In this document: positions 1-60,331 of the stretch, one piece after another
How the letters are laid out: each line of letters opens with the position of its first letter
Position numbering within the stretch: the stretch's first letter is position 1
Origin: Gammaproteobacteria bacterium MOLA455
Lineage (GTDB): Bacteria; Pseudomonadota; Gammaproteobacteria; Pseudomonadales; Porticoccaceae
Assembly (NCBI GenBank): GCA_000511875.1
Contig: AZIN01000004.1
Coordinates: forward strand, 448,915 to 509,245
DNA: 60,331 nucleotides
Direction of reading: 5' to 3'
Notes under the pieces: model-generated
The model's database searches: none
Seen by the model: only the letters and a program-made list of their open reading frames with translations
What the model was told of the DNA's origin: nothing
Program-made: the position numbers and the translations under genes

Positions 1-2
1 AT

Positions 3-1610
3 AGCGGCACTGGTGGCAACACTGATGCTGGTGGTGGCTCCGAGTCGAATATTAGTGTCTTAGATTTTGAGGGTCCGCTCAACGTCTATGTGTTCGCTGA
101 TATTGGTCCGGATGCTAACCCTGGCTCTAACTCATCAATAACTCAGGATCCAAGCGACGCCTCAAATACAGTTGTCATGTCTACTCGCGTTGGCGGTACC
201 ACTACTTACAATGGTTTGTGGTTCACTGAGTCTGCAGATGGTGATGATGTGCTTAGTAGCTTACAGTTCGCTGCCAACGATACTGTCGTCTCCATGCGTG
301 TGCGATCGGCAACTGCAGGAAAAACTGTTCTTTTGAAGTTTGAAGTTGGCGATAGTGCTGTAACTACGACCGCAACGACTACTAAAGCCGATGAGTGGGA
401 AACACTCTACTTTGATTTCGCTAATCCTATTGAGGGAACCTCGATTAATCTGGAATCGGTTTATAATAAAGTAGTTGTGATTTATGACTTCTTAGGCTCT
501 GTGGATCAAGGGGATCAAGTATTTTACTTTGATGATATAGGCTACGGTGGCATAACGGCTCCAACTACTGATGTTGATTCTGCTCCAACCACTGACGCCG
601 ATTCCGCTCCAACCCCTACAGCTGACGCGGCGACGGTTCTATCTATTTTCAGCGATGCTTATACGGATCTTGAAGGTACTAACTTCAATCCCAATTGGGG
701 GCAAACTGGAACCGTTGCTACAGATAACGGCGTGTTGACCTACGGGAACCTTAATTATCAGGGTACCGAATTTGCGGCGGCACAGGATGTTAGCGGCTAC
801 ACAAGTTTGCACGTTGATGTCTTTTCAGCTGATGGTAATCCGGTTAAGTTATTCTTGATCGGTAATGGCGAAACTGCCTATACCTTGCCCGTCGTTGCTA
901 ATCAGTGGGTCAGTGTTGATATTCCCTTAACCACGTTTTCTGGCGTTGATCTTACTCAGGTGAATCAGCTTAAGGTTGATGCTCAACCAGCCGGCAGTTC
1001 TGAAGTTGTGTTCGATAATATCTATTTCCATAGCACTACTGGAACTGATACCGGAACTGATACCGGAACTGATACCGGAACTGATACCGGAACTGATACC
1101 GGAACTGGTACTGTTGCCGCAGGCGAATTAATTACTAATGGCACCTTTGAAAATGCCGATCTTGCTGGCTGGGCGCTTGATGGCGCTGGAACTGCTACTG
1201 TCGTTAACACCGAAGCCAGTGGTGGCAACTTCTCAGCGAACCTTGTGGTTAGTGAAATTCAGGATTCGATCATCAAGGCTGCTAATTTGGCCGCAGGTGA
1301 GCTAACTATTGGTCAATCAGTTACTGTTTCCTTTGATTTAAAGGCTGAATATGGCGGTGCTGGCGGCGTTATTTTCGCTCAGTTCTTTCATGAATCATCC
1401 ACTGAGGGCGCGACCAATGGTGACGGTGGTTTGGGTAACGGCTTGGCACCACTTGCGGCGACCAGTGATTGGCAGACCTTTAGCTACAACGAAACGCTGG
1501 ACACTGACGTGAGCGGCGGCGTTTCTCTGATGTTGAAAGCTAGTTGTGGCGCTGTAGCTGGCTGTGCGATTGACGCCTACATAGACAATGTATCTGTGAT
1601 CGTTAACTAA
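3..1610 (+). CDS. Multi-module carbohydrate-binding surface/secreted protein (5' partial)
   Basis: The reading frame is open from the left edge of the window, so the N-terminus, with any signal peptide or lipobox, is missing. The visible part starts in a Gly/Ser/Asn/Asp-rich linker. Three beta-sandwich-like modules follow. The first covers roughly the first 180 residues and ends in YFDDIGYGG. The second runs from VLSIFSDAY to VVFDNIYFHS. The third is a CBM4/9-like module starting ELITNGTFENADLAGW and ending YIDNVSVIVN. Modules 2 and 3 are joined by a Gly-Thr-Asp-Thr repeat linker. No glycoside hydrolase catalytic motif is visible. Such modules bind polysaccharide in marine glycan-degrading bacteria. 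With a TonB receptor directly downstream and a GH3 glucosidase nearby, a role in capturing a beta-glucan at the cell surface is inferred. The missing N-terminus could still hold a catalytic domain. Confidence 0.75.
   Translation, partial: SGTGGNTDAGGGSESNISVLDFEGPLNVYVFADIGPDANPGSNSSITQDPSDASNTVVMSTRVGGTTTYNGLWFTESADGDDVLSSLQFAANDTVVSMRVRSATAGKTVLLKFEVGDSAVTTTATTTKADEWETLYFDFANPIEGTSINLESVYNKVVVIYDFLGSVDQGDQVFYFDDIGYGGITAPTTDVDSAPTTDADSAPTPTADAATVLSIFSDAYTDLEGTNFNPNWGQTGTVATDNGVLTYGNLNYQGTEFAAAQDVSGYTSLHVDVFSADGNPVKLFLIGNGETAYTLPVVANQWVSVDIPLTTFSGVDLTQVNQLKVDAQPAGSSEVVFDNIYFHSTTGTDTGTDTGTDTGTDTGTDTGTGTVAAGELITNGTFENADLAGWALDGAGTATVVNTEASGGNFSANLVVSEIQDSIIKAANLAAGELTIGQSVTVSFDLKAEYGGAGGVIFAQFFHESSTEGATNGDGGLGNGLAPLAATSDWQTFSYNETLDTDVSGGVSLMLKASCGAVAGCAIDAYIDNVSVIVN
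1041..1112 (+). repeat. 12-bp tandem repeat encoding a Gly-Thr-Asp-Thr linker
   Basis: Five perfect copies of GGAACTGATACC (1041-1100) are followed by one degenerate copy. They are in frame and encode a (GTDT)n spacer between two binding modules. The 12-bp unit keeps the frame, so copy number can change by slippage and alter linker length without breaking the protein. Confidence 0.9.
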
Positions 1611-1684
1611 TCCGACCGGTCTAGATGGTTGGTGGGTCAGACAATTATTAATTGTTAAGCAATAATTTGGGGAAAAGACGTTTT

Positions 1685-4495
1685 ATGTTTATGTATAACA
1701 AAAATATAGTAAGAAATGCATTGGTGGCTGCGATTGCACTCAGTGTTAACAGTTATGCTCAAGAGGGCATGGACGAGGACTACGGCATTGATGAAATCAT
1801 TGTCACTTCCACCAAGCGTGAAACCTCGCTGATGGAAACCGCCGTTGCCGTCTCTGCATTTGGCCAGGAGTCGCTGGATAACCAGGGCGTTAAGAATCTG
1901 CTCGATATCGGCGATATGGTGCCCAACATGCAGATCGCACTGTCGCCTTCTGATTCCGGTGTTCAAGTTGTTGTTCGTGGTCTTACCTCGAACAACTTCA
2001 CCGAGATTGGCGACCCAACTGTTGCTATGCATTTCGACGGTCTCTATTCGCCACGGCCCCAGGCCGGTCTGGCGCTGATGTATGACGTTGAGCGTGTCGA
2101 GATAAGCCGTGGACCCCAGGGTACATTGTTTGGTCGCAACTCAACCGCTGGTAGCATTAATGTGATCAGTGCTCGTCCTAACTTTGATCAGCAGGAAGGT
2201 AAGATTGAAGTAGAAATGGGTAAGTACGCACAGCGCACTGTTAAGGGCTGGTTCAACTTGCCCGTCAATGACAAATTAGCCTTGCGTGCCAGCGTGTTAA
2301 AAGAAACTGCCGATACCTGGTACAACCAGACTCAGGATAAGTTTGATCTGGCCTGGGACACTGACGGCGACGGCAGCACCACTGGTGCTTACGACGTAGC
2401 TGCAGACGGCATTCCTAACGTTGATCAGCGTCGCAATCGCGAAGTCAGCGACAGCGATGCTTACGGTTCGGTTGATCGCAGCGGTGCTCGTTTAGGTATG
2501 CGCTTTGAACCAACCAATGATGTTAGCTTGGATGTGATTGCTGATTATTTTCAGGATAAGTCTCCCGGTGGTTTAAGCCTTAAAGATTGTGAAAAAGCTG
2601 AAGGCACTTTCTTTGCCTGTGAAGAAGATCAGTATGATGTCAGCGTTAACGTTCCCGGCGAGATGGATATGACCATGTTGGGTCTGCGTTCAGTGCTTAC
2701 ATGGGATATCACCGAAGACGTCGTTTTCGAAGGTCGTGTTGGCTATTCGCAGCAGAAGCGTTCACAGGTCCACGATGCGTCAACGGTTTACGCCGATTCA
2801 GATCATCCTGCCTACGGCATTACGCGTACTTGGTATGACGACAACGCGGCGCCAGACGGATGTACTGGCGGTAACGGGTCTATGGTTGAATGCCCGAACT
2901 TGGTCAACAACCTACCGTTGCTTGAGTCTTTAGGATACGGCGATGTGGCTATGCAGCCATTTAATGACCTGTCTCTGAGCACCAACTATTCAGACTACCG
3001 TTCTGTTGTCTCTGAGCTGCAGCTGAAATCACAGTCTGATTCCAATCTGCAGTGGATTACTGGTGTCTTCTACATGAAAGAAGATAACGAAATCCGTTTT
3101 GATGTTGAAGACCCATTTTGCTGTGGCGGCGTCCTTCCGCTGGCCCAGTCCTTTGTTCAGCCAGAACGTTTGGTTGAGTCTTTGGCCGGGTTTGTACAAT
3201 TTGATTATAAGGTCAATGAGCAGCTCAATTTAACCGCAGGTTACCGTTATACCCATGATACCAAGGAAGATATTGGCGGCCGCAACTACATTACTGCGGG
3301 CTACCGTCAGCCAAATATTGGTTTATATGATCCAGCTGCATCCTTTTGGATGGAGTCCTGGACTCGCTTGGGCATTGTTCAAACCGCGGATTTAAATCCC
3401 TACCAGTCTGATGTTTTGGACGGCACTATGGGCACCTCGGGCGATGATTTCCTCAACCGTCTGCAGTATTCCGATAACAGCCACAAAGGTGCTTGGAGTA
3501 AAGGCACTTGGAAAGTCGGCTTTGACTATCTGCTCAACGACGATCTGTTCCTCTACGGTTCTGTAGCTACAGGTTATAAGTCTGGTGGTTTTGGTGATTC
3601 GGTTGATATCTGTGACTGTAATATCACTGATACATTTGATTATGATCCTGAGAACAACATTACTTACGAGCTCGGTTTTAAAGCCACTATGCTCGATGGC
3701 AAGTTAAACTTGTTAGGCAATGTTTTCGTGATGGATAACACTGATCTCCAGGATACTTTCTACGCCACGATCACTGGTGTCGGCGCTGAAATTCAAGTGC
3801 CTGCTGACTACGACGATACCGAAGGCCGTACAGACGTCTGTACTACTGGCGAAGGTGACTGTGTCATTGTTGGTCGTGATATTGGTACGCTGATTACTCA
3901 GAATATTGGTGAGACGCGCAATATGGGCGTCGAGCTTGAGTTTGACTGGCGTCCATACAACGGCGGTCGCGTAAACGGTTGGGTTGCTTGGCTGGACTCC
4001 GAGATCACTGAGTTGGATAACTCTCAGGACAACTGGTTCTGTTTAGAGCGAGCGCTGCTCGGTCTGACTAACTGCCCGGATAAAACCACTCGTACAATCG
4101 ATGGCAACGACATCGAAGGCCGCTACCAGAGCTTTATTGGCAACGCCATGCCTTGGTCGCCTGAGTACTCCGCTACAGTCACCTTTGAGCACAACTGGTA
4201 CCTGTACAACGGTATACGTCTGAGCCCCATAGTTTCTGCACACTGGCAGGATGAGATGTTCTTCGATAAGGGTAACTTTGACGAGGGTGCCTTGCACTCA
4301 GGTCAGGACGCCTTTGCCACTGCTGACGTAGCGCTCCGTTTAATCAACGAAGAGAGCGCCTGGGCAGTTGAACTCTATGTTCGCAACGTAACTGATGAAG
4401 TGGTACGCAACTGGGCTGATCGCGGTCCTGGCTTCATGCGTGCATCACTGAGCAAGCCGCGTCACTATGGCGTCAAGTTCAATATGGCTTTCTGA
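1685..4495 (+). CDS. TonB-dependent outer-membrane receptor (probably glycan uptake)
   Basis: Outer-membrane beta-barrel receptor that imports a ligand using TonB-ExbBD energy. The protein has an N-terminal signal peptide ending about SVNSYAQ, a TonB box-like IDEIIVTSTKR, a plug domain with ISRGPQGTLFGRNSTAGSI, and a long barrel ending in aromatic HYGVKFNMAF. At about 936 residues it has the usual size of large polysaccharide- or siderophore-type receptors. I chose the ATG at 1685 because GGGGAAAAG lies 7 nt upstream; an in-frame TTG at 1652 has no better support. It follows the carbohydrate-binding protein by about 75 nt and ends in a strong hairpin terminator. The context favours oligosaccharide rather than iron, but the ligand cannot be read from sequence. 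Confidence 0.9.
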   Translation: MFMYNKNIVRNALVAAIALSVNSYAQEGMDEDYGIDEIIVTSTKRETSLMETAVAVSAFGQESLDNQGVKNLLDIGDMVPNMQIALSPSDSGVQVVVRGLTSNNFTEIGDPTVAMHFDGLYSPRPQAGLALMYDVERVEISRGPQGTLFGRNSTAGSINVISARPNFDQQEGKIEVEMGKYAQRTVKGWFNLPVNDKLALRASVLKETADTWYNQTQDKFDLAWDTDGDGSTTGAYDVAADGIPNVDQRRNREVSDSDAYGSVDRSGARLGMRFEPTNDVSLDVIADYFQDKSPGGLSLKDCEKAEGTFFACEEDQYDVSVNVPGEMDMTMLGLRSVLTWDITEDVVFEGRVGYSQQKRSQVHDASTVYADSDHPAYGITRTWYDDNAAPDGCTGGNGSMVECPNLVNNLPLLESLGYGDVAMQPFNDLSLSTNYSDYRSVVSELQLKSQSDSNLQWITGVFYMKEDNEIRFDVEDPFCCGGVLPLAQSFVQPERLVESLAGFVQFDYKVNEQLNLTAGYRYTHDTKEDIGGRNYITAGYRQPNIGLYDPAASFWMESWTRLGIVQTADLNPYQSDVLDGTMGTSGDDFLNRLQYSDNSHKGAWSKGTWKVGFDYLLNDDLFLYGSVATGYKSGGFGDSVDICDCNITDTFDYDPENNITYELGFKATMLDGKLNLLGNVFVMDNTDLQDTFYATITGVGAEIQVPADYDDTEGRTDVCTTGEGDCVIVGRDIGTLITQNIGETRNMGVELEFDWRPYNGGRVNGWVAWLDSEITELDNSQDNWFCLERALLGLTNCPDKTTRTIDGNDIEGRYQSFIGNAMPWSPEYSATVTFEHNWYLYNGIRLSPIVSAHWQDEMFFDKGNFDEGALHSGQDAFATADVALRLINEESAWAVELYVRNVTDEVVRNWADRGPGFMRASLSKPRHYGVKFNMAF

Positions 4496-4525
4496 TTTTG
4501 TAACCAATGCAGTGTAGGCAAAACG

Positions 4526-4561
4526 AAAAATGCCCTTCAGGAACAGAAGGGCATTTTTTTT
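4526..4561. terminator. Bidirectional rho-independent terminator
   Basis: A 13-bp perfect stem (arms 4526-4538 and 4546-4558, core TGCCCTT/AAGGGCA) closes a 7-nt loop. It is followed by a T run on the plus strand and matched by an A run on the other side. It lies between the convergent TonB receptor and methyltransferase genes and can serve both. Confidence 0.9.
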
Positions 4562-4591
4562 GTCTTCTAAAAAGTAGGTGAGCTAGAGTGT

Positions 4592-5221
4592 TTAATCGCG
4601 GCCGCCGATGGCGAGGATATATTTTTCGGTGTTCCAGGGCTGATCAATTCGTCGTGACACCACCTCGGCGCCGAGACGTTCAACGCAACGATCAGCCAGG
4701 TCCCAAAATGGCGGTCTGCCGGGATCAGCAATCAACACCTGTTCGACACCAGCGGCATGGGCGCGCTGAATAAGCTCAAATAGCGGTGTAGTCATCTCAT
4801 CCCAGAAGCAGATATCGGTTCCCATCAAGGTGTGGAATTGCGCCAGCTCATGATTCTCAAGCGATTCGAAGCTGCGTTGTTGAAACTCCACACTGCACTG
4901 ATTAATACTCGCCTGAAGCTTTAGGAAAGGTTCAACGCTGGCATCTATGTCTAGTCCGGTGACCTGAGCCTGATAGTTTTTTGCCAAATAGATACCTGTG
5001 AGTCCCCAACCGCAGCCAATATCCAAGACCTTCGAGTGGTCAGGTATTTCCCAGGTGCTCAAATAGTCGATTAAGACAAAGCTTGAGCGCCAGACTTTAT
5101 TGCCGTGGGCCGCGTGTGACTGCTGACGTTTGAGTCTTCTCACCTCTGGGTGTGATGCCTTAAGGGCATCGATATTCATAAATGACACTGTGTGGGATGT
5201 TGGAGCTGAACTTGAAGTCAT
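4592..5221 (-). CDS. Class I SAM-dependent methyltransferase
   Basis: A 209-residue protein with a Rossmann methyltransferase motif I (VLDIGCGWGLTGIYLA), an acidic end of strand beta-2 (GLDID) and a later MGTDICFWDEM segment. The HGNKVW start of the domain resembles the small-molecule and protein-lysine methyltransferase group related to METTL families, but the substrate is not identifiable. The gene is monocistronic. It runs toward the TonB receptor, shares its terminator, and is divergent from the sensor kinase across a 160-nt spacer. Confidence 0.8.
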   Translation of the reverse strand: MTSSSAPTSHTVSFMNIDALKASHPEVRRLKRQQSHAAHGNKVWRSSFVLIDYLSTWEIPDHSKVLDIGCGWGLTGIYLAKNYQAQVTGLDIDASVEPFLKLQASINQCSVEFQQRSFESLENHELAQFHTLMGTDICFWDEMTTPLFELIQRAHAAGVEQVLIADPGRPPFWDLADRCVERLGAEVVSRRIDQPWNTEKYILAIGGRD

Positions 5222-5381
5222 AAGCTTGGATCGACGTAAGGTTGGATTGAAGGGGAAATTCTAGCAGTAAAACAAATCGCCGATTGGATAATGTTGTTAT
5301 TTGTCTTTTCAGGACAAAGCACTATGATGGGCAGCTTAAAGATGCGCTTATAAGAATAAAGTAACGCCAACAGGCCCCTAC

Positions 5382-6542
5382 ATGAATCAGACTACAGTCA
5401 ACCCTTGGCTAGGAAAGCTCTATCGAGACCGCAATATGCAGTTTCTGTTTTTGCAAATCGTCGGCTGGTTTAGCCTTTCGCTGATCAGTTTTTTTAGTCT
5501 GACTCTCTGGTATAACCAGCAGAGCTTTGCCTATATCTCGCATACCTTATTGCAGTCGGTCTTGGGCGTGGCTGTGTCTTGGCCATTGCGCTCGGTGTTC
5601 CATTATCTTTGGAACAAACCATTGTTCGCGCGCCTCTTGTTGACCGTAGTGTCAGTATTGGTCTGTTCACTTATTTGGTCGGCTCTTAGGATTGGCGCTT
5701 TTCTTTGGATGACGGCTGAGACAGACGTCTGGGCAGACTTTGGTGGTTGGTTGTTTGGCTCGATTATGATTTTTCTCTGTTGGGCGGCGTTTTATCACGG
5801 CATCAAATACTATCAGCTGTTGCAGTCTGAACATGAGGCGCTGCTTAATTTTGCCGCCGAGAATAAAGAGGAGCAGTTAAAGCGCAGCCGTGCCGAGACC
5901 ATTGCTCAGGAAGCGCAGCTAAAAATGTTGCGCTACCAGCTCAATCCACACTTCCTGTTTAACACATTAAATGCGATTTCAGCCCTAGTCGTTGGACGCA
6001 GTGCAGGCAAAGCCAACACCATGATTATGCAGTTGAGCAATTTTCTGCGTTATTCGCTGGAAAATGATCCGATTAAACGCGTGACCTTAGATCAGGAGGT
6101 CAGTGCCTTAAAATTGTATCTGGATATTGAGAAGACTCGCTTTGCCGACCGTTTGGAACTCGAGTTTGATGTAGATGCCGCGGCCCATAATGTGAGAATT
6201 CCCAGTCTGCTTTTGCAGCCTTTAGTGGAAAATGCGATTAAATACGCCATTGCCCCTGCTGAAAAAGGCGGTAAGATTAGCATCTTCGCGAAACTCGATG
6301 ACGGACACCTGGTTATTGAGGTGAAAGATACGGGGCCGGGAATTGACGGCAACAAACATTCTATGTCGTCGGGTCCGGGTATTGGGCTCAAGAACACCGT
6401 TGATCGATTGAGTGCGTTTTATGGTGACAACTATATATTTGAGCTACGTGGCCCCGATGCTGGTGGTATGACAATTTACATCCGTCTGCCCCTTGAGAAG
6501 CAGACTGCACAAAGCAATGCTGTTCTCGGGCCCGGCAGATAA
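5382..6542 (+). CDS. LytS/YehU-type membrane sensor histidine kinase
   Basis: Inner-membrane sensor kinase of the His_kinase (PF06580) family. About four transmembrane segments occupy residues 20-150 and a short coiled linker follows. The phospho-acceptor motif NPHFLFNTLNAIS has the predicted phosphorylated His at residue 190. The C-terminal ATPase has an N box (LVENAIKYAIAP) and G boxes (DTGPGI, GIGLKNT). There is no periplasmic sensor domain, so the signal is probably sensed within the membrane. The cognate LytTR regulator starts 41 nt downstream. The gene lies between a TonB receptor and a GH3 glucosidase, so control of carbohydrate use is plausible but inferred. Confidence 0.9.
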   Translation: MNQTTVNPWLGKLYRDRNMQFLFLQIVGWFSLSLISFFSLTLWYNQQSFAYISHTLLQSVLGVAVSWPLRSVFHYLWNKPLFARLLLTVVSVLVCSLIWSALRIGAFLWMTAETDVWADFGGWLFGSIMIFLCWAAFYHGIKYYQLLQSEHEALLNFAAENKEEQLKRSRAETIAQEAQLKMLRYQLNPHFLFNTLNAISALVVGRSAGKANTMIMQLSNFLRYSLENDPIKRVTLDQEVSALKLYLDIEKTRFADRLELEFDVDAAAHNVRIPSLLLQPLVENAIKYAIAPAEKGGKISIFAKLDDGHLVIEVKDTGPGIDGNKHSMSSGPGIGLKNTVDRLSAFYGDNYIFELRGPDAGGMTIYIRLPLEKQTAQSNAVLGPGR

Positions 6543-6583
6543 CCACGTTTTACTTGAGGTAATCTTTTATCAGTACGTCGAAA

Positions 6584-7387
6584 TTGAAAACCATTATTGT
6601 CGATGATGAGCCGCTGGCTCTGGACCTGCTGCGCTCTATTTTGAGCGCGATAGAGGATGTGGAAATAATTGCCGAGTGCAGCAATGGTCGCGATGCGATC
6701 GCTGCAGTCAGCTCGCTGCATCCGGATTTAATCTTTCTCGATATCCAGATGCCCGGTATTAACGGTTTTGAAGTGGTCAAGGCGATGCAGTCTGACACCA
6801 TGCCTATGGTGATTTTTGCGACGGCCTACAATCAGTTCGCGATTGATGCCTTTGATTTGCATGCGGTAGATTATTTACTCAAGCCTTTTGACCCAGAGCG
6901 AATTGAGCGCGCTGTGCAGCGTGCGATTGAACGGCACTCGGCGCCGGAAAATCATGGTGGCTTTAAAACCCCATTGATCGGTGCTATTGAGGAGATAACT
7001 AGGCGGCTAGATAAAGAGTCTGGAGCTGTCTCAAGCCCAGAGGAGGAAATCCCTGAGGGCATTAAACGCAAGCTGCTTATCCGTGATTCTGGCATGGTTA
7101 AAGTGGTGCCCTTTGATGATATTGATTGGGTCGATGCCGCCGGTGACTATATGTGTGTTCACGCTCTGGGTGAGACTCACATTGTGCGCAGTACATTGCG
7201 CGAGCTGCTGGAAAAACTTGACGATAAAATGTTTATTCGTATTCATCGTTCTACAGTGGTCAATATTGAGCGGGTAGTCAGTGTTACCAGATTGCAGAAG
7301 GGTGGTAGCTTGCTGCATCTGGCTGATGGTAACTCTCTGCGAGTCAGTCGCAATTACCGCGAGGCGATTCGCAGTCTGTTCCAGTAG
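6584..7387 (+). CDS. LytTR-family response regulator
   Basis: The N-terminal receiver domain starts KTIIVDDEPLALDLL, with the phospho-acceptor Asp near residue 53 in FLDIQMPGINGF and the conserved Lys in DYLLKPFDPER. The C-terminal LytTR DNA-binding domain spans roughly residues 165-265 (VDAAGDYMCVHALGETH, FIRIHRSTVVNIERV). It is the partner of the preceding kinase. The start is unclear: the TTG at 6584 has no ribosome-binding site at proper distance. The only good candidate (TGAGGT, 6555-6560) lies 8 nt before an in-frame ATC at 6569, and a stop closes the frame at 6560. No ATG or GTG exists between. Confidence 0.9.
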   Translation: MKTIIVDDEPLALDLLRSILSAIEDVEIIAECSNGRDAIAAVSSLHPDLIFLDIQMPGINGFEVVKAMQSDTMPMVIFATAYNQFAIDAFDLHAVDYLLKPFDPERIERAVQRAIERHSAPENHGGFKTPLIGAIEEITRRLDKESGAVSSPEEEIPEGIKRKLLIRDSGMVKVVPFDDIDWVDAAGDYMCVHALGETHIVRSTLRELLEKLDDKMFIRIHRSTVVNIERVVSVTRLQKGGSLLHLADGNSLRVSRNYREAIRSLFQ

Positions 7388-7664
7388 GGCTGTTGGCAGC
7401 TTCTTGTATTATTTTTATCAAATCGCTTAAATTTCCTCTAGTAATTATCTAATCTCATGTCTGGTGTCCCACTCAACGCAGTGATTAAACCCGCTACCTC
7501 ATCTGATCTTCCACCGCACAGCTGTACATGAAAGACTAGTGATCAAGAAGGGGTTTCATAAAGCCCCATAAAAGCTAACAGAACAGACAAGTCCGCGCAG
7601 GTCACAGCGTACAGGTTCTGATAGGCTATTCATGTTTTTATAAAAGGGTAGAGTAGAGTCAATA

Positions 7665-10169
7665 ATGGTTAAACATAAAAATTACGCCTTGGCGAAGGGC
7701 TTGGTAACAATAGTGGCTGGATTGGCATTCTCTATGATGCCTGTAAAGCTCGTTGCGCAAGGTCTCAATGCTGCAGATAAGGCAGCCGCTGTTGAAAAAC
7801 GTGTGGAGACACTTTTGGCAAGTATGTCCGTCGAGCAAAAAGTCGGCCAGATGATCCAGCCAGAGATTAAATTTGTCTCTCCCTCTGATGTCAAAAAATA
7901 CCATATTGGCTCTATTCTTAACGGCGGTGGTTCCTTTCCCGGACAGCGTAAAAACTCTGCTATCCAAGACTGGGTTGATCTTGCCGACGCTTACTACAAT
8001 GCTTCTGTAGACACCTCTAATGGTGGTACAGGTATTCCTGTTATCTGGGGTACTGATGCGGTACATGGCCACAACAATGTGATTGGTGCCACGCTATTTC
8101 CTCACAATATTGGCCTGGGTGCGGCAAACGACCCGCAGTTGCTGCGCCAAATAGGAGAAGTCACTGCGCGAGAAGTTGCGGTTACCGGTATCGACTGGAT
8201 CTTCGCGCCCACTGTTGCCGTGGTGAAAGACAACCGCTGGGGACGCAGCTATGAGGGCTATAGCAGCGATGCTGCAATAGTCAAAGCCTATGCTGGTGAG
8301 ATTGTTAAAGGCATTCAGGGCGAACCAGGCGAGCTGGGTTCAGATCCTTCAAAAGTAGTGGCCACAGCAAAGCACTGGATCGGTGACGGCGGTACCTATC
8401 GCGGTGTCGATCAGGGCAACACCATTCTCGATATAGACCAGCTGCTCGAGTTACATGGTCAGGGCTATCTCAGCGCTCTCGATGCTGACGTGCAGTCGGT
8501 AATGGTGTCATTCAATAGTTGGAATGGGCGCAAGCTTCACGGCCACAGAGAGCTGATTACCGACGTGCTAAAAGGCCAACTCGGTTTCGACGGTCTCGTG
8601 GTCAGCGACTGGGACGGCATCGGACAGGTTGAGGGCTGTACTACTGAAAATTGTGCTCAGGCTATCAACGCTGGTATAGATTTGATTATGGTACCCCAGG
8701 GTTGGAAAAACCTTATTGGCAATATGCTCGAGCAGATTGAGAGCGGTATTATTCCAATGGCCCGTATAGACGACGCTGTGACGCGTATCTTGCGCATAAA
8801 AATCCGCGCTGGCCTGCTGGATAAAGGTGCCCCATCGACTCGTGAACTAGCAGGTCAATCTGAAGTTATTGGCTCTGCTGAGCACCGTGCTGTTGCGCGA
8901 GACGCAGTGCGCAAGTCTCTGGTCTTGCTAAAGAATAAAAACCAGCTGCTGCCGCTGAAAGGCGAGCAGCATATTCTGGTTACAGGCGATGGTGCCGACA
9001 ATATCGGCAAGCAGAATGGCGGGTGGACTATTACTTGGCAGGGTACTGAAAACAAGAATAGTGATTTCCCCGGAGCCACGTCTATCTATGCTGGTCTTAA
9101 GCAGGCGGTTGAAAACAACGGCGGTTCGGTTGAGTTGAGCGGCGATGATAGCTGGGTTAAAAAGCCCGATGTAGCCGTAGTGGTATTTGGTGAAGAGCCC
9201 TATGCCGAAGGTGTTGGCGATATTGAGTCACTGATGTACCGCGATGGTTATCAGGCAGACCTTGAGCTGCTCAAGTCACTAAAGGCTAAAAATATTCCTG
9301 TAGTCGCTGTATTTTTGACCGGCCGCCCGCTGTGGATGAATGCCGAGTTGAACAGCTCAGATGCCTTTGTCGTGGCCTGGTTGCCCGGTTCTGAAGGTGT
9401 TGGTGTGGCGGATGTTTTGGTCGCCGATAGTGCGGGTAAAGTGCGCTATGACTTCACCGGCAGGCTCTCTTTTGACTGGCCTAACAGCGAACTTGACCGA
9501 GCGGATGGCGCTCTTCCGGTCAGTGACTTGTTGCTCACTCGTGGTCAGGGCCTCAGTTATGGCGATGCAGAAATCATTGCCGACAAGCTCAATGAAAAGC
9601 CGTTAATTGATGCTTCAAAGGCTGCTCGCGTAGTGTTTAGCGGCAGTGCGCGTCCGCCGTTTAAAACCTACGTGGGTGACTCTAGCAACTGGCAGAAATT
9701 GGTTCAGGGCAATAAATCCTCTACTGCATTTGGCGATCTAACGGTCACGACTGTGGACGGAGCCGTGCAGGAAGACTCGCGCTTAGTGGAGTGGAAAAGT
9801 GGCCGTGAAAGCCAGTTCTACTTCCAGTCAGAAGCCGGTGTTGATTTGAGCAAATTGCGCGAGGAAGATGCGGCACTGGTCATGATTATCAAAGTTGATA
9901 AAAAGCCCAAAGGCGCTGTAACTTTGCGTATGGATTGCGGCTGGCCATGTTCAGGCGGGCTCAACATCACCCGTATACTGCGTGCGATTCCTGAAAATCA
10001 GCCGGTTCGTATAGGTGTCAAGTTAAGCTGTTTTGAAAAGGTCGGTGTCAACTTGAAGAAGGTTAACTCGCCCTTCGTCTTGGTTTCTTCTAAGGAATTT
10101 GCGCTCACCATTGCAGACGTTAGAGTTACTAAGGACATTTCTGAAAAGTCCCTGATTGGGTGTGGTTGA
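7665..10169 (+). CDS. Secreted GH3 exo-beta-glucosidase (1,3/1,4-beta-glucan type)
   Basis: Glycoside hydrolase family 3 enzyme that removes glucose from beta-glucan oligosaccharides, probably in the periplasm or outside. A signal peptide covers residues 1-31 (VTIVAGLAFSMMPVKLVAQ). The TIM-barrel domain carries KHWIGDGGT and the nucleophile motif VVSDWDGIGQVEGC (predicted nucleophile Asp315). The (alpha/beta)6 sandwich domain follows with VVVFGEEPYAEGVGD. An extra C-terminal beta domain begins at about residue 640. The 834-residue length and layout resemble marine ExoP-type exo-1,3/1,4-beta-glucanases. Together with the upstream TonB receptor and binding protein this supports laminarin-type glucan use. 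Confidence 0.92.
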   Translation: MVKHKNYALAKGLVTIVAGLAFSMMPVKLVAQGLNAADKAAAVEKRVETLLASMSVEQKVGQMIQPEIKFVSPSDVKKYHIGSILNGGGSFPGQRKNSAIQDWVDLADAYYNASVDTSNGGTGIPVIWGTDAVHGHNNVIGATLFPHNIGLGAANDPQLLRQIGEVTAREVAVTGIDWIFAPTVAVVKDNRWGRSYEGYSSDAAIVKAYAGEIVKGIQGEPGELGSDPSKVVATAKHWIGDGGTYRGVDQGNTILDIDQLLELHGQGYLSALDADVQSVMVSFNSWNGRKLHGHRELITDVLKGQLGFDGLVVSDWDGIGQVEGCTTENCAQAINAGIDLIMVPQGWKNLIGNMLEQIESGIIPMARIDDAVTRILRIKIRAGLLDKGAPSTRELAGQSEVIGSAEHRAVARDAVRKSLVLLKNKNQLLPLKGEQHILVTGDGADNIGKQNGGWTITWQGTENKNSDFPGATSIYAGLKQAVENNGGSVELSGDDSWVKKPDVAVVVFGEEPYAEGVGDIESLMYRDGYQADLELLKSLKAKNIPVVAVFLTGRPLWMNAELNSSDAFVVAWLPGSEGVGVADVLVADSAGKVRYDFTGRLSFDWPNSELDRADGALPVSDLLLTRGQGLSYGDAEIIADKLNEKPLIDASKAARVVFSGSARPPFKTYVGDSSNWQKLVQGNKSSTAFGDLTVTTVDGAVQEDSRLVEWKSGRESQFYFQSEAGVDLSKLREEDAALVMIIKVDKKPKGAVTLRMDCGWPCSGGLNITRILRAIPENQPVRIGVKLSCFEKVGVNLKKVNSPFVLVSSKEFALTIADVRVTKDISEKSLIGCG

Positions 10170-10200
10170 TCCCGACTCAAACTGCTTTTTGAATAGCCGC

Positions 10201-10224
10201 AACCAGCCCTTTTTAGGGCTGGTT
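10201..10224 (+). terminator. Hairpin terminator after the GH3 gene
   Basis: A perfect 10-bp stem, AACCAGCCCT (10201-10210) with AGGGCTGGTT (10215-10224), closes a TTTT loop 32 nt after the stop codon. There is no clean T tract right after the stem, although TTTTTT occurs about 16 nt later, so efficiency is uncertain. Confidence 0.65.
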
Positions 10225-10280
10225 TGCGTTTGGTCTAGGGTTTTTTCCTGTGCGTTTGGTTTATATTCTGACTAAAAGCA

Positions 10281-10316
10281 TAAGGAAGAGCGTAAGGAAG
10301 AGCCTAAGGAAAAGCG
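10281..10316 (+). repeat. Three imperfect 12-bp tandem repeats
   Basis: TAAGGAAGAGCG, TAAGGAAGAGCC and TAAGGAAAAGCG follow one another directly in the intergenic region before the HD-domain gene. No function can be assigned. Confidence 0.7.
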
Positions 10317-10445
10317 CCTTTGAAGGCTCTTCGGAAGCATGGCAAAACCCTCAGCATACTGCTAGTATCGCCCCATATTAGCGCTATAAAAACAATAATT
10401 TAATCTAACTGCGGAGCTAAGCTGTGTCCGTCATAAGGGGTTGGC

Positions 10446-11018
10446 ATGAACGCATTATTCACCAAAATGTCTGAAAGCACAGCGGAAGATTGGCAGATTA
10501 TTCTTCCCGAGCAGGTCGCCTATTTCAAGAAATTACCCGACCGTATATTAGCCCATTTAGAATTACTCACCGGTGATTATGGCGGCTTTGCCATTGACCG
10601 TCTGCAGCATTCACTGCAGACCGCCCATCGCGCCGCTGAAGCCGGTGAAGATGAAGAATATGTTGTCTGTGCGCTGCTCCATGATATTGGTGATACCCTT
10701 GGCAGCGCCAACCATGCCGATGTTGCTGCAGTCATATTGGAGCCCTTTGTCTCGGCAGAAAATCACTGGATGATCAAGCATCACGCTATTTTTCAGGGCT
10801 ATAATTTTTTCCATTTTCTCGGCGCCGATCGCAATATGCGTGATCAGTATCGTGAAAACCCAAACTTTAAGCGCACCGCGAGATTTATTGCCAAGTATGA
10901 TGACCCGTCCTTTGATCCGAAGATGCCTAAGTTAGAGTTGAGTGTTTTTGAACCCATGGTCCGCAGAGTGTTTAGTAAGCCAAAAAGCAGCATGTATAAA
11001 AGCTTTTTAGAAAATTAA
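10446..11018 (+). CDS. HD-domain protein (possible PhnZ/MIOX-like mixed-valence oxygenase or phosphohydrolase)
   Basis: A 190-residue all-helical HD-superfamily protein. The metal-binding motif is ALLHDIGDTLGSANHADVA (about residues 76-94). Further His residues occur earlier (QHSLQTAHRA) and later (WMIKHHAIFQG), and the C-terminus has FEPMVRRVF. The H..HD..H..D arrangement with a KHHAIFQGY segment recalls small HD-domain diiron oxygenases as much as phosphohydrolases, so the reaction is left open. AAGGGG sits 5 nt before the ATG. It forms a two-gene operon with the MOSC gene 9 nt downstream. Confidence 0.75.
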   Translation: MNALFTKMSESTAEDWQIILPEQVAYFKKLPDRILAHLELLTGDYGGFAIDRLQHSLQTAHRAAEAGEDEEYVVCALLHDIGDTLGSANHADVAAVILEPFVSAENHWMIKHHAIFQGYNFFHFLGADRNMRDQYRENPNFKRTARFIAKYDDPSFDPKMPKLELSVFEPMVRRVFSKPKSSMYKSFLEN

Positions 11019-11027
11019 GGAATTCTA

Positions 11028-11507
11028 ATGTCAGTGGCAAATATTCTCGGTATCTATGTTGCGTCCGCTAAGGGTGCTGGCATGATTGGCCACCAAAAAG
11101 TGTCAGTGCGGGCAGGCAAAGGCATTGAAGGAGACCGCTATTTTTCTCAGACGGGCAAGAATCGGTCTAATTATAAGGGTCAGCCAGACTGGGAAATCAC
11201 TCTGATTGAATCCGAAGTGATTGAGGCATTTAATCAGGAGAAGGGGCATAGTTTTCACGACAGTGATTTTCGTCGTAACCTGGTTACTCAGGGGGTACGC
11301 CTCAATGACTTAGTCGGCAGGTACTTCACCATCAACAATGTCAGTTTCTACGGTGTGCAGCTCTGTGAACCCTGTGCTGGCCTGCAGCGCCGTCTCGCGG
11401 TGAGTATCCTACCTGAGCTGGTCGGCAAAGGCGGTCTGCGTGCGCAGATCCGTGGCAATGGTGTGATCGGGGTGGATGACCAGCTTACCCCAGTCGAAAA
11501 AATCTAA
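11028..11507 (+). CDS. MOSC domain-containing protein
   Basis: A 159-residue single-domain MOSC protein. GIEGDRYFSQTGK, the RRNLVTQGVRLNDLVGR region and the conserved Cys motif VQLCEPCAGLQRRL near the C-terminus fit sulfur-carrier MOSC proteins (family of the MoCo sulfurase C-terminal domain). Its substrate is unknown. A ribosome-binding AAGGA overlaps the stop of the HD gene, suggesting coupled expression. Its 3' end overlaps that of tatD on the other strand by 23 nt. Confidence 0.85.
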   Translation: MSVANILGIYVASAKGAGMIGHQKVSVRAGKGIEGDRYFSQTGKNRSNYKGQPDWEITLIESEVIEAFNQEKGHSFHDSDFRRNLVTQGVRLNDLVGRYFTINNVSFYGVQLCEPCAGLQRRLAVSILPELVGKGGLRAQIRGNGVIGVDDQLTPVEKI

Positions 11508-12282
11508 GGCTATTATCACTGGTCTGCTGAGCAAGTTCCTCGGCTGACTCTTCTCTCTGTTCAGCTATCTTGCTGACCACCCAGGGTAAAAATGCCGGTT
11601 CATTGCGTTTGCCCTTGGGCGGCTCGGGCATGTTTTTCGGTAGCAGATAGGGTGCATCGGTCTCCACCATCAGCCGCTGCAGCGGAATATCCGCTACTAG
11701 CCCCTGCAGCCCTGTGCCGCGCTTATCGTCGCAAACCCATCCAGTGATGCCAATATACATATCTAAGTCTAAATAGCCGTAGAGGGCCTCTCTAGAGCCT
11801 GTAAAGCAATGTGTTACAGCGTCGACCAAATGATCTCTGTAGGTGCGCAATATTTGCAGCTGTCTTTCAGCGGCATCTCGCTCATGGAGAAATACAGGCA
11901 GCTGTAATTCCGCGGCTAATTCAAGCTGTGCTTCAAAGGCTTTTTCCTGCTGTGCCGGAGTGGAAAAATTGCGATTAAAATCGAGACCCATTTCGCCGAT
12001 AGCAACCACATGCTGTTCTGTAGCTAGAGCTTTGAGTGTGGCTATAGACTCTCTATTCAAAGACTTAGCGTCGTGTGGGTGAATGCCGGCAGTGGCATAG
12101 AGCATCCCGGGAAACTGATCAGTAAACTGGCGACAGAGTTCGACAACGGATTGACTTTCGCTCACCGAGGTACCGGTGAGAATCAGTTTCTCAATCCCGG
12201 CGTCTCTGGCGCGCTGAAGTACCTCAGGGCGATCTTTTTCGAAGCGTGAGTTGGACAGGTTAACGCCAATATCGATTAACAT
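11485..12282 (-). CDS. tatD: TatD-family metal-dependent deoxyribonuclease
   Basis: A 265-residue TIM-barrel amidohydrolase-type nuclease. The family motifs visible are the N-terminal LIDIGVNLSNSRFEKD, GIHPHDAKSL, AIGEMGLDFNR, VFLHERDA, THCFTGS and LMVETDAPYLLP. Members degrade DNA 3'-5' and take part in repair or DNA clearance. The gene starts 2 nt after the slt stop codon, so the two are likely co-transcribed. In this protein the family position usually written D-x-H is D-x-G (DIGVN), as in other YjjV/TatD members. Confidence 0.93.
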   Translation of the reverse strand: MLIDIGVNLSNSRFEKDRPEVLQRARDAGIEKLILTGTSVSESQSVVELCRQFTDQFPGMLYATAGIHPHDAKSLNRESIATLKALATEQHVVAIGEMGLDFNRNFSTPAQQEKAFEAQLELAAELQLPVFLHERDAAERQLQILRTYRDHLVDAVTHCFTGSREALYGYLDLDMYIGITGWVCDDKRGTGLQGLVADIPLQRLMVETDAPYLLPKNMPEPPKGKRNEPAFLPWVVSKIAEQREESAEELAQQTSDNSLRFFRLG

Positions 12283-12284
12283 GG

Positions 12285-14264
12285 TCAGAGCAGCCTATAG
12301 ATTTCATTGCGCATTAACAGCGGTGGTCGCCGACCTACTTTGCGCGAATAGATAATCGAATACATTAAAATATTACGCACATAGGCGCGAGTCTCTCTAT
12401 AGGGGATCACTTCAATCCAGATATCCAAGGGCAGTGTTCCATCGCTCTTTTTGAGCCACTGTGTAACCCTATTGGGCCCCGCATTATAAGCTGCGCTAGC
12501 AAGAATGCGACTGCCATCAAAGCGTTTAAGCAGCTCGCTGTAGTAGCGGCTGGCAATGGCAATATTGGTTGCCGGATTATATAGCTCGGCACTTTTGCGA
12601 TAGGGGATTTTATATTTGCGCGCCGTGCTCTTAGCGGTGGCGGGCATAACCTGCATCAATCCCCGGGCCCCGGCTGGAGATGTGGCCGAGGCATCAAAAG
12701 CGCTCTCTTGGCGCGCCAGGGCAAATAGTAAGTGGCTGTCCAGCTCATTGCTTTGTGCTGCAGCTGTTATTGCATCGGCAAAGGCCAGGGGGAAGCGCAG
12801 CTCTACATCATCCCAGTATTGAATGCTGCCCAGGCTGGCAATTGCTTTGCTGTGCCACTGCCACTGTGCGGTGACTATGGCTGCCGCCAGCCAGTCTGGG
12901 TAGGTGAAGGTTGCACTGGCTTGACTCCATTCTCGATTGGCGTCGAGGTTGTCATTGTGAAACCTCAACTCTCGTGCTCGGGCCATAGCCGGGAGAGCTG
13001 TAATCGCCTCTAGACGCTGGGGATCAATCGCCACCGGTCGGTGGTTGATGCGGTACTCTTTGTCGAGCATATCGCTGGCGAGAAAACCGTAAAAATCCCG
13101 TTCTTGAGCTAGACTTTCGGTCATCTGCAGCAGTGCAGGGTGCTCGGTGGTCAATGGATTACTGAGCATGCTGCGGATTGTCCAATAGCGCCAGGACGTG
13201 CGACTTTGCAGGTTCTTGGGCAGTCGTTCCAACCATAGGGAAACATTCGGCCAGTCTTTTTTCGCTAGTGCTAGGCGAATACGCCATTCCACCAGACTGC
13301 CGTCGAGAGTCTCGTTAAGTAATTGCAGATGGTCGCTAAAATAGGAGTCGGCGACAGCGGTGGCGCCCTGTTTATAGAGGCCTTTGATGATTGCACTGAC
13401 AATGGCGCTGCGGGCGGCGTCAGTAAAATCGTGGGTCTGCTGATAGTGGCTCCAGTATTTGAGGCTTGCGTGGCTGTCGCGAGGCGCTAGATGCACTAGG
13501 GCTTGTTGAATTATGTTTAGTTCTTCGGAACTGTGGTTACTAAAATCCGCGAACCGCGCAATGTCTCGAGGTGATCGGTGAGTCTGATAGTAGAGCTTGG
13601 CCAGTTCACTGTAGTGAGGACTTGTGAAGAAGCGCTTGAGATATCGGGCAAGCTGATATTGGTGATTGAGCAGTGCCTTGTTAAAACGTTGCCAGGCCAA
13701 TGCCTCTGTGATTCGGTTGTCGGTGATTAAACGGGCAAATAATCGGTCACATTGCTTGGGTTGAGATTTACCAACATTCCACAATTCCAGCGCCGCGGTT
13801 AAGGCCTGTTCGCGTCTTTGATGCAACTGCGGGTCTGCAGCATCAGCGTAATAACGCGCCAGCTGAAACTGGCATTGCTGCTTGGTACTTGCCTGTTGCG
13901 GCTTGTAGAAACGGATAAAAGTAGTCCAATACTGACGCTTGGCCAGATAGTCGAGCCAGCGATTGCGCAGCTGCTTCGCTTTTAAAGTGCCGCCATAGTC
14001 TTGCAGATATTGGCTTACTTCAGGATGCCTCGAGTAGCGTAGATTGGCAGCCAGATCGGCATAGATTAAATAGGGGTAGAGGGGGTAGTTTTGCAGTTGC
14101 TCTCGGTGTTGCTCAAGCTGCTGCCATTTGCCGCGGCGCGCTAGCTCGAGGGCTGCGGTGTAGAGTTGTCGCTGCTGGGCAAGGCTATTGGATATGGCCT
14201 GGTTTGAATATATATCCTCTGCATTGGCCAACACACAGCCGCAGAGTAGCATTGCCACAACCAT
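12285..14264 (-). CDS. slt: Soluble lytic murein transglycosylase
   Basis: Periplasmic enzyme that cleaves the MurNAc-GlcNAc bond to form 1,6-anhydroMurNAc. The long alpha-helical superhelix (residues about 25-480) is followed by the lysozyme-like catalytic domain. The catalytic Glu is predicted at residue 520 in ALARQESAFDASATSPAG, followed by ARGLMQVMPATA and SAAYNAGPNRV. The length of 659 is normal. The start is odd: the only canonical codon is the ATG at 14264, which gives a signal peptide with no positive N-region (MVVAMLLCGCVLANA), and no Shine-Dalgarno is seen. Extension upstream is open for about 20 codons but only offers ATT/ATC/ATA starts. Confidence 0.93.
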   Translation of the reverse strand: MVVAMLLCGCVLANAEDIYSNQAISNSLAQQRQLYTAALELARRGKWQQLEQHREQLQNYPLYPYLIYADLAANLRYSRHPEVSQYLQDYGGTLKAKQLRNRWLDYLAKRQYWTTFIRFYKPQQASTKQQCQFQLARYYADAADPQLHQRREQALTAALELWNVGKSQPKQCDRLFARLITDNRITEALAWQRFNKALLNHQYQLARYLKRFFTSPHYSELAKLYYQTHRSPRDIARFADFSNHSSEELNIIQQALVHLAPRDSHASLKYWSHYQQTHDFTDAARSAIVSAIIKGLYKQGATAVADSYFSDHLQLLNETLDGSLVEWRIRLALAKKDWPNVSLWLERLPKNLQSRTSWRYWTIRSMLSNPLTTEHPALLQMTESLAQERDFYGFLASDMLDKEYRINHRPVAIDPQRLEAITALPAMARARELRFHNDNLDANREWSQASATFTYPDWLAAAIVTAQWQWHSKAIASLGSIQYWDDVELRFPLAFADAITAAAQSNELDSHLLFALARQESAFDASATSPAGARGLMQVMPATAKSTARKYKIPYRKSAELYNPATNIAIASRYYSELLKRFDGSRILASAAYNAGPNRVTQWLKKSDGTLPLDIWIEVIPYRETRAYVRNILMYSIIYSRKVGRRPPLLMRNEIYRLL

Positions 14265-14445
14265 GGGGATTTTTAGACTGAAGTGAGAGATATTAAAAAT
14301 AGGAACGGCCTTATTAAGGAGCGATATTGGTTAATGCTGGGACCTCATCTTAGCGCCTAAAGCGGGAGGGCGGTGTGTTGGAAGCCCCTGTGACCTTTTG
14401 CTACCCCCAGTGACAAAAAGCCCCTAACAAAGTGGCTCAATTACC

Positions 14446-14886
14446 TTAGTCGTCCTCATTTATCCGCACCGCCAGCACATCGCAGGGGGCACCATGGAGA
14501 ACACTGTTGCTGGTAGAGCCAAATATCAGCGCCAGTCCATGACGACCGTGGCTGCCTACTATTATAAGGTCTATATTTTCCTCTTTGGCCATTCGGCGCA
14601 TTTCATTGGCCGGCTGACCCAAGACTATATGCTGATCCTCTTCTGGTACAGCAAGTTGTTGGGCAAGAACGGCTAAGCGCTGTCTTGCCTGGTCTTCCAG
14701 CTGCACCTGCACATCGGATAAATCCACTGGTATGTCGCCGCCGTAAGTGAACGCGAGGGGCTCGAGGATATGGCAGATTGATATCTTTACCTCGCGGTCT
14801 GCAAAAAGTTGCTTGACGCGGTCTACCACTTGCTGTGATTCTGGAGACAGATCAAGGCCGATCAGCAGGTGTTTGTAAGTAGACAT
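14446..14886 (-). CDS. Universal stress protein (UspA family)
   Basis: A 146-residue single-domain Usp protein starting MSTYKHLLIGLDLSPES. The ATP-binding type signature is seen near the C-terminus (LIIVGSHGRHG followed by GSTSNSVLHGAPCDVLAV). The start at 14886 is preferred over a longer frame because AAGGAG lies 7 nt upstream. The gene is monocistronic. Usp proteins accumulate under stress and growth arrest; the specific role is unknown. Confidence 0.9.
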   Translation of the reverse strand: MSTYKHLLIGLDLSPESQQVVDRVKQLFADREVKISICHILEPLAFTYGGDIPVDLSDVQVQLEDQARQRLAVLAQQLAVPEEDQHIVLGQPANEMRRMAKEENIDLIIVGSHGRHGLALIFGSTSNSVLHGAPCDVLAVRINEDD

Positions 14887-15034
14887 AGGGTTACTCCTTC
14901 TGGTTTTGTTAACGACTGTGCTGATTGCTATATGGGTTAATTTTTCAGAGACTAGATATTCAGTGGCCCACATTATGCCCACTGCCTAGTTTCTAACTCG
15001 CTGACTTCAATCACTAATTATAGAGTAGTACGAA

Positions 15035-15520
15035 ATGACATGGTTGTTAATAGTATTGGGCGTCGCCGTGGTGATATCGCCGCTGATGTGGTTTCGGCAG
15101 TCGCCACGTCAGAAACTGATCACCGAGCTGAGACGCTCTGCTGGCAGTGCCGGATTGCAGGTGAGTCTCCATCGTCGGCCCGATGCTCGCGAGGAGGAAA
15201 CACGGCTGGAGTGCGTTTGTTATCGCATACCCTGGCTCGATGGCGACTGTCGGCAAAATTGGGTGCTGCACCGTTTTAGCACCCGTGGCTGGGACTCGGT
15301 GTGTCCTGGATGGCTGTGGACTCTTAATCAGGCAGCGCCTCAGTGGGATGATCTGTTGGCTGATCAAATGGATGATTTTCCCGCTGGTGTTAGTGCCCTT
15401 GTGGCGACAGATGCAGGTATGGGCGTGATCTGGAATGAGCGTGAGGATGCGGCGGATCTAGAGAAAATTGTCGACAAATTAAAGAAATTTCAGCATCAGG
15501 CAAAAGAAATTTGTCGATGA
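15035..15520 (+). CDS. Membrane-anchored conserved hypothetical protein
   Basis: A 161-residue protein with one N-terminal membrane segment (TWLLIVLGVAVVISPLMW). A soluble domain follows that is rich in Trp and contains CVCYRIPWLDGDCRQNW and a C-terminal charged helix. I do not recognise a named family. It sits upstream of topA in the same direction with a 129-nt gap. The gap contains a 7-bp hairpin, GCTCGCA/TGCGAGC, at 15573-15590. Base composition is like its neighbours, and the protein is probably real. Confidence 0.65.
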   Translation: MTWLLIVLGVAVVISPLMWFRQSPRQKLITELRRSAGSAGLQVSLHRRPDAREEETRLECVCYRIPWLDGDCRQNWVLHRFSTRGWDSVCPGWLWTLNQAAPQWDDLLADQMDDFPAGVSALVATDAGMGVIWNEREDAADLEKIVDKLKKFQHQAKEICR

Positions 15521-15572
15521 AACTTGACCAGAGGGCGCACAAACACGTATATATGCGCACCTTGAGTCCAAA

Positions 15573-15590
15573 GCTCGCAAGTATGCGAGC
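15573..15590. other. Short perfect hairpin between the 161-residue gene and topA
   Basis: GCTCGCA and TGCGAGC pair perfectly around an AGTA loop. No T tract follows, so this may be a weak attenuator or mRNA-processing structure rather than a terminator. Confidence 0.4.
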
Positions 15591-15649
15591 CAAATTATCT
15601 TCAGCATGCTGCTCTGATGGCAGCTGCGCAATTAGGGAAATCAGCCTAA

Positions 15650-18310
15650 ATGGGAAAGTCGTTAGTCATTGTAGAGTCACCCGCTAAAGCTAAAACGATC
15701 AATCGCTACCTCGGTGATGATTTCATCGTAAAGTCCAGTGTCGGCCATATTCGCGATCTGCCCACAGGCGGCAATCGTGTTCCTACAGATCCCAAAGAGC
15801 GCGCTCGACAGGCGGCGATAACGCGCAAACTGTCTCCCGAAGATAAAATTATTCACCGCGCAGCAAAGGCTAAAGCTCAGCTGATAAATAGTATGGGTAT
15901 TGACCCGGAAAATGATTGGAAAGCGGAATACGCGACTCTGCCGGGGAAAGAAAAAGTGGTCGCCGAGCTCAAGAAGCTGGCAAAAAATGCCGACACGGTC
16001 TATCTGGCGACGGATTTGGATAGAGAGGGAGAGGCGATTGCCTGGCACCTGACTCAGGTGATTGGCGGTGATGACAGTCGTTACAAGCGTGTCGTGTTTA
16101 ACGAAATTACCAAGAAAGCGATTCGTTCAGCCTTTGAAAAGCCTGGCGTAGTTGACACCAACCGCGTTGACGCCCAGCAGGCGCGGCGCTTTCTCGATCG
16201 CGTGGTGGGCTTTATGGTCTCGCCACTGCTCTGGGAGCGAGTAGGCCGCGGTCTATCCGCTGGTCGAGTTCAGTCGGTTGCCCTGAAAATGATTGTTGAG
16301 CGCGAGCGTGAGATTCGTGCCTTTTTACCTGAAGAATACTGGACCGTTCAGGCTGACCTTGAAGCCGAAGCAGCCAGTGATGATATAGGAAAGATTCGCT
16401 TTGACGTTAAGCGTCACTTGGGCAAGGCCTTCCGTCCGGTTAATAAAGCGGCTACTGACACAGCGCTAGCGGCCCTTAGAGAATCTGATTATTCAGTGTC
16501 TAAACGAGAAGATAAGCCTACTTCGTCTAAACCTTCAGCACCCTTTATTACGTCTACGCTGCAGCAGGCCGCCAGTACCAGGCTCGGCTTTGGGGTCAAG
16601 AAAACCATGATGATGGCCCAGCGTCTCTATGAAGGTGGCTACATCACCTACATGCGTACCGATTCCACCAATTTAAGTGAAGATGCCATCGCCGCCTGTC
16701 GCGAGTATATTAAAGTTCGTCACGGCGCCCGTTATCTGCCAGATGAGCCGAAGGTTTACGGTAGCAAGTCTGGCGCTCAGGAAGCTCACGAAGCCATCCG
16801 TCCGTCGAATATCGATATCTCTCCCGGCAGCTTAGATGGCATGGAAGTGGATGCCAAGAAACTCTATCAGCTTATTTGGCAGCAGTTTGTCGCCTGTCAG
16901 ATGGTTCCCGCTCAGTTCACCTCGACTCTGGTTACCGTCGCGGCCGGCGATTACGAAATGACTGTAAAAGGTCGCGTGACCCGCTTTGATGGTTATCTGG
17001 CAGTGATGCCAGCTAACCGCAAAGGCGACGAGGACGGCGAATTGCCGGACCTGCAAAAGGGTGACAAGATGAATATGCTGGTATTGGTGCCACAACAGCA
17101 CTTTACCAAGCCCATCGCGCGTTTCTCAGAAGCCTCATTGGTTAAAGAGCTGGAGAAGCGCGGCATTGGTCGTCCCTCTACCTATGCCGCAATTATTTCC
17201 ACGATTCAGGACCGCGGTTATGTGCGCATTGAGAACAAGCGCCTGTTCGCCGAAAAGATCGGCGATGTGGTCACTGACCGTTTAGCTGAAAGCTTTACTG
17301 ATTTGATGGACTATGGCTTTACCGCCACCATGGAAGAGCACTTGGATGAAATTGCCAAGGGTACCTTGAAGTGGAAAGACCTACTCAATCGCTTCTATCG
17401 TGATTTCAGTGAGAAGGTAGAAAGTGCTAAAGCAGAGGATGCGGGTATGCGTCCCAATTCCCCCACCGAGACCGATATTCCCTGCAAGCTCTGTGATCGT
17501 CCGATGATGATTCGAACTGCTGGTACAGGTGTATTTCTCGGCTGTTCTGGCTATGCACTGCCGCCCAAAGAACGTTGCAAGCACACCTTGAATCTCACTG
17601 CTGGCGACGAAGCCGTCAATATCGATGAAGACGATGAGGCGGAATCTAAGCAATTGATGCATCGCCATCGCTGCAAAATTTGCGATACCGTGATGGACAG
17701 CTACCTGGTGAATGAAACCCTTAAGCTGCACGTCTGTGGTAACAATCCCGATTGCAGTGGTTTTGAACTTGAGTCTGGCCAATATGTGATCAAGGGCTAT
17801 GAAGGGCCGGTGATCGAATGCGATAAGTGCAGCAACGAAATGCAGTTAAAGACCGGTCGCTTTGGCAAATACTTTGGCTGTACCGGAGAGACTTCTCCGG
17901 GTGAGCCGTGCAAGAATACTCGCAAGTTACTGCGCAATGGCCAGGCTGCGCCCCCGAAGGTGGATCCCATTTCCATGCCGGAGTTGCGCTGCTTAAAAGT
18001 CGACGATCACTATGTGCTTCGCGACGGCGCCTCAGGACTATTTTTGGCGGCTAGTCAGTTCCCCAAGAATCGTGAAACTCGCGCGCCAAGCGTTGCTGAA
18101 TTACTGCCCTACAAAGATCAGATTGATGAGAAGTATCAGTTCCTGCTTACCGCACCGGTTAAAGATCCGCAGGGCTTAGAGACAATTATTCGCTACAGCC
18201 GTAAAACCAAAGAGCAGTATGTGCGCAGTGAAAAAGACGGCAAGCCATCCGGTTGGAGTGCTTTTTACAACAGCGGTAAATGGGTCGCTGCGGAAAAGGG
18301 AAGCAAGTAA
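15650..18310 (+). CDS. topA: DNA topoisomerase I
   Basis: Type IA topoisomerase that relaxes negative supercoils. The N-terminal TOPRIM domain begins [18 protein letters not shown], with [13 protein letters not shown] supplying the acidic metal ligands. The catalytic Tyr is predicted at residue 334 in [14 protein letters not shown]. The C-terminus carries Cys4 zinc ribbons ([27 protein letters not shown]). The length of 886 fits gammaproteobacterial TopA. The DUF6586-like gene starts 9 nt downstream. Confidence 0.97.
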
Positions 18311-18318
18311 GCGGGCCT

Positions 18319-18822
18319 ATGTCGACCCATATTTCAGCGGTTAATCAGAAACTAGTGTTCGCGCGACAACTGCTGCGCATGCTCGACGCTACTGGGTCTT
18401 CTGCCAGCAGTCATCAGGTTGCCGTAACGGCTCAGTCAGTAGCTGTGCAGCTGCATCAGGCCTGGCTGTGGCACTGCCGTAATGTAGCTGAAGGTTACAA
18501 GTTACGGGATGTGGAATCAGTTACTGACGGCGACACCCTAGTGGCGCAACTAGCAGTGCAAGGCAAGTGCCCCGGGGAAGCCGTTGAGCTGCAAACCTTG
18601 CAGCACGACTCCGCTTCTTGGCTCAGTGGACTGCTCCGGGCCCATAAGGACATCTATCTGTTACCTGTTGTACGCAAAGCCGAAATGGATGCAGATCGGT
18701 TGCCGATGATTTCCTTGGACGGTCCTGCAGTGGTTGAGTGGTCCGTTGCAGCGGCGCAGTTATGGCTGCATTCAATGGAAGAACTGATCGATCGTCACCG
18801 TGAAATGATGATTGAGTTTTAG
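18319..18822 (+). CDS. DUF6586-like conserved protein
   Basis: A 167-residue predicted helical protein starting MSTHISAVNQKLVFARQLL. It matches, from memory, the small conserved protein found directly downstream of topA in Pseudomonas-type genomes. There is no signal peptide and no catalytic motif. The ATG at 18319 is chosen over an upstream in-frame start at 18280, which would overlap topA. It lies 9 nt after the topA stop, so it is probably co-transcribed. Function unknown. Confidence 0.7.
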   Translation: MSTHISAVNQKLVFARQLLRMLDATGSSASSHQVAVTAQSVAVQLHQAWLWHCRNVAEGYKLRDVESVTDGDTLVAQLAVQGKCPGEAVELQTLQHDSASWLSGLLRAHKDIYLLPVVRKAEMDADRLPMISLDGPAVVEWSVAAAQLWLHSMEELIDRHREMMIEF

Positions 18823-19013
18823 TTATCTGGCAGTTAACGGTTAACAGAGATTGTCGCAACTGCTAGACTCTTGACCTATCTTCGTGACAAGACGCTATGT
18901 GGTTTTTATGACGGGACGCTGAGGCTATCACGGTACGCTCATCTCGATTACATGAGGCTAAGATAGCAAAGTATGATTACGAACCAAACGGAACTCTTTA
19001 GGGAACCCTATTT

Positions 19014-19259
19014 ATGCCTCTCGCAGAATTTGAATTAGTCATGTTAGACAGCGGCGAAGTTGCACTGCAGCGCGCCGAAGGTGACGAAACCCTGGTAACC
19101 ATTCGCTTCTCTCCTGATGTCCTCGACTATCTCGACGGCAAGCACCTGGATGTGGCCAAGAGCATGATGGATGCCGGCATTAAAACTGCTTTTGATGTTG
19201 TCGAAGAGCCCGCAGTGCTAGCCGAGTCGGTTCAGAGCAAAGCGCATACAATTCACTAG
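19014..19259 (+). CDS. Small conserved hypothetical protein
   Basis: An 81-residue acidic protein (MPLAEFELVMLDSGEVALQR) with no membrane segment or recognised domain. AGGGA precedes the ATG. Its position between the topA/DUF6586 pair and lexA matches a small conserved gene in Pseudomonas-type gene order. Function unknown. Confidence 0.7.
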   Translation: MPLAEFELVMLDSGEVALQRAEGDETLVTIRFSPDVLDYLDGKHLDVAKSMMDAGIKTAFDVVEEPAVLAESVQSKAHTIH

Positions 19260-19447
19260 TGAGTCATTGTGATGGGCGTCGATTGTGCGTCTATTGGTGA
19301 GTCTATTGGTGAGTGTGTTTGATTGGGTGCCGGTATTATTATCGCCCGGTAGCAACAGCGTCCAGTCAACCAGATCGCCAACGCTAGATTAGTCCCCCTT
19401 AAAAAGTTAAATTAGACCCTCAAAGCCTTTAGCTCGAGTTCAATCAA

Positions 19448-19861
19448 ATGAATCGCGACAACCTTCTCAGTCTGCGCAGCGATGCGCGAAAAATACATAG
19501 CTACCGCCAGCATCTGCTGATTTGCACTGCGGGAAAATGTGCCCCTGCGGAGGGGACTAATGACGCATGGGAATATTTAAAACGAAGAATCCGTGAGCTA
19601 GAACTGCTCGATGTGGAGGGCGGTGTCTACCGCTCGAAAGTGGAATGTCTACGTATTTGTCGCCAGGGGCCGATTATGGTCAGTTACCCAGATGGGACCT
19701 GGTATCACAGTTGCACCCCAGACATTATTGAGCGCATCTTGCAAGAGCATGTACTCGGCGGCAGGATCGTGGAAGAGTACGCTTTTGCCTCTAACCCTAT
19801 GTTGCAAGGGCCACAGGCGTCAGATATACCTGAAGGGCCAGCGGCCTTGGAGATTAAATAA
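19448..19861 (+). CDS. Thioredoxin-like [2Fe-2S] ferredoxin-domain protein
   Basis: A 137-residue protein. Cys pairs in LLICTAGKCAP (about residues 26-31) and VECLRICRQGP (about 64-68) fit the four ligands of a thioredoxin-fold [2Fe-2S] ferredoxin. PDGTWYHSCTPDIIERIL follows. The partner is unknown. It converges with lexA, with a 25-nt gap. Confidence 0.8.
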   Translation: MNRDNLLSLRSDARKIHSYRQHLLICTAGKCAPAEGTNDAWEYLKRRIRELELLDVEGGVYRSKVECLRICRQGPIMVSYPDGTWYHSCTPDIIERILQEHVLGGRIVEEYAFASNPMLQGPQASDIPEGPAALEIK

Positions 19862-19886
19862 GGCTATAACAGTTTTTTTAGATGGC

Positions 19887-20492
19887 TTAGATAGTAACCC
19901 GCACCACGCCAACCGCTAAACCTTCAATCGCAAAGTCCTGTGCCCGCAGGTCCACCAATATCGGCGAGTAGTCGTGATTTTCTGGCAGCAAATGAATTTC
20001 ATGCTTGCTGCGGGTGCGCTTGAGTCGCTTCACAGTCACCTCGCCATCTACTCGTGCCACCACAATCTGCTGATTTTCAGCCGTTGGCTGCTGGTGAACC
20101 GCAAGTAGGTCGCCATCCATAATGCCGACATTGATCATACTCTGACCCTGAACACGCAAAAAGTAATCAGCGTGAGGATGGAAGGTGCTCGATGGCACCT
20201 CTTGATAGTCCTCAATATGCTGCTCTGCCAAAATCGGCTCACCGGCTGCAACTCGTCCGATAATCGGGATACCGCAAAACTGCTCGACAATACGGATACC
20301 TCTAGAGGCTCCTGGAATCATCTCAATTACGCCTTTGCGGGCCAGTGCGCGGAGATGATCCTCGGCTGCATTAGCTGACTTGAAACCAAGCTGCTGAGCA
20401 ATTTCTGCCCGTGTTGGTGGGTAGCCAGTGTCTTCAATATTGTCGCGAATCAAATCAAAAATTTGTTGTTGTCGTGCAGTGAGACGATCCAT
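19887..20492 (-). CDS. lexA: LexA SOS repressor
   Basis: A 201-residue repressor and self-cleaving protease that controls the SOS regulon. The N-terminal winged helix ([17 protein letters not shown], then [13 protein letters not shown]) binds SOS boxes. The C-terminal S24 peptidase domain has the cleavage site Ala83-Gly84 ([11 protein letters not shown]), the nucleophile Ser118 ([10 protein letters not shown]) and the general base Lys155 (EVTVKRLKR). Each lies one position before the E. coli residue. AGAGGA precedes the start, and a perfect SOS box lies 24 nt upstream, so autoregulation is expected. Confidence 0.97.
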
Positions 20493-20515
20493 GGTGATTT
20501 CCTCTAAACAGATAG

Positions 20516-20531
20516 CTGTAATTATATACAG
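20516..20531. promoter_or_regulatory. LexA (SOS) box
   Basis: CTGTAATTATATACAG fits the CTGT-N8-ACAG consensus exactly, with an AT-rich centre. It lies in the 93-nt divergent region between lexA and the LOG-family gene. It can therefore autoregulate lexA and may also bring the divergent gene under SOS control. Confidence 0.93.
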
Positions 20532-20585
20532 TAATCGAAAAGGCGCAAGTTAAACTATATTTAAGCTCTACAACAGGAGAAGTTT

Positions 20586-21239
20586 ATGCTGGAAGCAAAA
20601 GTGCAGGAAGCATGGCGTGTGCTACGTATACAGTCTGAATTGGTAGATGGCACAGACAAATTACTTAAGTTAGGTGCAGCGGTGACCGTGTTTGGAGGTG
20701 CCCGTTTAGACTCGAGTAATCGCTATTATCACGAGGCCCAGTTGCTCGGCAAGTTGCTTGGAGAGGAGAGTATTCCGGTTATTACTGGCGGTGGTCCGGG
20801 AATTATGGAGGGAGCCAATCGCGGTTGTTATGCAACGCCTACGCCTTCGGTGGGACTAAATATTGATCTGCCCTTTGAACAGACACCAAATCCTTACCAA
20901 GATATTGCCCTCGATTTCCGCTACTTTTTTGTGCGCAAGTATCTGTTCGTCAAACATGCGGTGGGCTTTGTGATTTTCCCTGGGGGCTTTGGCACCTTAG
21001 ATGAATTGTTCGAAGCGCTGACTCTGGTGCAAACTCTCAAAGTTAAACCCTTTCCGATTATTTTGGTCGGACGACCATTTTGGCAGGGGCTGATTCAATG
21101 GATGCAGGATCGTATGGTGGCGGAAGGCTGTTTAAGTGCTGCCGAGCTCAACCTGTTCGAGCTGGTGGACGATGCCAACGAAGCAGCGCAGGTGATCCTC
21201 AAACATATTCGTATGGGGGCATTTGCCCCCAACGAATAG
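20586..21239 (+). CDS. LOG-family (TIGR00730) nucleotide 5'-monophosphate phosphoribohydrolase-like protein
   Basis: A 217-residue Rossmann-like protein with the two LOG signatures GGGPGIMEGANRG and PGGFGTLDELFEALT. Family members hydrolyse the N-glycosidic bond of nucleoside monophosphates (cytokinin riboside 5'-monophosphate or AMP). The bacterial physiological substrate is unclear. A strong AGGAGA site lies 7 nt before the ATG. It is divergent from lexA across the SOS box, so DNA-damage induction is possible. Confidence 0.9.
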   Translation: MLEAKVQEAWRVLRIQSELVDGTDKLLKLGAAVTVFGGARLDSSNRYYHEAQLLGKLLGEESIPVITGGGPGIMEGANRGCYATPTPSVGLNIDLPFEQTPNPYQDIALDFRYFFVRKYLFVKHAVGFVIFPGGFGTLDELFEALTLVQTLKVKPFPIILVGRPFWQGLIQWMQDRMVAEGCLSAAELNLFELVDDANEAAQVILKHIRMGAFAPNE

Positions 21240-21307
21240 CATGCTTGAGCTGCGCTTCATTTTAGCCTCGCATCCATAGTGCTACTGAACTATGGCTCAG
21301 GCCCCAG

Positions 21308-21601
21308 TTAGAACTCATCCCAGCCAAACATATAGTCTGATTGCATAGCTTCATCTAAATCAGTCGCCCAGGGCATCTGAGCCCTATCCTCTAAGGCGAG
21401 AGTCGCGGCTTGGTTGTACACCTCACTGGGGGGTATCACCACCATTTGCGACCAATCATCGAGACTAATTTGGTCGAGTTCTCCGTCATCGTAGTGCAGG
21501 TCGATAACGGCGAGGTACTCGTTAACACTGAGCACCTCAAAGGTTCGGTTGGTTACTACTTCCTGATAGCGCTGGTTGATCATCGGAATACTACTGGCCA
21601 T
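21308..21601 (-). CDS. Small conserved acidic protein (DUF6763-like)
   Basis: A 97-residue acidic protein with ISLDDWSQMVVIPPSEVY and a C-terminal FGWDEF. It resembles small Tudor-like conserved proteobacterial proteins, but I cannot name a function. A strong AAGGAGG site lies upstream of the ATG. It converges with the LOG-family gene. Confidence 0.65.
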   Translation of the reverse strand: MASSIPMINQRYQEVVTNRTFEVLSVNEYLAVIDLHYDDGELDQISLDDWSQMVVIPPSEVYNQAATLALEDRAQMPWATDLDEAMQSDYMFGWDEF

Positions 21602-21856
21602 GGTTTGCCCTCCTTCTTTTAGATTAAAAAATAGCAGCTCGTTGGTTTCGCTGCATCGGGCTTTTTGGGAATAACTGTATTGCAGTTACAATGCTATTGA
21701 ATGATCAGAGATGAAGTTTTGCAGATAAGCGAATGGAAAATAAAGGAATAATTTTCAGCCGCAAGAAAACGCTCAGCGGGTAAAATTTCTTTATGGAATA
21801 GCCACGCTTTGTGAAAGAATAAACTAATCTAAAAACGGCCAACTTGCGGAAAAACT

Positions 21857-22894
21857 ATGACTCCCAGCTCACACGGACGCCTTATGCTCGACTTGGCCGC
21901 CACCTCATTGCAGGATGATGAGCCTGCGCTGCTCCGCAATCCCCAGGTAGGCGGCGTGATTTTATTTGCCCGCAATGTCGAAAGTCGTCATCAGGTCGCA
22001 GCGCTGGTTGCTGAGATCAGAGCCGTAGCGCCGCAGCTGCTGATTGCTGTAGACCAAGAGGGCGGTCGGGTGCAGCGCTTTAAACAGGGCTTTACCCTTT
22101 TGCCAGCGATGCAACAGTTGGGTGATTTGTGGCTCGCAGACAGAGACGCGGGACTGGACTTGACCCGGGATTGCGGTTGGTTGATGGCGGCCGAGGTGAT
22201 TGCTTGCGGTTTGGATATCAGCTTTGCGCCGGTGCTGGATGTGGATCGCGATACCAGTAGTATTATCGGTGATCGAGCCTTTAGTGATCAGCCGCAGCTG
22301 GTAGCCGATATAGCTGCCGCCTTTATAGAGGGCATGAATGAGGCAGGCATGGCGGCCACAGGGAAACATTTTCCCGGTCACGGCGGGGTTTTTGCCGACA
22401 GTCACCTTGAAGCTCCAGTGGATCAGCGTGACTGGGGGCAACTGATTGAGCATGATCTGATACCTTTTGTGGCACTGGCGAAAAAACTCGGCGGCATTAT
22501 GCCCGCTCATATCACCTTTCCCGCTATTGACCCCAACTCCGTAGGATTTTCCCAATTTTGGCTGCAGCAGGTTCTGCGCGACAAGCTTGGGTTTGACGGT
22601 GTTATTTTCAGTGATGATCTAGCCATGAAAGGCGCGGATGTGGCCGGCGGCTATGCGCAAAAAGCGCAGCTCGCATTGGATGCCGGCTGCGATATGATTT
22701 TAGTTTGCAATGATCGGTCGGGTGCCCTTGAGGTGCTCGACTTCATGACTGAGCAGCAGGTCAGCGGCAGCGATAGAATCAAGAGGATGCTAAAAAAATC
22801 TCCTGTGGATGCAAAGTCCCTATCCTGGCCACAGCTAGAGAATCATCCGCGCAGAGTTGCTACCATAGCGCAGCTGCAAAATTTGAATGGGTAG
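21857..22894 (+). CDS. nagZ: beta-N-acetylhexosaminidase NagZ
   Basis: Cytoplasmic GH3 enzyme of murein recycling. It removes GlcNAc from GlcNAc-1,6-anhydroMurNAc peptides, the products of lytic transglycosylases such as the Slt encoded in this window. The 345-residue single TIM barrel carries IAVDQEGGRVQRF, the KHFPGHG and DSH catalytic loop and the nucleophile motif VIFSDDLAMKGA (Asp253). No signal peptide is present, as expected. The mechanosensitive channel gene follows by 48 nt. Confidence 0.95.
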   Translation: MTPSSHGRLMLDLAATSLQDDEPALLRNPQVGGVILFARNVESRHQVAALVAEIRAVAPQLLIAVDQEGGRVQRFKQGFTLLPAMQQLGDLWLADRDAGLDLTRDCGWLMAAEVIACGLDISFAPVLDVDRDTSSIIGDRAFSDQPQLVADIAAAFIEGMNEAGMAATGKHFPGHGGVFADSHLEAPVDQRDWGQLIEHDLIPFVALAKKLGGIMPAHITFPAIDPNSVGFSQFWLQQVLRDKLGFDGVIFSDDLAMKGADVAGGYAQKAQLALDAGCDMILVCNDRSGALEVLDFMTEQQVSGSDRIKRMLKKSPVDAKSLSWPQLENHPRRVATIAQLQNLNG

Positions 22895-22942
22895 ATTTAA
22901 AACAAATTAAAAAATTAGAAACAAACAGAGTAGGTTGGGCCG

Positions 22943-24040
22943 ATGAAAAATGTAGAGAGCTGGTTGGTTAATTTAACAGGTGAACAGTACCTTTGGGTGC
23001 TGGAGTTGTTTGTTATCGTGGTTCTGGCCCTGAGTCTCGGCATGGTGATTAATCGGGTTGTCGACAAGCTCGAAGTTCAGGCCGCAAGGACCAAAACAGT
23101 CTGGGACGATGCCCTGATTGAGGCCTGCCGTCGACCACTGATCTGGCTAGTATGGATTCTCGGCGTCAACTTTGCCGCTGGAATTGCCGCGCAAAAAATG
23201 GAGTCCGGACTCTATGCTCTGGTGGATCCGATCAATCGCCTGGCGCTGATCTTTTTGGGCGTGATGTTTTTGACCAACTTTATTAAACGCGCTGAGCGTA
23301 ATCTGGTACACCCCGACCATATCGCTAAACCCATGGATGAAACCACTGTGCGCGCGGTGGGCAAGTTGCTCCGCGCCGCGGTGATTATCACCGGTGTGTT
23401 AATTGCCATGCAGCTGTTTGGCTATAGCATTTCAGGTCTGCTGGCATTTGGTGGTATCGGCGGTATCGCCATGGGTTTCGCCGCTAAGGATTTACTGGCC
23501 AACTTTTTTGGTGGTTTGATGATTTATCTGGATCGTCCGTTCTCGGTAGGCGACTGGGTGCGTTCACCAGACCAGGAAATCGAAGGTACAGTTGAAGACA
23601 TCGGCTGGCGACTGACGCGCATTAGAACCTTTGATAAGCGTCCGCTGTATATCCCCAACTCGGTCTTTGCCAATATCTCAGTGGAAAATCCTTCGCGTAT
23701 GACCAATCGGCGAATCTATGAAACCATCGGTCTGAGATACGCTGATCTGGCGAAGATGGGCTCGATTGTTGAGCAGGTGGAGGCGATGTTGCTGGCCCAC
23801 CCTGATATTGATACTGATCAAACAATGATGGTTAACTTCAATCAGTTTGCCGCCAGCTCCCTAGACTTTTTTATCTATGTCTTTACCAAAACCACCAATT
23901 GGGTAACCTATCATCAGGTGAAGCAGGATGTGCTGCTCAAAGTGGCCGATATTATTGATGCCAATCAGGCCGAGGTTGCCTTCCCAACCTCAACGCTGCA
24001 TGTTCCTGCTGGGATCGAAGTGACTACAGCTAAGGAATAG
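22943..24040 (+). CDS. MscS-family mechanosensitive ion channel
   Basis: A 365-residue inner-membrane channel opened by membrane tension. Four predicted N-terminal membrane segments end in the pore-lining helix (GGIGGIAMGFAAKDLLANFF). The beta domain follows (DRPFSVGDWVRSP, VEDIGWRLTRIRTFD, YIPNSVFANISVEN) and then the mixed alpha/beta C-terminal cage. It is larger than E. coli MscS (286) because of an extra N-terminal segment. It protects against hypo-osmotic shock. Confidence 0.93.
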   Translation: MKNVESWLVNLTGEQYLWVLELFVIVVLALSLGMVINRVVDKLEVQAARTKTVWDDALIEACRRPLIWLVWILGVNFAAGIAAQKMESGLYALVDPINRLALIFLGVMFLTNFIKRAERNLVHPDHIAKPMDETTVRAVGKLLRAAVIITGVLIAMQLFGYSISGLLAFGGIGGIAMGFAAKDLLANFFGGLMIYLDRPFSVGDWVRSPDQEIEGTVEDIGWRLTRIRTFDKRPLYIPNSVFANISVENPSRMTNRRIYETIGLRYADLAKMGSIVEQVEAMLLAHPDIDTDQTMMVNFNQFAASSLDFFIYVFTKTTNWVTYHQVKQDVLLKVADIIDANQAEVAFPTSTLHVPAGIEVTTAKE

Positions 24041-24069
24041 TGATTAAGTCTGTACGAGTTCAAATCTCA

Positions 24070-24126
24070 GGCTCTGGCTGATATGGGCTCTGGCTAATAT
24101 GGGCTCTGGCTAATATGGGCTCTGGC
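24070..24126 (+). repeat. 16-bp direct tandem repeat, about 3.5 copies
   Basis: GGCTCTGGCTRATATG occurs at 24070, 24086 and 24102, and a partial copy starts at 24118. It lies in the 393-nt stretch between the mscS-type gene and the membrane-protein gene. The rest of that stretch up to 24305 shows no gene or hairpin that I can support. This could be a variable-number tandem repeat. Confidence 0.85.
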
Positions 24127-24305
24127 AGTAAAGGCAAAACAAACGTGGCACAGAGGCAACTGATTGGCTACAGTTTATAAAGTTGCGGCGTGATCAGCCT
24201 CAACTAATTAACAATAACAGGGATGTATTGGGGCTATTGCAGTAGAGACTGCAAAGGGATTGCGCAGCTAAATGGATAGCTTGCGCAGGATAAGGAGATC
24301 ATGTC

Positions 24306-24437
24306 ATGGATTTGACACCGCTTTTCATGTGCCTGAATTTTACCGGGCCGCGCTTTAACTTGGGCTTACTTGGCCTGAGACCCTTCAATGTAAATTTTAT
24401 CCTAGATCAACTGCGCGCAAGCAGGTGTCGGCGATGA
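24306..24437 (+). CDS. 43-residue small ORF, candidate leader peptide
   Basis: An ATG at 24306 is preceded by AAGGAG (24292-24297) at an 8-nt spacing, the best ribosome-binding site of the area. The frame runs 43 codons (MDLTPLFMCLNFTGPRFN at its start, Arg-rich at the end). It stops at TGA 24435-24437, overlapping the ATG at 24434 of the membrane-protein gene. The ATGA junction suggests translational coupling. No homologue is recognised. It could be a real small protein, a leader peptide, or a chance frame. Confidence 0.45.
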   Translation: MDLTPLFMCLNFTGPRFNLGLLGLRPFNVNFILDQLRASRCRR

Positions 24438-25372
24438 TGCCCTATCTCAAGCAGGCTTTGGCGATATTCGTGGTTATCAGCGGTTGGTGCCTGTTCGCCA
24501 TAGTTCTACTAGACTATATAGTTGGCGATCTCGCGGGACTGGTCGAGACCTCAAGACAAACGCAGACGTGGTCGCTGCTGTTGCTTTTCGGCCTGTCACG
24601 CAATGCGACACTGCGAGGGACCAATCTAATGATAAGGCAGTGGTTTGTCGGTACGGGAATAGGTGCTTTGGTCTCTCCTGTACTGGTCGCTATTGGAGAT
24701 CTATTTGCCAGCGCTTTACGCTCGGTTTATATCAATATCTATCTTTTGGCCGATGTCCTTTTCTGCATAGGCACGCCACTATTAATTATCTCAGCATCCG
24801 CTGGCTGGTGGTTACTGCCGGAAGTCAGCTATGTGTCGCTGCTGATTTATAGCTGCATGATTTCAATAATTTTCTTTGCGGGTCTCTGTTGCAATTTGGT
24901 ACGACTACTATCACTGGGCTACTTTTTCGGTTACTGGCTGGTGGATGAGTCAATGTTAATGTATCCATTTGTTGCTCCCGCTGCGGTGCAGGAGAATATT
25001 GCGTTGATAATGACCGATGCTCTAAATGCTCTGCTGCCAGCTGTTGGACTGCTGCTGATAGTCTATCTGCTGGCCCGTCGTCACGGACTGCAGATGGTTA
25101 AGGCGGCATTTAGCGGCGCCTCTGGTAGCAGCGTATATCTTAGTTCTAGTCGCGCGTTTTTCAGTAATTACCTGTTGCTGGGATGTCTGCTGATGGCAAT
25201 ACCGCTGATCGCAGTTCTAACTCATACCGCTATCAGCCATATCAATATCCATGTGCTGTTTGTTGGTCTAGGTATCTGGGCGCTGGATTTATATTGGCAG
25301 GATGATGTTGTCAGTGAACCGGCGCTTTCATCGGACTGGCGATATTTTTTAAGGCTTTCATGGAAGTACTAG
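24434..25372 (+). CDS. Polytopic membrane protein of unknown function
   Basis: A protein of about 312 residues with roughly eight hydrophobic segments (for example LAIFVVISGWCLFAIVLLDY and VGLLLIVYLLARRHG). No catalytic or transport signature is recognised. The start is placed at ATG 24434 because it overlaps the stop of the upstream small ORF. A GTG at 24425 is an alternative, and a second ATG follows at 24437. It is monocistronic apart from the leader, with the lipocalin gene 47 nt downstream. Confidence 0.7.
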   Translation: MMPYLKQALAIFVVISGWCLFAIVLLDYIVGDLAGLVETSRQTQTWSLLLLFGLSRNATLRGTNLMIRQWFVGTGIGALVSPVLVAIGDLFASALRSVYINIYLLADVLFCIGTPLLIISASAGWWLLPEVSYVSLLIYSCMISIIFFAGLCCNLVRLLSLGYFFGYWLVDESMLMYPFVAPAAVQENIALIMTDALNALLPAVGLLLIVYLLARRHGLQMVKAAFSGASGSSVYLSSSRAFFSNYLLLGCLLMAIPLIAVLTHTAISHINIHVLFVGLGIWALDLYWQDDVVSEPALSSDWRYFLRLSWKY

Positions 25373-25419
25373 AGGCAATTTGCTCTATAATCGTTTTTTG
25401 ACGTTTAGAGGTTGACCCA

Positions 25420-26010
25420 GTGGCCACTGTTTTTGAGAAGGTAAGTGTTAAGAAAATCGGACTTTTGCTTAGCTGCGGGTTATTGATCAGCTGTCTTGGT
25501 AAACCTGAATCTGTATCGCCGGTTGCCGAATTGGATACTCAGCGCTATTTGGGTACCTGGTATGAAGTGGCGCGGCTGGATCATTCGTTTGAGCGCGGCC
25601 TAAGCAATGTCACCGCCGACTACTCAATGCGTGAGGACGGCGGCTTGCGGGTGATTAACCGCGGCTACTCAGCAGAAGAGGGCGCCTGGCAGCAGGCGGA
25701 GGGCAGGGCTTACACCATTGATGACAAGCAACCCGCTCATCTCAAGGTGTCTTTCTTTGGGCCTTTTTTTGGCTCCTACGTCGTTTTCGAATTGGATTCG
25801 GATTATCAATACGCCTTTGTGGCGGGTAATACGAGCAACTATTTGTGGCTGCTGGCACGGACACCCAGCATTAGCGATAAGTTAAAAAAGCATTTTTTAG
25901 AGCGTGCTGGGGCACTGGGTTTTGCAGTGGACGATTTGATTTTTGTGGATCAGGAGTTGAATCAAAAAGCCGTCGGCAGTGATATTGAATCTTCTGTGGA
26001 AAAAGATTGA
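25420..26010 (+). CDS. blc: Lipocalin lipoprotein (Blc-like)
   Basis: Bacterial lipocalin, an outer-membrane lipoprotein that binds lysophospholipids or fatty acids. A lipoprotein signal with lipobox LLISC is followed by the lipocalin start motif YLGTWYEVARLDHSFERG. Further conserved blocks are NVTADYSM, LKVSFFGPFFGSYVV and NYLWLLARTP. The 196 residues, including the signal, fit Blc. The start is GTG at 25420. The N-terminal ATVFEKVSVKK stretch is slightly long for a signal peptide. Confidence 0.92.
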   Translation: MATVFEKVSVKKIGLLLSCGLLISCLGKPESVSPVAELDTQRYLGTWYEVARLDHSFERGLSNVTADYSMREDGGLRVINRGYSAEEGAWQQAEGRAYTIDDKQPAHLKVSFFGPFFGSYVVFELDSDYQYAFVAGNTSNYLWLLARTPSISDKLKKHFLERAGALGFAVDDLIFVDQELNQKAVGSDIESSVEKD

Positions 26011-26030
26011 GCGTAGCGGTTGCATGTTCT

Positions 26031-26100
26031 GAGATCTCTCACATTCGTTCGAGATAACGGGCGCCCAATACCGTTATTCTGAGCGAAGCCGCAGGATCTC
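26031..26100. repeat. Imperfect palindromic intergenic element (MITE/REP-like)
   Basis: A 28-bp left arm (26031-26058) and right arm (26073-26100) form an imperfect inverted repeat with perfect outer GAGATC/GATCTC and inner GATAAC-type ends around a 14-bp GC-rich centre. The right arm contains TTCTGAGCGAAGCCGCAGGA, a sequence type common in dispersed intergenic repeats of other bacteria. It lies between the 3' ends of blc and csiV and may also act as a terminator-like hairpin. Confidence 0.6.
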
Positions 26101-26133
26101 ACTTCTGTGGTAGCTACAAAACCTCAACAAACA

Positions 26134-27333
26134 CTATTCAGTCTCGGCCAATGTATCGTCTAAAACCGGATTAAGCACTTCAGGTTCATAGGGCCTAATA
26201 GTTACCAGCACGCCCATTTTGGGATGGTCAATATAGTAGCTCTGCTGTTCTTCCAGACGCTTGGACTGATCAAAGGTCCACAGCGACTTAACCGGATACT
26301 GGCTAGGCTGCTGAATGTCCTCTGCAACCTCTGCAACCTCAGCTGCCGAACTCTCGGTATTCACCGTCGTGGCGACATCAGATTCCGGTAGATCGATAAA
26401 AAAGTCTTCAATACGGTTTTCATTAAATTCAATGTCGGCGATCACATAGCTGTCGGCGAGACTGGGCTGCTCTCGAAGTGGAAACTCGGGCAGCTCGATC
26501 ATGTTTTCTGGATCGCCTTGCTGATCAAACTCCAGCAGCCAGAGATCTGATTGAAAGTGCAAAAAGCGCGATTTGTAAAAACGCAAGCTACCTTCAATTT
26601 CAAAGCGATCCAGATATTGCTTGCCAGCTTTGATAATCACCCAGGGATCCTGCTCTAGCTCATCTGCGGAGAAACGCCAGGCTTCGTGAAATACCACGTT
26701 GTATTGCTCTTGGCGGTCTAGGGCGCGGGAACTCTCGTTGAAGTTGCGCACATCTCGGGGCAGTTTTGTAAAGGTGGGTTCATATTCCGCAACATAGATT
26801 TCTTCGGCGCCTTGGTTTTGATTGTCGATAAGATTGCTGGCTAAGAAAGCGGCGTCTTGGGCATTAATCTGAGCGAGATCGTAGTCGTCGAAGGGGCTAT
26901 TTTGATTGAGGCCTTTGTTTTCAATTTGCTCTCCATTGGGCACCGCAATCGGCTCTTCCATATTCTCTAGTTCTAACTCAGCAAAGCCTAAGGCTGGATC
27001 TGCTACTGTGGCAAAGGGAATGATTCGCTCTGCTGTTTTTGAGACAACGCCAGTGTCGGCGACCGGAAAATTATTGTTTGAAATCTGATCTGGGTCGAGC
27101 AGTTCGAGACTATTCTCTGGAAAGTCTAGGCTGTAATTGCGCGGTGGCTGCTCTTCACCGACATAACCCTGTTGGGTGAAAATAACCACTTCAACTTGAT
27201 ACCAGGGGGCTGCAACTGCTTCGGTTTGCTCGCTGCTGTCTTGGGCGACACTCAGACTGCTGATTAGCGCCAACATGGCGACCCACAGGCTGGTAGCCCG
27301 CTGCGCTGTCCGCTGATGCTTATCTGTGGTCAT
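26134..27333 (-). CDS. csiV: CsiV-family cell-shape/peptidoglycan-associated protein
   Basis: A secreted protein of about 399 residues. The signal peptide (LWVAMLALISSLSVAQ) is followed by the CsiV N-terminal motif WYQVEVVIFTQQG. A C-terminal conserved block follows with LHFQSDLWLLEF, LEEQQSYYIDHPKMGVLVTI. CsiV is a periplasmic activator of peptidoglycan assembly in Vibrio and is encoded directly downstream of mfd, as here. The start at 27333 is chosen for the AAGGGA 9 nt upstream. An upstream in-frame start at 27405 would abut mfd. Confidence 0.8.
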   Translation of the reverse strand: MTTDKHQRTAQRATSLWVAMLALISSLSVAQDSSEQTEAVAAPWYQVEVVIFTQQGYVGEEQPPRNYSLDFPENSLELLDPDQISNNNFPVADTGVVSKTAERIIPFATVADPALGFAELELENMEEPIAVPNGEQIENKGLNQNSPFDDYDLAQINAQDAAFLASNLIDNQNQGAEEIYVAEYEPTFTKLPRDVRNFNESSRALDRQEQYNVVFHEAWRFSADELEQDPWVIIKAGKQYLDRFEIEGSLRFYKSRFLHFQSDLWLLEFDQQGDPENMIELPEFPLREQPSLADSYVIADIEFNENRIEDFFIDLPESDVATTVNTESSAAEVAEVAEDIQQPSQYPVKSLWTFDQSKRLEEQQSYYIDHPKMGVLVTIRPYEPEVLNPVLDDTLAETE

Positions 27334-27405
27334 GGTTACCATTCCCTTGTGTATGCGTTGCAAGGTAGTCCGGGTTTGATCGCAATCGTTTAACTGCTCA
27401 ATCAC

Positions 27406-30400
27406 TCAACTAGCGTTCTCTGCTGGCATAAGTTGATTGAGAATCAGGGTCAACTTATCCACCCGCTCTTCCGCTGTTTCCATCTCTGTAGTGAAACTCA
27501 ATTGATCGTTATTTTGCAAGCGGAATGTGCCTGGGTGCTTCTGCACCATTTCAATAATGGTCATGGGTTCCACTGGAGTGCTGGCGCTAAACTTAAGTCG
27601 TCCACCATTGGGACCTGCTTCAATTTTGATCAGTCCCAGACGTTCGCCCATCTGTCGCAGCTTAGCCAGCTCAAATAAGGTTTTGGCCGGTTGCGGTAAG
27701 AGTCCAAAACGATCGATCATCTCTACCTGCAATTCATAGAGATCACGCTCAGTCTGGCAATTGGCGAGACGCTTGTAGAGTGTCAGGCGCATATTGACGT
27801 CGGGTAGATAGTCGTCTGGTATCAGTGCCGGCAGATGCAGATTGACCTCTATGCCCTGATCCAAGGCGGCCCCCAGTTCTGCCTGCTTGCCGTTTTTAAT
27901 CGCGTTAACGGCTCGCTCGAGCATTTCCAGATAGAGGGTAAAGCCAATCGCCTGAATATGGCCACTCTGCTCTTCACCGAGCAGTTCGCCAGCGCCGCGA
28001 ATTTCCAGATCATTGGTCGCTAGAGTAAATCCAGAGCCCAGATGATCGGCGGCAGAGATGGCTTCCAGGCGTTTTTGTGCGTCGGGAGTCATGGTTTTGG
28101 GTGGCGGAGTTAAGAGATAGGCATAGGCCTGGTGATGTGAGCGTCCTACACGACCGCGCAGCTGGTGCAGCTGTGCGAGGCCGAACTTATCTGCGCGTTC
28201 AATCAAGATGGTGTTGGCGCTGGGAATATCGATGCCGGTTTCAATGATGGTGGTGCAGACCAGCACATTGAAACGCTGGTGATAAAAGTCTGACATCACC
28301 TGTTCCAACTGACGTTCGCGCATCTGGCCGTGGGCAACATTGATGCGTGCCTCTGGGACTAGCAGAGCCAGCTCGTCGGCGGTGCGCTGAATATTTTTCA
28401 CATCGTTGTGCAAGAAGTAGGCCTGCCCGCCGCGGAGAATTTCACGGAGTATGGCTTCTCGGGTAATGCGATCTTCGCGCTGACGGATAAAGGTTTTCAC
28501 CGATAGACGTCGCGCTGGTGGGGTGGCAATAATCGACAGATCTCGCACCGCATGCATGGATAGATTCAGCGTTCTTGGAATCGGTGTTGCGGTCATGGTG
28601 AGAATATCCACCGAGCTGCGCATCGATTTAATCTTTTCTTTTTGGCGCACACCAAAGCGATGTTCTTCGTCGATAATCAGCAGGCCGAGACGCTCAAAGT
28701 CGATCTTGGCATGGAGCAATTTGTGGGTGCTGATAAGAATATCTACCTTGCCACTCTCGGTGTCGGCAATCACCTGTTCCTGCTCCTGGGCGGTACGGAA
28801 GCGTGATAGCTCTTCGACAGTGATGGGCCAGTTGGCAAAGCGGTCGCGGAAGTTTTGCAAATGCTGATGAGCGAGCAATGTGGTGGGTACTAAGATCACT
28901 ACCTGTTTGCTGCTGGAGACGGCGGTAAAGGCGGCGCGCATGGCCACTTCGGTTTTACCGAATCCCACATCACCACAGACCAACCGATCCATAGGTTGGG
29001 GGCTGAGCAAGTCTCGGCGCACGGCGTCGATGGCCTCGGCCTGATCGGCGGTTTCCTCGAAGGGAAACTCACCACTAAACTTGCGGTAATCCTCTTCATT
29101 GCTATCACAGGCAAAACCTTTTCGCGCTGCCCGGCGAGCGTAAATGTCGAGCAATTCAGCGGCTGTGTCGCGTATCTGTTTGGCGGCCTTCTCTTTTGCT
29201 TTGCTCCACTTGTCGGTACCCAGTTTATGCAGGGGCGCCATGGATTGGTCGCCGCCACCAAAGCGGCTGATTAAGTGTAGGGATGAGACCGGCACATAGA
29301 GTTTGGCGTCATTGGCATAGACCAGCATAAGGAATTCCTGCACTGACTTATCCACTTCGAGGGTAACCAGCCCCTGGAAGCGACCGACACCATGATCCAT
29401 ATGGACCACTGGTGCGCCGTGCTGCAGTTCGGCGAGACTTTTAAAGATATGATCCGGTGACTCTGATGCCTTTGAGCGACGACGGCGCTGCATGACCTGT
29501 TGGCCAAAGAGCTCGCCCTCAGTGATCAGACAGATGCCTTGGTCTGGGCTATAGAGGCCCTGATCTATTGGGTAGGTGGTAACCGAAAAGCGCTGGCTGC
29601 TATTGATAAAGCCTTGCCAGTTGTCGACTTCCGTGGCCACCACATCAATTTTTTTCAGGAAGCCAGCGAGAACTTCTCGGCGTCCCGCGGATTCAGCGCA
29701 AAACAGCACGCGACCATCAAAGTCTTGAAGGAATTCCTGCAAGGTTGACAGAGGGTTGCTGAGCTTGGAGTTAACTGCCACGTCGGGCACGGCGCGGAGA
29801 TTGAAGTTGATGCTGCCGGCGCTGGCTTTGACAGGCTGGCGATCGATCTCAGTGCGCGGCAGTTTTTTGATCTGCTCGAAGACTTCCTCGACACCGAGAA
29901 ATAATTCTCTCGGGGAGAGGATAGGGCGGGTGGGATCAACCCCGTACTCGGCATAACGGGCATTGGTATCCTGCCAAAAGGCGAGGGAGGCGTCTTCGAT
30001 GCCGACATGACTAAACAGCTGTACCTTCTCCGGCAGGTAATCAAACAGCGTCGCTGTTTGATCAAAAAATAGACTTAAATAGTACTCTATGCCCTGTGGC
30101 GCAATACCCTCTTTGATGTCGCGGTAGACTGGGCATTTGTCCGGGCTCTGGTCAAAATGCGTGTGCCAGTTATTGAGGAATTGATTGCAAGCCTGCTTGT
30201 CGAGAGGAAACTCCCGAGCCGGCAACAGCTCAATCTGGGTGACATTTTCTGAAGTGCGTTGCGACTCTGAATCAAACAGTCTCAGGCTTTCGATTTCATC
30301 GTCCAGTAGATCGATACGGAAAGGCTGTGTGGCACCCATTGGGTAGATGTCGATCAGTGAACCGCGAAAGGCGTATTCGCCATGTTCATAAACGGTTTCA

Positions 30401-30918
30401 ACGCGGTTGTAGCCGGCACGAGATAGCTGCTGCTGAAGTTCATCGCGATCGAGCAACTCACCAACCTTATAGGAAAAGGTTCGCGAGGCAATAAAGTCCG
30501 TGGGCGCCAGCCTGTGCATCAGCGTCGGCAGTGGCACTATTAATAGTGCATGCTGGGCATTGGGCAGGTTGGCCAGTGTTTGCAGGCGCGCTGAAACAAT
30601 ATCCTGGTGCGGAGAAAAAATATCGTAGGGTAGGGTTTCCCAGTCCGGGAAGTTGAGGATCGGAAAATCCTGCTCGGCACTAAAAAATGCCAGTGCTCGA
30701 CTCTGAGCTGACGCTTCCCGGGCGGTCTCAGTGATCAGGATACTGAGTCCATCAAACTGAAGCGCGGCTTCGGCAATGGCTAGGGCGCGACCTGCGGCTT
30801 GCAATTCACCCCAGTGATTTTTATCACCGGGTTTAGCGCTTACACCCAAGCCGAGAATTGTCTCTGATTTTGCGCGGGACTCTAAGTCTAAAGTTGTTTG
30901 CGAAGCTGAAACTGTCAT
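27406..30918 (-). CDS. mfd: Transcription-repair coupling factor
   Basis: A 1170-residue ATP-dependent translocase. It removes stalled RNA polymerase and recruits UvrA. Domains in order: UvrB-like N-terminal module (FPDWETLPYDIFSPH), RNA-polymerase-interacting CarD-like domain (HMDHGVGRFQGLV), RecG-like helicase with Walker A (GDVGFGKTEVAMRAAF), DEEH box (LLIIDEEHRFGVRQKEK), motif III TMTATPIPRTL, and the C-terminal TRCF domain. Full length and intact. csiV follows. Confidence 0.97.
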   Translation of the reverse strand: MTVSASQTTLDLESRAKSETILGLGVSAKPGDKNHWGELQAAGRALAIAEAALQFDGLSILITETAREASAQSRALAFFSAEQDFPILNFPDWETLPYDIFSPHQDIVSARLQTLANLPNAQHALLIVPLPTLMHRLAPTDFIASRTFSYKVGELLDRDELQQQLSRAGYNRVETVYEHGEYAFRGSLIDIYPMGATQPFRIDLLDDEIESLRLFDSESQRTSENVTQIELLPAREFPLDKQACNQFLNNWHTHFDQSPDKCPVYRDIKEGIAPQGIEYYLSLFFDQTATLFDYLPEKVQLFSHVGIEDASLAFWQDTNARYAEYGVDPTRPILSPRELFLGVEEVFEQIKKLPRTEIDRQPVKASAGSINFNLRAVPDVAVNSKLSNPLSTLQEFLQDFDGRVLFCAESAGRREVLAGFLKKIDVVATEVDNWQGFINSSQRFSVTTYPIDQGLYSPDQGICLITEGELFGQQVMQRRRRSKASESPDHIFKSLAELQHGAPVVHMDHGVGRFQGLVTLEVDKSVQEFLMLVYANDAKLYVPVSSLHLISRFGGGDQSMAPLHKLGTDKWSKAKEKAAKQIRDTAAELLDIYARRAARKGFACDSNEEDYRKFSGEFPFEETADQAEAIDAVRRDLLSPQPMDRLVCGDVGFGKTEVAMRAAFTAVSSSKQVVILVPTTLLAHQHLQNFRDRFANWPITVEELSRFRTAQEQEQVIADTESGKVDILISTHKLLHAKIDFERLGLLIIDEEHRFGVRQKEKIKSMRSSVDILTMTATPIPRTLNLSMHAVRDLSIIATPPARRLSVKTFIRQREDRITREAILREILRGGQAYFLHNDVKNIQRTADELALLVPEARINVAHGQMRERQLEQVMSDFYHQRFNVLVCTTIIETGIDIPSANTILIERADKFGLAQLHQLRGRVGRSHHQAYAYLLTPPPKTMTPDAQKRLEAISAADHLGSGFTLATNDLEIRGAGELLGEEQSGHIQAIGFTLYLEMLERAVNAIKNGKQAELGAALDQGIEVNLHLPALIPDDYLPDVNMRLTLYKRLANCQTERDLYELQVEMIDRFGLLPQPAKTLFELAKLRQMGERLGLIKIEAGPNGGRLKFSASTPVEPMTIIEMVQKHPGTFRLQNNDQLSFTTEMETAEERVDKLTLILNQLMPAENAS

Positions 30919-31137
30919 AACACCTACATGCTGAGTGAAAAGTTGTACTAAAGTTAAGCTGATACTGCACTGTTGTTAACGTTGGTTCACAGTGGGCCGC
31001 TATTTTACTCGCGGTCGACCAGTGATAGATAGAGGCAATAGTCTGTATAGACCAGACGAAGTCTTTGCCTGTTGCCTGCGTCACTAATGTTAACGATAAT
31101 GCCAACACCTCCAAAACTGCTTGAAAAGGACCCGCCA

Positions 31138-32607
31138 GTGATTGATCAGAAGAGACCCCTCCCAGACGATTTTTTCAAAGATTGGAAACAACGTGAAGCC
31201 CTTGCCGAAGGCATGATACCGATAATTGGCAAACTCTACCGCGAGCGCAATGTATCGACCTATATGTATGGCAACAGCATGGTTAATAAGTCGGTTACTG
31301 ATCTGATGAAGTTCCATCGCCGTGTGCGTCAGGTAGAGCAGAATGAATTATCGGAATTTGATTCCTCACCGATGATTGAGGCGATTGCCCGTTTACACCT
31401 TGGGCCTGCGCATATAGATCTTGGCAAAATGGTGGTTAAGTTTCAGAGCATTGGCAATGGTCGCAGTGTCGATGAATTTGTTGCTGATGAGCTGAAAGAC
31501 ATTATCGGCTCCGACGTCAAGCCACTGCCCCAACCTCAGGACGTGGTGCTTTACGGTTTTGGTCGCATTGGGCGATTAGTGGCGAGAATTCTGATTGATA
31601 AGGCTGGTGGGGGTGATGTAATGCGCCTGCGCGCCATTGTGATTCGCAAAGGCAAAGTTGACAACGATTTGGAAAAGCGTGCAGCTCTGCTGCGGCGTGA
31701 TTCAGTTCACGGTTCCTTTAAAGGCACCATTCGTGTGCTGGAGGAAGAGAATACTCTGGTGATCAACGGTAATCCAGTGAAGGTGATCTACGCCAATTCG
31801 CCAGACGAAATCGATTACACCGAATATGGCATTAATAATGCCTTGATTGTCGATAACACCGGTGTCTGGAAAGACAATGCGGGCCTCGGCGGTCATCTGC
31901 GCCCGGGCGCCTCAAAAGTCTTGTTGACTGCCCCAGCTGGCGACGATATTCCAAATATTGTCTACGGTGTCAACGACGGGGAAATTACCCCTGAGCGCAA
32001 GATTATCTCGGCGGCGTCCTGCACCACCAATGCCATTGTCCCGGTACTCAAGTGCTTGCTGGATGAGTTCGGTATCAATAGTGGCCATGTTGAAACCGTA
32101 CACGCTTACACCAACGATCAGAACTTGATCGACAATTACCACAAAGGTGATCGTCGCGGGCGCAGTGCAGCGCTTAACATGGTGTTGACCTCTACTGGCG
32201 CGGCCAAGGCAGTGGCCAAGGTAATTCCACAGCTGAAAGGCAAGTTGACCGGCAATGCGATTCGGGTGCCCACACCCAATGTGTCTATGGCTATTCTCAA
32301 TCTGCAGCTCGGTCGCGACACGACAGTTAAAGAGTTAAACGAGTTTATGCGCCAGAAGGCACTGCACTCTGAGTTGCAGCAGCAGATTGGCTACACTATT
32401 TCCACTGAAGCTGTGTCCACAGATTTCGTCGGTTCACGTCAGGCCTGTGTCTACGATTCTCAGGCTACCATCGTCGAAGGCAATAGCTGTGTACTCTATT
32501 GTTGGTATGACAATGAATTTGGTTATAGCTGTCAGGTGGTACGCTGCCTAGAAAAGTTCGCTGGTGTCAGCTGGCCCTCGTACCCTAGAGTCTTGGCTGC
32601 GAGTTAA
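31138..32607 (+). CDS. Glyceraldehyde-3-phosphate dehydrogenase, long Gap2-type
   Basis: NAD(P)-dependent GAPDH that interconverts glyceraldehyde-3-phosphate and 1,3-bisphosphoglycerate. A 120-residue N-terminal extension (DDFFKDWKQREALAEGMIP) precedes the Rossmann domain (VVLYGFGRIGRLVAR). The catalytic Cys lies in SAASCTTNAIVPVLK and the C-terminal motif is WYDNEFGYSCQVVR. The extended form is known from Pseudomonas-type genomes next to mfd and is associated there with gluconeogenesis. I chose GTG 31138 because AAAAGGA lies 7 nt upstream. ATG codons at 31087 and 31099 are alternatives. Confidence 0.9.
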   Translation: MIDQKRPLPDDFFKDWKQREALAEGMIPIIGKLYRERNVSTYMYGNSMVNKSVTDLMKFHRRVRQVEQNELSEFDSSPMIEAIARLHLGPAHIDLGKMVVKFQSIGNGRSVDEFVADELKDIIGSDVKPLPQPQDVVLYGFGRIGRLVARILIDKAGGGDVMRLRAIVIRKGKVDNDLEKRAALLRRDSVHGSFKGTIRVLEEENTLVINGNPVKVIYANSPDEIDYTEYGINNALIVDNTGVWKDNAGLGGHLRPGASKVLLTAPAGDDIPNIVYGVNDGEITPERKIISAASCTTNAIVPVLKCLLDEFGINSGHVETVHAYTNDQNLIDNYHKGDRRGRSAALNMVLTSTGAAKAVAKVIPQLKGKLTGNAIRVPTPNVSMAILNLQLGRDTTVKELNEFMRQKALHSELQQQIGYTISTEAVSTDFVGSRQACVYDSQATIVEGNSCVLYCWYDNEFGYSCQVVRCLEKFAGVSWPSYPRVLAAS

Positions 32608-32656
32608 ACTAGATTGTTTTAAGCCTACTCCAGGCTTCTGAAACAACCTTTTGTGG

Positions 32657-32688
32657 GACTCGGCGCAGCCTCTGCGTCGGGTCTTTTT
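32657..32688 (+). terminator. Rho-independent terminator after GAPDH
   Basis: A 12-bp stem (GACTCGGCGCAG with CTGCGTCGGGTC, two wobble pairs) closes a CCT loop and is followed by TTTTT. It lies within the 377-nt gene-free stretch 32608-32984. The remainder of that stretch, up to nqrA, must contain the nqr promoter, but I see no convincing -35/-10 pair and no other gene. Confidence 0.88.
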
Positions 32689-32984
32689 ACTCACTGGTTG
32701 CAGCATTGTGAGCAGTGTTGTGAATGCCGTTCAGGCAAATCCTCAGTCCGACAAACCGAATATCTCAGATATAAGCCACTTTAACTTTGTTTGGTCCCAT
32801 TCAGACTGGAATCACAGCGCCTAGACCTTTATAATCCCGCCGATCTTAAATTGGTAGACAACGCTTCTCATCTGTTTGCCGACACTACGCTGACAATATT
32901 CGCAAATTGGCCGTTAAACCGCCTTGTTGAGTCTATTCAGCGATACAGCCCAAATATTAAATTTTTAAGTATTAGGTATTTTCT

Positions 32985-34325
32985 ATGATAAAAATCCGTC
33001 GCGGATTAGACCTGCCCATAGCTGGCAAGCCAGAGCAGGTTGTTCACGATGGCCCAGTCATAGGTCAGGTTGCGGTAGTTGGTTTTGACTACCCGGGCAT
33101 GAAGCCCACCATGGCCGTGCGCGAAGGTGATCGCGTCAAACTGGGTCAATTGCTGTTTACTGACAAAAAAACTGTCGGTGTAAAATACACCGCCCCTGCA
33201 GCTGGTGTTGTAGTGGCAGTCAACCGCGGCGAACGCCGTGTATTTCAATCTCTGGTTATCGATGTCGACGGAAACGACGCTGAAAGCTTTGCCCAGTACA
33301 GTGCTGAGCAGCTCGCTTCATTGGATCGCAACCTTGTGGTTGAGAACCTAGTTAACTCTGGCCAGTGGGTGTCATTGCGCACTCGTCCTTTTGCCCGAGT
33401 ACCGGCGCCAGAGTCGACTCCATCATCAATTTTTGTGACTGCCATGGATACCAATCCGCTGGCAGCTGATCCAGCACCAATTATTGCGCAGCGCAGTGAA
33501 GACTTTGTCAACGGCCTAACCGTTCTGACACGCTTAACTGAGGGTCCGGTGCACCTTTGCAGTGCGGCTGATGCAACTGTTGCCGGCGATTCTGTCGATG
33601 GCGTTCAAACGCACAGCTTTGCCGGTCCCCATCCAGCAGGTCTGGCTGGAACTCATATTCACTTTATTGACCCAGTTAGCGCTGACAAAACCGTTTGGAC
33701 TATTGGTTATCAAGATGTAATCGCCATAGGTGCTCTGTTCACCAGTGGCGTTGTTGATAGCAGTCGTGTTGTTGCACTGGCTGGCCCTCAGGTCAATCAG
33801 CCGCGACTGTTAAAAACTCAGCTGGGTGCCAATCTTAATCAGCTGGTTATCGGCGAGTTGAAGAATGATGAGAACCGAGTTATCTCCGGTTCAGTTCTCT
33901 CCGGTCGCAAAGCGTCTGGCGAGTTCGTCTTTTTAGGGCGTTATCACTCCCAAGTCTCGGTTATCCGTGAAGGCCGCGAGCGCGATTTCCTGCACTATCT
34001 GAGAGCCGGTTTTGACAAGCACTCAGCACTGCCGATCTTTGTTTCCTCACTGAGCCAGAAACTCTTCAACATGACTTCCAGCACTAACGGCAGCGAACGC
34101 GCCATGGTACCTATAGGTGGCTATGAAGATGTGACTGCTCTGGATATCTTGCCGGTTCAGCTACTTCGCTCTCTGATTGTTGGCGATACAGAAATGGCAC
34201 AAAAACTCGGTTGCCTGGAATTGGACGAAGACGATGTAGGTCTATACAGCTATGTCTGTGTCGGCAAGCACGAGTACGGCCCAATTCTGCGCGATAATTT
34301 GACCAGAATAGAGAAGGAGGGTTAA
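32985..34325 (+). CDS. nqrA: Na+-translocating NADH:quinone reductase subunit A
   Basis: A 446-residue subunit of the six-subunit Na+-NQR, which oxidises NADH, reduces ubiquinone and pumps Na+. NqrA is peripheral and contributes to quinone binding. It begins [18 protein letters not shown] and shows the biotinyl-lipoyl-like fold ([20 protein letters not shown]). First gene of a tight six-gene operon; nqrB starts 4 nt later. Confidence 0.97.
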
Positions 34326-34329
34326 GAGC

Positions 34330-35523
34330 ATGATACGTAATCTTCTCGATAAGGCAGAACCGCATTTCCATAAAGGCGGCAAGTGGGAAAGCTGGTATGC
34401 ACTTTACGAAGCGGTTGATACAGCTTTATTTAAGCCATCAGACGTAACCAAGAACAGTTCCCATGTGCGTGATTCCATCGACCTTAAACGGGTCATGATC
34501 ACAGTGTGGATGGCGACCTTCCCAACCATGTTTTTTGGTATGTGGAATGTCGGCTTTCAGGCCAATACCATCATGTTGGAAATGGGCATGTTGGCTCAAG
34601 AAGGCGGGCGCGGCATCTTTATCGCCATGTTGGCCGGTTACGACCCAACCAGCATCTGGGACAACCTAGTCCATGGTGCGGCTTACTTTCTACCTATATA
34701 CATGGTCACTTTTATAGTCGGCGGTTTCTGGGAAGTATTGTTTGCCAGTGTTCGCGGCCATGAAGTGAATGAAGGCTTCTTTGTCACCTCGGTACTCTTT
34801 GCTCTTTGCTGTCCTCCTGATCTGCCATTGTGGATGGTCGCTGTGGGCATCAGTTTCGGCATTGTCATTGGTAAAGAAGTATTCGGCGGCACCGGTAAGA
34901 ACTTCCTCAATCCAGCCCTAACCGGTCGCGCATTCCTTTACTTTGCCTATCCAGCTTATATGTCTGGTGACGCGGTATGGACCGCAGTAGACGGTTACAC
35001 TGGCGCAACCATGCTGTCAGTGGCGGCGACTGCCGGTATGGCGGGTCTTGAGCAGAGCGTAACTTGGATGTCAGCCTTTATCGGAACCATTCAGGGCTCT
35101 ATCGGTGAAACCTCGACCCTGGCGATTCTGCTTGGTGGCGTGGTGTTGATGGTGATGCGGATTGCTTCATGGCGCATCATTGGTGGTGTTCTGCTGGGCT
35201 CAGCGCTTTTGTCTATGCTGTTTAATGCTATCGACTCGACTAATCCCATGTTTGCCTTGCCGTTCTATTGGCACTGGGTGATCGGCGGATTTGCCTTCGG
35301 TGCAATCTTTATGGCCACCGACCCCGTATCTGCTGCAATGACTAATACAGGCAAGTTCTGGTACGGCATGCTGATTGGCGTCATGGTAATCCTGATTCGC
35401 GTAGTCAACCCGGCTTTCCCAGAGGGCATGATGCTGGCGATTTTGTTTGCCAATCTATTTGCACCGCTGTTCGATCATGCCGTGGTTCAAGGAAACATCA
35501 AAAGGAGATTGGCCCGTGGCTAG
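34330..35523 (+). CDS. nqrB: Na+-NQR subunit B
   Basis: A 397-residue integral membrane subunit with about ten membrane helices. It forms much of the Na+ channel and carries riboflavin and a covalently bound FMN. The FMN attachment motif is [10 protein letters not shown], with the predicted flavinylated Thr at residue 227. The end of the gene overlaps nqrC by 8 nt. Confidence 0.97.
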
Positions 35524-36283
35524 CGACTCTATTAAGAAAACGTTCGGTGTTGCTGCACTGCTCTGCATTGTTTGCGCAGTCGTAGTTTCCAGTGCTGCAG
35601 TGATACTGCGGCCTATGCAGGATGCGAACAAGATATTGGATTTGAAAACCAATATTCTCGCCTCTGCCGGCCTGTTAAAAGCCGGTATCGATGTTGAGAC
35701 TCAGTTTGAGCAGATTACGACCCGCATTGTCGACATGGAAACTGGTCGCTTTAGCGATGCAGTGGACCCCGCTGTCTATGATCAACGCAAAGCCTCTATG
35801 GATCCGGCACAGTCTGTAGCGCTGTCCGGCGACGAAGATATTGCCAAGATCAGACGTCGCGCCAATTTCGCCACCGTCTATATAGTAGAAGGTGAGCAGG
35901 GCTTAGAGAAAATCATTCTGCCCATTAAAGGCTATGGTCTCTGGTCAACTCTGTATGGCTTTATCGCCTTAGAATCGGATCTCGAAACGGTTGCCGGTAT
36001 CGGCTTCTACGAGCATGCCGAAACACCTGGTCTGGGTGGCGAAATTGACAACCCTAACTGGAAAGCTAGCTGGATCGGCAAAAAAGCCTATAGCTCTGGC
36101 GATCTGGCGATCACTGTATTGAAAGGCAAGGCGGATATGGACCGTGACGGTTATGAGTCGCAGATCGACGGTCTCGCAGGCGCTACTTTGACCACTCGTG
36201 GTGTTGATAATCTAGTGCGCTACTGGCTAGGTGATTCCGGTTTCTCACCACTGATCAGCAATCTTAAGACAGGGGAGGCCTAA
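35516..36283 (+). CDS. nqrC: Na+-NQR subunit C
   Basis: A 255-residue subunit with one N-terminal membrane helix and a periplasmic FMN-binding domain. The covalent FMN site is predicted at Thr224 in [13 protein letters not shown]. The position before GAT, usually Ser or Thr, is Ala221 here. ApbE, encoded downstream, attaches the FMN. The start is GTG 35516, with AAAGGAGA 7 nt upstream, inside the end of nqrB. A longer in-frame start at 35447 is less likely. Confidence 0.96.
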
Positions 36284-36285
36284 TC

Positions 36286-36948
36286 GTGTCAAAAGCTAAA
36301 GATACGCTTCTAGCACCAGTACTGAACAACAACCCGATTGCACTGCAAATCCTCGGTATCTGTTCGGCGCTGGCCGTGACCTCAAGCATGAAGGTCGCCT
36401 TTGTCATGTGTCTGGCACTGACCGTGGTAACGGCGTTTTCAAATCTGTTTGTCTCGTTGATCCGCCACCATATTCCCAACAACATCCGTATTATTGTGCA
36501 GATGACCATCATTGCCTCATTGGTAATTGTTGTTGATCAGGTACTTATGGCCGTGGCCTACGACATCAGCAAACAGCTGTCGGTCTTTGTTGGACTGATT
36601 ATTACCAACTGTATTGTGATGGGGCGCGCTGAAGCCTTCGCCATGAAAAACCCACCGCTGCCGAGCTTTTTAGACGGCATAGGCAATGGTCTTGGTTACA
36701 GTTTGGTGCTGATGATTGTCGCATTCTTCCGTGAACTATTTGGCGCCGGCAAGCTTTGGGGCTACGACGTCCTTCAGCTCACCACCGACGGTGGCTGGTA
36801 TGTGGCCAATGGCATGATGTTGATGCCACCCAGTGCCTTCTTCTTAATTGGTCTGTTTATCTGGGCTCTTCGCGTCAGCAAGAAAGATCAGGTTGAACAG
36901 CCGGACTTTAAGATCACCGCCAATAGCCGTTCGAGTGAGGTTGCCTAA
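36286..36948 (+). CDS. nqrD: Na+-NQR subunit D
   Basis: A 220-residue membrane subunit with about six helices. It binds, together with NqrE, a membrane-embedded iron-sulfur cofactor through conserved Cys residues ([11 protein letters not shown] and [15 protein letters not shown] are visible). The start is GTG 36286, with AGGGGAGG 7 nt upstream, and nqrE starts inside its stop codon. Confidence 0.96.
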
Positions 36949-37556
36949 TGGAACATTATCTAAGTTTGTTAGTTCGATCGATCTTTATCGACAATATCGC
37001 CCTGAGTCTGTTCTTGGGTATGTGTACCTATCTGGCACTGTCGAAGAAGATCAATGCAGCATTCGGTTTGGGTATTGCAGTAATCGTCGTACAAACTATT
37101 ACAGTGCCAGTAAACAACCTGCTGCTCGGTTACCTGCTGTCCGACGGTGCCCTGGATTGGGCCGGTCTGCCTGAAGTTGATCTGAGCTTCTTAAAATACC
37201 TCTGTTTTATCGGTGTTATCGCCGCCATAGTGCAGATCCTGGAAATGTTCCTCGATAAGTATGTGCCGGCGCTGTATAACGCCTTGGGTGTGTTTCTGCC
37301 GTTGATTACGGTGAACTGTGCGATTCTCGGTGGCTCGCTGTTAATGGCTGAGCGCGATTACAACTTTAGTGAAAGTGTGGTTTACGGCTTTGGTTCTGGT
37401 ACGTCCTGGGCTCTGGCAATCGTAGTCCTCGCAGGAATTCGAGAAAAACTAAAATATAGCGATATTCCAGAAGGCCTTCAGGGGCTGGGCATCGTATTTA
37501 TCACTGTAGGCCTAATATCCTTAGGCTTTATGTCGTTTGGCGGCATAGACATTTGA
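36948..37556 (+). CDS. nqrE: Na+-NQR subunit E
   Basis: A 202-residue membrane subunit homologous to NqrD, starting [16 protein letters not shown]. It has [12 protein letters not shown] and [17 protein letters not shown], which carry the Cys residues for the shared iron-sulfur site. The ATG overlaps the nqrD stop (TAATG), implying translational coupling. Confidence 0.97.
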
Positions 37557-37576
37557 TTACGGAGAAGTAGCTACTC

Positions 37577-38800
37577 ATGAATATCGAAATCATCCTCGGC
37601 GTTACCATGTTTACAGTGGTTATGCTTGCCCTAGTAGCCTTTATTCTGGCCGCTCGCAGCAAACTGGTGTCCTCTGGCGACGTCAATATTGAGATAAACG
37701 GTGAGAAAACGATCACCGTAGCAGCTGGCGACAAGCTGCTGCAGACACTCTCTAATGCGGGTCTATTCTTACCCTCAGCCTGTGGCGGCGGCGGAAGCTG
37801 CGCCCAGTGCAAATGTGTTATTACAGACGGTGGCGGCTCCATGTTGCCCACTGAAGAGAGCCACTTTAACCGTCGCGAAGCGGCCGAAGGTTGGAGACTC
37901 TCCTGCCAGGTTCCGGTTAAGCAGGACATGAAAATTGAGGTTCCGGAAGAAGTATTTGGCGTCAAACGCTGGGAATGTGTGGTTGAGTCAAACCACAATG
38001 TGGCGACCTTTATTAAAGAGCTGACACTTAAATTGCCCGAAGGAGTTGATGTTAACTTCCGCGCCGGTGGCTATGTGCAGCTGGAATGCCCACCTCACCA
38101 CATTAAATACGCTGACTTCGATATTGAAGAGCAGTACCGGGGCGACTGGGAGCACTTTGGTTTCTTTAAGCACGAGTCGATTGTGACCGAGCCGGTTATC
38201 CGCGCTTACTCAATGGCCAACTATCCAGACGAAGTCGGCATCGTTAAGTTCAATATTCGTATTGCTACGCCGCCACCACGCTCTGAAGGTATTCCACCAG
38301 GACAGATGTCCTCTTATACCTTTAGCCTCAAGCCTGGCGACAAGATTACTGTTTACGGTCCCTTTGGTGAGTTTTTTGCCAAAGACACTGAAAACGAAAT
38401 GGTTTTTGTTGGCGGAGGTGCGGGAATGGCACCAATGCGTTCACATATCTTCGATCAGCTTAAGCGTCTCAAAAGCAAGCGTAAGATCAGCTTTTGGTAC
38501 GGTGCTCGTTCGTTGCGTGAGTGCTTCTATGACGAAGAATATGACGCACTGGCTGCAGAGAATGATAACTTCGAGTGGCATCTAGCACTTTCAGATCCAC
38601 AGCCGGAAGATAACTGGCAAGGCCTTACTGGCTTTATTCACAATGTATTGTTTGAAGAGTATCTGAAAAATCATGAAGCGCCTGAAGATTGTGAATTCTA
38701 CATGTGTGGGCCGCCAATGATGAACGCCGCAGTGGTCAAATTGTTGCAAGACTTGGGTGTTGAAGAAGAAAATATCTTCCTCGATGACTTCGGCGGGTAA
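37577..38800 (+). CDS. nqrF: Na+-NQR subunit F (NADH dehydrogenase component)
   Basis: A 407-residue electron-input subunit. In order it has an N-terminal membrane helix, a plant-type [2Fe-2S] domain ([14 protein letters not shown] with the fourth Cys in WRLSCQV), an FAD domain (RAYSMANYP) and an NADH-binding domain ([26 protein letters not shown]). It oxidises NADH and passes electrons to the Na+-NQR flavins. Last structural gene, followed within 6 nt by apbE. Confidence 0.98.
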
Positions 38801-38806
38801 CAGAGC

Positions 38807-39868
38807 TTGCTGATATCATTTAGCGACAAAATAACGGGGCTTGTGAAAGCCTCGTTTTTGGTTTCAGCGCTGGTCAGCTTTCTGCTGCTCGGCGGCTGTG
38901 ACCGCGGCCCTGAGATTGTGCAGATCTCTGGCAGCAAATTTGGCACCACCTATAACATCACCATAGTGGCAGATCAGCCAGCACCAGCAGATCTGGCCGA
39001 GCAGATTGACGCGCTTTTAGATGTAGTTGATCTGGCCATGTCCACTTACAAATCGGAATCCGAGTTAAGCCTGTTCAACCGGCTGCCACTTGGGGAAGAG
39101 GTTATGGTATCTGAGGGGCTCTGGGCTGTATTGCAGACCAGCCGCCAGGTCTGGCATCACAGCGCCGGCGCCTTCGATCCTACTGTAGGCCCGCTGGTAG
39201 ATCTCTGGGGCTTTGGTCCGCAGATGACCAATGATCGCATTCCCGAAGACAATGAAATCGCAGAGGCTCTTGCGAGCATCGGTTACCAGCACCTGATAGT
39301 AAATACCGATAAGCAATCGATCAGCAAAGAGGTCACTCTACGCTTGGATCTATCTGCCGTGGCCAAAGGCTATGCTGTGGATCAGGTTGCCGATCTATTG
39401 GAAATGCTGGCACTGCCAGATTATCTGGTGGAAGTAGGCGGCGAAATGCGCGTGAGCGGCTTAAACCCCAAAGGACAGCCCTGGCGCATTGCCATAGAGA
39501 CCCCGGATGCCATGGGTCAGGTAGACAATGTTATTGCACTCCAGAGTGCCGCTGTAGCAACCTCTGGTGACTATCGGAATTATTTTGAGAAAGACGGTAA
39601 ACGCTACTCCCACAGTATAGATCCACGAAGCGGCCGACCCATAGAGCATCGTCTAGCCTCGGTGACCGTGATCGCTGATCGCTGCATTGACGCCGATGCC
39701 TGGGCCACTGCCTTCTTGGTTATGGGTGACGAGGCAGCGCTAGAGATCGCCAATCAGCAATCCATCGCGGTCTATATGTTGGTCAAAGCAGACGAGCAGT
39801 TTAGCGCCGTTTACAGTGACGCCTTTAAACAGTATTTAACCGCAGCAGCGGTTAACAGCGAGAACTAA
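38807..39868 (+). CDS. apbE: FAD:protein FMN transferase (lipoprotein)
   Basis: Mg-dependent flavin transferase. It attaches FMN covalently to Thr of NqrB and NqrC. A lipoprotein signal (lipobox LLGGC) is followed by SGSKFGTTYNI, STYKSESELSLFN, GAFDPTVGPLVDLWGFG, DLSAVAKGYAVDQVAD and SIDPRSGRPI. The start is uncertain: TTG at 38807 or GTG at 38843, the latter giving a compact signal peptide beginning VKASFLV. Its place in the nqr operon agrees with its function. Confidence 0.95.
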   Translation: MLISFSDKITGLVKASFLVSALVSFLLLGGCDRGPEIVQISGSKFGTTYNITIVADQPAPADLAEQIDALLDVVDLAMSTYKSESELSLFNRLPLGEEVMVSEGLWAVLQTSRQVWHHSAGAFDPTVGPLVDLWGFGPQMTNDRIPEDNEIAEALASIGYQHLIVNTDKQSISKEVTLRLDLSAVAKGYAVDQVADLLEMLALPDYLVEVGGEMRVSGLNPKGQPWRIAIETPDAMGQVDNVIALQSAAVATSGDYRNYFEKDGKRYSHSIDPRSGRPIEHRLASVTVIADRCIDADAWATAFLVMGDEAALEIANQQSIAVYMLVKADEQFSAVYSDAFKQYLTAAAVNSEN

Positions 39869-39870
39869 AC

Positions 39871-40116
39871 ATGGCTGAAATCTTTCTTACCATCATCATT
39901 TTTGCCCTGCTGATTACAGCAATGGCAGTGGGCGTGCTCATGGGCGGCAAGCCCATAGCAGGATCCTGTGGCGGCGTCGGTGCAGCACTAGGTGAAGCCA
40001 ACTACAACTGCGACCTCTGCGGTGGTGACCCCAACAAATGCGATGAGCTGAGTGATGCCGATATGGCCTATGATGCAACCGCCAATCAGCGTTCTTCAGA
40101 ACAGGAAAAAACCTAA
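39871..40116 (+). CDS. nqrM: Na+-NQR maturation protein NqrM
   Basis: An 81-residue membrane-anchored protein (DUF539). One N-terminal helix ([21 protein letters not shown]) is followed by conserved Cys residues ([23 protein letters not shown]). It helps insert iron into the NqrD/NqrE site. It starts 2 nt after apbE and ends 2 nt before sthA. Confidence 0.95.
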
Positions 40117-40118
40117 GC

Positions 40119-41546
40119 ATGTCCAATTATCAGTATGATCTAGTCGTAATCGGCAGCGGTCCCGGTGGCGAAGGCGCAGCAATGAACGCAGTTAAACAGG
40201 GCTGGCGGGTTGCAGTGGTCGACGAGCGTGCACTGGCTGGGGGCAACTGCACCCACCTGGGCACCATTCCTTCAAAAGCCCTGCGACAGTCTATTCGACG
40301 AATGATGCAATACAACACCATGCCCATGTTTCGCGCCGTTGGCGAGCCCCGCTGGTTCTCTTTTCCTGAGGTAATGAAAGCCGCCGACGATGTCATCACC
40401 AAGCAGGTTCAGGGCCGCACCAAAGGCTATGCCCGCAACCGTGTGCATACCTTTGTCGGCCGCGGAAAGTTTATTTCGCCCCATAAAATTTCAGTGACGG
40501 CAAGCGATGGCAAGGTCACTCAGGTGAGCTCCAAGCACTTTTTGTTGGCTACAGGTTCAAGTCCTTACAGGCCAGATAATATCGATTTTGATCACCCGAA
40601 TATCTTTGACAGTGACAGTATTTTGGCACTGGATAGCACGCCGCGAAATATTATCATCTACGGCGCAGGTGTTATTGGCTGTGAGTATGCCTCGATCTTT
40701 TGCGGGTTGGATACCCGAGTCGACCTGGTCAATACCAGAGAATGGCTGATGAATTTTCTTGATGACGAAATCTCTGATGCACTGAGTTATCACCTCCGCG
40801 ATCTCAACGTTATGGTACGCCACAATGAAGAGTATGAAAGCGTTACCACCGGTGAAAATGGCGTCACCCTAGAGCTTAAGTCTGGCAAGCGTATTCATGC
40901 TGAAGCCTTGCTCTGGTGCAACGGCCGCAGTGGTAATACCAAGGATATGGGCTTAGAAGACATAGGCCTAGAAACAGATTCTCGCGGTCAGATACAGGTT
41001 AACAAAGACTACCAAACTGCCATCCCACATATCTACGCCGCCGGTGATGTTATCGGCTGGCCGGCATTGGCTGGCGCTGCCTATGACCAGGGTCGCTTTG
41101 CGGCATCTCATATGTGTGGCATGACAGATCAGTATCGCGTCGATGACGTGGCCACAGGTATCTGGACGATTCCCGAGATCAGCTTTGTCGGTAAAAATGA
41201 GCGCGAGCTCACCGAACAAAAAATTCCCTATGAAATTGGCCGCGCCTATTTCAAAGACACAGCTCGAGCACATATTTCCGGTGAAGAAGTGGGTATGTTA
41301 AAGATACTCTTCCACCAAGACACATTGCAGATACTGGGTATCCACTGTTTTGGCGCAGAGGCTGCAGAGATTATTCATATTGGACAGGCGATTATGAATC
41401 AGGAAGGGGAGGCCAACAGTATCAAGTACTTCGTCCGCACCACCTTCAACTATCCGACCATGGCCGAAGCCTATCGTATAGCCTCAATGAACGGACTCAA
41501 TCGCGTCAGTCGTGAACACCGACGCTTTGAAGATAAGCAGCGCTAA
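40119..41546 (+). CDS. sthA: Soluble pyridine nucleotide transhydrogenase
   Basis: A 475-residue cytoplasmic flavoprotein that transfers hydride between NADPH and NAD+. The FAD-binding start is [17 protein letters not shown]. The active-site region [18 protein letters not shown] keeps only one Cys-like position of the disulfide oxidoreductase CxxxxC, as is characteristic of SthA. The NAD domain has [16 protein letters not shown], and the dimerisation domain follows. It is co-oriented with the nqr operon, only 2 nt from nqrM. Confidence 0.96.
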
Positions 41547-41562
41547 GCCATCCCTTAGCGCT
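41539..41562. terminator. Hairpin spanning the convergent stops of sthA and the next gene
   Basis: A perfect 9-bp stem AGCGCTAAG / CTTAGCGCT around a 6-nt loop contains the sthA stop TAA and the stop of the opposing gene. No T tract follows on either strand, so it may block read-through or antisense transcripts rather than act as a classical intrinsic terminator. Confidence 0.55.
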
Positions 41563-41860
41563 CATCATCTTGCGTTGGGTGCTTAACCACCGCTTGAATC
41601 ACCCAGTTACCCTCGAAATACACCACATAGCCATCGTATCGCCACTGACTGATCGGTGGCTCCCCCACAGCTGACGTCATCTCCTGAGGGTCACCAAAGT
41701 CTTCGAGCACAGTGTTTTTATGCATGCCTCTCGCGGGCAGCAGCAGCTCTGACTGGCGGGTTTGCTCGCCGATGGGCAAGGTAATCTGCTCTGCGACAAG
41801 AGAGCTGCTCATGGTGACGCCCAGGCTAGTAATCGCCAGAGCCAATATCAGGTTTTTCAT
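41555..41860 (-). CDS. Small secreted conserved protein
   Basis: A protein of about 101 residues. The signal peptide MKNLILALAITSLGVTMSSS is cleaved near LVAEQ. The mature part contains RGMHKNTVLEDFGDP and PPISQWRYDGYVVYFEGNWV. The latter recalls the small beta-domain of outer-membrane-assembly-type (SmpA/OmlA-like) lipoproteins, but without a lipobox Cys. The start at 41860 is preferred over 41869 because AAAGGA lies 9 nt upstream. Function unknown. Confidence 0.7.
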   Translation of the reverse strand: MKNLILALAITSLGVTMSSSLVAEQITLPIGEQTRQSELLLPARGMHKNTVLEDFGDPQEMTSAVGEPPISQWRYDGYVVYFEGNWVIQAVVKHPTQDDER

Positions 41861-42108
41861 AGCCAACATTCCTTTGTTATCAATTGCTGCGGATTCAACA
41901 GCTTAATTGTAGGCCAAAGCAGAGCCAACCACCGTGCATAGGTTTAACTCCGCCCATTTTAATTGAGGGCGTTACGCGGTAGTCCCCCCCACAAATTAAC
42001 TGAGGTTTTAAGTAGACTATTCTCGTAACCGATACGCACAAGACGGACTTTCCCCTTCGGCACGGGATCGATGACGTGACCTGTTCAGTGTTGAAGGATA
42101 TTTCTAGC

Positions 42109-43314
42109 TTAAACCAATTGAGACAAAAACGTCTTTGCTGGCACAATCGTCGGTTTGTCCAACATGAAGATATCTTGGTCTACGTAGTCGCCATCCATTG
42201 CAACTTGAAATACATGTTTTAATGAAAGTTGTTTTTGAAAGACCGCGAGAGTGGGTGAAAGCTTTTCTTTGATCGATGACTTTACTTCTACCATAAACCA
42301 AGGTTTTTGGTTTTTACTCACAAGAAAGTCAACTTCACGTTTATCTTTATCCCGTAGGAAGTGGAGTTCGTATTCGCCCAGACCTTGGTCGGTCCAGTAA
42401 TGTACGGCCTTAAGCAAATGTGAAGCGATAAAGTTTTCATTGCGTGCGCCTTTATCGCTGCATTGTGACCAGTCCCATAGATAGTATTTGGGCTCTTTGA
42501 GCAATGAACGGGTGATGTTTTTAGTCCATGGTCTAATAGAAAAGCAGTAGTAAAGTGACTCCAGCGTAACTATCCAGCGGCGGATGGTGTCGACAGATAC
42601 TCTAGTTTTTCTGGCTAGAGTAGAGTAGCTGGTGAGCTCTCCGGCCTGATGTTGCAGCAGGGTTGCCAGTAGTTCTAATTGCCCTAACTCTTGAATGTTG
42701 CTGAGTTCGCGAATATCTTCTCGTAATAGTTGCTGCTTTCGTAGGCGGGTCCAGCGGTTATAAAAGCGTTGTTCTTGTTTAAGGTAGGGTTCGGGGAATC
42801 CTCCCCAGTTAAGCAGGTTAAGAAATTTCGTATCGGCAATTTTTAAGGGTTTCTGTATGTCTGTATCCGAGGGGCCGCGGTTTAGTAACTCATTAACTGA
42901 AAGTGGGTGGAGGCGATAATAAAAATACCGGCCCATTAGGCTATCTCCGCCTTTTTTAAACACATCTAGCTTAGCGCTTCCTGTAACCAGTATGCGGCAC
43001 TGTGTATGGTAACGGTCATAAAAGCCTTTTATAAACGATTTCCACTGGCTGTATTTGTGTATTTCATCAAAGATAAGCAGCGGCAGCGTATCTCTCAGTC
43101 TATCAATATCAATATAGGCGGCAATAGTTTGTCCGCCTTGGAGTATTCGCTCACGATCTTCAATATCATCCCAGTTGAAGTAGTAGGTATTATTCTTAGA
43201 TTGAATAGACCGGGATGTCGTGGTTTTACCGACTTGCCGGGGGCCAGTCAGCAGGGCCATTTGTGTATGGTCGGCGAAATGATGCTGAATGAGCTGTTCA
43301 TAGGTTCTTTTCAT
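42109..43314 (-). CDS. AAA-family ATPase with DUF4143 C-terminal domain
   Basis: A 401-residue protein. The N-terminal AAA_14 ATPase has Walker A LLTGPRQVGKTTTS and Walker B LPLLIFDEIHKY, then VTGSAKLDVFKKGGDSLMGR. A winged-helix-like segment (STLARKTRVSVDTIRRWIV) leads into the C-terminal DUF4143 region with a nuclease-like core (KDKREVDFLVSKNQKPWFMVEVKSS, the D-x(n)-E-V-K pattern). It stands alone on the minus strand between housekeeping genes. The family is common, often horizontally moved and of unknown physiological role. Two tandem 30-bp palindromes cover its promoter. No ribosome-binding site is visible. Confidence 0.9.
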   Translation of the reverse strand: MKRTYEQLIQHHFADHTQMALLTGPRQVGKTTTSRSIQSKNNTYYFNWDDIEDRERILQGGQTIAAYIDIDRLRDTLPLLIFDEIHKYSQWKSFIKGFYDRYHTQCRILVTGSAKLDVFKKGGDSLMGRYFYYRLHPLSVNELLNRGPSDTDIQKPLKIADTKFLNLLNWGGFPEPYLKQEQRFYNRWTRLRKQQLLREDIRELSNIQELGQLELLATLLQHQAGELTSYSTLARKTRVSVDTIRRWIVTLESLYYCFSIRPWTKNITRSLLKEPKYYLWDWSQCSDKGARNENFIASHLLKAVHYWTDQGLGEYELHFLRDKDKREVDFLVSKNQKPWFMVEVKSSIKEKLSPTLAVFQKQLSLKHVFQVAMDGDYVDQDIFMLDKPTIVPAKTFLSQLV

Positions 43315-43317
43315 GCT

Positions 43318-43347
43318 GACTATATTACGATCTATCGTAATATAGTC
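43318..43347. promoter_or_regulatory. Palindromic operator copy 1 on the ATPase promoter
   Basis: A perfect inverted repeat with 14-bp arms around a 2-bp centre. Described as an operator it has 12-bp arms GACTATATTACG around a 6-bp centre. It ends 3 bp before the ATPase start codon and covers the predicted -10 and most of the -35 element. Confidence 0.85.
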
Positions 43348-43349
43348 AA
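43322..43349 (-). promoter_or_regulatory. Predicted sigma-70 promoter of the ATPase gene (leaderless)
   Basis: On the minus strand TTGACT (43344-43349) and TAATAT (43322-43327) are separated by 16 bp. Seven bases lie between the -10 hexamer and the ATG, so transcription would start at or next to the start codon. This agrees with the missing Shine-Dalgarno sequence. Confidence 0.65.
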
Positions 43350-43379
43350 GACCATTTTACGATAGTCCGTAAAATGGTC
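43350..43379. promoter_or_regulatory. Palindromic operator copy 2 upstream of the ATPase promoter
   Basis: A perfect inverted repeat of GACCATTTTACG around a 6-bp centre, with the same architecture as copy 1: 10 of 12 arm positions are identical. It starts 32 bp from copy 1, about three helical turns. The rest of the 336-nt gene-free stretch to 43650 contains one copy of a 41-bp dispersed repeat (43548-43588) and nothing else I can support. Confidence 0.85.
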
Positions 43380-43547
43380 GGGAAATTGAAATGTTAATGA
43401 TTGAGGCCGTATCGCTTATTTTATAACTAGTAGTCCAGTCGATAAGTCCTGCACCGAAGATATAGCTACAGCCACAACATCACCGCCACTAAGGGGTCCC
43501 AGTCCGTCAGCCTCAGCTCCTTCCGCGCTTCCCCCTCCTAAAACCAA

Positions 43548-43588
43548 GCAATATTGTGCCTCTCGCCACTTTCAGGTTTAATCCCTGC
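43548..43588 (+). repeat. 41-bp dispersed repeat, copy 1
   Basis: It shares 33 of 41 positions with 44317-44357, including an identical GGTTTAATCCCTGC end. Copy 1 lies 62 bp upstream of the LysE-type gene. Confidence 0.6.
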
Positions 43589-43650
43589 TTAATCATAAAT
43601 CCTCAGCTTAACTATTAAGCCCAGCCCAGCCCAAATAAGGCAGTAAAAAA

Positions 43651-44253
43651 TTGTCGACTTATCTCGCAGGATTCTCCCTAGGGCTTTCGCTGATTCTGGC
43701 CATCGGGTCGCAAAATGCCTTTGTGCTCAAACAGGGGCTTAAAAAACGCCATGTGTTTATCGTTTGTCTTGTCTGTGCTGTATCCGACGGCATTCTAATT
43801 TCTCTCGGGGTTGCTGGCTTTGGCACGGTGGTTAAACAGTTCCCCACCATAGAGATAGTCGCTAGATATGGCGGCGCAGCATTTTTAACCATTTACGCTT
43901 TGCTGAGTTTTAAGTCCGCCTTCACTGAAACTCACGCTCTCGAAGCCGAAGCGAAAACAGAAAGCTCGCTGTTTAAAACGATCGCCATCTGTCTGGCCTT
44001 TACTTGGTTAAACCCCCATGTCTATTTGGACACGGTGATTCTTTTGGGCTCGGTTTCAACTCAGTACTATCCTCAGCAGTTTCAGTTTGCTCTGGGTGCG
44101 GTGATCGCGTCCTTCGTTTTCTTCTTTAGTCTGGGTTATGGCGCGCGAGTTTTGGCGCCGGTATTTGAAAACCCTAAGGCTTGGAAGGTCTTGGAGTTTT
44201 TGGTCGGGATTATTATGCTTGCTCTTGCCTTATCACTGGTTGCAAATGTCTAG
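43651..44253 (+). CDS. LysE/ArgO-family amino-acid exporter
   Basis: A 200-residue inner-membrane protein with about six helices, starting at TTG 43651 (SD-like TAAGG 10 nt upstream). The family motif near the N-terminus is FSLGLSLILAIGSQNAFVLKQGL, and TWLNPHVYLDTVILLGSVS is the second conserved block. It probably exports basic amino acids (Arg or Lys). No LysG/ArgP-type regulator lies beside it. Confidence 0.9.
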   Translation: MSTYLAGFSLGLSLILAIGSQNAFVLKQGLKKRHVFIVCLVCAVSDGILISLGVAGFGTVVKQFPTIEIVARYGGAAFLTIYALLSFKSAFTETHALEAEAKTESSLFKTIAICLAFTWLNPHVYLDTVILLGSVSTQYYPQQFQFALGAVIASFVFFFSLGYGARVLAPVFENPKAWKVLEFLVGIIMLALALSLVANV

Positions 44254-44316
44254 TTTGTAATTGGCGAAGAGCCGCAATTCCTCAGTAATACCCTTAATCT
44301 CGGGCCATCCGGCTAT

Positions 44317-44357
44317 GCAATCTTGTGTGTCCTGCGGCTTTCGGGTTTAATCCCTGC
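44317..44357 (+). repeat. 41-bp dispersed repeat, copy 2
   Basis: Second copy of the 43548-43588 repeat. It ends exactly at the base before the proposed lolC ATG, so it forms the whole local 5' untranslated region of lolC. Confidence 0.6.
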
Positions 44358-45638
44358 ATGTTAACCAACCTCCCTCTATTTATTGGCCTGCGCTATATGC
44401 GCAGCAAGCGGCGCGATAGCTTTGTGTCGTTTATTTCGCTGTTTTCTCTGGCGGCTATGGCGCTGGGTGTGACGGCGCTGATTGTGGTGTTGTCGGTGAT
44501 GAATGGTTTTGATCGTGAGATCAAGACGCGTTTATTAAGAGTGGTGCCTCATGTGACTGTGACCAGCCCCCAAGGACTGGATAGGGCGCAGATCAATCAG
44601 TTTGAGGCCGAGTTAAAGGTGGGCGGTGAAAATGCGTCGGTTCAGGTACTCTCGGTGGTGCCTATGTTGCAGAGCTTTGTGATGGGCTCTAGCAAGGGCA
44701 ATCAAACGGGCTTGGTGCTGCAGGGCGTAGACCCGCAATCGCGCACTGGGGAGAAGCTGGCTGAGAATATGATCAGTGGCTATGTGGGTCAGTTGCAGGC
44801 TGGTGAGTTTGGTGTGGTGGTTGGCAGTCAGGTGGCGCGGAAGTTGGATCTGTTTGTGGGTGATCGGTTGCAGCTGACTTTGCCGTCGGTGACGGTGACG
44901 CCGGCCGGGGTGTTTCCGCGGATTAAGCGGGTGACTGTGACCGGTATTTTTCAGGTGGGTGCTCAGGTGGATGCTTCGGTGGTATTTATTCACTATCGCG
45001 ATGGCCAGAAGCTGTTGCGCTTGGGCGATCGTTTTCAGGGTGTGCAGTTGGAGCTGTCTGATGCCTTTGTGGCGGATAATTGGCTCAGCACCCAAGCTAA
45101 TAAGACTTTTCTGAGCGGCAGGTTAAAGGATGGCCTTAACTGGCGTACCTGGAGTGACAATATGGGCACGCTGTTTCAGGCGATGCGCATGGAAAAGGTG
45201 ATTGTGAGTCTGCTGCTGTCGGTGATTATTGCGGTGGCGGCGTTTAATATTGTTGCCAGTTTGGTGTTGATGGTGTCGGATAAGCGCAAGGATATTGCGG
45301 TGATCCGGACGCTGGGTGCAACGTCTGGAACGGTGATGAAGATTTTTATGATTCAGGGCTTGGCGGTGGGCAGTTTGGGTATTGTGGCTGGCACGCTGAT
45401 GGGCTGTCTGTTGGCGTATTTCGTCGGCGATATTGTGGCTGGGCTGGAAGCGCTCAGTGACAGTTATATTTTTGATCCCTCTATTTATTTAATCAGTGCA
45501 CTGCCCTCGGAAATTATTTTCAGCGATGTGGCCACAGTTGTCGGTGGTGCATTGGCTCTTAGTTTTCTCGCTACACTCTATCCCGCTTGGCGAGCGGGCA
45601 AAGTATTGCCTGCGGAGGCGTTGCGTTATGACCAGTGA
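44358..45638 (+). CDS. lolC: Lipoprotein-releasing ABC transporter permease LolC
   Basis: A 426-residue inner-membrane subunit of LolCDE, which extracts mature outer-membrane lipoproteins and hands them to LolA. It begins MLTNLPLFIGLRYMRSKRRD. The first membrane helix carries ALGVTALIVVLSVMNGFDRE, a large periplasmic domain follows, then three C-terminal helices (KRKDIAVIRTLGATSGTVM). The start at 44358 is placed on homology; an in-frame ATG-like start at 44325 is upstream. It overlaps lolD by 11 nt. Confidence 0.94.
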   Translation: MLTNLPLFIGLRYMRSKRRDSFVSFISLFSLAAMALGVTALIVVLSVMNGFDREIKTRLLRVVPHVTVTSPQGLDRAQINQFEAELKVGGENASVQVLSVVPMLQSFVMGSSKGNQTGLVLQGVDPQSRTGEKLAENMISGYVGQLQAGEFGVVVGSQVARKLDLFVGDRLQLTLPSVTVTPAGVFPRIKRVTVTGIFQVGAQVDASVVFIHYRDGQKLLRLGDRFQGVQLELSDAFVADNWLSTQANKTFLSGRLKDGLNWRTWSDNMGTLFQAMRMEKVIVSLLLSVIIAVAAFNIVASLVLMVSDKRKDIAVIRTLGATSGTVMKIFMIQGLAVGSLGIVAGTLMGCLLAYFVGDIVAGLEALSDSYIFDPSIYLISALPSEIIFSDVATVVGGALALSFLATLYPAWRAGKVLPAEALRYDQ

Positions 45639-46536
45639 TATTCCCCTAAACGAATCCCCGCTGGGGGATTCTGCCGCTGAGGGCTCTTCATCCGCTGAGG
45701 GCTCGCTTCCTAACAAAGTCCCCGAAGGGACTTCTGCCGCTGAGGGCTCGCTTCCTAACAAAGTCCCCGAAGGGACTTCTGCCGCTGAGGGCTCTTCATC
45801 CGCTGAGGGCTCTTCATCCGCTGAGGGCTCTTCATCCGCTGAGGGCTCTTATGTCTTAGAGGCCAAGGAGGTAGGTCGCGATTACCAGCAGGGCGATAGC
45901 CTCCTGCCGGTGCTGCGGGATACCAATTTGGCAATTAAAGCGGGCGAGAAGCTGGCAGTGGTGGGGGTCTCTGGCTCCGGTAAGACGACCTTGTTGAATT
46001 TGCTTGGCGGTTTGGATGATCCTAGCGCCGGCTCTGTGACTGTCTGCGGTGCTGATTGGCAGGGGCTGGGTGTTTCGGCTCGGGCTAAGTGGCGCAATCA
46101 GCATGTGGGCTTTGTCTATCAGTTTCATCATCTGTTGGGTGAGTTCAGCGCTGTGGAAAATGTTGCGCTGCCTTGTTTGATTGGCGGGGCGTCGGTTGCT
46201 GAGGCGCAACAGCGTGCTGAGGCGTTGCTTGGCAAAGTGGGTCTCGGTGATCGTCTGCAACATAAGCCGTCGGAACTGTCTGGCGGTGAGCGTCAGCGCG
46301 TGGCGATTGCCCGAGCGTTGGTGACCTCGCCTTCAGTGGTATTGATGGACGAACCAACAGGCAATTTGGATCCTGGCACTGCTGGGGTGATTCTGGATCT
46401 ATTGTTAACCCTCAACCAAACCTTAAATATCTCTTTTGTGGTGGTCACCCATGACCCGGCTATTGCGGCACGCATGGATCGTCAGGTGAATCTGATCGAT
46501 GGCCAGCTGGTGGAATTGGAGGCCGCGGTTGTATAA
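45628..46536 (+). CDS. lolD: Lipoprotein-releasing ABC transporter ATPase LolD with repeat-expanded N-terminus
   Basis: A 302-residue ABC ATPase powering LolCE. The core is normal: Walker A GVSGSGKTTLL, signature LSGGERQRVAIARAL, Walker B VVLMDEPTGNLD, His loop VVTHDP. The core begins at YVLEAKEVGRDYQQGD. Before it lie about 70 residues of Ser/Glu/Gly-rich repeat (AAEGSLPNKVPEGTS, SSAEG) absent from ordinary LolD. The ATG at 45628 has GGAGG 9 nt upstream and no usable in-frame start exists between the repeats and the core, so the repeats should be translated. Overlaps lolC and lolE. Confidence 0.95.
   Translation: MTSDIPLNESPLGDSAAEGSSSAEGSLPNKVPEGTSAAEGSLPNKVPEGTSAAEGSSSAEGSSSAEGSSSAEGSYVLEAKEVGRDYQQGDSLLPVLRDTNLAIKAGEKLAVVGVSGSGKTTLLNLLGGLDDPSAGSVTVCGADWQGLGVSARAKWRNQHVGFVYQFHHLLGEFSAVENVALPCLIGGASVAEAQQRAEALLGKVGLGDRLQHKPSELSGGERQRVAIARALVTSPSVVLMDEPTGNLDPGTAGVILDLLLTLNQTLNISFVVVTHDPAIAARMDRQVNLIDGQLVELEAAVV
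45652..45850 (+). repeat. In-frame hairpin-containing tandem repeats inside lolD
   Basis: Two 45-bp copies (45694-45738 and 45739-45783) each contain a hairpin, AAGTCCC/GGGACTT (45716-45733, 45761-45778). A related hairpin GAATCCCC/GGGGATTC (45652-45671) precedes them. All three are followed by CTGCCGCTGAGGGCTC. An 18-bp unit GCTGAGGGCTCTTCATCC occurs at 45676, 45784, 45802 and 45820, with a partial copy at 45838. All unit lengths are multiples of three. Confidence 0.93.
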
Positions 46537-47746
46537 GCCACTGCCGTTATTTATTGGGCTGCGCTACTTTTCCGCTGGCGGGGGCGGCAATCGTCTGGTG
46601 TCGTTTATTTCGCTGTTGGCGATCAGTGGTCTGGTGTTGGGTGTGGGTCTGTTAATTGTTGTTCTGTCAGTAATGAACGGCTTTGATCGGGAGTTGCGCG
46701 AGCGCATTCTCTCGGTGGTGCCTCATGTGCAAATTATTCATCAGCAGGGGGTTGCTGACTGGCGTACTGATGGGGCGCTTATAGCGCGTCAGCCGTCGGT
46801 TACTGAGGTTACGCCCTACGCTGAGGTCAAGGGGCTGGTGCATTTTCGTCAGACTAGTAGGCCGATTCAATTACTTGGTCTTGATGCCAGTGCGGTGCCC
46901 GTTGGTTTGCAGGCGGTGCTCGATGAAGTTGGCGTCAGTCTTCCAGAGGGTAATCAGCTGCTGCTCTCGGAGGTCTTGGCCGAGAGTTTAAATATCCAGT
47001 TGGGCCAGCGTTTAACTTTAATTGTGCCTGCGGCTGAAGGGCCTACAGTGGCAGAGGCCTTTACCCTTGCTGGGGTGTTTGCCACTCACACTGAGATTGA
47101 TCAGCTGTTGGCCATTGGCGCTTTGCCCGTGGTAGCTGAGGTAGCCGGGATTGCCGGTATGGTGAATGGTTTTCGGGTGCAGATCGACGATCAATTTAAT
47201 GCTCGTCGGCTGGGTTATCAGATGCTTGAGGGGCTGCCCTTTGGCTATGGCTTTAGGGATTGGTTCCAAACTCACGGCAATCTCTATCAGGCGATTCAGC
47301 TGTCGCGGAATATGGTCGGACTGCTGATCTTTATGATTATTGCTATCGCCGCTTTCAATGTGATTTCTATGCTGATGATGTCTGTGATGGACAAGCGCAA
47401 AGATATTGCCATTCTCCAGACTCTGGGTTTGACCCGTCGAGAAATTCTGCAGCTATTTTTGACTCAGGGTCTGTTGATTGGGCTATTTGGTATTTTGATT
47501 GGTGTGCTGCTGGGACTGCTTGGTTGTTTCTGGGTGGCGGATCTGGTGCTCTGGATGGAGTCGCTGTTTGGAATGACCTTCTTAAATACTGAGGTCTATC
47601 CGATTGACTATATTCCGGTGGATCTGCGCTGGGCGGATGTGCTGAAGGTCTGCTTAGCCGCGGTGTTGCTAAACCTCTTGGCAACGCTCTATCCTGCGCT
47701 GCGCGCCAGTCGTATGGTGCCCGCAGACGAGTTGCGCTACGAGTAA
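46529..47746 (+). CDS. lolE: Lipoprotein-releasing ABC transporter permease LolE
   Basis: A 405-residue permease partner of LolC, with the same layout: YKPLPLFIGLRYFSAGGGGN, first helix with LVLGVGLLIVVLSVMNGFDRE, periplasmic domain, and C-terminal helices after DKRKDIAILQTLGLTRREI. The start is TTG 46529, with GGAGG 6 nt upstream, overlapping the end of lolD by 8 nt. An ATG at 46499 further inside lolD is less likely. Confidence 0.93.
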   Translation: MYKPLPLFIGLRYFSAGGGGNRLVSFISLLAISGLVLGVGLLIVVLSVMNGFDRELRERILSVVPHVQIIHQQGVADWRTDGALIARQPSVTEVTPYAEVKGLVHFRQTSRPIQLLGLDASAVPVGLQAVLDEVGVSLPEGNQLLLSEVLAESLNIQLGQRLTLIVPAAEGPTVAEAFTLAGVFATHTEIDQLLAIGALPVVAEVAGIAGMVNGFRVQIDDQFNARRLGYQMLEGLPFGYGFRDWFQTHGNLYQAIQLSRNMVGLLIFMIIAIAAFNVISMLMMSVMDKRKDIAILQTLGLTRREILQLFLTQGLLIGLFGILIGVLLGLLGCFWVADLVLWMESLFGMTFLNTEVYPIDYIPVDLRWADVLKVCLAAVLLNLLATLYPALRASRMVPADELRYE

Positions 47747-47750
47747 TCGG

Positions 47751-47841
47751 CTAATCTAGGAGTGCTCTAATCTAGGAGTGCTCTAATCTAGGAGTGCTCT
47801 AATCTAGGAGTGCTCTAATCTAGGAGTGCTCTAATCTAGGA
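47751..47841. repeat. 16-bp tandem repeat, five full copies plus a partial
   Basis: CTAATCTAGGAGTGCT repeats perfectly at 47751, 47767, 47783, 47799 and 47815, then an 11-bp partial copy at 47831. It fills the space between the convergent lolE and DUF2062 genes. The DUF2062 stop codon lies in the last partial copy. Confidence 0.95.
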
Positions 47842-48381
47842 ATTAGTGCCTTCATCCTTCTGCTTTTGCTGGCGCGCCAGCTTGCGCTTCTCCCAGTTGC
47901 TAATCACCTTCCAGCGCCAGAGAAAATTAATCATTAAATAGCCCGCGGCCGCCGCGGCGAAGCCACATAAGAGACTGCCGACCATCAGTGGCAATATAAT
48001 CTGAGATCCCATGCTGGAGAACCATTCCCAGGTCAGTGAGATGCTGAAATTAAGAGGAGCACTGCCAAGTACGGCGGCACCCACACGATAGGTCAGAAGG
48101 AATATCGGCGCGATGGTGACCGGGTTGCTGATCCAGATACAGAGCATTGATAGGGGCAGGTTGGCACCCCACCAGAGAGCTAGGCCCGCGGCGATAAAGG
48201 TTTGACCCGGCAGCGGCAGAAAGGCCACTAGAACGCCAATAAACACCGCTAGAGAGACTGATTCTCGGTTGAGGTGCAGTATATTGGGGTCGCGTATTAG
48301 CGGCACAGTCCAGCGCATTGATTTATGCTTCAGCATAGAGGCAAAGTCAGGCAGCACGCGGCGGATAAATTTTTTCGGCAT
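47836..48381 (-). CDS. DUF2062 membrane protein
   Basis: A 181-residue protein with about three membrane helices. The typical DUF2062 N-terminal block MPKKFIRRVLPD precedes SVSLAVFIGVLVAFLPLPGQ and WISNPVTIAPIFLLTYRVG. Family function is unknown. In related genomes it lies near lolCDE, as here. Its C-terminus (KQKDEGTNS) runs into the tandem repeat array. Confidence 0.88.
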   Translation of the reverse strand: MPKKFIRRVLPDFASMLKHKSMRWTVPLIRDPNILHLNRESVSLAVFIGVLVAFLPLPGQTFIAAGLALWWGANLPLSMLCIWISNPVTIAPIFLLTYRVGAAVLGSAPLNFSISLTWEWFSSMGSQIILPLMVGSLLCGFAAAAAGYLMINFLWRWKVISNWEKRKLARQQKQKDEGTNS

Positions 48382-48651
48382 AGTTTTTCAAGGTGTTCAT
48401 ATTTAGTACACCATTATGCCGACATTGGCGTGGTCGAACTAGATAATTAATTTTGGCTGACTATAAATTTTATTAATGCAGATTATGCAAAGCCAGACTT
48501 TTTGGCTTGGCGACGCTACAATAGCGGGCTGAAAGTGCTCCGATGGCGTATCAAATTAGTGGCTCAGGTTGGCCGCTCCAATCGGCACTCTTAATTAGCG
48601 CCTCAATCGACACCCATAATCGACACCTTAAACTTACAATCGGGAACAACT

Positions 48652-49587
48652 ATGCAACCAGCACTGGCAATTGAGCAGCTGAGCAAGACCTATGAGGGCG
48701 GCTTTCAAGCACTAAAAGATATCTCTCTCAACGTTCAACCTGGGGATTTCTTTGCCTTGCTTGGACCCAATGGTGCAGGCAAGTCCACCACCATTGGCAT
48801 TATCTGCTCTCTGGTGCTGAAAACTGGCGGCAAGGTAAGTATCTTTGGCCACGATATAGATAAAGACTTTGCCCAGGCCAAACAGCTGGTGGGTGTGGTC
48901 CCCCAGGAGTTTAATTTCAATCAATTTGAAAAACCTATAGATATTCTGATACATCAGGCTGGCTATTTTGGTATCTCCCGCGATGTGGCCATAGTTCGCG
49001 CTGAGAAGTATCTTCGTCAGCTGGGTCTCTGGGATAAGAGCCATGTGCCGTCGCGAACTCTCTCCGGTGGCATGAAGCGCCGCTTGATGATCGCTCGAGC
49101 ATTGATCCATGAGCCCAAATTACTGGTCCTCGATGAACCCACTGCCGGCGTCGATATCGAACTGCGACGCTCCATGTGGGAGTTCCTCCGCGATATTAAC
49201 GCCAGTGGTACAACCATTATTCTAACCACCCACTATTTGGAAGAAGCCGAGAGTCTGTGCCGTAATGTGGCGATTATCGATCATGGCAAAATTGTGCAAA
49301 ACACTAGTATTCGAGAGTTGTTGGCCCAGCTGAACAAAGAACTGTTTGTTCTCGACATCCGTGAGCCTCTAACTGAGTGCCCAGAGATCGAGGGCTATCC
49401 CATGACGCTGATTGAGCCCAACACATTAGAAGTGGAAGTGGAGAAGTCACAGTCGGTTAATAATCTGTTCGAGGTGTTAAGCGGGCAGGGCATTGAGGTA
49501 CTAAGCATGCGCAATAAAACCAATCGACTGGAAGAGCTGTTCTTCACTATGGTTGAGAAAAATCTCACAGGAGAGAGTCATGACTAG
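48652..49587 (+). CDS. ABC-2 type transporter ATP-binding protein (YadG-like)
   Basis: A 311-residue ATPase with Walker A LGPNGAGKSTTIGI, signature TLSGGMKRRLMIARAL, Walker B LLVLDEPTAGVD and His loop ILTTHYLEEAE. A C-terminal extension of about 80 residues is typical of multidrug/polysaccharide-type ABC-2 exporters. It overlaps the permease gene by 8 nt. The substrate is unknown. Confidence 0.92.
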   Translation: MQPALAIEQLSKTYEGGFQALKDISLNVQPGDFFALLGPNGAGKSTTIGIICSLVLKTGGKVSIFGHDIDKDFAQAKQLVGVVPQEFNFNQFEKPIDILIHQAGYFGISRDVAIVRAEKYLRQLGLWDKSHVPSRTLSGGMKRRLMIARALIHEPKLLVLDEPTAGVDIELRRSMWEFLRDINASGTTIILTTHYLEEAESLCRNVAIIDHGKIVQNTSIRELLAQLNKELFVLDIREPLTECPEIEGYPMTLIEPNTLEVEVEKSQSVNNLFEVLSGQGIEVLSMRNKTNRLEELFFTMVEKNLTGESHD

Positions 49588-50353
49588 CCAGCAAAAATGG
49601 ATTGCCTTTATCACCATAGTGCGCCGCGAAATTCAGCGTTTTTTACGCATCTGGCCTCAAACTCTATTGCCACCAGTGATCACTATCGTGCTCTACTTTG
49701 TGATTTTCGGCACTCTGATCGGCTCGCGAATTGGTGAAATGTCTGGTCTGCCTTATATACAGTTTGTCGCGCCGGGCCTGATTATGATGTCGGTGATCAC
49801 CAACTCTTATTCCAATGTAGTGTCCTCATTCTTTGGCTCCAAGTTCCAGCGCAATATTGAAGAGCTGTTGGTCTCACCCGTACCCAGCTGGATTATTCTC
49901 TCTGGTTACGTGGTCGGCGGCATGAGTCGCGGTCTCGGTGTGGGCTTAATTGTCACGATTTTGTCGCTGTATTTTGCCGACTTCAGTATCCACAGTTTGC
50001 CAGTGACCATTGCCATTGTGCTGATGACGTCGTTGATGTTCTCCCTGGCTGGATTAATTAATGCCATCTTTGCCCGCAACTTTGACGATATTTCGATTAT
50101 CCCTACCTTTGTACTGACACCGCTGATCTATCTGGGTGGCGTATTTTACTCAATCGATATGCTTGGCGAGTTCTGGGGCGGCGTGTCACAGATCAATCCG
50201 ATACTCTATATGGTCAATGCTTTTCGTTATGGTATCGCCGGTATTAGTGATATCAATATTGTCTGGGCTTTCACTATGGTCATACTGTTCTGCGTGCTGC
50301 TATTTAGCGTGGCGCTGAACCTGCTAGACAAAGGTTCGAGGTTGCGCAGCTAA
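49580..50353 (+). CDS. ABC-2 type transporter permease (YadH-like)
   Basis: A 257-residue permease with six membrane helices, starting MTSQQKWIAFITIVRREIQRF. The ABC-2 segment PTFVLTPLIYLGGVFYSIDML is present near the C-terminus. The start at 49580 is chosen for GGAGAG upstream within the end of the ATPase gene. Its stop overlaps the ATG of queF (TAATG), so the three genes form one operon. Confidence 0.92.
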   Translation: MTSQQKWIAFITIVRREIQRFLRIWPQTLLPPVITIVLYFVIFGTLIGSRIGEMSGLPYIQFVAPGLIMMSVITNSYSNVVSSFFGSKFQRNIEELLVSPVPSWIILSGYVVGGMSRGLGVGLIVTILSLYFADFSIHSLPVTIAIVLMTSLMFSLAGLINAIFARNFDDISIIPTFVLTPLIYLGGVFYSIDMLGEFWGGVSQINPILYMVNAFRYGIAGISDINIVWAFTMVILFCVLLFSVALNLLDKGSRLRS

Positions 50354-51195
50354 TGGCCGACTATTCCAACACTGAGCTCGGTAAGGATACGGTTTACAGC
50401 ACCAGCTATGATCCTGCACTGCTGGACCCGATTCCTCGCGCCATTGCTCGTGAGCAGTTAGAAGCGGCTGGCGGCCCCTTGCCAGACTTTATTGGCGTCG
50501 ATCTCTGGACTGGCTTTGAAGTCTCTTGGCTAAATACCTATGGCATGCCCCAGGTGGCCATTGTTGAGTTTCTGGTGCCCTGTACCAGCGTCAATATAGT
50601 GGAGTCGAAGTCTTTTAAACTCTACCTGAACTCCTTTAACCAGACCCAGTTTGAGTCCCAACAGGCAGTGCAAGAGTGCATGGCAGCAGACCTGTCGGCG
50701 GCCGCTCAGGGTGATGTGGAGATCATTTTTTATCAGCTGGCTGAGTACAACGGCTTTCGACCGGTGACTGAACCTCAGGGGCAGTGTCTCGATCAACAGC
50801 ATATTGCCATTGATTGCTATACGCCAAACCCAGATTTTCTGGTCCTAGACAAGGCCGAGGACGAGGGTAAAGTGGTCGCTGAAACTGTCTATTCCCATCT
50901 GCTGAGAACCAACTGCCCAGTCACCGATCAGCCGGATTGGGCGTCGCTTTATATCAGCTATCAGGGGGCGCAGATCGACCGCGCTGGACTGCTCAAATAC
51001 CTGGTGTCATTTCGTCAGCATCAGGATTTTCACGAGCAGTGTGTGGAAAAAATCTATGCCGATATTATGCAGCGTTGCCAGCCAGAGCAGCTCGATGTCT
51101 ACGCTCGCTATATGCGTCGCGGCGGCTTGGATATCAACCCGTTTCGCAGCAGTCGCTATCCTTTCCCGCCAGGTCATAGGCAGGTTAGGCAGTAA
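50353..51195 (+). CDS. queF: NADPH-dependent 7-cyano-7-deazaguanine (preQ0) reductase
   Basis: A 280-residue bimodular (type II, E. coli-like) QueF. It reduces the nitrile of preQ0 to preQ1 in queuosine synthesis. The NADPH/substrate motif is ESKSFKLYLNSFNQTQFES. The catalytic Cys188 and Asp195 occur in TNCPVTDQPDWASLYI. It is translationally coupled to the ABC-2 exporter genes, without obvious functional link. Its stop is adjacent to that of the cyclase on the other strand. Confidence 0.96.
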   Translation: MADYSNTELGKDTVYSTSYDPALLDPIPRAIAREQLEAAGGPLPDFIGVDLWTGFEVSWLNTYGMPQVAIVEFLVPCTSVNIVESKSFKLYLNSFNQTQFESQQAVQECMAADLSAAAQGDVEIIFYQLAEYNGFRPVTEPQGQCLDQQHIAIDCYTPNPDFLVLDKAEDEGKVVAETVYSHLLRTNCPVTDQPDWASLYISYQGAQIDRAGLLKYLVSFRQHQDFHEQCVEKIYADIMQRCQPEQLDVYARYMRRGGLDINPFRSSRYPFPPGHRQVRQ

Positions 51196-52601
51196 TTATT
51201 GCTTTAAATCATATGGTTGTAGAGTTTTTGTTATGTGATTTATAGGCTGTATTTCTTGAGCTAGGGCCCTAGGCTGAATGCGTTCGGCCAGCCCCCGGTC
51301 TTCATTAGCCTGTTTGATGGCAATGTTTTTGTGCAGGTCGGTGACGCTAAAGACATTTATTGGCGCGCTAAATCCCTTGACGCTGATCTGTCCCTTGTCG
51401 GTGCAATCGACCGCGTCTGCAATCAGTACATAAGTGTCTTTGGAGATCAAAATTTCATTGCTCGCCGCGGCAGATTCAAGACGACTAGCAAGGTTTACTG
51501 TGCGCCCCAATAGGGTGTAGTCGAGGCGATTTTCGGTACCAAAATTACCCACCTTGCAGGACCCGCTGTTGATACCCATGCGCAGGCCGGTGGATTGGCA
51601 ATACCCTCTGCTCGCCAGCGAGCCTGCAACTCTGTCATTGCCTGCTGCATGGCCACGGCCATGGATACACAGCTCAACGCATCGGCGCGCACACCACGAC
51701 TTTCTGGATCACCAAAAAACACCATAATGGCGTCGCCTATCACTTTGTCCACAGTGCCGCCAAAGCGAAAGGCGATCTCTGACATCTCGGTTAAATAGGT
51801 ATTCAGCAGAGAGGTGAGCTGCTCCGGATCCAGCTCTTCAGCCAGTTTCGTAAAACCCTCCATATCGGAGAAAAACACAGTCAGGGTTTTTTCCTGAGTG
51901 CCAGCTTTGACATCCTTGCCTGTGAGTATGGCTTTGCGCAGTGCTGGTGAGAGATATTTCGACAGATGAAAGGTGCGCAGCGTGAGCCAATCATTTTGCC
52001 TGAGTATCGATTGATGCTGCTCGGCCAGCATGAAATGGGTCTGCCGAGCCATATTGACGTTGAACAGACAGTAGGCAAAAGCGGTACAGGTGACTAATAG
52101 TTGCACCGCTGTGGATACTGCAACCGAAAATGGCAGTAGCCAAAAGCCCAGCAGGGCGCCGGAAAACAAACCGAATAGATCTAGCGGGGCAGTGGCTTTC
52201 ATGGCGCCGACTATGGTGACCAAAAACGCTGCCCCCAGTGCCAGAGTGATAATCGGCTCAAATGCCGTCAGGGCAATTAACAAACCAGTGAGAAGCCCAT
52301 CGCTGAATTCCATGGTTAGTGACAAACGCTGACGATTGATTGTCGAGAGCGTCGGTTGAGTGGTTAGGTAGCTGCCAAACTGATAGATAAATAGCGCCGG
52401 CAGTGCGGCTAAAAGTCCCGAGTGATAGCCGATGTCACGCCAGGCTCCGAGTAATATGGTCACGCCACATATACAGAGTGCCAGCCGATAGAGCTCCTGC
52501 AACTTTGGCGAGGGATAGGTAAATGCTTTCCATGTCATAAACACTAGTCTAGCACCGCTATTTGAGTGCCACTGAGTATTATCATAGCGGCCGGCCAACA
52601 T
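51196..52601 (-). pseudogene. Membrane class III adenylate/guanylate cyclase, frameshifted
   Basis: The 5' part has about six membrane helices (starting near MTWKAFTYPSPK) and a cyclase catalytic domain with TVFFSDMEGFTKLAEEL and GGTVDKVIGDAIMVFFGD, carrying both metal-binding Asp residues. Near 51584-51592 the frame slips. The remaining catalytic part (MGINSGSCKVGNFG, LLGRTVNLASRLESAA) continues in another frame to the stop at 51196. One base missing before CTGCGCATG would restore the frame. The upstream frame otherwise ends at 51495 with unrelated residues. This is either a recent pseudogene or a sequencing error. Confidence 0.85.
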
Positions 52602-52720
52602 CTTGGGCTATGCCTTAGAGTTTGCATAGTTCGACTAGGTCTGAGATTATCCAACTCTGGTCGAGTTAATGAACGCTGATCAATAAGTACATTTAATAAT
52701 AACAACGAGAAAAACGGACC

Positions 52721-52978
52721 ATGAATAAATTTATCGCCTTTAACAAGCTTCTGTTATTGGGCTTCTGGTTAGTCTTCACGGTTAATGTTTTTATGCCATT
52801 CGCAGGTGCTGTGGATCAGTGGGTCATGTTGATTGGTCTGGCGATGCTGATTGTGCATTTGATTGAATTTTTCGTTATGCGCAAGCGGCTGCAAAGTCAT
52901 GGCCTCTCAGGGTTGATGAATTTTGTTTGGGTCATGCTGTTCGGTCTCTTTTATTGGAAGCCGCTGCTGCGTGATTAA
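52721..52978 (+). CDS. DUF1145 small membrane protein
   Basis: An 85-residue protein with two or three membrane helices. NKLLLLGFWLVFTVNVFMPF and LIVHLIEFFVMRKRL match the DUF1145 pattern. Function is unknown. The next gene starts 12 nt downstream in the same direction. Confidence 0.8.
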   Translation: MNKFIAFNKLLLLGFWLVFTVNVFMPFAGAVDQWVMLIGLAMLIVHLIEFFVMRKRLQSHGLSGLMNFVWVMLFGLFYWKPLLRD

Positions 52979-52990
52979 TGGGCTAATAAT

Positions 52991-53614
52991 ATGAGTTTGT
53001 TTAAAAAACGTACCCAAAAGCGAGCCGCTAAGGCAATTGATTCCTCAGGTGAGACAAAGCTTGAGTCGAAATCCGAATCAAGAGTTGAGCGCCGAACTCA
53101 ACTTAGAGCAGAGCCGAGAGCAGAACTCGTATCTGAGTCCGATGCGTTGGCTAAGTTGTCCGCTAAGGTGACGGCTAAATGGTCCGCAGACTCCTCTACC
53201 ATTGCTGCGCCCGGACCTGCGGATAGCTTTTCTCTAGATCAATATGCCAGGGTTGCCGATGAACCCCCCGCCACGTTTTCGCCGGCGCTGGCCGCCAGGC
53301 TTTCCGGTGAGTCTCTGCTTGACCCTAAAGTTGAATACGCTACGGCAAATAGCCCGGCTACCAAAACTCTCTCGACTGCAAACTCAGAGGGGCAGTCTTG
53401 GGATATCTGGTACGCCACCTTTAGAGCCGTCGCGACCCTTGGCAACTCGAGATTACAGCTGCAGGGTGCGGATGAAAATATTATCGATCTGATGGATCAT
53501 CAGCCATTAATAGAAGCGTTTAACAGCGCTGTTGATCCCGCTAAGCTAGGTGAACAATTTGCTGCCGACTTCGATGTCGGCGTCTTTTTACGCGACAACG
53601 GTGTATTTAAATAA
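52991..53614 (+). CDS. Hypothetical protein with charged N-terminal region
   Basis: A 207-residue protein. The first 65 residues are rich in Arg, Glu, Lys and Ser with short repeats (ESKSESRVERR, RAEPRAELV). The C-terminal half (SWDIWYATFRAVATLGNSRL) may be folded. There is no signal peptide or membrane segment. I do not recognise the family. It is probably co-transcribed with the DUF1145 gene. Confidence 0.6.
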   Translation: MSLFKKRTQKRAAKAIDSSGETKLESKSESRVERRTQLRAEPRAELVSESDALAKLSAKVTAKWSADSSTIAAPGPADSFSLDQYARVADEPPATFSPALAARLSGESLLDPKVEYATANSPATKTLSTANSEGQSWDIWYATFRAVATLGNSRLQLQGADENIIDLMDHQPLIEAFNSAVDPAKLGEQFAADFDVGVFLRDNGVFK

Positions 53615-53758
53615 GATGGTTTGAGATATTTTTAGAAAAAGTCATTTTGATTACAACAGCAAGGATTGCCGTTAAGTAAACCCGTCGGTGGCTGTATTTA
53701 ACTATAAGAGTAAATATAGCCTTAAATATCAGTGTTATTGCAAAGCAAATGGTTATTT

Positions 53759-54994
53759 ATGATTTCTCGAATTCTACTGATGTCTGCAGCACTATTAGTA
53801 ATGTCATGCGGCGGCTCAGGCTCAGGTTCAAATAGTGATTCAAGTGCAGGCACAGGCTCTTCAAATGCAGGCTCGTCAAATACAGGCACAGTCACGCTAG
53901 CAGGGCAGACTGAAGTCTGGTCCGATCAAATTAATTGGACTCTCAGTGCCACAGCCGAGGGCTTAAATAGCGCAGATGTTTCATTTCAGCTCGCTGCTGA
54001 TAATTCAGGTCTAGAGATAGATTCAACCACTGGTTTAATTCAGGGAGTGGCGACTACTGCGGGCGTTTATGACCTGGTAATCACTGCCGAAGACAGCGCC
54101 GGAGGATCCGCCGTCGAATCCTTTAGCTTCACCAGCAACGCCTTTATTGCTGGTCACTGGCTTATGGATTTACCGTCGAGCAATGAACAACTACTCTTAA
54201 TTATTTCGCGCAATGGTCGCGCCAGTATGACCAAATCTTCCGCTGTGGGTGAGATTGATAGCATCTGTAATGGCCAGCTGACGATTCTCGGTGACGCTGT
54301 TTCCGGATCCCTGAGCTGTGTCGATGCTGAGCTAAATCGCTTTGCACTGCCTGCCTCCGGGACTGTGGTTGTAGGCAGCAGTATTACATTGAGCGACTTT
54401 TCGTTTGCAGACAGTCTTGAAGATGCTCTTGTAGAAGGCCAATTTTTGTTTCAAACCCAAGCCGATGTATTTAACTTTGGTAGCATAGTGCCGGGCGTCT
54501 ATGCAGAGTATTCAGATATTGCCTCAGGCATCTCTCTGGTCAAGGTAACCGCTGACGGCAGCTTGACGGCAATGATGCCGAGCGACGTGGGCTTTCAAAA
54601 CAAGAATAGCCGCTGCGGGCTCTCTGGTAGTCTCGAGGCGGATGTGATTTTTGCCGATTATGAATTTGAGTCTCTAAAAAACGCGTTGCAGGTGTTTGAG
54701 GCGACTGTTACCTTAACCGATTGCGACCTCGGCAGTACTGCACTAGACAGCCTCAATTACAATCAAGCTCAAGCCAATGCTCTGGGTGCAAGCGTTCTCG
54801 ATACCCTTGCCGATGCTCAGTCTTTTAAGCTTTATTTTCCCGGCAGCGGTAATAGCAATGAGTCTCAAAATGCAGGGTATTTCCGTTATGTGCAGTTCTG
54901 TGATGAGTCCAACCAGCTCACTGCCATTGCAGCCCTGTTAAAGGACGATTCTGAGCAGTTTTCAATAATTGCCTGTCCAGTAGAAGAGAGCTAG
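53759..54994 (+). CDS. Putative lipoprotein with Ig-like domain
   Basis: About 411 residues. A lipoprotein signal (ISRILLMSAALLVMSC, lipobox LVMSC) is followed by a Gly/Ser/Asn/Thr linker (about residues 16-45) and an Ig/cadherin-like domain (GLEIDSTTGLIQGVATTAGVYDLVITAEDSAG). The remainder is a unique beta-rich domain with several Cys residues. ATG 53759 is chosen over GTG 53732 because it gives a standard signal peptide. It ends 5 nt before the convergent LysR gene. Function unknown; surface location inferred. Confidence 0.75.
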   Translation: MISRILLMSAALLVMSCGGSGSGSNSDSSAGTGSSNAGSSNTGTVTLAGQTEVWSDQINWTLSATAEGLNSADVSFQLAADNSGLEIDSTTGLIQGVATTAGVYDLVITAEDSAGGSAVESFSFTSNAFIAGHWLMDLPSSNEQLLLIISRNGRASMTKSSAVGEIDSICNGQLTILGDAVSGSLSCVDAELNRFALPASGTVVVGSSITLSDFSFADSLEDALVEGQFLFQTQADVFNFGSIVPGVYAEYSDIASGISLVKVTADGSLTAMMPSDVGFQNKNSRCGLSGSLEADVIFADYEFESLKNALQVFEATVTLTDCDLGSTALDSLNYNQAQANALGASVLDTLADAQSFKLYFPGSGNSNESQNAGYFRYVQFCDESNQLTAIAALLKDDSEQFSIIACPVEES

Positions 54995-54999
54995 TCAGC

Positions 55000-55839
55000 T
55001 TAGGCTAGGCTGGTGCTTAAAAACTCAATCAACAGGTGAACAGCTTCGTTTTTTCTGTTGCTGGCTGAGCTAATCAAACTGATACCCACCTCCCCAAGAG
55101 CTGGAAAGCGTGCCGATGGAGACAGTATTTTTAGATTCTCTGGCACCGTGCTCTTAGCCAACACAGTGACTCCCAGGCCCTCTTGTATCGCGTATTGGAT
55201 GCCGGTCAAATCCGGAATAGTGTAGACAACCTGCCAGGGCTGATTGCCACGATCCAAGGTTTGGATGGCGCGACTTCGATAGATACAGCCCTGAGCCGCG
55301 ACAATTAGCGGCACCACCCCAGTTTTGAGTATGGGTTTGTCGGCACTGGCTACCCAGACTAATTCGTCAGTCTTAACCAAATTGGAGTTGATGCTGGAGG
55401 GATTGTCTTCCAGTGCCAAAATAAGATCATGGCTCGCCTTGCCATTCTTTGAAAGCAGCTCCTTACTCAGTTCGCAATTCACCTCTAATGTGACATTGGG
55501 GTAGGCCTTGGCAAAACGGCTGACAATTTTAGGCATCAGCACTGTGGCAAATTCACTGGGAATCCCCAGACGTATTTTGCCCTCCACTGTGCTTTTCGAA
55601 AGCTGACTGATGGCCAGGTCATTAAGACTCAGAATCTGGTTTGCGTAGCCGTATAGATTCTCTCCCGCTTCACTGAGTTCGAGATTTTTGCCATTGCGCA
55701 GCAGCAGTTTTTCGTCGACCAATTCTTCTAGGCGCTGCATCTGTAAACTGATTGCTGGTTGCGAACGGCCCAGCAGCTCACCGGCCTTGGTGAAGCTGCT
55801 AAGTTGCGCCACTGAGACAAAGGCGCGCAGTAGGTCCAT
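55000..55839 (-). CDS. LysR-family transcriptional regulator
   Basis: A 279-residue regulator. The N-terminal winged helix MDLLRAFVSVAQLSSFTKAGELLGRSQPAISLQMQRLEE is followed by a periplasmic-binding-protein-like effector domain with IRLGIPSEFATVLMPKIVSRF. It is divergent from gcvT across a 200-nt region and could regulate it or itself. It lacks the features needed to call it GcvA. The effector is unknown. Confidence 0.9.
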   Translation of the reverse strand: MDLLRAFVSVAQLSSFTKAGELLGRSQPAISLQMQRLEELVDEKLLLRNGKNLELSEAGENLYGYANQILSLNDLAISQLSKSTVEGKIRLGIPSEFATVLMPKIVSRFAKAYPNVTLEVNCELSKELLSKNGKASHDLILALEDNPSSINSNLVKTDELVWVASADKPILKTGVVPLIVAAQGCIYRSRAIQTLDRGNQPWQVVYTIPDLTGIQYAIQEGLGVTVLAKSTVPENLKILSPSARFPALGEVGISLISSASNRKNEAVHLLIEFLSTSLA

Positions 55840-56039
55840 GGGGAGATTCTTAATATTATGGCCTCCAAATCTGAGCTGATTATACTATTTACATTACTAA
55901 TGCAGGCATTATAGCTATTAATTTAACAAATTGTCTTTAGGGCCTTAAAATGCGCGCTCTGAAGTGTTTTTTACCCTTTATTGTCAGTGCAATTTGTACT
56001 CAGCACGTTACTTTTCCACCCTTTAGAGCATGAAAGCTA

Positions 56040-57161
56040 ATGTCGACAGATGCCGAAATACAGAAAACCGTTTTCTATGATTATCACCTTGCTGCAGGTG
56101 GCAAAATGGTGCCCTTTGCTGGCTATCTGATGCCCGTGCAATACAGCAGTGGCATTATGCAAGAGCACCTGCACTGCAGAGAAAATGCCGGTCTGTTTGA
56201 TGTGTCCCATATGGGTCAGATTATTGTCGAAGGAGAAGGGGCAGCGCAGGCTTTGGAAAAACTTATGCCAGTGGATCTCGAATCTCTGGGCATCAACCAG
56301 CAAACCTACGCCATTCTAACCAATGAGCAGGGCGGAGTGATGGACGATTTGATTGTCACTCGCTGGGCCGAAAATGTCTTTTTTCTGATTGTTAACGCCG
56401 GCTGCAAAATCCAAGATCTCGAGCATATCCGCAGCCATTTACCTGGGTTTGCTGTTCGCTATCTCGGTGAGCACGGCCTACTAGCACTTCAGGGTTTACG
56501 CGCCAGAGAAATTATGGCGCAGCTATCCCCTGAAGCAAATAGACTGGTATTTATGAATGGCTGTCACAGCAGCATCGACGGCATTGAATGTTATATCACT
56601 CGCTCTGGTTACACCGGTGAAGACGGCTTTGAAATTTCCGTAGACCCCAGCGATGCTCACAGGCTCGCTGATAAGCTGCTCAGTTATGACCTAGTCAATT
56701 GGATTGGTCTCGGCGCGCGTGATTCACTGCGGCTTGAGGCAGGCCTTTGCCTCTACGGCCACGACATGAATGAGACCACCTCACCAGTAGAGGCGGGCAT
56801 TATCTGGAGTATCAGCAAATCTCGTCGTGTTGATGGCGCCAAAGCCGGTGGCTTTTTAGGTGCCGAAACCATATTGGATCAGATCGCTAATGGCGTGAGC
56901 AAGAAACGTGTTGGTTTTTTGGTCGATGGTCGCGCCCCGGTTCGCGAAGGTGCAGAGATTGTCGATCAGGCTGGCAATATAGTCGGCGCAATCACCAGCG
57001 GCGGATTTGGTCCGACCCTGCAGGCTCCCGTGGCCATGGGTTATGTGGCCATCGAGTTTGCTTCAGTGGGGACCAAGCTCAATGCATTGGTGCGAGGGCG
57101 ATCACTGCCGATTACCGTGACCAAGATGCCGTTGGTCGAGCAGCGTTATTTTCGAGGCTAA
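56040..57161 (+). CDS. gcvT: Glycine cleavage system T protein (aminomethyltransferase)
   Basis: A 373-residue folate-dependent enzyme. It releases ammonia from the aminomethyl-lipoyl group of GcvH and forms 5,10-methylene-THF. Conserved blocks are VPFAGYLMPVQYSSGI, FDVSHMGQI, YTGEDGFEISV, GLGARDSLRLEAGLCLYGHD and GFGPTLQAPVAMGYV. No clear ribosome-binding site precedes the ATG. gcvP follows after 57 nt, with no gcvH between. No glycine riboswitch is seen upstream. Confidence 0.95.
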   Translation: MSTDAEIQKTVFYDYHLAAGGKMVPFAGYLMPVQYSSGIMQEHLHCRENAGLFDVSHMGQIIVEGEGAAQALEKLMPVDLESLGINQQTYAILTNEQGGVMDDLIVTRWAENVFFLIVNAGCKIQDLEHIRSHLPGFAVRYLGEHGLLALQGLRAREIMAQLSPEANRLVFMNGCHSSIDGIECYITRSGYTGEDGFEISVDPSDAHRLADKLLSYDLVNWIGLGARDSLRLEAGLCLYGHDMNETTSPVEAGIIWSISKSRRVDGAKAGGFLGAETILDQIANGVSKKRVGFLVDGRAPVREGAEIVDQAGNIVGAITSGGFGPTLQAPVAMGYVAIEFASVGTKLNALVRGRSLPITVTKMPLVEQRYFRG

Positions 57162-57218
57162 GTTAAGTATTCAAGCCGTTCTTACCTAAAGACTAAATTA
57201 TTTACAGGAAATAATAAG

Positions 57219-60092
57219 ATGTTACAGAAGACACGCAGTTTGACTGATCTGGAAAATGCAGCCGAGTTTGTCGCCCGTCATATAGGCCCCAGCGCCGATG
57301 ATCAGCAGAAAATGCTCAGCTCTTTGGGTTGCAGCAGCCTTCAGGAATTGACCAGCCAAGTGGTTCCCGAAGCCATTGCTCTGACTCAGCCTCTCGATAT
57401 AGTAGACGGCTGCAGTGAAGCTCAGGCCTTGGCCGAGCTGCGTGAAATCGCCGCTCACAACAAGGTTTTCCGCAGCTTTATTGGTCAGGGTTACTACAAC
57501 ACCATTACCCCCAATGTAGTGCAGCGCAATATCCTTGAAAACCCCGCCTGGTACACAGCCTACACGCCGTATCAGCCCGAAATTTCTCAGGGTCGTCTGG
57601 AAGCGTTAATTAACTTCCAAACCATGATCACCGACCTTACCGGTATGGAGATGTCCAACGCCTCTATGCTCGACGAAGGCACAGCCGCAGCAGAAGCCAT
57701 GTCGCTCTGCCAGCGTATGTCCAAGTCTAAGTCCCTACGCTTCTTTGTCGACAGTGACTGCCTGCCCCAGACCATTGAAGTCATCAAAACCCGCGCTGAG
57801 CCCGTCGGCATTGAAGTGATTGTCGGCAATCCAGATCAGCTGCCAGAAAATTTGTTTGGCGCACTGTTTCAGTATCCCGGTGCCAGCGGTGAAATTCGCA
57901 GCTTTCGAAAAGTCATTAAGCAGGTGCAAGAGCAGGGTGCTCTAGTGGTTATGGCAGCCGATATCCTCAGTCTGGTGCTACTGGAGTCCCCAGGCTCCCT
58001 GGGCGCAGATGTGGTTATCGGCTCGACCCAACGCTTTGGTGTACCTCTCGGGTTTGGTGGGCCACACGCCGCCTATATGTCCACTCGCGAAGCCTTCAAG
58101 CGCAACTTGCCCGGCCGTTTGGTCGGCCTCTCCCAAGACGCTAATGGCGACCCAGCTTACCGTCTGGCACTGCAGACTCGCGAGCAACATATCCGTCGCG
58201 AGAAGGCCACTTCCAATATCTGTACCGCACAGGTACTACTGGCTGTTATCGCTGGCATGTACGCAGTTTACCACGGCCCTGAGGGACTGCAGCGCATAGC
58301 GCGACGAGTCAACCTAATGACCTCTGTATTGGCTCAGGGTTTGGCATTACATGGCATTAAGCCAACTAATAGTCACTGGTTTGATACTTTGACCTTGGAG
58401 ACCGGCAGCCGCACTGAGGAGATCCTCCAAGCCGCCGCACTCCATGAAGTTAACCTCCGTCGCATCGATGAAAACACCTTGGGTGTGTCGTTGGATGAAA
58501 CCGTAACTCGCAGCGATATCAGCCTGCTGTGGACGATTTTAATTGGCGAGCACAATATTGATATCGACGCTCTCGCCGACCAAGCCATAGACTCAGTGCC
58601 CAGCGAGTTAATCCGCACCGAGAGCTTCCTGACGCACCCGACGTTTAACCTCTATCATTCTGAAACCGAAATGCTGCGCTACCTGCGCAAGCTTTCAGAC
58701 AAGGATATAGCCCTGGATCGTGCAATGATCCCCCTCGGTTCCTGCACCATGAAGCTCAACGCCACCGCCGAGATGTTGCCGATCACCTGGCCTGAATTTT
58801 CCACCATGCACCCCTTTGCGCCAACTGATCAAACTCAGGGTTATCGACTGATGATCGACCAGTTAGAAGATATGCTCTGTGCCTCTACTGGTTACGACGC
58901 TATGTCACTGCAGCCCAACGCTGGCTCCCAGGGTGAGTATGCCGGACTGCTGGCCATTCGTGGTTACCACGAAAGCCGCGGCGACAGCGATCGTAACGTC
59001 TGTCTGATCCCGAGCTCAGCTCACGGCACCAATCCTGCCTCGGCACAGATGTGTGGCATGAAAGTAGTGGTGGTTAAATGTGATGATCAAGGCAATGTTG
59101 ATGTCGACGACCTTATCGCCAAAGCCGAACTGCACTCCGCCAAACTGTCCGCGATCATGGTTACCTATCCCTCGACCCACGGTGTCTTTGAAGAGCGAAT
59201 CGGCGAGATCTGCGAAATTGTTCACAACCACGGCGGCCAAGTCTATATAGACGGCGCCAACCTCAACGCCATGGTTGGTGTCTGCCAGCCCGGCAAGTTC
59301 GGCGGCGACGTCTCGCATCTCAACTTGCATAAAACGTTCTGTATCCCGCATGGTGGCGGCGGCCCAGGTGTTGGACCTATAGGCGTAGGCGCACACCTTG
59401 CACCCTTTATGCCCAGAGAAACTCCAGACGGCGATCGTCAAGGCGCACAGGTATCAGCAGCCCCCTACGGCAGTGCCAGCATCCTGCCGATCACCTGGAT
59501 GTATATCCGCATGATGGGTCGCAGCGGCCTCAAGCAAGCTACTGAAATGGCCATACTCAACGCTAACTACATCGCCACCCGCCTGCAGGACGACTATGAA
59601 ATCCTCTACACCGGCACACAGGGACGTATAGCTCACGAATGTATCCTCGACGTACGCTCAATTAAAGACGACGTCGGCATCAGTGTCGACGATATCGCCA
59701 AGCGTCTTATTGACTACGGCTTCCACGCCCCAACCATGTCATTCCCAGTTGCAGGCACCCTAATGATCGAGCCAACTGAGAGCGAATCAAAAGCCGAAAT
59801 CGACCGCTTCTGTGACGCGATGATCGCCATCAAACATGAAATCAACCAAGTGGCAGCAGGGCAGCTAGAACTCGCAGACAACCCATTGGTTCACGCCCCT
59901 CACACAGCCGAAGTGGTTGGCGCCGATGAGTGGACACGCAGCTACAGCCGCAGTCAGGCTGCTTACCCACTCAGCTCACTGCGTCAAAACAAATACTGGC
60001 CACCAGTCGGCCGTCTCGATCATGTGTTTGGCGACCGCAACCTAATCTGCTCCTGCCCCTCGATCTCTGATTACGAAACCGACGAAGCCTAA
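57219..60092 (+). CDS. gcvP: Glycine dehydrogenase (decarboxylating), P protein
   Basis: A 957-residue PLP enzyme. It decarboxylates glycine and transfers the aminomethyl group to lipoylated GcvH. It is the single-chain form with N-terminal ([17 protein letters not shown]) and C-terminal halves. The PLP Lys is predicted at residue 705 in [19 protein letters not shown], and a Gly-rich GGPHAAYMS lies in the N-half. AGGAAA precedes the ATG. Full length. Confidence 0.97.
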
Positions 60093-60112
60093 GGCGTAAC
60101 AGATAAACATCC

Positions 60113-60159
60113 CTGTACTGGCCAGTCTTGATTGCTTTTGCAAGACTGGTTGTGTACAG
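60113..60159 (+). terminator. Long hairpin after gcvP
   Basis: CTGTAC/GTACAG (outer 6 bp) and CCAGTCTTG/CAAGACTGG (inner 9 bp) form a nested stem separated by a small internal loop, 20 nt after the gcvP stop. There is no T tract directly 3', so it is a probable but not textbook terminator. Confidence 0.6.
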
Positions 60160-60258
60160 TTCCGCGCTCTCCAAAGAGCTACCCGCGCGCCATGGATAGC
60201 TGAGATGAGCATGTCGAGTTCCAGTCCGTTGTAAAGGATAGAAACGGTAGCAGTTTAT

Positions 60259-60331
60259 GGAGAGGTGTCCGAGTGGCTGACCAAATGCGATTAAGCATTT
60301 GGGTCGCACGCAGGGCGGTCTCGCAGAGACA
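60259..60331 (+). tRNA. tRNA-Ser-like 5' end with aberrant continuation (3' partial)
   Basis: The first 22 nt (60259-60280) look like the acceptor 5' strand, positions 8-9 and D-arm start of a bacterial tRNA-Ser (GGAGAGG, TG, TCCGAGTGGCTGA). The expected D-stem partner GGA and a 7-nt anticodon loop then fail to appear. Instead GACCAAATGC pairs with GCATTTGGGTC (one bulge) around a GATTAA loop. After it comes a GTCTC/GAGAC hairpin, and the window ends. It may be a disrupted tRNA gene, a tRNA-like RNA or an island-end fragment. No anticodon is assigned. Confidence 0.35.

What the first reader, a model, noticed from the sequence alone, without database searches (positions are those of the whole stretch)
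43315..43379. Two tandem 30-bp palindromic operators on a leaderless promoter of an AAA/DUF4143 ATPase
Directly seen: copies at 43318-43347 and 43350-43379, each a perfect inverted repeat with arm GACYATWTTACG around a 6-bp centre, spaced 32 bp apart (about three helical turns). The minus-strand promoter TTGACT-16-TAATAT lies on copy 1, and the -10 is 7 bases from the ATG, so the mRNA is probably leaderless. Inference: a dimeric regulator binds both sites cooperatively on one DNA face and shuts off the ATPase. The ATPase itself has a winged-helix-like segment and could be its own repressor. Such tight control of an orphan DUF4143 ATPase suggests a toxin-like, defence-like or regulatory role that is not described for this family.
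Basis: partly seen in the sequence, partly recalled or inferred. Interest (0 to 1): 0.72.

Follow-up and report, generated by a model that had tools for sequence, protein, structure and literature searches.

The report
Self-reading four-site switch on ATPase gene
A single-gene unit found in many unrelated bacteria, a likely anti-phage ATPase with a nuclease-like domain, carries four copies of a short DNA word at an exact 16-base rhythm on its predicted start signal; across relatives the word changes together with the protein's predicted DNA-reading helix, so the protein is likely to bind it and would switch its own gene down.

Summary
The palindromes are real, but read better as four 14-bp half-sites in alternating orientation at an exact 16-bp pitch (43318, 43334, 43350, 43366), on the predicted leaderless promoter of a 401-aa AAA_14/winged-helix/DUF4143 protein (PADLOC PDC-S01, candidate defence). 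Of 109 loci (window included) 67 score >=50 for this array; each other gap tried gives 0 or 1. Downstream controls: 0 of 78. Other DUF4143 ATPases, 22-30% identical: 0 of 28. The half-site core co-varies with the protein's own recognition helix, the best of all protein windows, and residue D242 with ACG survives tree simulation (trait chosen post hoc); a separate set of 20 loci alone did not reproduce the helix signal. The AlphaFold model (pLDDT 91.9) puts these residues on a winged-helix recognition helix. Array plus gene look like one ~1.3-kb mobile unit: window and a SAR92 relative share 42105-43380 only. Binding, repression and leaderlessness are inferred. In a same-genus genome the same gap holds SoFic. 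No paper seen in my searches describes the array.

The parts
43318..43331 (+). half-site D (nearest the ATG), 14 bp, GACTATATTACGAT
   Evidence: overlaps the predicted -10
43334..43347 (-). half-site C, GACTATATTACGAT
43350..43363 (+). half-site B, GACCATTTTACGAT
43366..43379 (-). half-site A (outermost), GACCATTTTACGGA
   Evidence: DNA homology with the SAR92 H231 copy ends at 43380
43344..43349 (-). predicted -35 TTGACT at the junction of the two palindromes
   Evidence: TTGAC in the same register in 22 of 34 class-A loci
43322..43327 (-). predicted -10 TAATAT, 7 bases from the ATG (predicted leaderless)
   Evidence: a -10-like hexamer (>=4 of 6, best of spacers 15-19) in 33 of 34 class-A loci; for the window that script picked TATAGT at spacer 19 instead
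42109..43314 (-). AAA_14 / winged-helix / DUF4143 ATPase, 401 aa, PADLOC PDC-S01
42880..43314 (-). AAA+ ATPase domain, residues 1-145 (GPRQVGKTT 24-32, DE 83-84)
42478..42687 (-). predicted winged helix, residues 210-279
   Evidence: AlphaFold model; HTH_36 24.8 bits against cut-off 25
42556..42594 (-). recognition helix, residues 241-253, co-varies with the half-site core
42490..42528 (-). wing loop, residues 263-275, weaker co-variation with outer bases of the half-site
42280..42453 (-). PD-(D/E)XK-like part, residues 288-345 (E293, D329, E343, K345)
   Evidence: motif assignment recalled; ATPase fused to PD-(D/E)-X-K stated for PDC-S01 in PMC12988326

Best explanation
The array is most likely the self-operator of a mobile single-gene candidate defence ATPase: the protein is predicted to bind four half-sites at its own promoter through its own winged helix and would thereby hold down its own, probably leaderless, transcript. 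Shown here by sequence: four half-sites in alternating orientation at exactly 16 bp (about 1.5 helical turns, so every second one faces the same way), a position on or beside the promoter, presence through a wide clade, array and gene staying together in different neighbourhoods, and co-variation of half-site core with the recognition helix. Inferred: that the protein binds, probably as dimers joined into one assembly on all four sites; that occupancy blocks RNA polymerase in the layout of the window, where -35 and -10 both lie inside the array; and that a signal (ATP state, phage product or loss of protein) lifts the block. As copies carry different words, paralogues in one cell could be regulated without cross-talk.
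For: Array: of window plus 80 relatives 62 of 81 exceed the 99th percentile of 1,620 shuffles, downstream controls 0 of 78; with the same threshold pitch 15 and 17 give 0, pitch 14, 18, 19 give 3, 4, 2 of 81. Gaps varied separately over 109 loci: 67 score >=50 with all gaps 2, at most 1 at any other gap tried. Among newly fetched homologues of 36-44% identity 14 of 22 score >=50, with new cores. DUF4143 ATPases of 22-30% identity: 0 of 28, although they have the aligned HTH segment. Co-variation: partial Mantel peak at windows starting 237-241 for n=47 and n=70 (r 0.47 all positions, 0.49 core; best window outside 228-256 0.16 and 0.25; maximum of 500 label permutations 0.26 and 0.23); nearest neighbour by window 237/238 predicts the core best at identity caps 0.6 and 0.5 (n=85). 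D242 goes with ACG at half-site positions 10-12 in 30 of 38 loci, 0 of 46 without D242; 0 of 4,000 simulations on a tree built without the winged helix reach that; in a scan of columns for CG at 11-12 D242, R245 and R246 come first. Model: recognition helix 241-253. No conserved neighbour that could be the regulator: the largest shared ORF family is in 7 of 81 neighbourhoods and is another ATPase. No other site in the own genome at <=3 mismatches. Promoter: class A TTGAC in register 22 of 34, -10-like 33 of 34, -10 to start codon 6-7 nt in 17 of the 22. Three paralogues in genome G063 carry three different cores.
Against: No binding or expression data. In the separate set of 20 loci the helix/core signal was not found (best windows 319 and 83, within the permutation range). 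At identity cap 0.45 the best window for the core was 96, not the helix. The label permutation is lenient: for the core even the best window outside the helix (0.246) passes its maximum (0.234). The residue/base traits were chosen after seeing the table. The wing/outer-base signal was seen in the combined 70 and the separate 20 but not in the 50 genome-contig loci, nor at caps 0.6 and 0.5. 42 of 109 loci score below 50: misplaced starts, decayed arrays or none. In 33 of 75 loci the array ends 15-50 bp before the start codon, and TTGAC follows it directly in only 6; there it could activate or do neither. The -10 count has no shuffled control. The HTH segment also exists in members without array, so it must have another or older use.
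Confidence: 0.74

Rival explanations
1. The ATPase reads the array, but mainly for another purpose than transcription: the array is a docking, self-recognition or mobility site (as origin boxes are for Orc/Cdc6-type AAA+ winged-helix proteins), and the promoter overlap is secondary.
For: Array plus ORF is the block of homology: window/L011 42105-43380; of 7 pairs of copies with >=91% DNA identity, 5 (L036/L041, L023/L028, L036/L042, L037/L039, L041/L042) lose homology within 41 bp of the array's outer edge and within 15 bp of the gene end. Folds matched include Orc1/Cdc6 and clamp loaders, besides 2QEN and 2FNA. Nuclease-like residues conserved.
Against: 2 of those 7 pairs (L066/L073, L050/L059), and L027/L032 at 85%, share flanking DNA. 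In 34 of 75 loci the array ends within 6 bp of the start codon, with TTGAC in register in 22; it is at one end only, 0 of 78 downstream; the last codons vary at third positions, so no DNA-level right end is seen.
Confidence: 0.13
2. The ATPase binds its array and activates its own gene.
For: In 33 of 75 loci the array ends 15-50 bp upstream of the start codon, in 6 of them with TTGAC directly after it.
Against: In the window and the other 33 class-A loci the array ends within 6 bp of the start codon and so overlaps the likely core promoter, which normally excludes polymerase (general knowledge).
Confidence: 0.09
3. A separate, host-encoded dimeric regulator binds the palindromes.
For: Palindromic operators are often bound by small dimeric repressors (general knowledge); RptR of a defence island is one (PMC12255303, abstract and outline seen).
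Against: The array accompanies the gene in records labelled as many phyla and its core co-varies with the ATPase's own helix; no neighbour is conserved; no further site in the own genome at <=3 mismatches.
Confidence: 0.02
4. The inverted repeats act as RNA hairpins (terminator or attenuator).
For: The arms are perfectly complementary and could pair (no RNA folding was run).
Against: With the predicted start near the ATG most of the array is not transcribed; the alternation continues across the palindrome junction with the same spacing, which hairpins do not need; base identity follows the protein helix.
Confidence: 0.02

Closest known systems
PDC-S01 (PADLOC phage-defence candidate; AAA_14 + DUF4143)
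   Same: The ATPase hits PDC-S01 models over residues 2-362 (E 2.7e-56); single-gene, widespread, transferred between domains (PMC12988326, passages).
   Different: No operator or autoregulation appears in the passages I read; the array belongs to one clade (0 of 28 in other DUF4143 members).
Self-repressing effectors with their own HTH (lambda cI-type repressors; methyltransferases such as M.SsoII; recalled, no call)
   Same: One protein that acts and reads an operator on its own promoter; leaderless mRNA is known for cI (recalled).
   Different: Here an AAA+ ATPase fused to a nuclease-like domain, four alternating half-sites at a fixed 16-bp pitch, and many different half-site words across the clade.
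RptR repressor of restriction-modification/defence islands
   Same: Repressor at a repeated operator of a defence locus, operator and regulator conserved together (PMC12255303 abstract).
Archaeal AAA+ ATPases PABY2304 (2QEN) and SSO1545 (2FNA); Orc1/Cdc6
   Different: Alignment to these two spans model residues 1-287 only; 12-14% identity.

Membership tests
DUF4143 / AAA_14 (Pfam PF13635, PF13173) | score above Pfam cut-offs | tested here: met
   102.1 against 28.1 and 98.9 against 27 bits
PDC-S01 | near full-length match to PADLOC models | tested here: met
   residues 2-362 on profile 13-385 of 422, E 2.7e-56
PDC-S01 | protects against phage | not testable with these tools
PD-(D/E)XK nuclease superfamily | conserved acidic residues and ExK | tested here: met
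   E293, E343, K345 invariant in 66 sequences, D329 in >=90%; motif pattern recalled, activity not tested
winged-helix DNA-binding domain | three helices plus beta wing | tested here: met
   in the predicted model only: H210-222, H230-237, H241-253, E257-262, E276-279
winged-helix DNA-binding domain | HTH_36 above Pfam cut-off | tested here: inconclusive
   24.8 against 25 bits
two-gene toxin-antitoxin module | conserved partner gene next door | tested here: not met
   no ORF family shared by more than 7 of 81 neighbourhoods (ORFs >=70 aa, up to 2.5 kb each side where the contig allows)
transposon-like element with terminal repeats | related repeats at both ends | tested here: not met
   array downstream in 0 of 78 loci
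leaderless autorepressed gene | transcript starts at the start codon and falls when protein is supplied | not testable with these tools
   only promoter spacing is seen
SSO1545/2QEN-type STAND-like ATPases | same fold over AAA+ and winged helix | tested here: inconclusive

The most novel reading that the evidence does not exclude
A one-gene guard whose antidote is DNA: the ATPase-nuclease parks as an inactive assembly on the four-site array beside its own gene, and when the locus is lost, its promoter is hijacked or an invader alters the cell, freed protein attacks DNA. Array and gene together form a 1.3-kb self-contained mobile unit that has spread across phyla while each lineage evolves its own password.
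Probability: 0.1. Interest if true: 0.92.

Novelty: new variant of a known kind. Interest (0 to 1): 0.68.

Why it matters
PDC-S01 is called the fourth most common defence across prokaryotes, without a known mechanism in the passages I read (PMC12988326). A built-in self-operator would give a handle on when such genes are on, supply a DNA ligand for biochemistry and structure, and offer a natural series of matched winged-helix/half-site pairs from which a recognition code could be tested directly.

Tried and rejected
Simple palindrome-pair scoring was too blunt (35 of 80 above the 99th percentile of shuffles, 2 of 78 downstream) and was replaced by the four-half-site test. Phage origin: no relative in viral contigs with this single-protein query and only 4 weak phage records. 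Plasmids: 328 records, all under 60% identity, the two best 55% and 38%, the other listed ones 25-29%; of the two best, the Rhabdochlamydia copy has an array (score 60), the Bandiella copy, annotated as two ORFs, has no full one (score 41). A dispersed genomic repeat: excluded at <=3 mismatches. Of six class genomes with a pattern hit, two (G077, G116; single 3-mismatch sites) have no ATPase there and are taken as chance; the other four, own genome included, have the site directly before an ATPase homologue. A DNA-level right end after the stop codon: none seen. L203 scored 60 at pitch 14 from a 7-bp tandem repeat. Among nine very distant DUF4143 starts one (L149) had a 16-bp-pitch array of unrelated word. 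One literature query used bad terms and returned noise. The structure searches barely test the nuclease-like part; their silence on it shows nothing.

Rows dropped: four loci whose match begins inside the gene (L094, L099, L100, L108); before searches also the duplicates L092 and L103, no others removed there. One search used the 47 of 81 loci with score >=50; the loci with score >=48, register starting G or T, protein over 300 aa (75), less near-identical ones (70). One search took score >=44, left out six for register (L066, L069, L073, L111, L113, L123) and, by hand, L129-L133 (same loci as) and L134, L140, L142 (no clear register), then near-identical proteins (n=85); one search also left out L101, which is partial (84); 2 of 30 loci had no recognisable Walker motif.

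Full report
What is there. In the own genome the pattern (<=3 mismatches) occurs only here, beside the only DUF4143 match of that genome. Read at 14 bp per half-site, the 62 bp hold four half-sites, in gene direction GACCATTTTACGGA, GACCATTTTACGAT, GACTATATTACGAT, GACTATATTACGAT, in alternating orientation 16 bp apart; the step across the two palindromes equals the step inside them. On the minus strand TTGACT (at the junction), 16 bp, TAATAT, 7 bases, ATG follow.

The protein. 401 aa: AAA_14, DUF4143 and a borderline HTH_36 match, PADLOC PDC-S01. An AlphaFold model from 66 sequences (pLDDT 91.9, pTM 0.91) shows an AAA+ domain, a winged helix with recognition helix 241-253 and wing loop 263-275, and a C-terminal part with conserved E293, D329, E343, K345, which I read as a PD-(D/E)XK pattern (recalled; that fold is stated for PDC-S01 in PMC12988326). 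The highest Z among solved folds are the archaeal ATPases 2QEN and 2FNA; clamp loaders, Orc/Cdc6 and STAND proteins follow.

The array is a conserved trait of a clade. The search for related loci kept the best 80 of 356 relatives, 45-88% identical, from records labelled Gammaproteobacteria, Mariprofundia, Chlamydiae, Deltaproteobacteria, Omnitrophota and others (most are metagenome bins and some may be mislabelled). 62 of 81 (window included) exceed the 99th percentile of shuffles, 0 of 78 downstream controls do. In 369 genomes of the class, 31 (own included) hold a homologue at E<=1e-60; of the fetched ones with 36-44% identity, 14 of 22 have an array of score >=50, with quite different words such as GACTATTCTATATT or GGCTATTTTGAACT. 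A phylum sample (12 of 398 genomes, own included) repeats this, partly with the same loci. Over 109 loci, each single other value tried for the junction gap or the inner gaps leaves at most 1 array of score >=50 against 67. DUF4143 ATPases sampled by family score, 22-30% identical, show 0 of 28 arrays, although the HTH segment aligns; of nine other distant starts one had an array of unrelated word.

Who reads it. No neighbour is conserved: the largest ORF family is in 7 of 81 neighbourhoods. Operator distance, after removal of overall protein distance, correlates best with the windows starting at 237-241 among all 10-residue windows (n=47; n=70, above all of 500 label permutations). Outer bases correlate with 263-275, the wing loop, in the combined set (0.374, permutation maximum 0.354) and in the separate 20 (0.60 against 0.55), not in the 50 genome-contig loci. 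Against the helix reading: the helix/core signal is absent in the separate 20; for the core, the best window outside the helix (0.246) also passes the permutation maximum (0.234), so that control is lenient; nearest-neighbour prediction favours the helix at identity caps 0.6 and 0.5 but window 96 at 0.45. By residue (84 tips, tree built without the winged helix, 4,000 simulations each): D242 with ACG at 10-12 in 30 of 38, without D242 0 of 46 (0 simulations reach it); D242 with CG at 11-12 25 of 38 against 1 of 46 (0); P242 with AAC or AAA at 10-12 in 5 of 5 against 1 of 79 (0); K246 with CA at 11-12 in 7 of 10 against 1 of 74 (4); R246 with CG 26 of 50 against 0 of 34 (7); a looser trait for K/Q/N/R/T242 was weaker (22). 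These traits were picked after looking at the table; a scan of the variable columns for CG at 11-12 puts D242, R245 and R246 first.

The promoter. Of 75 loci with score >=48, 34 have the array ending within 6 bp of the start codon; there TTGAC stands in the junction register in 22, a -10-like hexamer (best of several spacers, no shuffled control) in 33, and the distance to the start codon is 6-7 nt in 17 of the 22. In 33 the array ends 15-50 bp upstream; only 6 have TTGAC directly after it. Eight fit neither. Repression by occlusion is thus well motivated for the window's layout, less so for the other.

Mobility and company. The window and SAR92 H231 (L011; G765) share DNA over 42105-43380 only within the stretches compared. 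3 of 50 genus genomes, own included, have the gene. Of 13 loci found in 29 genus genomes with the neighbouring small ORF, 8 have sthA-small ORF and lolC adjacent without this insert, among them G765, whose copy lies elsewhere. G793 shares the lolC side of the site and has PDC-S05- and PDC-M34-like genes on the other side of its ATPase; G748 has a SoFic-like gene in the gap. Of 7 pairs of >=91% identical copies in other records, 5 lose homology within 41 bp of the array edge and within 15 bp of the gene end; L066/L073 and L050/L059 do not, nor does the 85% pair L027/L032. This is how defence-like cargo behaves, and it fits the PDC-S01 label, itself a prediction.

Literature. DUF4143 occurs in 1 paper of the library (one passage read: a Thermus gene in a table of genes changed in the presence of plasmid DNA), together with 'palindrom' in none; PDC-S01 in 3 (passages of two read); COG1373 in 7, seen as listing only; two further queries gave nothing on the array. 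Subscription papers and preprints were not searchable.

Verdict. The most likely mechanism is self-reading autoregulation of a mobile candidate defence ATPase; binding and repression remain to be shown.

Noticed in passing
window 41869-44360 (small ORF to lolC gap); L171 621-1668; L167 5838-7934: The gap looks like a small hot spot: without insert in 8 genus loci, PDC-S01 ATPase plus LysE-type gene in the window, SoFic-like gene in G748, PDC-S01 next to PDC-S05/PDC-M34-like genes in G793.
   Followed up: partly
window 43548-43588 and 44317-44357: A 41-bp direct repeat (80%) flanks the LysE-type gene and may mark how it entered.
   Followed up: no
window 45489-45850; L175 1285-1478: Low-complexity repeat (EGSSSAEGSS-like) in front of the LolD-like ATPase domain; related DNA repeats match several times between sthA and the small ORF in genome G767.
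   Followed up: no
L149 (G063 C143): A 16-bp-pitch alternating array with an unrelated word (TTACACG...) near distant DUF4143 genes, score 63.
   Followed up: no
L183 1501-2523: Plasmid copy of Candidatus Bandiella (55%) annotated as two ORFs, flanked by two PIN/VapC-AbrB pairs and an integrase, without a full array.
   Followed up: no
L092, L097, L101 (genome G063): Three paralogues in one genome with three different half-site words, as if kept apart to avoid cross-talk.
   Followed up: partly
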